A stretch of 41,284 bases of DNA from Marinoscillum sp. GTDB lineage: Bacteria; Bacteroidota; Bacteroidia; Cytophagales; MED-G16. Below the pieces are notes generated by a model. That model was not told the DNA's origin and searched no databases. It saw only the letters and a program-made list of their open reading frames with translations. The position numbers were made by a program, and so were the translations under genes. Shown in pieces: positions 1 to 41,284 of the stretch (positions are counted from its first letter, which is position 1; every line of letters begins with the position of its first letter). The DNA is taken from the NCBI GenBank assembly GCA_002692105.1, contig NZKG01000002.1:1-41284 (forward strand). The letters are read 5' to 3'.

Positions 1-2154
1 CTCTACTATTGACCAGGCAATTGAAATACCATCATACGTACTGGTTCCCCTTCCAATCTCATCCATAAGGACTAGACTCCTATCAGTGAGGTTATTCATT
101 ATGCTTGAGGTCTCAATCATTTCCACCATAAAAGTTGACTCGCCTCTCGATATATTGTCAGAAGCACCAACTCTTGTAAATATCTTATCAACTATACCTA
201 TGCTGCTACTATCAGCTGGGACATAAGAACCAATTTGGGCTAAGATTACAATTAGGGCAACCTGTCTTATTATGGCCGACTTACCTGACATATTTGGTCC
301 AGTAATAATTATTATCTGCTGCGATGAATTGTCCAGATAAACATCGTTTGGAATATAGAACTCATCATCAGGCAAGCTTTCCTCAATGATTAGGTGCCTT
401 CCCTTCTTAATTTCTATCTTATGATTATCACTGATTATAGGTTTAGTTAATTTAGATTTTATAGCAACAACAGAAAAAGATAGCAGGCAGTCAAGGTAAG
501 AAACTGAGAATGAAATTTTTTGAAGTATATCAACATTTCTAGAGAGTTTGTCAAGAATCTTATGGAAAAGAGCTCGCTCTATATCTAAAATTTTCTCATC
601 AGCATTTAAAATTGTCTCCTCATATTTTTTTAATTCCTCAGTTATGTATCTTTCTGCATTTACTAGAGTCTGTTTCCTTATCCAATTTTCAGGGACTTTA
701 TCTTTATGGGCATTTGTTACCTCAAGATAGTATCCAAAAACCTTATTATAAGCTATTTTTAAAGAGCTAATTCCTGTTCTCTCCACCTCTTCATTTTGGA
801 TTTTAAGGAGTATGTCTTTGCCCTCATTAGAAATCTTTCTTAGGTCATCTAACTCCTGATTGTAGCCATCGCTTATAACCTTCCCTGAGGAAAAATTTAA
901 TGAAGCACTGTCGTGAATTGAATCGCTAATAAAATCAATTATTTTTTTAAAGTGAGGAAGGTTTTTTGACCAGGACTTGAATTCTTTTCTCTCAGAACTT
1001 TGCAGTTGAAGTTTTAAATCTTCGACGGACTTTAAAGAGTTTTTAAGAGATATAAGTTCTTTTGGATTCGCCCGATTTAATGCAATCTTCGAGGAGATTC
1101 TCTCAATATCAGATATCTCATTCATTGACAATATAACTGAGTCTCTCAGGTGATCATTATCAATAAAATATTCTATATAACTCTGTCTTTTACTTATCTC
1201 ATTTTTATCAAGCAAGGGGTTGAGTATCCACCTACCCATTAACCTTGATCCCATAGGGGTCAGGGTCTTATCAATCGTATCTTTTAGTGTTATTGAATCG
1301 TTTTGTAGTGGGCTTATTAACTCTAGATTTTTTACAGTAAACTTATCGAGCCACATAAACCTGTGATCCTCTATTCTTGAAAGACTAATGATATTTCTTA
1401 AGTCGTTATGCTCGGTTAACTCTAGATAGAAAAGGATTGCTCCGGCTGAAACAATGCCATTCCTCTCTTCTTCGACACCGTAACCTTTAAGACTTTTTAC
1501 ATTAAAAAAAGTAATAAGCTTATCGTATGAGTATCCAACTTTGAATATCCACTCATCCAGACTAAAAATATTACTCCCGTGAAATTTAGAATCCATGAAA
1601 TCCTTCTGAGATTTAGAACATATAATTTCAGAGGGGCTGTAGGTATAAAGTAACTTCTCAAGCTGGTCATAATTACAGTCGCATAATGAAAACTCACCTG
1701 TTGATATATCTAGAAATGATACGCCAAACTTATTATTAGACACGTGAACAGAAGCAAGAAAATTATTTTTCCTGGAGTCTAAAACATTATCATTTAAAGA
1801 TAATCCCGGAGTTACCAACTCAGTTACCCCCCTCTTCACAATTCCTTTTGCTCTTTTTGGGTCCTCTAACTGATCACACACCGCTACCCTACATCCGGCA
1901 CTGACTAATTTTGGTAGATAAGTTTCTAGAGAATGATGAGGAAAGCCAGCTAACTCTACATTTGATGCAGCGCCATTCGATCTCTTTGTCAAAATGATTC
2001 CTAGGATTTTACTAGCTTTAATAGCATCTTCCCCAAATGTCTCATAAAAATCACCTACCCTAAAAAGAAGCATAGCTTCAGGATGTTTAGACTTGATGTC
2101 ATTATACTGCCTCATGAGAGGAGTTTCTTTGGTTTTTTTTGGGGTATTAGCCAA
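1..2154 (-). CDS. mutS: DNA mismatch repair ATPase MutS (C-terminus cut by window edge)
   Basis: MutS binds mismatched DNA and starts mismatch repair with MutL. The frame is open for 718 codons down to base 1, against about 860-880 residues for the family, so roughly the last 150 residues lie outside the window. Seen: the N-terminal mismatch-binding stretch LLFRVGDFYE near residue 30, TPMGSRLMGRW in the core, Walker A GPNMSGKS at about residues 619-626, and Walker B DEIGRGTSTYDG from about residue 698. I place the start at the TTG at 2154-2152. It gives MANTPKKTKETPLMRQY, which matches the usual MutS N-terminus, whereas the first ATG (2115) would remove the conserved KETPLM segment. There is no Shine-Dalgarno site, only an A/T-rich leader. 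It is divergent from the DUF1800 gene with an 81-base gap. Identity is certain; the exact start is likely. Confidence 0.97.
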   Translation of the reverse strand, partial: MANTPKKTKETPLMRQYNDIKSKHPEAMLLFRVGDFYETFGEDAIKASKILGIILTKRSNGAASNVELAGFPHHSLETYLPKLVSAGCRVAVCDQLEDPKRAKGIVKRGVTELVTPGLSLNDNVLDSRKNNFLASVHVSNNKFGVSFLDISTGEFSLCDCNYDQLEKLLYTYSPSEIICSKSQKDFMDSKFHGSNIFSLDEWIFKVGYSYDKLITFFNVKSLKGYGVEEERNGIVSAGAILFYLELTEHNDLRNIISLSRIEDHRFMWLDKFTVKNLELISPLQNDSITLKDTIDKTLTPMGSRLMGRWILNPLLDKNEISKRQSYIEYFIDNDHLRDSVILSMNEISDIERISSKIALNRANPKELISLKNSLKSVEDLKLQLQSSERKEFKSWSKNLPHFKKIIDFISDSIHDSASLNFSSGKVISDGYNQELDDLRKISNEGKDILLKIQNEEVERTGISSLKIAYNKVFGYYLEVTNAHKDKVPENWIRKQTLVNAERYITEELKKYEETILNADEKILDIERALFHKILDKLSRNVDILQKISFSVSYLDCLLSFSVVAIKSKLTKPIISDNHKIEIKKGRHLIIEESLPDDEFYIPNDVYLDNSSQQIIIITGPNMSGKSAIIRQVALIVILAQIGSYVPADSSSIGIVDKIFTRVGASDNISRGESTFMVEMIETSSIMNNLTDRSLVLMDEIGRGTSTYDGISIAWSIVE

Positions 2155-2235
2155 ATTATTTAATATTTTAATTTACTTTGTGCCTGGGATTAATTTGAAT
2201 TTCTATTCAAAAAAAACCTCTAGCGAACTTACAAT

Positions 2236-3924
2236 ATGGTTAAACTATCCGAAAAAAAAAAGAAAGACTTTAGAAGAGATAAGGTTCTAAAACATGCAAA
2301 CAAAACAGAGCCTGAATTTCCGTCTTTTATTGCCGGTCTTGATACTTATTCTGGAAGTTGGGATTTTCAGATGGCTGCTCACCTGCTAAGGAGGACAACA
2401 ATAGGCCCTTCTATTGAAGAAATAAATCAGAGCGTTACAGACGGTCTTGAGAAAACTCTAGAAAAGCTATTAGATGAAAAATTCATCAATGTTGATCCAC
2501 CAATCAACTATCAAGACGAAGACGACCCCGAGACACCTCTTGGCAGTACATGGATAAACGCAGAGAAGAGAGTGGATGACTTTAAAAGAAAAAATTCTTA
2601 TGCCGCATGGAGGGTAGGCCAGATACTAGACAAGGATAAAGATATCTCTGTAAGAGAGAATATGCTTCTTTTTTGGCAAAACCATTTTGCTACAGAAGCA
2701 ACAGTAATCAACGACGCCAGGTATACCTACTACATGCATGAGAACTTTAGAAAAAATTTTTTAGGAGACTTTAAGCGGTTAGTTAAGACAGTAAATATAG
2801 ATCCTGCAATGCTTACATATCTGAGTGGCATATATAATGTAAAGGATGCACCAAATGAAAATTATGCAAGGGAGTTATTTGAGTTATTTACAGTTGGCAA
2901 GGGTCCTATAGACGGAGAAGATAGCTACACTTACTACACTGAGTCGGATATTTTAGAGGCTTCTAAAATTCTTACGGGTTGGAGGGTTCAGAGAAATCAT
3001 GTTGGAGAAGGTAGAGAGTACTTTACCTTAGATCGCCACGATACCTCAACCAAAACTTTCTCAGAAAAATTCGGAAATAAATCAATAAGCTCAAACGGAG
3101 ACAAAGAACACGAGGACCTAATTGACTTAATTTTTGAGAACGATAGAGTCTCTGAGTTTATATGTGAAAAATTATACAGATGGTTCGTCTATTATGTTAT
3201 AAACGACGAGGTAAAAAGCAAGATAATTAAGCCTTTAGCTAAAACTTTTAGAGATAATAATTACAGGGTCAAGCCAGTACTCCAACAACTATTCAGAAGT
3301 AATCATTTCTATGAGATGTACATAAGAGGTGCCGTAATTAAAAATCCTATTTCATTTAGTCTGGGGTTTCTTAGACAGTTTACGATGTATGGTTTTGACG
3401 AACTGGATAACTTTGAAAAATATTATTACTGGAGAGCAAGACACATTAATATTTCCGATCAGGGTCAAAACATTTTAGATCATCCAAATGTTGCGGGATG
3501 GCCAGCGTATTACCAAGAGCCTCTATTTCATGAGTACTGGATAACATCAGTAACTCTTCCGAGCAGGACAACACACATTAAATATTACTTATCAAATAAT
3601 GGCGTAAGAGCTTCTCAAACTGATAATAATATTAGGGTAAAGTCTAAGCCTTTAACTTTAGTTCAAACATTTAAGAATCCTCATGACATTGTGGATACCG
3701 TTGACAAACTATGTGAATGGCTCCTGCCTGTCCAAAGTGAAATTTCACAAGATCTAAAAAACGATTTTGTAAATATTGTAGTTGGAGACAATCCCAATAT
3801 ATGGGAGGATGAGTATAATGACTACGTAAATGACCCAGATGATGAGAAAGAGGAATCATTAAATAAAAAACTTAGGTCATTACTAAAAGAAATATGTCTA
3901 ATGCCTGAGTATTACCTTAGCTAA
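2236..3924 (+). CDS. DUF1800 family protein
   Basis: 562 residues. DUF1800 proteins have no settled biochemical function and are typically encoded beside DUF1501 proteins, as here. Family signatures seen: HLLRRTTIGPS near residues 49-59, MLLFWQNHF at 143-151, and NENYARELFELFTVGKG at about 207-223. The N-terminus is very lysine-rich and has no obvious signal peptide or transmembrane helix, unlike its partner. The stop codon TAA is followed directly by the ATG of the DUF1501 gene with no gap, so the two are almost certainly co-transcribed and perhaps translationally coupled. Start chosen at the first ATG in frame; no Shine-Dalgarno is visible. Family assignment is firm and function unknown. 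Confidence 0.9.
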   Translation: MVKLSEKKKKDFRRDKVLKHANKTEPEFPSFIAGLDTYSGSWDFQMAAHLLRRTTIGPSIEEINQSVTDGLEKTLEKLLDEKFINVDPPINYQDEDDPETPLGSTWINAEKRVDDFKRKNSYAAWRVGQILDKDKDISVRENMLLFWQNHFATEATVINDARYTYYMHENFRKNFLGDFKRLVKTVNIDPAMLTYLSGIYNVKDAPNENYARELFELFTVGKGPIDGEDSYTYYTESDILEASKILTGWRVQRNHVGEGREYFTLDRHDTSTKTFSEKFGNKSISSNGDKEHEDLIDLIFENDRVSEFICEKLYRWFVYYVINDEVKSKIIKPLAKTFRDNNYRVKPVLQQLFRSNHFYEMYIRGAVIKNPISFSLGFLRQFTMYGFDELDNFEKYYYWRARHINISDQGQNILDHPNVAGWPAYYQEPLFHEYWITSVTLPSRTTHIKYYLSNNGVRASQTDNNIRVKSKPLTLVQTFKNPHDIVDTVDKLCEWLLPVQSEISQDLKNDFVNIVVGDNPNIWEDEYNDYVNDPDDEKEESLNKKLRSLLKEICLMPEYYLS

Positions 3925-5508
3925 ATGAAAAGAAGAGAATTTTTAAAGAGATCTGTTCCACTTACTGCCGCTCCCATCTACTTATCTGGAGTGCCTGTAA
4001 GTGCTATGACAGATTCTTCAACTCTAGCGGCTCTGACCAATGCCGGTTCTGTATCTGATAGATGTTTAGTATTAGTTTTTCTTGATGGGGGCAATGACGG
4101 ATTAAATACATTAGTTCCCATTGATCAGTATGATATATTAATGAGAGACGGTTCCGGTGGAGATTCGCAGCCACTAAGAAGACCTGACCTAATGATACCA
4201 AAAGATAAAATATTACCTCTAAGTGGGTTGTCTGATACAGGGTTACATTCGAGTATGGAAAAATTTCAGACCTTATTTGGTGAAGACAAATTAAACTTTA
4301 TAAGGAATGTTGGTTACCCTAACCCTAACAAGTCTCATTTCAGATCTACTGATATTTGGAATTCAGCATCCTCCTCTGATGAATACGTTTACAGCGGTTG
4401 GTTTGGGAGATATTTAAGCAGTAACCATCCCTCATTCCCAGATGGATACCCAAATACCAACTATCCAGATCCATTAGCTCTATCTATTGGAAATACAGCA
4501 TCAAACACTTGCCAAGGACCCATAATTAATATGGGAGTTTCAATAAAAAATTTAAATAATTTTGTTGATATTAAAGAAGGAGGCACAAACACCCCTGACA
4601 CACCGTATGGTCACGAATTAGAATATATAAGAACAGCATCTAACCTAACTAACGAGTATTTTGACAGATTAGAAGATGCGGCAGGAAAGGGTGGTAGTGG
4701 TAGTATAGAGTATCCTGATTATAAACTTGCGGACCAACTTAAAATTGTTGCACAACTCATAGCCGGAGGCATAAAATCTAAGATATTTGTTGTGAGAATA
4801 GGTGGTTTTGATACTCACGATAACCAGGTTGATGAAGGCAATCCTGAGACGGGAAGACACGCTTTGTTAATGGAAGAGTTATCAGAGTCACTTTTCTCTT
4901 TTCAACAAGATATAATTCAGAGGAGCCTTGAGGAGAGAGTCCTGACTATGACCTACTCTGAGTTTGGAAGGAGAGTATTTCAAAATAAATCTTATGGTAC
5001 CGACCACGGTGAAGCTGCACCAATGTTCTTTCTTAGTCCTTTTCTGAACCCAAATCCTATCGGTTCCCTTCCATCTCTAGAGTACATAGACAATATAGAG
5101 TATGAATATGACTTTAGGTCAGTGTATGGCTCCGTTCTGATGGATTGGTTTGGTGTTGATGAGGTAACAATCAAATCAATTCTGTACGAAAACTTTCAAT
5201 ATATTCCTATTCTTGCTGGAACCCAGACAAGTATTGGCGAACCCCACCCCATGTCTAAAAGAATTGAGGCATACCCAAACCCCTTTAAAGATTTTCTTAA
5301 TATAAATATTGAAGTAAAAGCTGGAGATACTCTTCTCAAATTAGTGGATTCTAACGGTAAAGAGATCAAAGAAATAATAAATAAAAAACTAAAACATGGT
5401 ATTCACGAATTGAGATACGATGGCTCTAACCTAAAGAATGGAATGTATTTTGCACTTCTAGAAAACGAGGGAAAGAGGAGTGGGGTATCCGTCATAAAAC
5501 GAAGCTAA
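3925..5508 (+). CDS. DUF1501 family secreted protein with Tat signal and T9SS C-terminal sorting domain
   Basis: 527 residues. DUF1501 proteins belong to the alkaline phosphatase/sulfatase-like fold group. The N-terminus MKRREFLKRS followed by a hydrophobic stretch is a twin-arginine signal of RRxFLK type. Core motifs are DGGNDGLNTLVP at 54-65, then GGFDTHDN, YSEFGRRV and GTDHGEAAPMFF, which carry the conserved Asp/His residues. Residues about 447-527 form a typical Por/T9SS type A sorting domain: YPNPF at the start, a GMYF strand near the end and a Lys/Arg-rich tail. I infer export through Tat (tatC is at 35035) and then across the outer membrane by T9SS with CTD removal. It follows the DUF1800 gene with no gap. 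Substrate is unknown. Confidence 0.92.
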   Translation: MKRREFLKRSVPLTAAPIYLSGVPVSAMTDSSTLAALTNAGSVSDRCLVLVFLDGGNDGLNTLVPIDQYDILMRDGSGGDSQPLRRPDLMIPKDKILPLSGLSDTGLHSSMEKFQTLFGEDKLNFIRNVGYPNPNKSHFRSTDIWNSASSSDEYVYSGWFGRYLSSNHPSFPDGYPNTNYPDPLALSIGNTASNTCQGPIINMGVSIKNLNNFVDIKEGGTNTPDTPYGHELEYIRTASNLTNEYFDRLEDAAGKGGSGSIEYPDYKLADQLKIVAQLIAGGIKSKIFVVRIGGFDTHDNQVDEGNPETGRHALLMEELSESLFSFQQDIIQRSLEERVLTMTYSEFGRRVFQNKSYGTDHGEAAPMFFLSPFLNPNPIGSLPSLEYIDNIEYEYDFRSVYGSVLMDWFGVDEVTIKSILYENFQYIPILAGTQTSIGEPHPMSKRIEAYPNPFKDFLNINIEVKAGDTLLKLVDSNGKEIKEIINKKLKHGIHELRYDGSNLKNGMYFALLENEGKRSGVSVIKRS

Positions 5509-5549
5509 TTTTTTAATCAATAAAAATTAGATGACAAGAAATTAACAAA

Positions 5550-6092
5550 GTGAAAAAAACTAAAATTGAAGATCTAAAAAGAATTGAAGTTGATCAATTC
5601 AAAAAAAAGAAAAAAAGAGAAGTCATTATCATCTTAGATAATGTAAGGAGTTTAAATAATATCGGGTCATGTTTCAGGACGTCAGATGCTTTTATAATAA
5701 AAAAAATTTATTTGGTTGGAATTGCAGGCTCACCTCCAAATAAAGATATTGACAGAACTGCCCTTGGGGCAACGGAATCTATAGACTGGGAACACGTATC
5801 ATCTATCTCTAAAATTGAAAAAGAGTTAAAAGAAGAAGGTTGGAAAATAGCTCTAATTGAGCAGACAGATGAGAGCATTAAACTTCAAAATTTTAATCCT
5901 AAATCAGATGAAAAATTTGCATTTGTATTTGGTAACGAGGTTTTTGGTGTGTCGGATGAGGCTCTTCAGTGCGCTGAACTAGCAATTGAAATTCCACAAT
6001 TTGGAACTAAGCATTCTTTTAATATTACCGTATCCCTTGGGATAGTTTTGTGGGATCACCTAACAAAAACTACAGGGGCTCACAGAGGCTAG
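5550..6092 (+). CDS. SpoU/TrmH family RNA 2'-O-methyltransferase
   Basis: 180 residues. Members transfer a methyl group from SAM to a ribose 2'-OH in tRNA or rRNA through a trefoil-knot SPOUT fold. All three SpoU motifs are visible: NNIGSCFRTSDAF at 36-48, FVFGNEVFGVSDEAL at 125-139 and IPQFGTKHSFNITVSLGIV at 148-166. No N-terminal substrate-binding extension is present, so it is the short stand-alone form and the modified nucleotide cannot be told. The start is a GTG: the only nearby ATG (5531) hits a stop after four codons, and the GTG start gives the MKKTK...DLKRIEVDQFKK opening typical of Bacteroidota homologues. Its last 23 bases overlap the convergent aminotransferase gene. Confidence 0.93.
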   Translation: MKKTKIEDLKRIEVDQFKKKKKREVIIILDNVRSLNNIGSCFRTSDAFIIKKIYLVGIAGSPPNKDIDRTALGATESIDWEHVSSISKIEKELKEEGWKIALIEQTDESIKLQNFNPKSDEKFAFVFGNEVFGVSDEALQCAELAIEIPQFGTKHSFNITVSLGIVLWDHLTKTTGAHRG

Positions 6093-6963
6093 AAAGTTTT
6101 GACTCAAATAAGTTTTTAATCTTCTCAAGAAATTTCATGTTACACTTTATCTCCCTACCATCCATCTCAGTTACAGGTGTTATCTCACCATTAGTGCCTG
6201 TTGCAAAAACAAGATCAGCATTAATGAACTCAACTAATGACAAGTCTCTTTCTTGGACCTTCATTTTATTTTCTTTTAGAAGGTCTATAAAGGTTTGACG
6301 TGTTATTCCAGGCAGACAAGCATGAGCAAATGGTGTAAAGACAGTATCACCTTTTAACATGAATAAGTTTGTGTCATTCAGCTCGGCAACAAATCCCCTT
6401 TCATCAAGCATTACTGCAGCATCATAACCTGCAATATTTGCGTGTATCTTAGCAATAACCAAACTCAACATGTTGTTGTGGTGTATTTTAGAGTCTAAGA
6501 AGGCAGGGATACTTCTTCTTATTGAGGAGCTGATAGCCCTTATGCCTTTTGAGAAATCATAAACTTTTTTCTTCCACTCCGCAAGAACAATTAGACAGCA
6601 TCCGCTCTGGTTGAGCCTGGCGTCCATACCTGAAGTAACCTTATCTCCCCTGGTTAATGTGAGCCTTATGTGTGTATCATTATTCATTCCGTTTGCGTCA
6701 AGAGTTTCTTTTATAGCTTTCTTTATCTCTTCTTTAGTTGGGACACCTTCGTATGAAAGTGCGTGAGCACCCTCCTGAAGACGGGTAAGGTGCTTGTCAT
6801 AACAGACAATCCCCTCTGGGTATACTCTTAATCCTTCCCAGACACCATCACCGTTCTGGACAATACTATCAAATACAGAAACCTTTGCCTGATCCCTAGG
6901 TAAAAGCTCACCGTTAACGTGGATGAAAATATTTTTATTTTTTGGGTTATATTCTTGAAGCAT
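6070..6963 (-). CDS. class IV PLP-dependent aminotransferase (BCAT/D-amino acid transaminase-like)
   Basis: 297 residues. Class IV enzymes include branched-chain aminotransferase, D-alanine aminotransferase and aminodeoxychorismate lyase. Seen: SKIHHNNMLS with the likely PLP lysine K159, E194 in AELNDTNLF, LPGITR at 217-222 and GTNGEITPV at 256-264 for phosphate binding. The variant HHNN after the lysine, instead of NYLNN, means the substrate should not be assumed to be branched-chain amino acids. Its ATG overlaps the stop of the sulfotransferase-like gene by one base (TAATG), so translation is probably coupled. The pair follows hemJ on the same strand, which suggests it is the tail of the heme operon. 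Substrate is unknown. Confidence 0.88.
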   Translation of the reverse strand: MLQEYNPKNKNIFIHVNGELLPRDQAKVSVFDSIVQNGDGVWEGLRVYPEGIVCYDKHLTRLQEGAHALSYEGVPTKEEIKKAIKETLDANGMNNDTHIRLTLTRGDKVTSGMDARLNQSGCCLIVLAEWKKKVYDFSKGIRAISSSIRRSIPAFLDSKIHHNNMLSLVIAKIHANIAGYDAAVMLDERGFVAELNDTNLFMLKGDTVFTPFAHACLPGITRQTFIDLLKENKMKVQERDLSLVEFINADLVFATGTNGEITPVTEMDGREIKCNMKFLEKIKNLFESKLSSLCEPL

Positions 6964-7670
6964 TATACCGTTATTGAATTAGCTGTTAATTTATTGTAAT
7001 ATTTTAATGACTCAATATAAAGACTTTGACAGTTTTTTGGTAACTCTCTACTACTTGTTTTCTGTTTTACAAATCCAGTTGAATTGTGTACATTTTTATA
7101 CCAGAACTCAGCCCAAGCACCATCCTCTTTAATTCCACCTTTTTCCCAGGAGAGCATCTCTTCATAAAATTTTATACTAAGCTTAGCACATAGGCTTTTT
7201 AGCAGTTTTTTAGGGTTCTTCAAAATTTCTGCTGAGTCTAATACAAGAGGATTCTGGTTTTTAATCATATTAAATAATTGCCAAGACTTCTCAAGGCCGA
7301 TATCTTGCATTGTTGGCGACTCTATAACCTGGGCAAAAGACGCAATTAACTGCTTAGGATTTCTTACTAAAAAAAGATTCGTCATATCATCAAGAAAATC
7401 AAAACTCATCTGCTGATGGTGGTGTGCCATATTTTTTAGGAAGAGAATTTCACAATCTTTTCTAGAATATATGTCTGAGATTATTTCTTCTATGTCTGAT
7501 GACATAGAGTTTAAAGTTTCCTCACTCCCTGGGTGATCAATTTTATTAGTTGATAGGTAATGTGCATAGAAAGGCTCATCAATCACTTTTGTATCCGGTC
7601 TCTTTGAGAAAGAATACATCAATGCAGTTGATAAATTTCTTGGACCTGAAATTAAATTAATAATTTTCAT
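6963..7670 (-). CDS. sulfotransferase-like P-loop protein
   Basis: 235 residues. The N-terminus reads INLISGPRNLSTALMYSF, where the family puts its PAPS 5'-phosphosulfate loop, followed by DEPFYAHYL and, in the middle, LVRNPKQLIASFAQ, which resembles the 3'-phosphate region of sulfotransferases. The C-terminal part has a WEKGG/WAEFWY tryptophan-rich segment. No signal peptide, so cytoplasmic. It lies 32 bases after hemJ and overlaps the aminotransferase start by one base. As I recall, plants have proteins that join a domain of this kind to a class IV aminotransferase, which would make the pair a functional unit; that should be checked. True sulfotransferase activity is not shown by the sequence, and it could be another PAPS- or nucleotide-binding member. 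Confidence 0.78.
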   Translation of the reverse strand: MKIINLISGPRNLSTALMYSFSKRPDTKVIDEPFYAHYLSTNKIDHPGSEETLNSMSSDIEEIISDIYSRKDCEILFLKNMAHHHQQMSFDFLDDMTNLFLVRNPKQLIASFAQVIESPTMQDIGLEKSWQLFNMIKNQNPLVLDSAEILKNPKKLLKSLCAKLSIKFYEEMLSWEKGGIKEDGAWAEFWYKNVHNSTGFVKQKTSSRELPKNCQSLYIESLKYYNKLTANSITV

Positions 7671-7702
7671 TTCTATTTAGAATCATTTAAAAACAGAATA
7701 TA

Positions 7703-8239
7703 TTATTTTTTTAAGACATACTTTTTATATGTCCTAACTAAAATCATTAATATTATTGAAATGATAAAAAACCATGCAGTTGCATATATCCAGGAAATAT
7801 TATTTTTAAGAGTAGCTATAAATATTATAGATATTAAAAATAAGGTGGCTCCTTCACTAAAAAGCCTTAACCTAAACTCACTTAAAATTATCTTTCCATT
7901 TTTCATCTGATTTAATAATAGTTGACACACTACTACATATACCACTAAGAGGCCGACAAGAATTAATTTTGTTTTCATCCAAGTTAATTCTAATAAAGTA
8001 ATGTTTTTATACAACATTGTCCAACCAAATAGAGAGGTTAACAGCACAGAAGGCCATAGGATAATATACATTAGGCGCTTTGCCATAATCAGAAACTGAC
8101 TTTGAAGGATCTTTTTTTCGTTATTTGGTTTAGATTCAGCTTCCTTAAAATAAATAAAAATTCTCCCAATATAGAATAAGCCTGCAAACCAACATATAAC
8201 AAAAATTAGGTGTAAAGCCTTAATTGCTAAATAACTCAT
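7703..8239 (-). CDS. hemJ: HemJ protoporphyrinogen IX oxidase (membrane)
   Basis: 178 residues with about four hydrophobic helices; an integral inner-membrane protein. HemJ (formerly UPF0093) oxidises protoporphyrinogen IX to protoporphyrin IX and replaces HemG or HemY in many bacteria. Conserved features are KALHLIFVICWFAGLFYIGR at the N-terminus with H10, and AKRLMYIILWPS at 53-64. Its ATG overlaps the hemH stop by four bases (ATGA), placing it in the hem operon. The context makes it the only candidate for this step here. The CopD-like superfamily is the main alternative, but length, motifs and neighbours favour HemJ. Confidence 0.92.
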   Translation of the reverse strand: MSYLAIKALHLIFVICWFAGLFYIGRIFIYFKEAESKPNNEKKILQSQFLIMAKRLMYIILWPSVLLTSLFGWTMLYKNITLLELTWMKTKLILVGLLVVYVVVCQLLLNQMKNGKIILSEFRLRLFSEGATLFLISIIFIATLKNNISWIYATAWFFIISIILMILVRTYKKYVLKK

Positions 8240-9246
8240 AACCTTTCAGTTGTCCAATCAGAAATAACTTTAGCCCATCCATTACCATCATTTAAACATG
8301 GAATATAATGATAAAATTCTCCACCAGCTTCAATAAATTCTTCTTTGCCTTCCATCGCTATCTCTTCAAGAGTTTCTAAACAATCTGTAACAAAAGCTGG
8401 AGTTATAATTACTAACTTTTTCTTTCCTTCTTTAGCAAGTCTTTCTAACTCATAGTCCGTATAGGGTTTTAACCAAGGTTGAAGGGGAAGCCTTGACTGG
8501 AAAGCATTACTATATTTATCACTTTTTATACCTAATTTTTTAATTATTAATTCTGTGGTGATAAAAACTTGGTGTCTGTAGCATTTTTTATGAGCTCCAG
8601 ATGAGACATTACAGCAATCTGAAACCTTAAGACAATGTTTTTTAGTATCATCTGAAATCTTTATATGGCTCTCTGGTATCCCATGATAAGAAAATAGTAT
8701 GTGGTCATATTCGATTCCCTTAAGATTCTTCTTTATATTTTTAACCATCTCATTTATATATAACTCATTATCATAAAATGGAGGTATGAACGATGTTTTA
8801 ATATCTGGAAACCATTTCTTAGATTCTGTTTTTACTTTTTCTACAACTGTTTCATAGGATGACATCGCGTAATGTGGATATAATGGGAGGACTATAACAT
8901 CCGTAACACCTTTATTTTTAAGTTCATCTAACCCTTTTTTTATCGAGATTGAACCATATCTCATTGCTAAAGAAACGGGAATACTTAAGTTTTTTTGAAC
9001 TTTTTTGTGAAGACGTTTTGATAGTACAATTAGTGGTGACCCCTCATCCCACCAAATTTTTTTATATGCTTTGGCAGACTTAGAGGGTCTAGTATTAAGA
9101 ATTATTCCCTTAACTAATAACCATCTCAAAAGGTAATTATATTCAATAACCCGCTCATCCATCAAGAACTCATCTAGATATTTTTTTACATCAGGGGTTG
9201 ATGTGCTATCGGGTGAACCAAGATTTATCATTAACAAACCCTTCAT
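8236..9246 (-). CDS. hemH: ferrochelatase
   Basis: 336 residues, usual for the family. It inserts ferrous iron into protoporphyrin IX to give protoheme. Seen: the opening GLLMINLGSPDSTSTPDVK, VLPLYPHYAMSSYETV at about 119-134, the catalytic-histidine motif FSYHGIPESH with H188, and the acidic segment DCLETLEEIAMEG near 288-300. A cysteine-rich insert, with Cys at 205, 211, 212 and 222 (CLKVSDCCN...HKKCYRHQ), is typical of Bacteroidota ferrochelatases and may hold an Fe-S cluster; that is inference. It starts six bases after the hemN stop and overlaps hemJ by four. Confidence 0.97.
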   Translation of the reverse strand: MKGLLMINLGSPDSTSTPDVKKYLDEFLMDERVIEYNYLLRWLLVKGIILNTRPSKSAKAYKKIWWDEGSPLIVLSKRLHKKVQKNLSIPVSLAMRYGSISIKKGLDELKNKGVTDVIVLPLYPHYAMSSYETVVEKVKTESKKWFPDIKTSFIPPFYDNELYINEMVKNIKKNLKGIEYDHILFSYHGIPESHIKISDDTKKHCLKVSDCCNVSSGAHKKCYRHQVFITTELIIKKLGIKSDKYSNAFQSRLPLQPWLKPYTDYELERLAKEGKKKLVIITPAFVTDCLETLEEIAMEGKEEFIEAGGEFYHYIPCLNDGNGWAKVISDWTTERL

Positions 9247-9252
9247 TATTAT

Positions 9253-10629
9253 CTAAATAGTTTTTGAGTAAGTCCCTATTTTCTTTTCAATAAGAGGATC
9301 AAATCTCATTGAAATATTTCTTGTAAATAATCGCCCTCTATTATTTACTTTAATTATATTTTTTTGAATTGTTAATAATTTATCTGATATAAAATCATCA
9401 AAATTAGATTCAGAAAAATTAATAATTTCTTTTACTTCACTAAGTGGTATATTAAAATATTCTGATACCTCCTCTAGGTCAACGTAATAATTACACATAA
9501 CTGAGTTTATGATATGTCTAATTATTTTTTCGTTTTTACTGAGAGAATATCCTCTTAGAACAGCCAAACCGTTTTTTTCAATACTTTGAATGTATTCAGA
9601 AGTAGTTTTAATATTTTGAGAATAAGCAGAATCTAACTGTGAGATAGATGAAGCACCAAAACCATAAACCTGACCAGTAGTCTCTCTAGTACAGTATCCT
9701 TGAAAATTCCTGTGAAGTTTTTTCTCTTTTAGCGCTACCGCAAACTCATCATCAGGTTTGGAATAATGATCCATACCAACAGATACATATCCTGAATTTA
9801 TAAGACTCTGGTAAGACTCTTCGTACATCTGTGCCTTTTCATCCGATGAAGGGAATCCAATATCATCTAGAACCTTTTGCCTAGGTATCACAGATGGCAC
9901 GTGAGCATATGAAAAAGTAACTATCCTGTCTGTATTTAATTTGATTGCTCTCTCAATAGTCTTTCTGAAACTCTCTACTGTCTGTAAAGGCAATCCGTAA
10001 ACAAGATCAATATTAGTACCTCTAAAACCCTCATCAGATATTTTTGATATTATATCTTCAATTGGTCTCTTTGATGGTCTCCTGTTAATAGCTTCTAAAA
10101 CATCATCTCTAAAATCTTGAATTCCAATAGATATCCTATTAAAACCAAACTTTTTCAGTAGCTCAATATGTCTTAACTCAAGATGAGCTGGGTTACACTC
10201 GATAGCCATTTCATAATTATCTGCAAAATCAAATTTATCTTTCAAGGTATTAGTGATTTTTTCGATGTACTTATATGAAATAGCATTAGGTGTTCCTCCT
10301 CCCCAATGAACTTGTGTTAACTTCCTACTATTATCAATCTTACTTGAAACAAACTCAATTTCTTTCACTACTGCATCGATATATCTCTCGAGAAATGGTC
10401 TGGAAAATCCGGTTTCCGTTGTACATCCACAAAAGTGACAAATCTGAGGACAAAATGGTACATGAACATAAACTGATACACTTTCTGGTCTTTCATTATT
10501 TGATAACTTTACTGAATTGATATAGTCATCATTACCAAAGTGTTCATTAAAAAAAGTAGCTGGAGGGTAAGAAGTATATCTAGGCCCAGCCTCATTGTAT
10601 TTTTTTACTAATCTTTTATCTGTTAACAT
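9253..10629 (-). CDS. hemN: oxygen-independent coproporphyrinogen III oxidase (radical SAM)
   Basis: 458 residues. It decarboxylates two propionates of coproporphyrinogen III to give protoporphyrinogen IX without oxygen. The radical-SAM motif is of the genuine HemN kind: PFCPQICHFCGC with C60, C64, C67 and the extra C69, rather than the CxxxCxxC of HemW-like paralogues. The N-terminal YNEAGPRYTSYP segment needed for substrate binding is present, and HWGGGTPN follows the cluster. These details argue against HemW. It sits five bases after hemE and six before hemH. No hemF is seen in the window, although the organism may be aerobic. Confidence 0.97.
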   Translation of the reverse strand: MLTDKRLVKKYNEAGPRYTSYPPATFFNEHFGNDDYINSVKLSNNERPESVSVYVHVPFCPQICHFCGCTTETGFSRPFLERYIDAVVKEIEFVSSKIDNSRKLTQVHWGGGTPNAISYKYIEKITNTLKDKFDFADNYEMAIECNPAHLELRHIELLKKFGFNRISIGIQDFRDDVLEAINRRPSKRPIEDIISKISDEGFRGTNIDLVYGLPLQTVESFRKTIERAIKLNTDRIVTFSYAHVPSVIPRQKVLDDIGFPSSDEKAQMYEESYQSLINSGYVSVGMDHYSKPDDEFAVALKEKKLHRNFQGYCTRETTGQVYGFGASSISQLDSAYSQNIKTTSEYIQSIEKNGLAVLRGYSLSKNEKIIRHIINSVMCNYYVDLEEVSEYFNIPLSEVKEIINFSESNFDDFISDKLLTIQKNIIKVNNRGRLFTRNISMRFDPLIEKKIGTYSKTI

Positions 10630-10634
10630 CTTAA

Positions 10635-11651
10635 CTATCTATTCCAGTTAGCGTCTTTAATCCAATCTACGACATATTTTACTTTTTCGTGATCAATATC
10701 AGGTCTAAAACCATGGCCAAGATTAAATACCCAGTCTTTATTTTTAGATCCAAATTCAATCAAACCTTCTAAATATGTCTTTATCTCCTCAATTTCTAAG
10801 TAGAAAGTCTTGGGGTCCATGTTACCTTGGATGCCCAATTCGGGATCTAATAGATTTCTTGCGTAATCGAGAGAAATGTCATAATCAATACTAACATAAT
10901 CACATATTTCTTTATTTATATACTTCAAACCTTCATTAAAGTTTTTTGGGAAAAAAATTGTTGGTACTCCTTGATCTCTTGCAGCATTTAAAATTTGAGT
11001 AGAGAAAGGAAGGACAAACTTTCTATATTCATCTTCAGGAATAATTCCACAATAAGTTTCAAATAACTGAAAACAGTCTATTCCACATTTAACTTGATTT
11101 GTAACATACTCTATTGAGGTCTCTGTTAAAGCCTCCATGATCTTTATGCTTTTCTTTTTTTCTGTCTTAAAAAAGTTAAGTGCAGATTCAAAACTTTTAT
11201 TTTTTTCATTGCCCCTAAACATAAAGAGAAAAGTGGTTAATGGTCCGCCACAAAACCCAATAAGAGGAATGTTTGAAGTTATATTTTTTTTAACCTCATT
11301 GATGTTTTCATAGACGTGATCAAAATTTGATAAATCAACTTTAAAATCTGTAGATTCTGTAATTGGATTATGAAATTTAGGTCCAAATTTTGTAAACTCA
11401 AGCTTTAAACCCATTGCCTCTGGGACGATAAGTATATCGGAAAAAAGAATAGCAGCATCAACGCCAAGATCGTTGATAGGAAGTAAAGTTACTTCTGACG
11501 CTAAGGTCTTATCTCTCATTAATTGATCGAATGTGTATATCTTTTTTAAGGAACGGTAAGATGGAAGTATCCTTCCGGCTTGACGCATAAACCATACTGG
11601 GGGTCTTTTTGAGATTTTACCATTTAATGTATCAAGAAATATAGAACTCAT
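10635..11651 (-). CDS. hemE: uroporphyrinogen decarboxylase
   Basis: 338 residues. It converts uroporphyrinogen III to coproporphyrinogen III by four decarboxylations, with no cofactor. Signature PVWFMRQAGRILPSYR at 18-33 holds the substrate-binding R23 and R27, and D72 in ILFSDILIVPEAMG is the conserved aspartate that holds the pyrrole nitrogens. GFCGGPLTTFLFM and the C-terminal FNLGHGFRPDI are also typical. Its ATG shares one base with the hemL stop (TAATG). No anomalies. Confidence 0.97.
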   Translation of the reverse strand: MSSIFLDTLNGKISKRPPVWFMRQAGRILPSYRSLKKIYTFDQLMRDKTLASEVTLLPINDLGVDAAILFSDILIVPEAMGLKLEFTKFGPKFHNPITESTDFKVDLSNFDHVYENINEVKKNITSNIPLIGFCGGPLTTFLFMFRGNEKNKSFESALNFFKTEKKKSIKIMEALTETSIEYVTNQVKCGIDCFQLFETYCGIIPEDEYRKFVLPFSTQILNAARDQGVPTIFFPKNFNEGLKYINKEICDYVSIDYDISLDYARNLLDPELGIQGNMDPKTFYLEIEEIKTYLEGLIEFGSKNKDWVFNLGHGFRPDIDHEKVKYVVDWIKDANWNR

Positions 11652-12934
11652 TAAGCTATCTTTTGAAGTGCAACTCTATTTGAATTGATTATTTTTTTTA
11701 TATCAGCTTTTGTAATAACTGAAGAAAAAAAGCAACACTCAAATTGAGATGGTGGCAAATATATACCCATATCTAGCATAAGCTTAAAATAATTAGCATA
11801 TTTATCAGCATCGCATGACATTGCATCTTCATAATTATTAATTTCATCTTTATCTGTAAAAAAGAGAGTCATCATTGATCCCAATCTAGTAACAATAGCA
11901 TTTACTCCAATTTCCTTTATATTAGTTCTGATCCCATCAGTAATTTCTCTTGATATTGTATCCAACTTACTAAAAACTGTGTTATTTAACTTTTTTAAGA
12001 CAGATAGACCTGCTTGCATTGCAAGAGGATTTCCTGATAATGTCCCTGCCTGATAAACAGGCCCTAATGGGGCAAGAGATTCCATAATTTTAGATTTTCC
12101 TCCATAAGCACCTACAGGTAATCCACCGCCTATAACTTTTCCTAAAGTTGTGATGTCTGGACTGACGCCGTATATTTCTTGGGCCCCACCTTTAGCTAAT
12201 CTAAAACCCGTCATTACCTCATCAAAAATTAATAGTGCATTGTTTCTTGAGCATAACCTTTTAAGAGATTTTAGAAATCCGTTTTGAGGTAGAACCAATC
12301 CCATATTTCCCGATACTGGTTCTACAATAACTGCTGCAATATCATTTTCTTTCTTGCTAAACAGTTGCTCAACAGATTCAATATTATTAAATGAAGCAAT
12401 TAAGGTGTCTTTGGCGATATTCTTAGTCACACCTGGGCTATCTGGCAGACCCAAAGTAATTGCCCCAGAGCCAGCTTTTATTAAAAAACTATCCCCGTGT
12501 CCATGATAGTTCCCAGCGAACTTAATAATGTGCCTTTTTCCTGTGAAACCTCTTGCTAACCTAACTGCACTCATTGTGGCTTCTGTTCCAGAGTTTACCA
12601 TTCTTACTTTTTCTATTGAAGGAACCATCTTTGTTATCTGCTTAGCCATCTCAGTTTCATGTAAAGTTGGTGCACCATAGGACGTACCCCTCTTGGAATA
12701 TTTATTTATAGCTTTGATTGTATCTTTATCTGCGTGTCCAAAAATTAAAGGACCCCAAGACGAGACACAGTCAATATATTTATTTCCATCCACGTCGTAT
12801 AACTTACTCCCAATTCCCCTATCAAAAAATACTGGATCGCATTTAACACTTTTAAATGCACGTACCGGTGAGTTTACACCCCCCGGTATTAAATCACTCG
12901 ATTGTTTATATGCCTTGATACTCTTTTTGTACAT
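11651..12934 (-). CDS. hemL: glutamate-1-semialdehyde 2,1-aminomutase
   Basis: 427 residues. A PLP enzyme that turns glutamate-1-semialdehyde into 5-aminolevulinate, the second step of the C5 route. Seen: LIPGGVNSPVRAF at 15-27, RMVNSGTEATMSAVRLAR at 111-128, FDEVMTGFR at 237-245, and the PLP lysine K266 in TTLGKVIGGGLPVGAYGG. Length and spacing match the family closely. It begins one base after the hemB stop and ends overlapping hemE by one base, so it is inside a tightly packed operon. Confidence 0.98.
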   Translation of the reverse strand: MYKKSIKAYKQSSDLIPGGVNSPVRAFKSVKCDPVFFDRGIGSKLYDVDGNKYIDCVSSWGPLIFGHADKDTIKAINKYSKRGTSYGAPTLHETEMAKQITKMVPSIEKVRMVNSGTEATMSAVRLARGFTGKRHIIKFAGNYHGHGDSFLIKAGSGAITLGLPDSPGVTKNIAKDTLIASFNNIESVEQLFSKKENDIAAVIVEPVSGNMGLVLPQNGFLKSLKRLCSRNNALLIFDEVMTGFRLAKGGAQEIYGVSPDITTLGKVIGGGLPVGAYGGKSKIMESLAPLGPVYQAGTLSGNPLAMQAGLSVLKKLNNTVFSKLDTISREITDGIRTNIKEIGVNAIVTRLGSMMTLFFTDKDEINNYEDAMSCDADKYANYFKLMLDMGIYLPPSQFECCFFSSVITKADIKKIINSNRVALQKIA

Positions 12935-12935
12935 C

Positions 12936-13907
12936 TCAGTTATTATTTAAATAATCAGCGATTTCTATTGCGTGATAAGTAATGATAGCATTTGCTCCAG
13001 CACGTTTCATAGAGGTAAGAATTTCTAAAATAATATTTTTATCAATCCATTTTTTTTCGGTAGCTGATTTTACCATAGAGTATTCGCCACTAACATTATA
13101 TGCTATTACTGGTATATTAAATTTAGATTTGACTCGGTATATAATATCTAGATAAGACATTGCTGGTTTTATAATTAACGCATCTGCACCCTCATTGATA
13201 TCGGTTTCTGCTTCTCTTAATGCCTCAATCGAGTTCTTATAATTCATCTGGTAAGACTTGCGATCTCCAGACTGAGGTGAGTTTTCTGCAGCGTCCCTGA
13301 AAGGACCATAAAATGCAGAAGCATACTTTACGCTGTAAGAAAAAATAGGAAGTTTCTCAAAATTATTTTTATCAAGAACAGTTCTTAGATGATTAACTCT
13401 ACCATCCATCATATCAGATGGTGCAATTACATCAGCACCAGCTTTTGCCAATGAGATAGCTTGTAAGCCTAAGTTTGTAACCGTTTTATCGTTATCAACA
13501 TCTCCATTTTCAATTGTTCCACAGTGCCCATGAGTGGTGTACTGACAATGGCACAAGTCAACAATGACTAATATGTCACTGTTTATTTTTTTAATCTCTT
13601 GGACTGCTCTCTGAACTATTCCATTTTCATCTTGTGCCACTTTCCCTTCACCATCTTTTTTGTCAGGGACGCCAAATAAAATTACTGATTTAACATTTAA
13701 GTCTAATAGACGGTTACATATACTAGATAAATTATCAATCGAGACTTGAAACTGACCAGGCATAGAGTTGATTTCCTTTTTAATATTGCTTCCCTCACAC
13801 ACAAAAATTGGATATATTAAATCTTGTGGTCTCAGGTGGGTATCTTCCACAAGATCTCTTACAATCTTATTATATCTCAGCCTTCTGAGTCTTACCTTCT
13901 GACTCAT
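12936..13907 (-). CDS. hemB: delta-aminolevulinic acid dehydratase (porphobilinogen synthase)
   Basis: 323 residues. It condenses two 5-aminolevulinate molecules to porphobilinogen. The two Schiff-base lysines are visible as K194 in YSVKYASAFYGPFRDA and K247 in ALIIKPAMSYLD. The DLCHCQYTTHGHCG segment supplies cysteines 119, 121 and 129 for an active-site zinc, so this is the zinc-type enzyme rather than the magnesium/aspartate type. Its ATG overlaps the hemD stop by four bases (ATGA) and its TGA lies one base before hemL. Confidence 0.98.
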   Translation of the reverse strand: MSQKVRLRRLRYNKIVRDLVEDTHLRPQDLIYPIFVCEGSNIKKEINSMPGQFQVSIDNLSSICNRLLDLNVKSVILFGVPDKKDGEGKVAQDENGIVQRAVQEIKKINSDILVIVDLCHCQYTTHGHCGTIENGDVDNDKTVTNLGLQAISLAKAGADVIAPSDMMDGRVNHLRTVLDKNNFEKLPIFSYSVKYASAFYGPFRDAAENSPQSGDRKSYQMNYKNSIEALREAETDINEGADALIIKPAMSYLDIIYRVKSKFNIPVIAYNVSGEYSMVKSATEKKWIDKNIILEILTSMKRAGANAIITYHAIEIADYLNNN

Positions 13908-14626
13908 TTTATTGTATTAAAGTGTGAAATGATTGAATCTGAAATTCCCTCATATGACTGCATCTTTGAGGTAATAATAGGTAAAAAACCACATTTTTTA
14001 ATATAAGAAGATGTGGAATTACCAATACTAATAAGTTTAATATCTTTTGGGTCATATAAATTTTTAAATGATTCAAAACCTGATGGGCTAGTAAAAACAG
14101 CATTTAAATCTTTTTGGTCAAGGATAGACATAAGATCTTTATTTATAGAGTCAATTAAAGATGTTTTATAAGCCACAAATCTCGTTAAATCACAAAACTT
14201 TTTTAAATAATCTGGCAATATATTTTTTGACAAGTTTCCTTGTACGATCAAGACCTTCTTTGAGTTAATTATTCCAATTTTTTCTAACTCTAAACCTAAA
14301 CTTTCCGAGTAGTTTCTTTTCGCAGTATAAGCTGAATTAATATTAAGTTTAGCTAATTGTTCTTCTGTTTTTTTACCAATACATATAACTGGCTTTGCAA
14401 ATAAGTCAGGTTTTACAAACGATAAACTAAAAAAATGTCTAACACTATTTTTAGATGTGAAAATATAATAATCAAAATTATTGATATTAAAAGGGGCGGC
14501 ATCTTGAATGGGTTGTGTCTTTATCATCGGAAAATGATGAAGTATAAAACCTAAGTCTTGAAGTTTTGTAAATCCAGATATTTCTCCTTCATTAGTCAGT
14601 AAAATATTAATTTTATCTTTAACCAT
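13904..14626 (-). CDS. hemD: uroporphyrinogen-III synthase
   Basis: 240 residues. It closes hydroxymethylbilane with inversion of ring D to give uroporphyrinogen III. HemD sequences diverge strongly and this one is recognised by weak motifs plus context: FTSKNSVRHFF at about 57-67, ICIGKKTEEQL, VFTSPSGFESF and ISIGNSTSSYIKK, which together outline the two-lobed fold. It lies between hemC (one-base overlap, TAATG) and hemB (four-base overlap), the usual place for this step. No other gene in the cluster could do the job. Confidence 0.9.
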   Translation of the reverse strand: MVKDKINILLTNEGEISGFTKLQDLGFILHHFPMIKTQPIQDAAPFNINNFDYYIFTSKNSVRHFFSLSFVKPDLFAKPVICIGKKTEEQLAKLNINSAYTAKRNYSESLGLELEKIGIINSKKVLIVQGNLSKNILPDYLKKFCDLTRFVAYKTSLIDSINKDLMSILDQKDLNAVFTSPSGFESFKNLYDPKDIKLISIGNSTSSYIKKCGFLPIITSKMQSYEGISDSIISHFNTIK

Positions 14627-15549
14627 TACCCCCTTACCTCAGATAGAATTTCATCACCTCCATCCAAAAGCATTTTTTTTGCAAGTTCAATTCCCAGTTT
14701 ATTTGAATTAGTATACTCCGATAGTGCTTGATTAGTTATATATTTTTTTCCGTTTAAGGATGATATAATTCCTTTTAATAAAACCTTGTCCTCAACCACT
14801 TTGGCATAAGCTCCAATCGGCGCAGTGCAACCTCCTTCTAGTTTCTTGAGAAAAGACCTCTCTATTTCCACACATATCGAGGTTTTTTTATGATTTATTG
14901 AATTAACAATTTTTTTTATTCCTTTATCTTCCTCTCTAGATTCTAGAGCTATTGTACCCTGGCCAGGGGCACATATCATTTCTTCACTATCGAATAAGTA
15001 AGTAATTCTATCTTGAAGACCTAACCTTATTAGTGCTGCAGCTGAAATAATTATTCCATCACAGTACCCTTTTTCCATCTTATCAATTCTTGTATCCACA
15101 TTACCCCTTATGGTTTTCATTTTAATTTCGGGGTATAACTTTAGAAGCTGAGACTTTCTTCTGTTTGATGAGGTTGAAATGGTAATATTATTTAAATCAT
15201 TATTAAATTGAATTTTTGGATTTAATACCAATGCATCCCTTGGGTCATCTCTTTCTAAAACAGCAGAAATCTCAAGTCCGGGTATGGGATCTACCGGTAA
15301 ATCCTTTAGGCTATGAATTGCTATATCTATTTTTTTTTTAAGAAGCATTTCTTGGATTTCTTTAACAAAAAACCCTTTATCAATAGACGACTCGATAGGA
15401 TGGTCTTGGAGTATGTCACCTTTTGTCTTAATATTTAATACTTCAAATTGGATATGAGGATGTAATGAGTTTAGTTTTTGAGTTACTTTCTGAGTCTGAG
15501 TAAGTGCTAACTTGCTGTCTCTCGTCCCAATAATTATTTTATTGGTCAT
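14626..15549 (-). CDS. hemC: hydroxymethylbilane synthase (porphobilinogen deaminase)
   Basis: 307 residues from the ATG at 15549. It polymerises four porphobilinogens into hydroxymethylbilane on a dipyrromethane cofactor. The cofactor cysteine is Cys241 in EGGCTAPIGAY, and the catalytic aspartate is D83 in HSLKDLP; both numbers match E. coli (242 and 84) within one when this ATG is used, which is why I prefer it to a TTG two codons upstream (15555). IIIGTRDSKLALTQTQ opens the protein. It overlaps the end of hemA by 11 bases and hemD by one. Confidence 0.97.
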   Translation of the reverse strand: MTNKIIIGTRDSKLALTQTQKVTQKLNSLHPHIQFEVLNIKTKGDILQDHPIESSIDKGFFVKEIQEMLLKKKIDIAIHSLKDLPVDPIPGLEISAVLERDDPRDALVLNPKIQFNNDLNNITISTSSNRRKSQLLKLYPEIKMKTIRGNVDTRIDKMEKGYCDGIIISAAALIRLGLQDRITYLFDSEEMICAPGQGTIALESREEDKGIKKIVNSINHKKTSICVEIERSFLKKLEGGCTAPIGAYAKVVEDKVLLKGIISSLNGKKYITNQALSEYTNSNKLGIELAKKMLLDGGDEILSEVRG

Positions 15550-16813
15550 CTTCAAATATTTTTTTTATTATTTTCAGAGCATTTTTATCTTTCCCGTTTT
15601 TACTTGCAACTCTTATTTTCCTTACTAAATGATCAGAGAGTTTACTGTAAATATTGTTCATTTGGACATCTAGGTCATCTGTCTTATTTTCTAACTTATC
15701 ACTTGAGTCAGCATTAAGTTCAATTTTATAATTCTTCTCAATAAGGTTTTTGATTTTTGATTTTATAGATAGAATAGAGGGTCGTAATTGTCTTGAGCTT
15801 GCCCATTCATCAAAATCTTTTAGGTAATCATCAATTAGAAGCTGGGCCTTATTAATCTCAGATTTTCTTTTATTATAGTTTTTATTTACTACGTCCTTAA
15901 GTCCATCCACATTAATAATTTTTAAGCCATCTACCTTTGACATATTCTCTTCTATGTTTCTAGGTACAGAAAGGTCTACTATGAGAAGGTTTTTATTTTT
16001 TCTTGCTTCCATAATTTGTAATAAATCACTTTCAGATATTAGAGGTGAGTCTGATGATGTACAAAATATTGCTACATCAATTTCTTCTAAATTATTTTTA
16101 AGGTTTTCAAACGGGACAAGCTTTAGGTTAAAATGTTTAGCAAATTTTTCACCTCTTTTTTTATTTCTATTTGTCACAAGAATATTCTTGATGTCTTTAT
16201 TTAATAGATGATTTACTGATAGTTTAGAGGTTTCTCCTGCGCCGACACAAAGAATTTTTGAATTTTTTAATTCGTATTTTTTTGATATTATTTCAACTGC
16301 AGCATAACTAACAGATATGGCACCCTTCCCTATTAATGTATTTGTTCTTACAAACTTTCCAGTCTCAATTGATTTTTGAAACATTCTGTCTAGAATTGGT
16401 CCCAACATTTTATTTTTTTGGGCAAAGTAAAAGGCCTCCTTAACTTGATCTACTATCTGGAATTCTCCAATAATCATAGACTCGAGTCCAGATATCAATC
16501 TAAAAAGATGACGAGAAACGTTTAAAGATCCTACTTTCTTAGAAACGTATGGTGAAAGACCCTCTGAATAATGTTTAAATTCTACTAAACATTTCATTAT
16601 TAGATGGAAAATTCTTTTCTCTTCACCAATATGATTTTCAAACTCATAGTAGATTTCTGTTCTATTGCAAGTTGATAAGATAACTAAACCGTCAACAGAA
16701 TATTTTTCTTGGAGAAGAATATAAAATTTTACCTTCTCCTTATCCTGAAAAAAGAATTTTTCTCTGACCTCAATAGGTGATGTCCTGTAATTAATGCTTA
16801 TTAAACCAATCAA
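15539..16813 (-). CDS. hemA: glutamyl-tRNA reductase
   Basis: 424 residues. It reduces glutamyl-tRNA to glutamate-1-semialdehyde with NADPH and commits carbon to heme. The catalytic cysteine is C49 in LSTCNRTEIYYE, the NADPH-binding domain starts near ILCVGAGETSKLSVNHLL, and a helical dimerisation domain fills the last 100 residues. The start must be the TTG at 16813-16811: no ATG occurs in frame back to the upstream stop, and the conserved LISINYRTSPIEVREK needs this start. A TTG start on the first gene of a long operon may keep translation low. It is divergent from the TonB receptor gene and preceded by a TAATTTTG element. Confidence 0.97.
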   Translation of the reverse strand: MIGLISINYRTSPIEVREKFFFQDKEKVKFYILLQEKYSVDGLVILSTCNRTEIYYEFENHIGEEKRIFHLIMKCLVEFKHYSEGLSPYVSKKVGSLNVSRHLFRLISGLESMIIGEFQIVDQVKEAFYFAQKNKMLGPILDRMFQKSIETGKFVRTNTLIGKGAISVSYAAVEIISKKYELKNSKILCVGAGETSKLSVNHLLNKDIKNILVTNRNKKRGEKFAKHFNLKLVPFENLKNNLEEIDVAIFCTSSDSPLISESDLLQIMEARKNKNLLIVDLSVPRNIEENMSKVDGLKIINVDGLKDVVNKNYNKRKSEINKAQLLIDDYLKDFDEWASSRQLRPSILSIKSKIKNLIEKNYKIELNADSSDKLENKTDDLDVQMNNIYSKLSDHLVRKIRVASKNGKDKNALKIIKKIFEDDQ

Positions 16814-16829
16814 AATAAATGGATTTAAG

Positions 16830-16837
16830 CAAAATTA
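16830..16837 (-). promoter_or_regulatory. putative -7 element (TAnnTTTG) of the hem operon
   Basis: On the minus strand this reads TAATTTTG, a full match to the Bacteroidota primary-sigma -7 consensus TAnnTTTG. It ends about 16 bases before the hemA TTG codon, implying a very short leader. No convincing -33 TTTG is found 17-20 bases upstream, so the call is tentative. Confidence 0.35.
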
Positions 16838-16919
16838 AATGTTATTCATTTGATTGAAGAATATTTAAAAAAAAAAATTAATAAAAAGAAAAAAGAAAAT
16901 AATATTTCAAATACACTCT

Positions 16920-16940
16920 TATTTGGATTTATTCTAAATA
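16920..16940. promoter_or_regulatory. putative iron-regulator operator upstream of the TonB receptor
   Basis: Inverted repeat TATTTGGA-TTTAT-TCTAAATA, with 8-base arms and one mismatch around a 5-base centre. The 13 bases GATTTATTCTAAA at its core recur at the fbpA start (22979-22995). It lies 43 bases before the preferred receptor ATG and about 107 bases upstream of hemA. The shape recalls DtxR/MntR-type palindromes more than the classical Fur box, but the regulator is not identified. Confidence 0.6.
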
Positions 16941-16983
16941 GATGATATTATTGTGGAACTTAATTAAAACTAGTCTAAACATT

Positions 16984-19413
16984 ATGAGGTTAATTACACT
17001 ATTATTAATCATTTTAAATTTTAAAGGTCTATCGCAAGAAAACTCCATTGAGGGGACAATTATAGATAGCGAAACGCTTCTACCAATAGAAAACGTTGAA
17101 ATACAAATAAAAAACTCCAAATTAAGAGCAGAGACTAATAATCAAGGTAAATTTTCTTTCAATAGTTTAGAGGATGGTGTTTATGAGTTGTTAATTTTTA
17201 AACCGAATTTCAAACAAATTAAAAAAACAATTACACTTTCTGAAAATAAAATTGAATTTGACCTAAGCTTGGAGGAGAACTACATAAATCTACCAGAACT
17301 CTTAGTTCAAAGTTTCTCTCTTATTAATGGTGAAAAAAATAGAAGAGAAGCAATTGGTTCTGCACACTACATAACTAACAAGGAGTTAAATAAATACAAC
17401 AACACAAACATCCACCAGATTCTTTCAAAAATACCCGGAGTGAACATGCAAGAAGAGGATGGTTTTGGATTAAGACCAAATATAGGAATTAGAGGAACTG
17501 GAATAGAAAGAACGTCTAAAATTACAATTATGGAAGATGGAATATTGATGGCTCCAGCACCATACTCCTCGCCAGCGGCCTACTATTTTCCAACAGCAGG
17601 AAGAATGAACTCAGTTGAAATATTAAAAGGGTCCAGTCAAATAAAATCAGGCCCCTTAACTAATGGCGGTTCGATAAATTTTATTTCTACACCCATACCT
17701 GAATCTTTTAAATCCTCAATAAAAATGATAGCAGGGACGAATACTTACAGAAACTTTCATGGTTATTCAGGCGGTACGTTTAATAATTTTGGTGTACTCA
17801 TTGAGGGATACAATTATGGTTCTGATGGATTCAAAAAATTGGAAAACAATGAATCAACAGGATTTAATAAAACCGATTATAATATTAAATTAAATTATAA
17901 GGGAAATAATTCATCGAAAATATATCACGAAAGCATATTTAGTTTGGGTGTAACAAATGAAAATTCGAATGAAACTTATCTTGGATTAAGCGAAGAAGAT
18001 TTTCAGACAACTCCATATAAAAGATATGATGCGTCACAATTAGATAATATGAAAGCAAATCAAGAAAGGGTTTCAATTAAGAACTATATAGAGTTTAAAA
18101 ATGGGTTTAACATATCCTCCAGCATATACTTTAATAAATTCCATAGAAATTGGTATAAACTTCAAAGCATAGTTCATGAAAACAATAAAATTGGAATTTC
18201 ATCTCTTTTCAATGATAATGATGACGCTCTTCAGATAATTAAAGGAAATGTAAACAGTTCGGCAAACGCTTTAATTATAAGAGCCAATAATAGAAACTAT
18301 ATCTCAAAAGGAATTCAAATTACACTTAATCAATCTTTCACAAATAAAAATCTTTCTCACGATATAAGTTTAAGTTCAAGAATTCATTATGATGAAATGG
18401 ATAGATTCCAATGGGAAGATAAGTTTGAAATGATTAATAGAACAATGAGATTAACTACAAAAGGAGAAAAAGGATCGAATAGTAATAGGGTACAATTTTC
18501 AAATGCAACTGCTAATTATATAAACTACAAATTAAAAAGTGAAAAATACTCCCTTACATTAGGACTAAGAAATGAAAATATAATAGGAACAAGAAACGAT
18601 TACGGAAAATCCGATCCAGAAAGAACAGGCTATGAAATTTCAAAAAGAAAAAATAAAATTAACGCCTTAATTCCTGGTCTTGGATTAATGTACAATATTA
18701 ATAAAGCATCAAATGCCTTTTTAGGTATTCACAAAGGCTTCTCCCCTCCTGGAGACAAACCCGAAACGAAACCAGAAGAAAGTATAAATTTTGAAATTGG
18801 CTACAGAAAAAATGCAAAAAATTTACAAACTGAAATTATTGGATATCTAAGCGACTATTCAAATTTACTTGGGGCAGACTTGGCTGCAACTGGAGGATCT
18901 GGAACCAATGAACTCTTTAATGCAGGAGAAGCTGTTGTGAAAGGAATTGAATTTTTAAGTAGCATAAATATTACGCGCAATACATCTCAACTCCACCTTC
19001 CGATCTATTTCAATTATACGTTTACGGATGCAAAATTTAATCAGGATTATGAAAGTGCATTCGATGCTTGGGGAGGAGAAATTAAATCTGGTTATAAATT
19101 ACCATATATTTCTAAACACCTAATTAGCTTAGGAGCTGAGCTAAATGTTAAAAAAATAAATTTAAATATAGACTATTCCTACAAAAGTAAATTTAGAACA
19201 AGACCAGGGTTAGATATGAATGATTCAAAAAATATAATCGAAGATTTTGGTATTTTAAATATGGCATTAAATTATAATTTAACTAAAAATATAAAACTTA
19301 ATTTTTCAATTAATAATATGCTTAATAAAGTTTACGCAGTAGCAAGTAGACCAGCTGGATTAAGGCCTGGCCAACCAAGAGTTATTAAATTTGGGGTTAG
19401 ACTGGATCTTTAA
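16984..19413 (+). CDS. FecA-like TonB-dependent outer membrane receptor
   Basis: About 809 residues from this start. It should import a ferric chelate across the outer membrane using TonB energy. MRLITLLLIILNFKGLSQ is a signal peptide; next comes a carboxypeptidase-like regulatory domain (about 75 residues, GTIIDSETLLPIENVEI onward), then the plug with ILSKIPGVNMQEEDG, RGTGIERTSKI, MEDGILMAPAPYSSPAAYYF and ILKGSSQIKSGP, then the beta-barrel ending in the aromatic-poor strand VIKFGVRLDL. The MEDG...APAPY...YYFP...RM pattern is that of ferric-dicitrate (FecA) type receptors. An upstream ATG at 16942 would add 14 residues before the signal peptide and is less likely, though it sits three bases from the operator. 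It overlaps convergent fbpC by 17 bases. Confidence 0.9.
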   Translation: MRLITLLLIILNFKGLSQENSIEGTIIDSETLLPIENVEIQIKNSKLRAETNNQGKFSFNSLEDGVYELLIFKPNFKQIKKTITLSENKIEFDLSLEENYINLPELLVQSFSLINGEKNRREAIGSAHYITNKELNKYNNTNIHQILSKIPGVNMQEEDGFGLRPNIGIRGTGIERTSKITIMEDGILMAPAPYSSPAAYYFPTAGRMNSVEILKGSSQIKSGPLTNGGSINFISTPIPESFKSSIKMIAGTNTYRNFHGYSGGTFNNFGVLIEGYNYGSDGFKKLENNESTGFNKTDYNIKLNYKGNNSSKIYHESIFSLGVTNENSNETYLGLSEEDFQTTPYKRYDASQLDNMKANQERVSIKNYIEFKNGFNISSSIYFNKFHRNWYKLQSIVHENNKIGISSLFNDNDDALQIIKGNVNSSANALIIRANNRNYISKGIQITLNQSFTNKNLSHDISLSSRIHYDEMDRFQWEDKFEMINRTMRLTTKGEKGSNSNRVQFSNATANYINYKLKSEKYSLTLGLRNENIIGTRNDYGKSDPERTGYEISKRKNKINALIPGLGLMYNINKASNAFLGIHKGFSPPGDKPETKPEESINFEIGYRKNAKNLQTEIIGYLSDYSNLLGADLAATGGSGTNELFNAGEAVVKGIEFLSSINITRNTSQLHLPIYFNYTFTDAKFNQDYESAFDAWGGEIKSGYKLPYISKHLISLGAELNVKKINLNIDYSYKSKFRTRPGLDMNDSKNIIEDFGILNMALNYNLTKNIKLNFSINNMLNKVYAVASRPAGLRPGQPRVIKFGVRLDL

Positions 19414-20371
19414 AAAAGTTTTTACATACTGGATCAAAGTATATAAGGTCTTTTTCACCAAAATCAACATAAACGTTTTTATTTTCTTCGAGTGGATCCT
19501 TAGAAAAGAAATGCCATGTTTCATTATTTTGTTTGCCTTTTACCTTATACTCTTTTCCCTGGAAAAAGCATTTCTCAACATGAACTTTGTATTTTGATTT
19601 TTTCTTAGATACCCTTACCCTCTCTGGCCTAACATAATAGGTGTCGTTTTTATGAAATAGTTTATTCATATCACCTAAAATTTCAGCGCAATAACAATTT
19701 GCTGGCTCACAATACATAGTTACTGGGCTATCATATTGCTGCAATATTCCTGCCTTAAATATTAAGATCCTGTCAGATATATTTAGTGCATCATTGATGT
19801 CGTGAGTGACAAGTATGGTTGTGGTTTTTGTTTTTTTAATGATCTTATAAATCTCCTCTCGCATCGACTCCTTGATAGTTGTGTCAAGGTTACTGAAGGG
19901 TTCGTCTAATAGCAGTAGCTCTGGCTCTCTAATTAGAGCCCTTGCGATACACGCCCTCTGCTGTTCTCCCCCTGACAACTCGTGGGGAAACCTCTCAAGT
20001 AAAAACTTTAATCCGGTGAGTTTTAATATGTAATCTAGATTCTTCTCATATTTTTTTTCAAGATTAAACGTAATGTTTTGTTCCAAATTTAAATGGGGAA
20101 ATAGGGGGTAATCTTGAAAAACAAATCCGATCTTCCTTTTCTGAGGAGACTCAAATGTATTATAATCATTTAATGTTTTACCATTTAGCTCAATTAATCC
20201 GCTATTAGTCTTTTCAAGTCCGGCCAGACATTTTAAGAAAGTTGTCTTACCGGAACCACTTTCTCCGAGAAAAGAAATTAACTCGCCCTTCTCAACCGAA
20301 AAAGATAAGTCCTTAATGATAGGGAACTCACTTGAGTAGTTCTTAACAAGATTTTTAACTTTTAGAAACAT
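19397..20371 (-). CDS. fbpC: ferric iron ABC transporter ATP-binding protein (FbpC-type)
   Basis: 324 residues from the ATG at 20371. The ATPase subunit that drives periplasmic iron uptake. Walker A FLGESGSGKTTFLKC lies at about 34-48, followed by Q-loop FVFQDYPLFPHL, signature LSGGEQQRACIARAL and Walker B LLLLDEPFSNLD, then the H-loop TTILVTHD. A C-terminal domain of about 100 residues with VRPERVRVSKK looks like the TOBE/regulatory domain of this subfamily. A TTG 15 bases upstream is possible, but MFLKVKNLVKNY is the normal ABC opening. It overlaps the permease gene by 17 bases and the receptor gene by 17. The symbol is given by family and operon context. Confidence 0.9.
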   Translation of the reverse strand: MFLKVKNLVKNYSSEFPIIKDLSFSVEKGELISFLGESGSGKTTFLKCLAGLEKTNSGLIELNGKTLNDYNTFESPQKRKIGFVFQDYPLFPHLNLEQNITFNLEKKYEKNLDYILKLTGLKFLLERFPHELSGGEQQRACIARALIREPELLLLDEPFSNLDTTIKESMREEIYKIIKKTKTTTILVTHDINDALNISDRILIFKAGILQQYDSPVTMYCEPANCYCAEILGDMNKLFHKNDTYYVRPERVRVSKKKSKYKVHVEKCFFQGKEYKVKGKQNNETWHFFSKDPLEENKNVYVDFGEKDLIYFDPVCKNFFKDPV

Positions 20372-21956
20372 CGATCTGCTTATCAATATAATTCTTCAAA
20401 ATTAATAACATCAAACTTCCCAGAATAATAATTATGAGAGAATATATACTAGAAAGTGGTAACATCTCCTCTACAGCGAACTCATATGTCTGCGTTGCAA
20501 GAGTGTCAAAATTAAAAGGACTCAGTATAAGTGTTATTGGCAACTCCTTAAGGATGTCTATAAAAGCAACAATGAAAGCACTTAGTAAAGCGAACTTATT
20601 AATTGGTAGGTGAACTTTCTGTAATAAACTAAATGGGCCTAAACCAAGGTTTTTACCTGTGTCATCAATTGTTTCTGGCTGCTTTTCAAGACTTGACTGG
20701 ATAGGAGATTTTCCGACAGCTAAAAACCTAATTACATACGCAAATAACAAAACTCCAAAAGTTCCAACCAACAAAGAACCTTTAAATAATATCATCAGAC
20801 TCAAAGCTATGACTGCACCTGGAAGGGCGTACCCCAGTGATATTGTATTGCTTATATAAAAATTGATTTTTGACTTTGATATTCTCTCTACATATAAAAA
20901 AAATAAAGCGAAAAATATAACTAGAAGAGAAGCAATACCTGACACAGATATCGAGTTCCAGGTAAGATTAATCACCTTTGACAAATCCGCTAAATGGAAG
21001 GTTTCCAAGGAGTTATTAAGAATAAATATAAAAGGAATAAAAAAACCTAGGACAAAAGGAATAAAACAAATAACCCAGAATATAAGTGGCTTGATTCCAG
21101 AAGACGTATATCTGATATTTAACTGTGTGTTTCTGTTATAATAGAATCTTGATTTTTTTACTGATAATCTCTCAATTAAAAAAAATATTAAAACTACAAC
21201 TATCAATATTGAAGCAAGCTGTATCGCCCCGTCAACATCTCCAAATGAATTCCATGACCTAAATATCCCTGTAGTATAAGTATTTACACCAAAATACTTT
21301 ACTGCACCGTATTCATTCAATACCTCCATTATCACAAGAAATAGACCTGAAAAAATTGCTGGTCTTGAGAGAGGCAAGACAACTTTAAAAAAAGACTGGA
21401 AATTACTTAACCCCATATTTTTTGAGATATTAAGATAATTTGACCCAATCATGCTAAACGAAATCCTTGAGGCCGTGTAAATGTATGGGTAGAGGGCCAA
21501 TCCAAGAATAATACCCAATACCTCTATCTGTAAGTAATCTTGATTTAAAAAATTAGAGAGAGAGGGGAGGTTAGATCTTGCGAAAGTTTGCAGAGGGCCG
21601 GTGAAACTTAAGATCTCTATGTAAGTAAAGCCCATAATGTAAGAAGGTATTGCCAGGGGGAGGTAGAGCGCAATATCAAAAAAAGATCTTCCCTTAAATG
21701 AATAATTACTTATCACCCATGCAGGAAAAATACCAAAAAGGAGAGCGAAGACTGACGTTAAAAAAATTAAGTAGATAGTATTCAGGGTGTAGTCTAAAAG
21801 TACTGTATCTAGTAGATAGATGAGAGTCTCTTTTCCTGAAGTAAAAAAACTAAAAAAAAGAATGAAGACGGGAAGAATTACTAGCATAGCTAGCAAAACA
21901 CTTAGTATGACCCACCTCTTGTTTTGAATAAGCAGAAAATTACTTTTTATTTCCAA
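20355..21956 (-). CDS. fbpB: ferric iron ABC transporter permease, two fused domains (FbpB-type)
   Basis: 533 residues with about twelve hydrophobic helices: two homologous permease halves in one chain, as in the FbpB/SfuB type. Each half carries an EAA-like cytoplasmic loop facing the ATPase: ISKNMGLSNFQSFFKVVLP in the first and TGKNLGLGPFSLLQKVHLP in the second. The start is a TTG at 21956-21954 that overlaps the end of fbpA by 10 bases; the first in-frame ATG lies inside the first helix and would destroy it. It is inner-membrane, and translation is probably coupled to both neighbours. Confidence 0.92.
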   Translation of the reverse strand: MEIKSNFLLIQNKRWVILSVLLAMLVILPVFILFFSFFTSGKETLIYLLDTVLLDYTLNTIYLIFLTSVFALLFGIFPAWVISNYSFKGRSFFDIALYLPLAIPSYIMGFTYIEILSFTGPLQTFARSNLPSLSNFLNQDYLQIEVLGIILGLALYPYIYTASRISFSMIGSNYLNISKNMGLSNFQSFFKVVLPLSRPAIFSGLFLVIMEVLNEYGAVKYFGVNTYTTGIFRSWNSFGDVDGAIQLASILIVVVLIFFLIERLSVKKSRFYYNRNTQLNIRYTSSGIKPLIFWVICFIPFVLGFFIPFIFILNNSLETFHLADLSKVINLTWNSISVSGIASLLVIFFALFFLYVERISKSKINFYISNTISLGYALPGAVIALSLMILFKGSLLVGTFGVLLFAYVIRFLAVGKSPIQSSLEKQPETIDDTGKNLGLGPFSLLQKVHLPINKFALLSAFIVAFIDILKELPITLILSPFNFDTLATQTYEFAVEEMLPLSSIYSLIIIILGSLMLLILKNYIDKQIDVSKS

Positions 21957-22969
21957 CCGGCTTTGTCAAAAATTTTAATAGCCTCAGATCTAAATTCACC
22001 TAAAGCATTTAAATTAAGTTTATCAATTTTAAATTCGCCCCAAGCCCTGACAATTTCAGAAGGTTGAACCAAAGAGTTGGCAGGGTACTCGTAGCTATTA
22101 TTAACGTATACCTCCTGAGCTTCCTCGCTTGTAAGATACTCAATTAATTTAATAGCGTTTTCTCGATTTGGAGAGTTTTTAGTTAATCCCAAGGCAGATA
22201 TATTTATGTGACTTCCTCTGTCACCAGGTCCTTGATTTGGGAAAAATACAGAGACTGATTTACCCGCATTAATTTCTTCTTCCTTCTCGGAAGCAAGCAA
22301 TAAACCTATATAATATGAATTAACTATGGCTATATCTCCCTGTCCAGCAGCAATTGCCTTGACCTGATCTCTATCACTCCCTTTTGGATCCCTAGCAAAG
22401 TTAGAAACAACTCCATTAGCCCACGCCTGTGTTTTTGCTCCTCCGAGGTTTGCCACTATTGATGACATCAAAGCCTGATTATATGCGTTAGACGATGACC
22501 TTACAAGTAACCTGTTTTTCCACTTAGAATTCGCTAAATCCTCATAGGTTGATAAGTCTGATTTATTAACTCTCTCGTTACTATATACCACAATTCTAGC
22601 CCTGTAAGTTATTGGTGCCCAGTAACTATCTGAATCTAATAAGTCAGTTCTTATATTTCCATTAACTGCATCACTAGGAACTTTTTGGAGGACTCCGGCT
22701 TCCCTTGCATTAAATAGTTTTCCAGCGTCTACTGTAACAAATAAATCAGCAGGTGAATTTTCTCCCTCATTTTTTAATCTTTCTATTAACTCATCAGCAT
22801 TTGCTTTCACGACATTTACCTTTATGCCCGTTTTCTCAGTAAAATTTTTATACTGTAGTTCATCTACGGCATAGTGTCTCTGACTATATAGATTAACTTC
22901 GTTGGGAAGCTCCTTATTCATAGAACAAGAAAATGCTGTTATAGATAAAAGGAATATTATTTTTTTCAT
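21947..22969 (-). CDS. fbpA: ferric iron ABC transporter substrate-binding lipoprotein (FbpA-type)
   Basis: 340 residues. It binds ferric iron in the periplasm and passes it to FbpBC. The signal MKKIIFLLSITAFSC ends in a lipobox with Cys15, so it is a lipoprotein. Iron-ligand motifs of this family are visible: YSQRHY at 28-33, and the tyrosine pair Y219/Y220 in IVNSYYIG. Other conserved parts are ADLFVTVDAGKLFNAREAGVLQ and FPNQGPGDRGSHINISALGL. It is first in the fbpABC operon, with the TTTAGA-TTTAT-TCTAAA palindrome nine bases before its ATG. This placement predicts repression when iron is plentiful. Confidence 0.94.
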   Translation of the reverse strand: MKKIIFLLSITAFSCSMNKELPNEVNLYSQRHYAVDELQYKNFTEKTGIKVNVVKANADELIERLKNEGENSPADLFVTVDAGKLFNAREAGVLQKVPSDAVNGNIRTDLLDSDSYWAPITYRARIVVYSNERVNKSDLSTYEDLANSKWKNRLLVRSSSNAYNQALMSSIVANLGGAKTQAWANGVVSNFARDPKGSDRDQVKAIAAGQGDIAIVNSYYIGLLLASEKEEEINAGKSVSVFFPNQGPGDRGSHINISALGLTKNSPNRENAIKLIEYLTSEEAQEVYVNNSYEYPANSLVQPSEIVRAWGEFKIDKLNLNALGEFRSEAIKIFDKAGWK

Positions 22970-22978
22970 TGTTTCTTA

Positions 22979-22995
22979 TTTAGATTTATTCTAAA
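22979..22995. promoter_or_regulatory. putative iron-regulator operator upstream of fbpA
   Basis: Perfect palindrome with arms TTTAGA and TCTAAA around TTTAT. It is the same box as at 16920-16940, differing at one arm position. It lies nine bases upstream of the fbpA ATG and 92 bases upstream of divergent fumC, so it most likely controls the iron transporter. The regulator is unknown. Confidence 0.65.
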
Positions 22996-23087
22996 CTGCA
23001 AGTAAATAAATAATTATATAAAAACAAACTCCCACATTATAAAGAATATTAACATAGAGAATCATTTTTATCATTAATTTTACAAGA

Positions 23088-24473
23088 ATGACTAAGAGAA
23101 CAGAAAAAGATTCTATTGGAGAAATAAAAGTAGGGGCCGATAAGTTCTGGGGTGCCCAGACACAGAGATCTCTAGAAAACTTTGATATTGGTTTTGAAAA
23201 AATGCCATGGGAAATTATTGAATCTTTTGCCGTCTTAAAAATGGCCGCTGCAGAAACAAATCATGAGCTAGGTGTTCTCGAAAAAGAGAAAATGGAAGTT
23301 ATTTCTTCGGTTTGTGGAGAGATATTAGATGGAAAGTTAATAGACCACTTCCCTTTATCTGTATGGCAGACAGGCTCCGGTACCCAGTCAAATATGAATG
23401 TAAATGAAGTTATAGCGAACAGGTGTCATGTTAAGATGGGAGGAAAGCTTACAGACAAAATAAAAAAAATTCATCCTAACGACGATGTCAATAAGTCTCA
23501 ATCTTCAAACGATACATTTCCTACAGCCATGAATATGGCTACTTATCATATCCTAACAAGTTACACAATACCTTGCCTTGAAAAAATGGCCAACGAGCTA
23601 AATAAAAAAGCTACAGAATTTAAAAACATTGTAAAGATTGGGAGGACACATTTTATGGACGCAACACCTCTAACACTTGGGATGGAATTCAGTGGTTATG
23701 TGGCACAAATCCAACATACTATCAAAGGTGTAAAAGAGTCCCTACCACATCTCTCCGAATTAGCTTTAGGAGGAACAGCTGTAGGCACTGGCCTAAATAC
23801 CCCCAAAGGCTATGCAAAGAAAGTAGCAGAAAAGATTGCTGAAATAACCGGATATAAATTTATTACTGCAAAGAATAAATTTGAGGCACTTGCGGCTAAT
23901 GATGCAATGGTAAAAGCATCGGGGTCACTAAAAAATACAGCTGTGGCGCTAATGAAAATAGCAAATGATATAAGGATGTTATCTTCTGGGCCAAGAAGTG
24001 GTATTGGGGAAATAAACCTTCCAGCAAACGAACCTGGTTCATCGATTATGCCTGGAAAAGTAAACCCAACCCAGTGCGAGGCTATCACAATGGTCTGCTC
24101 TCAGGTAATAGGGAATGACGTAGCCGTAAGTGTTGGGGGTATGAGCGGACATTTTGAGCTGAACGTATTCAAGCCGATGATAGCACATAACACCCTTAAC
24201 TCCGCAAGATTACTTGGTGATTCATGTACATCTTTTACTAATAATTGCATAGTTGGAATTAAGCCTAATGAGAAGGTTATAAAAGACCAACTTGAAAAAT
24301 CATTAATGCTAGTAACAGCACTCAATACTCATATAGGGTATGATAATGCTGCTAAAATTGCTAAAAAAGCCCACACCGACGGTATTACTTTGAAAGAGGC
24401 TGCCCTTAAATTAAAATTAGTAAGTGAAAGTGATTTTGATAAGTGGGTAGATCCAAAAAAGATGATTGGGTAG
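23088..24473 (+). CDS. fumC: fumarate hydratase class II
   Basis: 461 residues, the usual length. It hydrates fumarate to L-malate in the TCA cycle, without an Fe-S cluster. Seen: [15 protein letters not shown] at 95-108, [17 protein letters not shown] at 129-145, [14 protein letters not shown] with H188, and the fumarase/aspartase signature [16 protein letters not shown] at 317-332 with the catalytic serine loop. Aspartase is unlikely given the close match to FumC. It is followed four bases later by map on the same strand. Confidence 0.98.
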
Positions 24474-24477
24474 GTAG

Positions 24478-25239
24478 ATGATAAACTACAAGACAGCTGA
24501 GGAAATAGAACTAATAAAGAAAAGCTCAAGGTTAGTTTCAAAAACATTAGGAGAATTAAATAAACGCATAGAACCTGGCGTTATACCGCTAGATCTAGAC
24601 AAAGTTGCTGAAACTTTTATAAGAGATAACAAAGGAGAGCCTGGCTTTTTAGGCATGTATGACTTTCCTAACACCCTCTGTGTTTCTGTTAACGAAGAGG
24701 TTGTACACGGAATTCCAGGAAAAAAACCATTACAAAACGGCGACATAATATCTATTGACTGCGGTGTACTTATGAATGATTTTTATGGAGATCACGCATA
24801 CACATTTCCTGTTGGTGAAATAAGCGAAGAGCTAAGTCAGTTGCTATCTGTAACGAAAGAGTCATTATATAGGGGAATAAATAAACTAAAAGTTGGCAAT
24901 AGGATTGGAGATGTAAGCCAGGAGATTCAAAGTTTTACAGAAAGCTTTGGATATGGTGTTGTTAGAGAATTAGTTGGTCACGGTCTAGGAAGAGGTTTGC
25001 ATGAAGAGCCTGACATCCCTAATTTTGGGACGGCAAATGCTGGAGCAAAAATTAAGAATGGCTTAGTGGTAGCAATTGAGCCTATGATAAATCTAGGGGG
25101 TAAGGAGGTTGAACAGGCACAAGATGGTTGGACCATTATTACAAAGGACAGAAAACAGTCAGCACATTTTGAACATAATATAGCTGTGGTGGACGGTGAG
25201 CCCGTCATTCTTTCAACATTTGATTTTATTGAAAGTTAG
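24478..25239 (+). CDS. map: type I methionine aminopeptidase
   Basis: 253 residues. It removes the N-terminal methionine from new proteins. The five metal ligands are all present with E. coli-like spacing: D94 (SIDCG), D105 (GDHAYTF), H168 (GHGLG), E201 (AIEPM) and E232 (FEHN); H77 in VVHGIP is the substrate histidine. No N-terminal SH3-like extension, so type Ia. It lies four bases after fumC, so the two are probably co-transcribed. Its last 14 bases overlap the convergent GH3-family gene. Confidence 0.97.
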   Translation: MINYKTAEEIELIKKSSRLVSKTLGELNKRIEPGVIPLDLDKVAETFIRDNKGEPGFLGMYDFPNTLCVSVNEEVVHGIPGKKPLQNGDIISIDCGVLMNDFYGDHAYTFPVGEISEELSQLLSVTKESLYRGINKLKVGNRIGDVSQEIQSFTESFGYGVVRELVGHGLGRGLHEEPDIPNFGTANAGAKIKNGLVVAIEPMINLGGKEVEQAQDGWTIITKDRKQSAHFEHNIAVVDGEPVILSTFDFIES

Positions 25240-26737
25240 AAACTTTATCTAACATATCATCAACAAATTTCCTGTCGTTACTTAGTCTTGGTACCTTGTG
25301 TTGTCCCCCAAGCTTCTTTTTGGACTTCAACCAAAAATCAAAAAAACCAGATTTAACAAAATGAACCTGAGGTGGTTTAATAGCAATATCCCTATATCTC
25401 TTAGCCTCATAGTCAGAATTTAATTTCATTAATTCTTTATCTAAGATATTTATAAAATGCTTTTTACTATCTGGCTCTTTAATAAATTCAATTATCCACT
25501 CATGAGCACCTCTTGACTTTGATGATATATATAATGGCGCTGCTGTATAATTATAAAACAAGGAATTAGTCTTTAAACAGGCATTTGAAATTGCTTTATC
25601 CGTGTTTTGCACTATTACCTCTTCACCAAAGGCGTTAATGAACTGTTTTGTTCTTCCAGTTATTAAAATTTTATATGGATCTAAAGATATAAAAGAAACT
25701 GTATCTCCAACTTTATACCTCCAAAGACCCGAATAAGTTGAAATAATTAGTGCGTATTGTTTATCAATTTTCACGTCTTCTAAATTCACAATTGTTCTGT
25801 TTACTAAATCTTCAAACTCATAATAAACTCCATGATTTGTCATTAGAAGCATACCTTCTGAATCAGGGCCATCTTGAAATGCAAAAAAACCCTCAGAGGC
25901 ATTGTATGTTTCTAAATAATTCATCTTTTTAGATGGTATTAACTCTTTAAATAACTGCCTATATGGGTCAAAAGAAACAGCACCATGTATGAAAAGTTCA
26001 AGATTTGGCCAAACTTCTAAAATATTCTGAGATTTTGTGACTCTGAGTATCTCCTTAATAAGTACAATGGTCCACGTGGGGACACCCGAAATGCTAGTAA
26101 TATTTTGTTGAGATGTGATTTTTGCCATCTTTTTTATTTTTTCTTCCCACTCTGGATTTAAGGCTACATCTATAGATGGTGTCCTGAAGGCTCTAGCCCA
26201 AACTGGTAAATTCTTCAACAAGACAGCTGAAATATCACCAGTAAATATGTGTGGATTTGGTGAGTAAGGTGTTACTTGTCTGCTGCCACCTAATACTAAT
26301 GAGTAACCATCAAAAAGTTTAGATTTTTTATTATTAGATATATATTGTGCTAGTAGGTCCTGGCCAGATCTATAATGGTTTTTTTTTAGCGATACATCAC
26401 TAACAGGAATAAATTTACTCTTATCATTTGTAGTACCTGAAGACATAGCAGCCCACTTGATAGCATCTGGCCAAATAACATTCTTTTCACCTCTCAAAAC
26501 TTTTTTTATCTCTACAGAAAAGTCTTCATATTCAACCAACGGAACCTGCGCTGAAAAAGAATCATAATCTCTTATTTTATTAAAAAAATAGCGTTTACCA
26601 TAATCTGTTATTGACCCTTTTTCTAATAAATTATTAAGTAAATCAGCCTGATCATGAACTGCTTTTTTCTTACTTTCTGTAAATGACTTTAATCTTTTTG
26701 ACAGGAAAGCTGATGTTATTTTAGTAACAAGACCCAT
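25226..26737 (-). CDS. GH3 family acyl-adenylate-forming protein
   Basis: 503 residues. The GH3 family is named after plant auxin-responsive acyl-amido synthetases and belongs to the ANL adenylating superfamily; the bacterial members are mostly uncharacterised. Seen: the ATP/AMP-binding SSGTTNDKSK at 99-108, YNASEGFFAFQDG, and SGLWRYKVGDTVSF near the third motif. The protein is cytoplasmic by appearance. Its start lies one base after the lptB stop, so the two probably form one operon, but that does not tell the substrate. I would not call it an auxin enzyme. Confidence 0.9.
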   Translation of the reverse strand: MGLVTKITSAFLSKRLKSFTESKKKAVHDQADLLNNLLEKGSITDYGKRYFFNKIRDYDSFSAQVPLVEYEDFSVEIKKVLRGEKNVIWPDAIKWAAMSSGTTNDKSKFIPVSDVSLKKNHYRSGQDLLAQYISNNKKSKLFDGYSLVLGGSRQVTPYSPNPHIFTGDISAVLLKNLPVWARAFRTPSIDVALNPEWEEKIKKMAKITSQQNITSISGVPTWTIVLIKEILRVTKSQNILEVWPNLELFIHGAVSFDPYRQLFKELIPSKKMNYLETYNASEGFFAFQDGPDSEGMLLMTNHGVYYEFEDLVNRTIVNLEDVKIDKQYALIISTYSGLWRYKVGDTVSFISLDPYKILITGRTKQFINAFGEEVIVQNTDKAISNACLKTNSLFYNYTAAPLYISSKSRGAHEWIIEFIKEPDSKKHFINILDKELMKLNSDYEAKRYRDIAIKPPQVHFVKSGFFDFWLKSKKKLGGQHKVPRLSNDRKFVDDMLDKVSNFQ

Positions 26738-26738
26738 T

Positions 26739-27482
26739 CTAAATTTTTCTCTTTAACTCAAACCTCTGGCCTAAATATAGTTTTCTAACTTGTTTATCGG
26801 AAGCCAACTCTTCCGAGGTTCCTGATTTTAAAAGTTTTCCTTCAAACATTAGGTATGATCTGTCTGTTATTGAGAGTGTTTCATCTACGTTATGATCTGT
26901 TATTAATATCCCTATATTCTTTTTCTTTAAAGAGTTAACGATACTTTGTATTTCCTCTACAGCTATTGGGTCAACTCCCGCAAATGGCTCATCTAGAAGG
27001 ATAAACTTTGGATCAGTAGCAAGAGCCCTCGCAATTTCTGTTCTCCTTCTCTCCCCACCCGAAAGAACCTTCCCCATACTATCGCTGATTTCTGTAAGAC
27101 CAAATTCATTCATTAATAAATCAACTTTATTTATTTGGTCCTCTTTGGATATACCCTGATGCTCTAATACTGCTAAAATATTATCTCTCACGCTAAGGTT
27201 TCTAAAGACCGATGCCTCCTGAGCAAGATATCCAATTCCGTTTCTTGCTCTTTTGTACATTGGAAGACTTGTAATGTCCTTCCCTCCAAGGTAGACAGAG
27301 CCTGCGTCTGGTTTTATTAACCCAACTATTGAATAAAAAGTTGTTGTTTTACCGGCTCCATTTGGTCCTAACAGCCCCACAATCTCTCCTTGGTTAACTT
27401 TAATAGAAACATTATTCACAACAGTCTTAGGCCCGTAAGACTTTAGAATGGAATCTGCCTGAAGTGACATTTTTTTCTTCAT
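26739..27482 (-). CDS. lptB: LPS export ABC transporter ATP-binding protein LptB
   Basis: 247 residues. The ATPase that powers lipopolysaccharide extraction from the inner membrane with LptFG. Walker A GPNGAGKTT at about 39-47, Q-loop YLAQEASVFRNLSV, signature LSGGERRRTEIARAL and Walker B FILLDEPFAGVDPIAVEEI; the last motif is diagnostic of LptB. A second in-frame ATG at 27470 (MSLQADSILKSYG) is a good alternative start, given that a TAnnTTTG element ends only five bases before 27482. LptF/G/C are not in the window. Confidence 0.95.
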   Translation of the reverse strand: MKKKMSLQADSILKSYGPKTVVNNVSIKVNQGEIVGLLGPNGAGKTTTFYSIVGLIKPDAGSVYLGGKDITSLPMYKRARNGIGYLAQEASVFRNLSVRDNILAVLEHQGISKEDQINKVDLLMNEFGLTEISDSMGKVLSGGERRRTEIARALATDPKFILLDEPFAGVDPIAVEEIQSIVNSLKKKNIGILITDHNVDETLSITDRSYLMFEGKLLKSGTSEELASDKQVRKLYLGQRFELKRKI

Positions 27483-27486
27483 TCAA

Positions 27487-27494
27487 CAAAAATA
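27487..27494 (-). promoter_or_regulatory. putative -7 element (TAnnTTTG) of lptB
   Basis: On the minus strand this reads TATTTTTG, a full match to TAnnTTTG. It lies so close to the first ATG (27482) that transcription would start at or near it, favouring either a leaderless mRNA or the ATG at 27470. No clear -33 element is seen. Confidence 0.35.
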
Positions 27495-27540
27495 TATATA
27501 ATTAGTTTATATTTTCAGGGTAATTTAACTACCAATTAAA

Positions 27541-28119
27541 ATGCTAAGAAGAAATAAAGTAAGATTATACTTTTTTATTAAAAATTTTATAAGAGGAATA
27601 TTATTCTTTGCGGTTGCAATTGTTTTCTACAAAGTAACGTTTAGTTACCTTGATTTGTCAGGTTTAAAAGAGCAAATTCCATTTGATCTCCCCTCTACAT
27701 TTGTGTTTATACTTTTCTTCATGTCTGAAGTAATATTGGGAGTTATTCCACCAGAATTATTTATGATCTGGGCTATTACATCAAAACCTTTATCATCATA
27801 TTTGTTTTACGTTATTTCGTTCTCTGTAATATCTTATATTGCTGGATTTGTTGCTTTTCTTTTTGGTAAATATTTACACAAAACGTGGCTTTATGAATTT
27901 ATGAGGAAAAACATAATTGGAAAATATGAAAGGAAAATAAATTCTTATGGTTGGTTAGTTATTGTGGTGGCTGCGATAACACCTTTACCGTTCTCTGCAA
28001 CATGTGCTGTCATCGGTGCAATAGGCTTTAAAAGAAATAAATATTTGTTTTATTCAATGGCGAGATTTATAAGGTATGCTATTTATGGATTTTTTATATG
28101 GCTTGCTCACCCGTTTTAA
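27541..28119 (+). CDS. VTT/DedA-like membrane protein (SNARE-associated Golgi protein family)
   Basis: 192 residues with four to five hydrophobic segments. The VTT/DedA superfamily includes scramblase- and flippase-like proteins for membrane lipids. Seen: a re-entrant-like segment SEVILGVIPPELFMIWA near 61-77, then GWLVIVVAAITPLPFSATCA and IGAIGFKRNKYLFYSMARF, which match the family's conserved G-x-P and glycine/arginine loop region. It is a single-gene unit divergent from lptB and overlaps the convergent cysteine desulfurase gene by four bases at the stop codons (TTAA). Substrate is unknown. Confidence 0.8.
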   Translation: MLRRNKVRLYFFIKNFIRGILFFAVAIVFYKVTFSYLDLSGLKEQIPFDLPSTFVFILFFMSEVILGVIPPELFMIWAITSKPLSSYLFYVISFSVISYIAGFVAFLFGKYLHKTWLYEFMRKNIIGKYERKINSYGWLVIVVAAITPLPFSATCAVIGAIGFKRNKYLFYSMARFIRYAIYGFFIWLAHPF

Positions 28120-29249
28120 ATATCTAATATTTCACACAATTTCTTGATTGTGTAGTCAACTTCCTCTTTATTATTCATCTTACTAAATGAAAACCTTACA
28201 GGTACATGTCCCTCATATTTTTTAACCTCAGCCAATACATGGGAGCCAATTTCAGATCCGCTAGTGCAGGCACTACCCGCAGAAGCCGCAATATTATTAA
28301 TATCAAGGTTAAACAAAAACATTTGCTGGTCACTCCTACTTGGTATCGACACGTTCAAAACTGTATATAAACTTTTATCAAGTTCAGAAGATTGGCCATT
28401 AAATTTAACGCCATCAATATTTTTACAGAGTTCATCTATCATATATGATTTTATGTTTTCTATTTTCTTTGAGTGGTTTTCCATATTCGAAATAGATAGT
28501 TCGAGAGCTTCCGCCAAACCAACAATTCCATAGATGTTCTCAGTACCTCCTCTCATATTTCTTTCTTGGGAACCTCCATGAATAAAGGGTGATATCTTGT
28601 GCTTATTATTTAAATATAAAAAGCCGACACCTTTTGGACCGTGAAATTTGTGAGCGGATCCCACTATCCCATGGATATTTAATTCGTTTAAATTGATATC
28701 ATAATGACCAACTGTCTGAACTGTATCTGAGTGTAAAATGACCTCATACTGCTGACAAATTCTTGATATACTTTTGATATCGTTTAAGTTTCCAATCTCA
28801 TTGTTTCCGTGCATAACAGAGACCAAAGAATTAGGGTTAGATTTAACTAAACTCTCAAGGTGCGAAAGATCTATTATACCTTTACCATCCGTCTCTATGT
28901 ACTTAATATTTTTATTGTAAGTTTTTTCTAAAAAATCACAACAGTGGAGGACAGCATGATGTTCAAGTTTTGTTGTTATTATGGTATCTATTTTCTTTTC
29001 AATTACCGTATTTAAGATAAACATATTGTTAGCTTCCGTTCCACCAGATGTGAAGAATATCTCTCCAGGCTCACAAGATAAAAGTGTTGCTATTTTGGTT
29101 CTAGACTTCTCAATAACCGACTTAATTTCTCTTCCTCTTTTATGAATTGACGAGGGGTTTCCAAAACCATTTTCTAAGTAAGGTAACATCTTATCTAAGA
29201 CTGCTCTATCGATAGGGGTTGTTGCGGCATTATCAAAATATACATTCAT
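28116..29249 (-). CDS. cysteine desulfurase (NifS/IscS-like)
   Basis: 377 residues. A PLP enzyme that takes sulfur from cysteine for Fe-S clusters, thiolated tRNA or cofactors. Seen: YFDNAATTP at 4-12, FFTSGGTEANN at 65-75, the PLP lysine K201 in GSAHKFHGPKGVG, RGGTENIYGIVG at 233-244, and the catalytic cysteine C328 in SAGSACTSGSE. The flexible long catalytic loop makes it the group I (IscS/NifS) type rather than SufS. Its ATG overlaps the upstream mutase stop by four bases. No isc or suf partners are nearby, so its particular client is unknown. Confidence 0.94.
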   Translation of the reverse strand: MNVYFDNAATTPIDRAVLDKMLPYLENGFGNPSSIHKRGREIKSVIEKSRTKIATLLSCEPGEIFFTSGGTEANNMFILNTVIEKKIDTIITTKLEHHAVLHCCDFLEKTYNKNIKYIETDGKGIIDLSHLESLVKSNPNSLVSVMHGNNEIGNLNDIKSISRICQQYEVILHSDTVQTVGHYDINLNELNIHGIVGSAHKFHGPKGVGFLYLNNKHKISPFIHGGSQERNMRGGTENIYGIVGLAEALELSISNMENHSKKIENIKSYMIDELCKNIDGVKFNGQSSELDKSLYTVLNVSIPSRSDQQMFLFNLDINNIAASAGSACTSGSEIGSHVLAEVKKYEGHVPVRFSFSKMNNKEEVDYTIKKLCEILDI

Positions 29250-30610
29250 ATTAAGTGTAATTTAGATATTATTTCTTTAGATATTTTTTTTGCATAATTT
29301 AAAGATTGAGCTTCTGAGATAACTCTTATAACCGGTTCGGTATTTGACTTTCTTATATGTACCCAAGAATCAATTAAGTTTATTTTTATACCATCGGTAG
29401 TGTCTATTTGATCTTTTGGGTATAAACTTTTAAAAACACTTATAACTTTAGATAATTTACCAGAATAACTCATTTTCTGTTTAAATATATGGTATTCTGG
29501 AAGTTGTTTTTTTAATTGTGAAAGCGAAATGTTTTTTTCATCAAGCAACGATATTATAAGTGCTAATCCAATAAGCGAGTCTCGCCCATAGTGTGTCTGT
29601 GGATAAATGACACCACCATTTCCTTCACCTCCAACTAAGCAGTTATTCTGTTTCATCTTTTCTACAACATTAATTTCACCTACTGCTGAAGAATAATATT
29701 TGCCCCCATAACCTTCTGTTATTTTTTTTAATGCCAAAGAAGAGGATAAATTTGAACACGAGGAAGAGCCTTTATTGTGAGACAAAACATATTCAGCTGC
29801 AGCTACTAAGGTATATTCCTCACCAAAGGGAATGCCGTTTTCATCAACTAGACATAGCCTGTCTGCGTCTGGGTCCACAACAACACCAAAATCAAAATTT
29901 CCTTTTTTAATTTCTGAGCATATATGAGTAATGTTTTCTGGGAGAGGTTCTGGATTATGATTGAACTTACCGTCGGGCTCACAATTAATCTTATGAATTT
30001 TATTTATTCCAATCCTCTCTAAAAACCTAGGTACAGCAATTCCCCCAACAGAGTTTATGCCATCTACAGCAACAGAAAAAGATTTTGCCTTGATTGAATC
30101 AATATCAATAAAATCTTGAGAGAGCACAATATTTATGTGATCATCTAAAGCTTTTTCATAGGACGATATGTTTCCCACATTTTGACCTTGAGATGCCTCT
30201 CTTGTTTCTTCTTTGATTACCAACTGAACATCTTTAGGGTGTAAAAACTCTCCATCAGAATTTAATAATTTAAGGGCATTCCAACGTTCATCATTATGGC
30301 TGGCAGATATCATTATACCTCCGGCTGCATTTAATTTCTTGACCCCTATCCCTATTGTAGGGGTAGTAACTAGGCCAAGATCTATTACATCAAGACCCTC
30401 GTTACTAACAACTTCTTTAATTATATTTGATATTCTCTCACCAGACTCTCTTGCATCTCTACCAACCAATATGACATTTGAAGGTTGCTTCCTGATGATC
30501 TCTTGGATATAGGCTAGGGTAAACTGCTTGATGTCATAATCGGATAAAGACTGTCCAGGAATATTTTCTAGTGTTCCCCTTATCCCAGAGATTGATTTTA
30601 TGAGGACCAT
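29246..30610 (-). CDS. glmM: phosphoglucosamine mutase-like phosphohexomutase (GlmM type)
   Basis: 454 residues. Alpha-D-phosphohexomutase; GlmM makes glucosamine-1-phosphate for peptidoglycan and LPS. Seen: ISGIRGT at 7-13, the phosphoserine loop SASHN with S104, the metal site DPDADR at 246-251, the sugar-recognition loop GEGNGG at 328-333, and RKSNTEP near the C-terminus for phosphate binding. The GEGNGG loop is the form seen in Bacteroidota proteins annotated as GlmM and differs from the GEMSGH of phosphomannomutase, but substrate use cannot be proved from sequence. It overlaps the cysteine desulfurase start by four bases. Confidence 0.85.
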   Translation of the reverse strand: MVLIKSISGIRGTLENIPGQSLSDYDIKQFTLAYIQEIIRKQPSNVILVGRDARESGERISNIIKEVVSNEGLDVIDLGLVTTPTIGIGVKKLNAAGGIMISASHNDERWNALKLLNSDGEFLHPKDVQLVIKEETREASQGQNVGNISSYEKALDDHINIVLSQDFIDIDSIKAKSFSVAVDGINSVGGIAVPRFLERIGINKIHKINCEPDGKFNHNPEPLPENITHICSEIKKGNFDFGVVVDPDADRLCLVDENGIPFGEEYTLVAAAEYVLSHNKGSSSCSNLSSSLALKKITEGYGGKYYSSAVGEINVVEKMKQNNCLVGGEGNGGVIYPQTHYGRDSLIGLALIISLLDEKNISLSQLKKQLPEYHIFKQKMSYSGKLSKVISVFKSLYPKDQIDTTDGIKINLIDSWVHIRKSNTEPVIRVISEAQSLNYAKKISKEIISKLHLI

Positions 30611-30613
30611 TTC

Positions 30614-30808
30614 TTAATCTTTTTTGCAGTCTGAGCCTGGAGAGACAGTTTTTCCACAATAACCACACTCCTCACCTTCTGTATTAAGATATGGGTTCTG
30701 GGATGCACAGGTTCCTTTAAACTCTCCGCCTTTAATAAAAACTAGCCTGAGAGAAAGTGCAAAGAAAAAAAATGCAACGAGGACAATTGCCACTATTGTT
30801 TCCATCAT
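30614..30808 (-). CDS. small membrane protein with four cysteines, NqrM-like (DUF539)
   Basis: 64 residues: one N-terminal transmembrane helix (residues about 4-24), then a short cysteine-bearing tail with Cys34, Cys48, Cys51 and Cys61, including GTCASQN and CGYCGK. Length, topology and the cysteine pattern fit DUF539/NqrM, which is needed for maturation of the sodium-pumping NADH:quinone reductase and probably handles its iron centre. No nqr genes are in the window. It lies three bases before glmM and is preceded by a TAACTTTG element. Call is moderate because the protein is so short. Confidence 0.65.
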   Translation of the reverse strand: MMETIVAIVLVAFFFFALSLRLVFIKGGEFKGTCASQNPYLNTEGEECGYCGKTVSPGSDCKKD

Positions 30809-30812
30809 GGAG

Positions 30813-30820
30813 CAAAGTTA
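30813..30820 (-). promoter_or_regulatory. putative -7 element (TAnnTTTG) of the nqrM-like/glmM/cysteine desulfurase operon
   Basis: On the minus strand this reads TAACTTTG, a full match to TAnnTTTG, four bases before the first of two adjacent ATG codons. A TTG lies 24 bases upstream, longer than the usual 17-20 spacer. The position implies a leaderless or nearly leaderless transcript. Confidence 0.35.
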
Positions 30821-30870
30821 TTAAATCAGTTGCTTATCTTTAATCAATAAACGTATTTTCTTTAATTCAA

Positions 30871-31647
30871 ATGAAAAGAGAGATAAAAGAACTTGAAAGT
30901 TTAATCAAAATAATAAGAGAACTTAGAAGAGAATGCCCCTGGGATAGAAATCAAACCATAAAAAGTTTAAGGCCATTAACTATCGAAGAAGTTTATGAGC
31001 TTTCTGATGCTATAATAAACACAGATAATAAAAATATTGAAGAAGAGTTAGGGGACCTTTTACTTCATATAATTTTTTACGCACAGATTGGTAGTGAAAA
31101 AAAAAGCTTCAACTTAGAATCTATAAGCAAAAAACTCAGTGATAAACTTATAGAGAGACACCCCCATGTCTACGGTAAAAAAAGGGTAAGAACGGAAAGT
31201 GAAGTAAAGGAAAGTTGGGAGATGATCAAACAAGAAAAAAGAAAAAAAAAGGGCACACTAAATAATATCCCGAGTGGTATGCCTGCGATGACAAAGTCTA
31301 TGAGGATTCAAGAAAAAGTAAAAAGTGTTGGGTTTGATTGGGATCATAAGGAAGAGGTTGTCAAAAAAATATATGAAGAACTCTCAGAATTAAAGGAAGA
31401 GATAAACAAAAAAAATAATAAAAAGAAAATAAAAGATGAAATAGGAGATCTCATCTTTTCAGTTATAAATATGGCTAGATTTATAAATATAGACCCCGAA
31501 GAAGCTCTTGAAAGCACAAATAAAAAGTTTATAAAAAGATTTCAGCACATGGAGGATGAAGTAAAAGAAAATAAAAAAAGTTTAAAAAAAATGACTCTTG
31601 AAGAGATGAACAATTATTGGGAAAAATCCAAAAAATACAATGGCTAG
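30871..31647 (+). CDS. mazG: nucleoside triphosphate pyrophosphohydrolase MazG
   Basis: 258 residues with two MazG domains in tandem, as in E. coli. It hydrolyses NTPs or dNTPs to the monophosphate and pyrophosphate, and is thought to clear abnormal nucleotides. First domain: CPWDRNQTIKSLRPLTIEEVYEL at 22-44 and EEELGDLLLHIIFYAQ at 57-72, with the metal-binding glutamates and D62. Second domain: KIYEELSELKEEI and IKDEIGDLIFSVINMARF. It overlaps the start of the pseudouridine synthase gene by eight bases. Confidence 0.96.
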   Translation: MKREIKELESLIKIIRELRRECPWDRNQTIKSLRPLTIEEVYELSDAIINTDNKNIEEELGDLLLHIIFYAQIGSEKKSFNLESISKKLSDKLIERHPHVYGKKRVRTESEVKESWEMIKQEKRKKKGTLNNIPSGMPAMTKSMRIQEKVKSVGFDWDHKEEVVKKIYEELSELKEEINKKNNKKKIKDEIGDLIFSVINMARFINIDPEEALESTNKKFIKRFQHMEDEVKENKKSLKKMTLEEMNNYWEKSKKYNG

Positions 31648-32644
31648 AGAGAAAGAAGTTGTAATGTTTGTTGTGGACAGAAACCAAGATTTAATTAGAA
31701 TTGATAAATTTCTTTTTGATAAAATGCCAAACGTTACACGAAATAAAATTAAAGATGGAATTAAGTCAGGAAAAGTTTTAGTTAATAAAGGTCCAATTAA
31801 GCCTAGTTACAAAGTTAAACCTTTGGATAAGGTAGAGGTAAGTTTGGATAGAGAGAAAAGAGCAGATGAAATTAAACCAGAAAATATTGAATTAGACATC
31901 TTACATGAAGACGAGGATATCTTAATTGTAAATAAAAAAGCAGGGATGGTTGTTCATCCCGCTCATGAAAACTGGGATGGAACATTGGTAAACGCACTTA
32001 TATACCATCTCAAGGGATTGCCAGAAATGAGAGGAAATGAGGGCAGGCCTGGGTTGGTACACAGAATAGATAAAGACACCTCCGGTCTCCTAGTAATTGC
32101 TAAGAATGAAAAGTCTATGGCATCATTAGCCGATCAATTTTTTAATCACACCATAAAGCGAAAATACCAGGCTATAGTCTGGGGTGTCCCAGAAAACAAT
32201 GAAGGGACGATTGATGTTAACTTAAGACGGTCAATCAAAGACAGAAGAGTGGTAGAAGGCTTTGCTAATAATACATTAGGCAAAAAGGCAATTACACATT
32301 ACAAGTTGATTGAAAAGATTCACTACATCTCTCTAATAGAGTGTGAGCTTGAAACGGGGAGAACTCATCAGATAAGAGCTCACATGAAACACATTGGACA
32401 CCCCATCTTCTGTGATAAAGTATATGGTGGAAAGTTAATTGTAAAAGGAAATAGATTTACCAATTATAAGAGATTTGTAGAGAATAGCTTCAGGATTATT
32501 GAAAGACAAGCTCTCCATGCCAAAAGTCTTGGTTTTATACATCCATCAACAAATAAAGAAGTTTACTTTGAATCAAAATTACCAGAAGACATGTCCTTCT
32601 TACTTGACAAATGGCGAAAATATGAGGTGCCAAAAAGTTACTAG
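31640..32644 (+). CDS. RluA/RluD family RNA pseudouridine synthase
   Basis: 334 residues. An S4 RNA-binding domain (about residues 17-70) precedes the catalytic domain. Motif GLVHRIDKDTSGLLVIAKN at about 138-156 holds the catalytic aspartate D144; TGRTHQIRAHMKHIGHPI is also present. RluD-like enzymes modify helix 69 of 23S rRNA, but the substrate is not proved here. The ATG at 31640 sits inside the end of mazG; an ATG at 31664 is an alternative with a shorter N-terminus. It ends on a CTAG palindrome shared with the stop of convergent pheA. Confidence 0.94.
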   Translation: MAREKEVVMFVVDRNQDLIRIDKFLFDKMPNVTRNKIKDGIKSGKVLVNKGPIKPSYKVKPLDKVEVSLDREKRADEIKPENIELDILHEDEDILIVNKKAGMVVHPAHENWDGTLVNALIYHLKGLPEMRGNEGRPGLVHRIDKDTSGLLVIAKNEKSMASLADQFFNHTIKRKYQAIVWGVPENNEGTIDVNLRRSIKDRRVVEGFANNTLGKKAITHYKLIEKIHYISLIECELETGRTHQIRAHMKHIGHPIFCDKVYGGKLIVKGNRFTNYKRFVENSFRIIERQALHAKSLGFIHPSTNKEVYFESKLPEDMSFLLDKWRKYEVPKSY

Positions 32645-33705
32645 ATCATCCTTGGATAACTACCAAGTAGCTTAATGTTTTCCTCATACCTTTTATAGAT
32701 AATTTGAAAGTTTGAATCTAGATAGTGCCCCTCAAAATCGATATAAAATATGTATTTGAAGTCCACACCTTTTTTGGCTGGCCTACTATCCAACTTAGTT
32801 AGATTTATTTTTGCGTCGTGAAACTCCTGAAGGAATTTTGCTAGGACTCCGTGTCCATCCGTCAAGTTAACTAGTATAGATGTTTTATCTTTTTTAGACT
32901 TAACTATATTTTCTGATGATGAGAGGACGACGAACCTCGTATGATTATTTTTTGAGTCCTCAATATTGTCAAATAGTATCGGAACATTTCTCTGAACAGA
33001 GGCAAACCTTGAACAGATTGCTGCAGATTTAATATCAGCGTCAGCAAACTTAACTGCTGCGCTTGTGCTATTTACGGGAATAAGCTCAATGTCTTCATCA
33101 AAGTAATTATCGATAAAGTCTTTACATTGCTTGAAGGCAATATCCTTAGAATATATTTTTTTAATATTTTTCACATCGTCTGCTCTCGTTGAGAAAGATA
33201 AACTTATAGACATAGGAAGCTCAGCTATTATTTTAAGTTTACTTATCCCTAGCAAGTCAATCGTTTCTTGAACTATACCTTCCTGGTTATTTTCTAAAGG
33301 TATTATGCCATATTTAGCCTGATTGTTTTGGACTGAATCAAAAACTGCACTTATTGAGTTAAGCGATAGATACTTACTGGTTGAGCCAAAGTTACTTTCA
33401 GCTGCCTGATGGGTAAAGCTACCCTCCGGCCCTAAAAATGATATTCTTTCGGGTAACTCTATATTTCGTGCTGTAGCAAAAATCTCTTGGAAAATAGGTC
33501 TTATAGATTCCTTCTTCATCCTGCCTTTACTCAAATCTACTAACCTCTCAATAATTTCTTTCTCTCGCTCTGGTCTGTAAACACTCTCATTGGCAGCAGA
33601 CTTTATGACACCGACCTGGTGTACTACATCCATCCTCTCGTTTAAAAGTTTAAGAATTTCAGAGTCAATTTTGTCTATTTTTATTCTTAATTCTTCAATG
33701 TTCAT
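32641..33705 (-). CDS. pheA: bifunctional chorismate mutase/prephenate dehydratase
   Basis: 354 residues with three domains: an AroQ-type chorismate mutase (about 1-85, LRIKIDKIDSEILKLLNER), a prephenate dehydratase (about 87-265, FLGPEGSFTHQAA and the NHTRFVVL motif with T256-R257-F258), and a C-terminal ACT domain (about 275-350) with GHGVLAKFLQEF and DSRP in place of the usual phenylalanine-binding ESRP. It makes phenylpyruvate from chorismate and is probably inhibited by phenylalanine. Many Bacteroidota instead have a stand-alone dehydratase and a mutase fused to DAHP synthase, so this arrangement is a little unusual. Confidence 0.95.
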   Translation of the reverse strand: MNIEELRIKIDKIDSEILKLLNERMDVVHQVGVIKSAANESVYRPEREKEIIERLVDLSKGRMKKESIRPIFQEIFATARNIELPERISFLGPEGSFTHQAAESNFGSTSKYLSLNSISAVFDSVQNNQAKYGIIPLENNQEGIVQETIDLLGISKLKIIAELPMSISLSFSTRADDVKNIKKIYSKDIAFKQCKDFIDNYFDEDIELIPVNSTSAAVKFADADIKSAAICSRFASVQRNVPILFDNIEDSKNNHTRFVVLSSSENIVKSKKDKTSILVNLTDGHGVLAKFLQEFHDAKINLTKLDSRPAKKGVDFKYIFYIDFEGHYLDSNFQIIYKRYEENIKLLGSYPRMI

Positions 33706-33713
33706 TACTTTTG
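33706..33713 (+). promoter_or_regulatory. putative -7 element (TAnnTTTG) of the glyA operon
   Basis: Reads TACTTTTG, a full match to TAnnTTTG, in the 73-base gap between divergent pheA and glyA. It would give a leader of about 60 bases. No good -33 element is seen, and the expected position falls within pheA. Confidence 0.3.
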
Positions 33714-33778
33714 AGAAATAATTTATTTTTTTAAAAATTACGAATTATATTCCTAAAATAAAGAATAATTACAGCATT

Positions 33779-35038
33779 ATGGAAGATAAAAAACTATTTA
33801 ATCTTATAAACCTAGAAAAGAAGAGACAAACTGAAGGTATAGAACTTATCGCATCTGAAAACTATGCATCTGAAGAGGTGATGGCTGCGTCTGGAAGTAT
33901 ACTTACTAACAAATATGCGGAAGGTTTACCAGGAAAAAGATATTATGGCGGCTGTGTAGTCGTTGATGAAATAGAAGACCTCTGTAGAGAAAGACTAAAA
34001 AACTTATTTGATGCATCATGGGTAAACGTACAGCCACATTCAGGAGCACAAGCAAATGCTGCTGTTATGCTTGCACTGCTAAACCCTGGTGATAAGATTT
34101 TAGGTTTTGACCTGGCTCATGGGGGACACCTAACCCATGGTTCAACAGTAAATTTTTCTGGAAAAATATATAAATCATTTTTTTATGGAGTAAATAAAGA
34201 GGACGGCCTTATTGATTATAATACTTTAGAGGAGACCGCGCTAAAAGAAAAACCTAAAATGATAATATGTGGAGCATCTTCATACAGCAGAGACTGGGAC
34301 TACAAAAGAATCCGAGAAGTTGCCGACAAAATAAATGCCTTCTTGTTAGCTGACATCGCTCATCCCTCTGGATTAATTTCAAGGGGTCTACTAAATGATC
34401 CGTTAAAGCATTGTCATGTAGTAACATCTACTACACACAAAACGCTTAGAGGGCCAAGGGGTGGTATTATAATGATGCGTGAAGATTTTGATAATCCTTT
34501 TGGATTTAAAACTCCTAAAGGTGTAATTAAAAAAGTTTCCACATTGCTTGATTCAGGCGTTTTTCCTGGAACGCAAGGGGGGCCTCTAGAGCATATAATA
34601 GCAGCAAAAGCAGTTGCTTTTAAAGAAGCATTGTCTGAAGATTATCTAAACTACGTTATTCAAGTTAAGAAAAATGCGTCCGCTATGGCTAAAGAGTTTA
34701 TTATCAGAGACTATCAAATAATCTCTGGGGGGACCGACAATCACCTTATGCTTATTGACTTAAGAAATAAAGAAATTACAGGTAAAGAAGCTGAAGAAAA
34801 CCTTGGAAAAGCAGACATAACTATCAATAAAAATATGGTGCCTTTTGATACCCAATCCCCATTCGTCACTTCAGGTATGAGAATAGGTACAGCGGCAGTT
34901 ACATCAAGAGGTATGAATGAGGTTGATATGGTAAAAATTGTGGACTTTATAGATAAAGCATTAATTAATAAAGACTTTTTAGGAGTTAAAAAAGAAGTAA
35001 ATGGATGGGCAGAAAAATTTCCACTGCATAAGAAATGA
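33779..35038 (+). CDS. glyA: serine hydroxymethyltransferase
   Basis: 419 residues. It interconverts serine and glycine with tetrahydrofolate and feeds one-carbon metabolism. Seen: [12 protein letters not shown] at 20-31, [15 protein letters not shown] at 44-58, [12 protein letters not shown] at 82-93, DIAHPSGLI at 192-200, and the PLP lysine K221 in [14 protein letters not shown]. Standard length and motifs. First gene of a six-gene run on the plus strand; its stop overlaps the tatC start (ATGA). Confidence 0.98.
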
Positions 35039-35820
35039 GTACTGAAAAAGAAATGTCTTTTCTAGATCATCTTGAAGAATTAAGATGGCACCTGATAAGA
35101 TCTATCGGATCAATTCTCTTTTTTGCAATAATAGCTTTCATCTCAAAAGATATAGTTTTTGGAATAATCTTATTGGGTCCCTCAAAGAGTGATTTTTGGA
35201 CATACAAAGTCCTTTGTGATCTTGGCACAAATATTGGCGTTTCATCTTTTTGTATAAGTGAGTTACCATTCATAATACAAAGCAGGCAGATGGCTGGTCA
35301 ATTTATGATGCACATTTCGTCTTCTTTTGTAATAGGTATAATCTGTGCATTCCCCTACGCTTTCTGGGAGTTTTGGAAATTTATATCGCCAGGGCTTTAC
35401 CCAAATGAAAGGAAAGCTGCTAAAGGAGCTACATTCTATGTCTCTTTATTATTTTTTATAGGTGTATTCTTTGGTTACTTTGTATTAACACCTATTTCTA
35501 TTAACTTTTTAGCTAATTACCAGCTTGACCCATCTATTCTTAATGAATTTGATATAATATCATACGTTGGGACTATCACTACACTTGTTCTTGCTTCTGG
35601 TATTCTTTTTCAATTACCTATGATAATTTTATTTCTTACAAAAGCTGGTGTGGTAAATAAAGAAATCTTAAGAAGCTACAGGAAACATGCAATAGTTGTA
35701 ATACTAGTTTTTGGTGCTATGTTAACACCACCTGACCCGTTTAGTCAAATTGTTATGGCACTACCTTTGGTGGGATTATATGAAATCAGTATATTAATAT
35801 CGAGCAAAGTAAAAAAATAA
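35035..35820 (+). CDS. tatC: Sec-independent protein translocase TatC
   Basis: 261 residues with about six transmembrane helices. TatC is the receptor for twin-arginine signal peptides. The N-terminal [12 protein letters not shown] at 9-20 carries the conserved glutamate, [19 protein letters not shown] lies in the region of the second glutamate loop, and a long periplasmic loop after helix 1 is typical of Bacteroidota. tatA/B are not in the window. A likely client is the RRxFLK-bearing DUF1501 protein at 3925. It overlaps glyA by four bases and ends five bases before rpiB. Confidence 0.96.
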
Positions 35821-35825
35821 TTCTA

Positions 35826-36260
35826 ATGAAAGTAATAATAGGCTGTGACCATGCGGGATATGACCATAAGATAAGTATTAAGGCGTATTTGAAAAACAAT
35901 AACATTGACTTCAAAGATTTAGGAACTGATAACTGCAACTCCGTTGACTATCCAGACTATGCACATGCTGTGGCTAAAGAGGTACAAAAAGACGTTAAAA
36001 ATAGAGGTGTTTTGGTTTGTGGTAGCGCTAATGGTGTTGCCATAACAGCTAATAAACACAAGGGAATTAGGGCAGCTATATGCTGGAATGAAGAGACAGC
36101 AAAATTAGCTGCAACACACAACGACGCAAACATAATTTGTATACCAGCAAGGTTCATATCTGATGAGATTCAAAAAAAAATTTTAGATAATTTTTTTCAA
36201 TCAAAATTTGAGGGAGGCAGACACAAGGCAAGAGTAGAAAAGATAGATTTAGACTTATGA
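35826..36260 (+). CDS. rpiB: ribose-5-phosphate isomerase B (RpiB/LacAB family)
   Basis: 144 residues. It interconverts ribose-5-phosphate and ribulose-5-phosphate. Seen: GCDHAGYDHK with D8-H9, DLGTDNCNSVDYPDYA at 31-46, the catalytic cysteine C65 in VLVCGSANGVAI, ANKHKGIRAAICW, and HNDANIICIPARFI. The loop after the cysteine reads GSANG, where most homologues have GSGNG or GTGIG, a small variation in a normally glycine-rich loop. It lies five bases after tatC and overlaps rbfA by four. Confidence 0.94.
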   Translation: MKVIIGCDHAGYDHKISIKAYLKNNNIDFKDLGTDNCNSVDYPDYAHAVAKEVQKDVKNRGVLVCGSANGVAITANKHKGIRAAICWNEETAKLAATHNDANIICIPARFISDEIQKKILDNFFQSKFEGGRHKARVEKIDLDL

Positions 36261-36616
36261 AAAGACATAGAATTGAGAGGCACGAGACGCTAATACACCA
36301 AGTTATCAATGAGTATTTAATTAGAGAAGGAAAGTCATTTCTAAAAAAAGAGTTTGTAACCATAATGGGAATTAAGCTTTCACCTGATCTTAGCATTGCA
36401 TTAATATATATTAGTGCGCTTGACAACTCAAAGTCAGATTTTGTTGAAAAAGTGATGTATGAAAGAAAAAAAGATATTAAAAATTATATCTCAAGATCTA
36501 TAGGTAAAAAAATTAGAAAAATACCAGATATAAAATTTATTATAGATAGCACTGAACACGAAGCATCAAGAATTAATAAGATACTATCTAATCTTAATAC
36601 TTCCTCGAAAAAATAA
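36257..36616 (+). CDS. rbfA: ribosome-binding factor A
   Basis: 119 residues. RbfA is a KH-like 30S maturation factor needed for processing the 5' end of 16S rRNA. Seen: RHRIERHETLIHQVINEYLI at the N-terminus, VTIMGIKLSPDLSIALIYIS in the centre, and KIRKIPDIKFIIDSTEHEASRINKIL at the C-terminus, the family's RLK/IP..F..D.S motif region. In E. coli rbfA is with nusA-infB; here it precedes a lipoprotein-release permease, an order I recall from other Bacteroidota. One-base gap to the next gene. Confidence 0.92.
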   Translation: MKRHRIERHETLIHQVINEYLIREGKSFLKKEFVTIMGIKLSPDLSIALIYISALDNSKSDFVEKVMYERKKDIKNYISRSIGKKIRKIPDIKFIIDSTEHEASRINKILSNLNTSSKK

Positions 36617-36617
36617 A

Positions 36618-37856
36618 ATGTACATCCCGTTAAAGATTGCGAGCAAGTATATTTTTTCAAAAAAAAACAAAACATTTATTAATTTCTTGTCAATCTTTTC
36701 TATTGCAAGCTTGGCTGTAGGGACAGCTGCAATGATAATAATTTTATCTGTTTTTAACGGATTAGAAGAAAGTTTAAAGTCTATTTATAGAGACTTCGAT
36801 CCTGATTTAAAGATAATAAGTAGTGAGGGTTCCTACATAAGAAATGAATTAGCTAATGAAATCTATACTATCAATAATGTTGATGTTATCACTCCATTTA
36901 TTGAGAATAAGAGCTTGCTTCAGAACAACGGAAAGGAAGTGGTCTCTTTCATTAAAGGTGTAGACAAAACGTTTATCAATCAAGGAAGGGTTGTTAATAA
37001 CCTTACAGAGGGTGAGTTTAACCTTTTTAATCAAAAATCAAAAAATACGATTATTGGCAGGGGTATAAAGTATGGTTTAGGAATTAACACAAACTCCAAC
37101 TTTGAAAGTATAACCGCTTTTGTTCTTAACGATTCGATTAAAATTACCCCTCAAATGCTAAACTCAAAAATTTATCAAAAAAATAAATTAAATATTGTGG
37201 GTGTATTTGCAATAGAAAATAATTTCGATAGTAATTACATTTTTACTTCTCTTAGTACAGCACAAAATATATTTAATAAAGAAAATATGATAAGTGGGTA
37301 CGAGATTAAACTTAAAGATATCAATCAAGTAAATAAATCAAAAGATGATATAAAAAAAGTAATTGGTAAGGAATTGAAGGTGTTAAGTTTTTCAGAAATT
37401 AGGGGTGGGTTATATAAAATATTAGAAACAGAAAAGCTTGTTGTTTACGCAATATTTTCAATGATATTAGTCTTAAGCTCTCTAAATATCTTTTTTCTTC
37501 TAATTATGATGTCCGTTGAAAAAAAGAAAGATATATCGGTGATGTATTCTCTAGGTATTAAAAAGAAAACAGTAAGGTACGCTTTTATATTGCAGGGAGT
37601 TTTAATTGGTCTAAGTGGAATTATAATAGGGCTCTTTGTGGGTGTAATTATTTCTTTAATACAACACGAGACAGGGTTTGTAAAAATAAATTTACCAAAC
37701 TCAATTATAAGTGCGTACCCGATTCAAGTTAAAGTCATTGACTTAGTATTGATAACCTCAATAGTCTTGACAATATCAACAATAGCCTCTATATTTCCGA
37801 GCATGATAACTTCATCAAAAAAAAACTTTGAAACTATAAATCAAAACTTATCATGA
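36618..37856 (+). CDS. lipoprotein-releasing ABC transporter permease (LolC/LolE family, FtsX domain)
   Basis: 412 residues. One transmembrane helix near residues 20-48 (FLSIFSIASLAVGTAAM), a periplasmic MacB/PCD-like domain of roughly 220 residues, then three C-terminal helices forming the FtsX domain, with SVEKKKDISVMYSLGIKKKTVRYAF as the coupling loop. It should release outer-membrane lipoproteins from the inner membrane with a LolD ATPase, which is not in the window. LolC and LolE cannot be told apart; Bacteroidota often have a single gene. It overlaps the maoC gene by four bases. Confidence 0.9.
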   Translation: MYIPLKIASKYIFSKKNKTFINFLSIFSIASLAVGTAAMIIILSVFNGLEESLKSIYRDFDPDLKIISSEGSYIRNELANEIYTINNVDVITPFIENKSLLQNNGKEVVSFIKGVDKTFINQGRVVNNLTEGEFNLFNQKSKNTIIGRGIKYGLGINTNSNFESITAFVLNDSIKITPQMLNSKIYQKNKLNIVGVFAIENNFDSNYIFTSLSTAQNIFNKENMISGYEIKLKDINQVNKSKDDIKKVIGKELKVLSFSEIRGGLYKILETEKLVVYAIFSMILVLSSLNIFFLLIMMSVEKKKDISVMYSLGIKKKTVRYAFILQGVLIGLSGIIIGLFVGVIISLIQHETGFVKINLPNSIISAYPIQVKVIDLVLITSIVLTISTIASIFPSMITSSKKNFETINQNLS

Positions 37857-38257
37857 AATTAAAAATTGGAGATAATTACTCAGAAAATTTTATCATAACT
37901 CAAGATATGGTTAACAAGTTTGCCGAGCTTAGTGGAGACAAAAACCCATTACATATTGATAAAGATTTCGCAGCTAAAACAAGGTTCAAAAGAAGGGTTG
38001 TACATGGATTATTTTCCGTAACCTCATTTGGAAAAGTTATGGGAACAAAGTTTCCTGGCCATGGGTCTATTCATGTAAACCAAAACCTGAGCTTTAAAAG
38101 ACCTCTCTACCCTGACAAGGAATATAAGGTATATGTGGAGTTAATTAAAATCATTCAGGAAAAACACTTTGGTATATTTAAAACACAAATTTTAGATATG
38201 AATAATAAGCTTATTGTCGATGGGACAGGTACAGCTCTTAATGAAGAAAAATTATAA
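37853..38257 (+). CDS. MaoC-like hydratase (PhaJ-type (R)-specific enoyl-CoA hydratase)
   Basis: 134 residues, a single hot-dog domain. The hydratase 2 motif is complete: FAELSGDKNPLHIDKDFA with D29 and H34, followed by HGLFSVTSFGK. Such enzymes add water to enoyl-CoA in the R direction; the small size fits PhaJ or FAS-type dehydratase-like members. It is the last gene of the glyA-tatC-rpiB-rbfA-lolC/E-maoC run. Its stop shares the palindrome TTATAA with the stop of the convergent metalloprotease gene. Physiological substrate unknown. Confidence 0.88.
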   Translation: MKLKIGDNYSENFIITQDMVNKFAELSGDKNPLHIDKDFAAKTRFKRRVVHGLFSVTSFGKVMGTKFPGHGSIHVNQNLSFKRPLYPDKEYKVYVELIKIIQEKHFGIFKTQILDMNNKLIVDGTGTALNEEKL

Positions 38258-40699
38258 TTCACTACTACAAGAAGAAAGCGTATGATCGTGTGATCCAATA
38301 GGTGATCCGTCGGGAGGCTTTAACTCTTCTAAATCATTAACCTCAAATTCACCAGATAAAAACATTGATATTTTATCTGACAGGTAATGGTAGTGGTATT
38401 CTTCAGGGTCTTTTTTATCTAATATCTTTTGTGTTTTTTTAAGAATTGAATATGTTCTCGCGTTTACCTCCTCATGGGATTTCTTACTACTTGCCAATAC
38501 AAAAAGGTGATTTAAGACGTTATGATTCACCATTTTTGAAATCTCTATTTCTAGGTTTGATAAACCAAGGTAATTGTTTTTGGAATTTCTGTCTTTTAAA
38601 ATAGTCGCGTTAATAATCTCGTTAAGGACGTGATTCAAACCCGGTTGGGTCTTATTGTTTCTGGATTTAAGTGTAAGTAACCTAGAAGCCCTATCTGTAT
38701 TTAACAACATTTTCAAAGTTAAATTAGTTGCAGTCTCTGCCGCGGCTAAATAATCAAATGCAAGCCCAGTTCTAGACTTGAATGTTTCACGAGTTCTGGG
38801 GTAGCCAAAAGCTCTTGGTGGAATTAGACTAATTAAATCTTCCGGTAGGGATAAATTCTTTGGGTGAATAGAATTAAGTAATGACTTCAAGGCTTTATTT
38901 TGTTGTTCTTTAGATAAAAGCTTAGTGACTAATTGTCCATCCCCTTTTAAGGCGTAATTATACTCTAAGCCACCAATAACTTTTGCAGCAGCCTCAATCT
39001 GGTAACGATGAAGTAAATACATAGGGACTAGAACCTCCTCAATACTTGACATTGGCTCTCCATTTTTAATAGCATCATCGGAAAAATTATCTAAAATATA
39101 TCTCCTAATTTCTAGCATTCTATTTAATTCATCTGAAGCATCGTATGCGTTGTCCCATAAATGAGCTCTTGGGTGTGCACTTCCTGGAGGTCTCGAATCT
39201 TGATCGGTAATAAAATAGATATCTTCTTCATAACCATCTTGTAATATTTTTTCAAGTTGAGTTGATTCGTTAGAATTAAATTGTCTATATCCCCAGTTGA
39301 TTGCTAATTTATCCCAATCACCAATCCCATGATCATAGGCATCAGAAAGATCAACCTTGTTATCTGAAAATTTAATTAATGGGTGTGGATAATCCATTAC
39401 AGATTTACGGTCTCTTGCGCTAGATACGAAGTTATGAGAAAGTCCTAGAGTATGACCAATTTCATGTGCAGATAACTGCCTCAACCTTTTAATCGCCATT
39501 TCCTTCATTAAATCTACAGCTGAATTTTCGTTACCATATGGTCGTAATAAACCTTCTGCAATTAGGTAGTCTTGTCTGACCCTCAATGATCCTAAAGACA
39601 CATGTCCTTTAATTATTTCACCTGTTCTTGGGTCAACAACAGATGAGCCGTATGACCAACCTCTAGTTGATCTATGAACCCACTGAATTACATTATACCT
39701 AACGTCTAACATATCTGCACCTTCAGGCAATATTTTAATTTGGAAAGCATTCTTAAACCCTGCCGCTTCGAAGGCCTCGTTCCACCACGCTCCACCCTCA
39801 AGCAATGCGGATTTAACGGGCTCTGGAACACCTCGATCTAAATAATATATTATTGGCTCAATCGGTTCACTTAACTCTTTTTCAGGGTTTTTTTTAATTA
39901 ACCTGTGCCTTCTAATATATTTAACATGTAGATCGTCCTCTATTGGGCTAGCGTAATCATAAAATGTCATTGCACCATATCCTGCCCTTGGGTCAAATTT
40001 TCTTGGTGTATAACCATTATCCGGTAAACTCACAAAAGAATGCCTTGTTCTAACAGAGAAAGATTCTCTATTAGGAGAAACAGAAAGAAGCCATGAGCCA
40101 TTTGCTTTTCCTCTAAAGGTAAGAAAAGACTCTATTTCTGTGTTAAGAGGAAAGTTTTTTGATAAGGAATTATCAAAAGATGAACTTGAATTGTCAACTT
40201 TAAAAGAACCTTGATTTCTCTGAGTAAGTCTAGATGAAATCATGTGCGAATCTCTGAGAACAAACTCTGTTGCATCAATGAGATACCTCTCCCTTGATTG
40301 TGCAACTGTATTAAATCCCCATATTGTGGATTTAGCAAAAGCATCACTTACTGATTTTACCTCCTCATAATTATATGATACTGCTCTAAACTTATAGTTT
40401 GGCTGAACCATTAAAACCTTAGGCCCTTTTTTAATAAACTTTATTATTCTTGTCCCGCCGATTTGACCTCTATCTAAACCAATATCATTAGACCCTAAAC
40501 CAGCAGATAAATAATTGACATATAGTAGTTCTTTTTCTAATTCTTTTATATCTAGATAAACTTTTCCTTTTTCATTATCCCAGTAATAATCAATGAAACC
40601 ACTTTTTTTATGAAGTCCTTCCGTAAAACTTTCAATACTTGGAAGTTGAGAGTAAGCACTTAGGTGCGAAATAAAAAATAGAAAAATAAATAACCTCAT
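38252..40699 (-). CDS. secreted zinc metalloprotease of the DUF5117/DUF5118 family
   Basis: 815 residues. A signal peptide (MRLFIFLFFISHLSAYSQ) is followed by an N-terminal DUF5117/DUF5118-type region and a metzincin-like catalytic centre HEIGHTLGLSHNF, with H412, E413, H416 and H422 as zinc ligands and base, and a downstream SVMDYPHP Met-turn. It is likely periplasmic or surface exposed; no T9SS tail is visible. It lies nine bases after the DUF6702 gene, in one operon. Residues 63-90 are encoded by the stretch that reappears inverted at the window's right edge. Natural substrate unknown. Confidence 0.92.
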   Translation of the reverse strand: MRLFIFLFFISHLSAYSQLPSIESFTEGLHKKSGFIDYYWDNEKGKVYLDIKELEKELLYVNYLSAGLGSNDIGLDRGQIGGTRIIKFIKKGPKVLMVQPNYKFRAVSYNYEEVKSVSDAFAKSTIWGFNTVAQSRERYLIDATEFVLRDSHMISSRLTQRNQGSFKVDNSSSSFDNSLSKNFPLNTEIESFLTFRGKANGSWLLSVSPNRESFSVRTRHSFVSLPDNGYTPRKFDPRAGYGAMTFYDYASPIEDDLHVKYIRRHRLIKKNPEKELSEPIEPIIYYLDRGVPEPVKSALLEGGAWWNEAFEAAGFKNAFQIKILPEGADMLDVRYNVIQWVHRSTRGWSYGSSVVDPRTGEIIKGHVSLGSLRVRQDYLIAEGLLRPYGNENSAVDLMKEMAIKRLRQLSAHEIGHTLGLSHNFVSSARDRKSVMDYPHPLIKFSDNKVDLSDAYDHGIGDWDKLAINWGYRQFNSNESTQLEKILQDGYEEDIYFITDQDSRPPGSAHPRAHLWDNAYDASDELNRMLEIRRYILDNFSDDAIKNGEPMSSIEEVLVPMYLLHRYQIEAAAKVIGGLEYNYALKGDGQLVTKLLSKEQQNKALKSLLNSIHPKNLSLPEDLISLIPPRAFGYPRTRETFKSRTGLAFDYLAAAETATNLTLKMLLNTDRASRLLTLKSRNNKTQPGLNHVLNEIINATILKDRNSKNNYLGLSNLEIEISKMVNHNVLNHLFVLASSKKSHEEVNARTYSILKKTQKILDKKDPEEYHYHYLSDKISMFLSGEFEVNDLEELKPPDGSPIGSHDHTLSSCSSEL
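40430..40512 (-). repeat. internal arm of an 83-base perfect inverted repeat
   Basis: This stretch, read on the minus strand, codes for metalloprotease residues 63-90. It is identical base for base to the plus strand at 41202-41284. The arms are separated by 689 bases. The match stops at 40512/41202 and runs to the window's last base, so the true length may be greater. Confidence 0.95.
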
Positions 40700-40708
40700 A
40701 TTGTAATA

Positions 40709-41185
40709 TTAAAACTCGATTTTTGCTGACAACTCAGACACATTTATTTTTAATGTTGAAAGCTTGTTATCTTTTTCAAAATAAATCAAATTTTCTTGCT
40801 CTTCAAAATTTGATATTAGGCAGAGATCACGAATTTCTAAAGAAGATATTTTTTTTATTTTCAGAAACTCAAAAAAACAATGTATAACACCATTTTTATA
40901 CTCATGACCTAAGTAATTTAGTTTAGTTGATTTATTATTCACACTAAGACTAAAATTGTTACTTAAATAATCATCAATATATAGATTAATGGTGTCTTGA
41001 TTTGAATTAACTATATCGAAATATTCGTTGCCAGTATATTTACGTAAAGCAATCTCAAAATCATCAAAAAATATTTTTTTTTGAACTTCGATAGATTGCC
41101 TTTTGTTATTATACTCCATATACGATGTACTCACATAAAATTCATGGAATGAGAATAAAGCAAATAAAGAAAAAAGAGCATTCAT
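40709..41185 (-). CDS. DUF6702 family protein
   Basis: 158 residues. The N-terminus has a short hydrophobic stretch (MNALFSLFALFSF), probably a signal peptide, followed by HEFYVSTSYMEYNNKRQSIEV and KKIFFDDFEIALRKY, which fit the DUF6702 pattern (HpfYvSv..i.yn....leI...iF.dDlE.aL). DUF6702 proteins are of unknown function and, in my recollection, commonly stand next to large M1-like or DUF5117 metallopeptidases in Bacteroidota, as here. Residues 125-158 contain no recognisable motif. Its promoter region is lost, because only 16 bases precede the inverted copy at the window end. Confidence 0.75.
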   Translation of the reverse strand: MNALFSLFALFSFHEFYVSTSYMEYNNKRQSIEVQKKIFFDDFEIALRKYTGNEYFDIVNSNQDTINLYIDDYLSNNFSLSVNNKSTKLNYLGHEYKNGVIHCFFEFLKIKKISSLEIRDLCLISNFEEQENLIYFEKDNKLSTLKINVSELSAKIEF

Positions 41186-41201
41186 CTAATTTTTTTAATA
41201 A

Positions 41202-41284
41202 ATTTATCTGCTGGTTTAGGGTCTAATGATATTGGTTTAGATAGAGGTCAAATCGGCGGGACAAGAATAATAAAGTTTATTAAA
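41202..41284 (+). repeat. outer arm of the inverted repeat (truncated, inverted metalloprotease fragment)
   Basis: Plus-strand reading gives SAGLGSNDIGLDRGQIGG and further residues of the metalloprotease, in frame to the last base and without a start codon or any mismatch. It is a fragment, not a gene. A chimeric contig end is the simplest cause. Confidence 0.9.

Follow-up and report, generated by a model that had tools for sequence, protein, structure and literature searches.

Positions 41207–41284, which form the final 78 bases of the contig analyzed here, are probably an artefact that arose by way of a chimeric molecule or a chimeric read. That the inverted copy at this contig end is an artefact of some kind, with pure assembler error included, is close to certain. 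The fold-back belongs to the sequence file rather than to the organism, and it is without biological function. It matters only as an issue of quality control, and positions 41207–41284 should be trimmed from the contig.

The inverted copy and its source gene

The window, meaning the whole stretch of DNA that was analyzed, is the complete contig C32 (41,284 bases), and the fold-back is thus located at a contig end. Arm 1 (40430–40512, plus strand) is genuine sequence. Arm 2 (41202–41284) is its perfect reverse complement, with a match at 83 of 83 positions. The two arms are separated by 689 nt, and arm 2 finishes on the final base of the window. An earlier sequence-only reading had described an exact 83-base inverted copy that runs to the last base and had suggested checking whether the contig ends at the fold. 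Both points are confirmed. The arms are the sole exact inverted repeat of at least 20 bases within the 41,284-nt window. Because no other exact inverted 20-mer pair is present, chance can be excluded as the origin of the arms.

The copied piece originates in an intact gene for a met-zincin metalloprotease (38252–40699, minus strand), which is an 815-aa open reading frame carrying DUF4953 and DUF5117 (Pfam PF16313, E = 1.4e-68, and PF17148, E = 6.4e-36). By arithmetic on this reading frame, arm 1 codes on the minus strand for residues 63–90, in agreement with the earlier claim that the copied piece comes from the middle of the gene. The region between the arms holds the start of the metalloprotease gene and all of an intact DUF6702 gene (40709–41185, minus strand), whose 158-aa product matches Pfam PF20420 (E = 2.5e-32). 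A 15-base near-repeat, TTTTTTAATAAA(C/T)TT, is also found at 40427 and 41191, but no connection between it and the fold is known.

Uninverted continuation in a sister contig and in related genomes

When the genome of the window was searched with arm 1, a third match was found on contig C28. The head of this contig (C28 1–2678) aligns without gaps to window positions 38529–41206 on the plus strand with 98.9% identity, and arm 1 recurs at C28:1902–1984, where the sole differences are four N positions. The shared stretch contains 29 differences, eight of which are N in C28. Because 25 of the 29 differences fall at third codon positions, C28 appears to carry the same locus in another strain. In the stretch that was examined, the isolated N bases likewise all occupy third codon positions. 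Judged from these substitutions, the overlapping parts of C32 and C28 are one locus in two strain variants and not a pair of paralogues, and the two contigs can be recognized as neighbors.

C28 and the window part exactly at window base 41207, where the window sequence reverses and reenters the metalloprotease gene. Past this point, C28 proceeds through a HupE/UreJ-family gene, then an M1 peptidase gene and then a gene for a PLP-dependent enzyme, and it has no inverted arm. The start of the HupE/UreJ gene in C28 lies 47 bases from the start of the DUF6702 gene, and the two genes are divergent. No exact inverted 20-mer is present in the first 12 kb of C28.

Homologues of DUF6702 were used to locate the corresponding loci in other genomes, and eight relatives were read (G001, G002, G004, G006, G009, G010, G012 and G013), of which six belong to the same genus and two to the same family. 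The gene order metalloprotease–DUF6702–HupE–M1 peptidase–PLP enzyme is found in all eight. The MaoC dehydratase gene is on the opposite side wherever the stretch read extended that far, and arm 1 was matched in relatives within the same metalloprotease gene. A comparison of the upstream flank of the DUF6702 gene in relatives had been proposed by the earlier reading. In this comparison HupE follows in eight of eight genomes without an inverted arm, and exact inverted 20-mers are absent from all eight loci. In other genomes of the genus, the end sequence of the window for the most part matched the metalloprotease gene itself, and a fold was not found. A scan of genome contigs recovered relatives but no conspecific assembly. 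Those relatives that carry a name in GTDB are listed as uncultured Marinoscillum and Flammeovirgaceae, which we take to be marine bacteria. One relative, G006, also has two copies of the locus on two contigs (second match G006:C48:12803–13240), so the genome of the window is not alone in having unmerged variants. Since C28 and the relatives carry straight on at position 41207, no raw reads were needed to test the artefact interpretation.

When the window, C28 and four relatives were aligned, an intergenic block, TTTTAATAAATTTA, proved to be invariant in all six sequences. The base that follows this block is A in C28 and in the four aligned relatives, and T only in the window. The block (window 41193–41206) lies between the divergent DUF6702 and HupE genes and is conserved amid variable surroundings. 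Its position and invariance suggest that it is possibly a shared promoter or operator element.

The junction itself was defined by comparing three sequences, namely the window, C28 and the reverse-complemented arm 1. The sequence ATTTA at 41202–41206 (plus strand) is true chromosomal sequence and at the same time the reverse complement of 40508–40512, and it therefore constitutes a 5-base microhomology at the chimeric junction. For this reason the foreign piece is 41207–41284, which is 78 bases rather than 83. This tail (no strand assigned) is the reverse complement of 40430–40507, and it occupies the place where C28 and the relatives have the HupE/UreJ gene. The junction sequence AATAAATTTATCTGCTGG spans 41206/41207. 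In length the tail falls below a typical short read, and it stops where the contig stops. The fold at the end of C32, the microhomology and the sequence that truly continues the chromosome are direct observations.

Origin of the fold-back

The genome of the window comprises 1,514,111 bases in 32 contigs and is 89% complete and 6.47% contaminated. We examined both 3-kb ends of all 32 contigs for terminal fold-backs. Among these 64 ends, an exact fold-back is present only at that of C32, and the idea that contigs of this assembly end systematically in fold-backs can be rejected. As a counterpoint to a chimera, this result means that the assembly as a whole does not tend to fold back.

Other irregularities are more widespread. 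Eight pairs of contig ends share unmerged stretches of 0.75–2.7 kb with 89–99% identity (for example, C3 head/C27 head, C4 head/C21 tail, C4 tail/C28 tail and C21 head/C29 tail), and single N bases are common. The unmerged overlaps probably reflect strain variants, and part of the 6.47% contamination estimate may stem from them. On account of the N bases and the overlapping ends, a Tara Oceans MEGAHIT + Minimus2 pipeline (PMC5769542) was weighed as the source of the assembly, but we make no claim to that effect. The last 75 bases of the C31 tail (2926–3000 of the 3-kb end) are an exact direct repeat of sequence located 1.8 kb inside, and the first 34 bases of the C5 head (1–34) are an exact direct repeat of sequence 1.3 kb inside. 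These are perhaps direct-orientation chimeric tails that result from the same kind of error. In addition, 44 exact bases resembling part of a tRNA gene at the C16 head (1–44) recur, cut short, in the C30 head (1413–1456), which could reflect duplication at an integration site or a further error of assembly.

For the C32 end we infer a priming event followed by the choice of the chimeric path by the assembler. A 3′ end finishing in ATTTA (41202–41206) would leave its template during amplification or library preparation, and the freed end would anneal to the complementary TAAAT (40508–40512) ∼0.7 kb away. Extension of the annealed end would then copy the metalloprotease gene backwards. At this strain-variable and poorly resolved contig end, the assembler would have taken the chimeric reads, with the true continuation surviving as C28. 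When random fold-back junctions were simulated in the window sequence, only 0.8% reached a microhomology of at least 5 bases, and the microhomology therefore favors priming by a free 3′ end. The data are compatible with amplification, library preparation or the assembler as the source of the artefact. A further counterpoint is that C28 is a slightly different strain variant, and on this comparison the structure of the exact C32 strain is not strictly proven.

A chimera of whole-genome amplification or an assembler turning around had been the preferred explanation of the sequence-only reading, and this preference is borne out by the uninverted continuation of C28 and eight relatives and by the 5-base microhomology. 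The second of these possibilities, that no chimeric molecule was involved and an assembler or contig-merging step reversed direction at a short shared word where the contig nears its strain-variable end, is the less likely one, although it deserves some weight. The several unmerged overlapping contig ends (0.75–2.7 kb, 89–99% identical) and the scattered N bases indicate that strain merging was difficult, and C31 and C5 also finish in short exact direct repeats, of 75 and 34 bases. However, the word shared at the turn is only 5 bases long, and neither a de Bruijn nor an overlap assembler would make the jump on so short a word unless a read carried the junction.

Biological explanations had been offered as the alternative, and they are rejected because the second arm is missing from the sister contig and from the relatives. 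The perfect identity of the arms fits a very recent event, but a genuine inverted duplication of at least 83 bases of the metalloprotease gene upstream of DUF6702, present in the C32 strain and absent from the C28 strain, is very improbable given that the second arm is absent from C28 and from every one of the eight relatives and that the copy halts at the contig end. Moreover, seven proteins of the locus were scanned (FtsX/MacB permease, MaoC dehydratase, met-zincin, DUF6702, HupE/UreJ, M1 peptidase and PALP), and no recombinase or mobile element was found among them. We give still less credence to a phase-variation cassette, that is, an invertible DNA segment flanked by 83-base inverted repeats. 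Two perfect inverted arms do surround a 689-base segment that holds a gene start. For such a switch to work, however, the chromosome must contain the two arms whichever way the segment is turned, and in C28 and the relatives arm 1 stands alone. This arm is ordinary, conserved protease coding sequence, and there is no recombinase among the seven proteins scanned. For perfect inverted copies at the contig ends of other draft genomes, sister contigs and the gene order of relatives should likewise be checked before biology is inferred.

Comparison with known chimeras

Chimeric joins of this form have been published. Among the chimeras that Lasken and Stockwell (2007, PMC1855051) found in multiple displacement amplification (MDA), 85% were inverted joins, mostly between segments <10 kb apart and with 2–21 nt of complementarity at the junction. 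Strand-switch chimeras belong mainly to this class (PMC1855051). At the C32 end the second segment is inverted, the segments are 689 nt apart (<10 kb), the ATTTA complementarity of 5 nt is within the 2–21-nt range, and the junction is absent from C28 and from the eight relatives. As in MDA chimeras, the intervening piece is skipped. An MDA origin of the C32 end would further require that the sample was amplified by a strand-displacing polymerase such as that of phi29.

Similar chimeric reads arise in ordinary library preparation without whole-genome amplification, as described by the PDSM model (PMC10908179). The C32 end resembles these products of self-pairing single strands in that one strand is followed by its own inverted complement. 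In contrast, library chimeras of the PDSM type mostly begin where fragmented DNA contains a natural inverted repeat or palindrome (PMC10908179), whereas the two sites joined in C32 are 0.7 kb apart and have only 5 bases in common.
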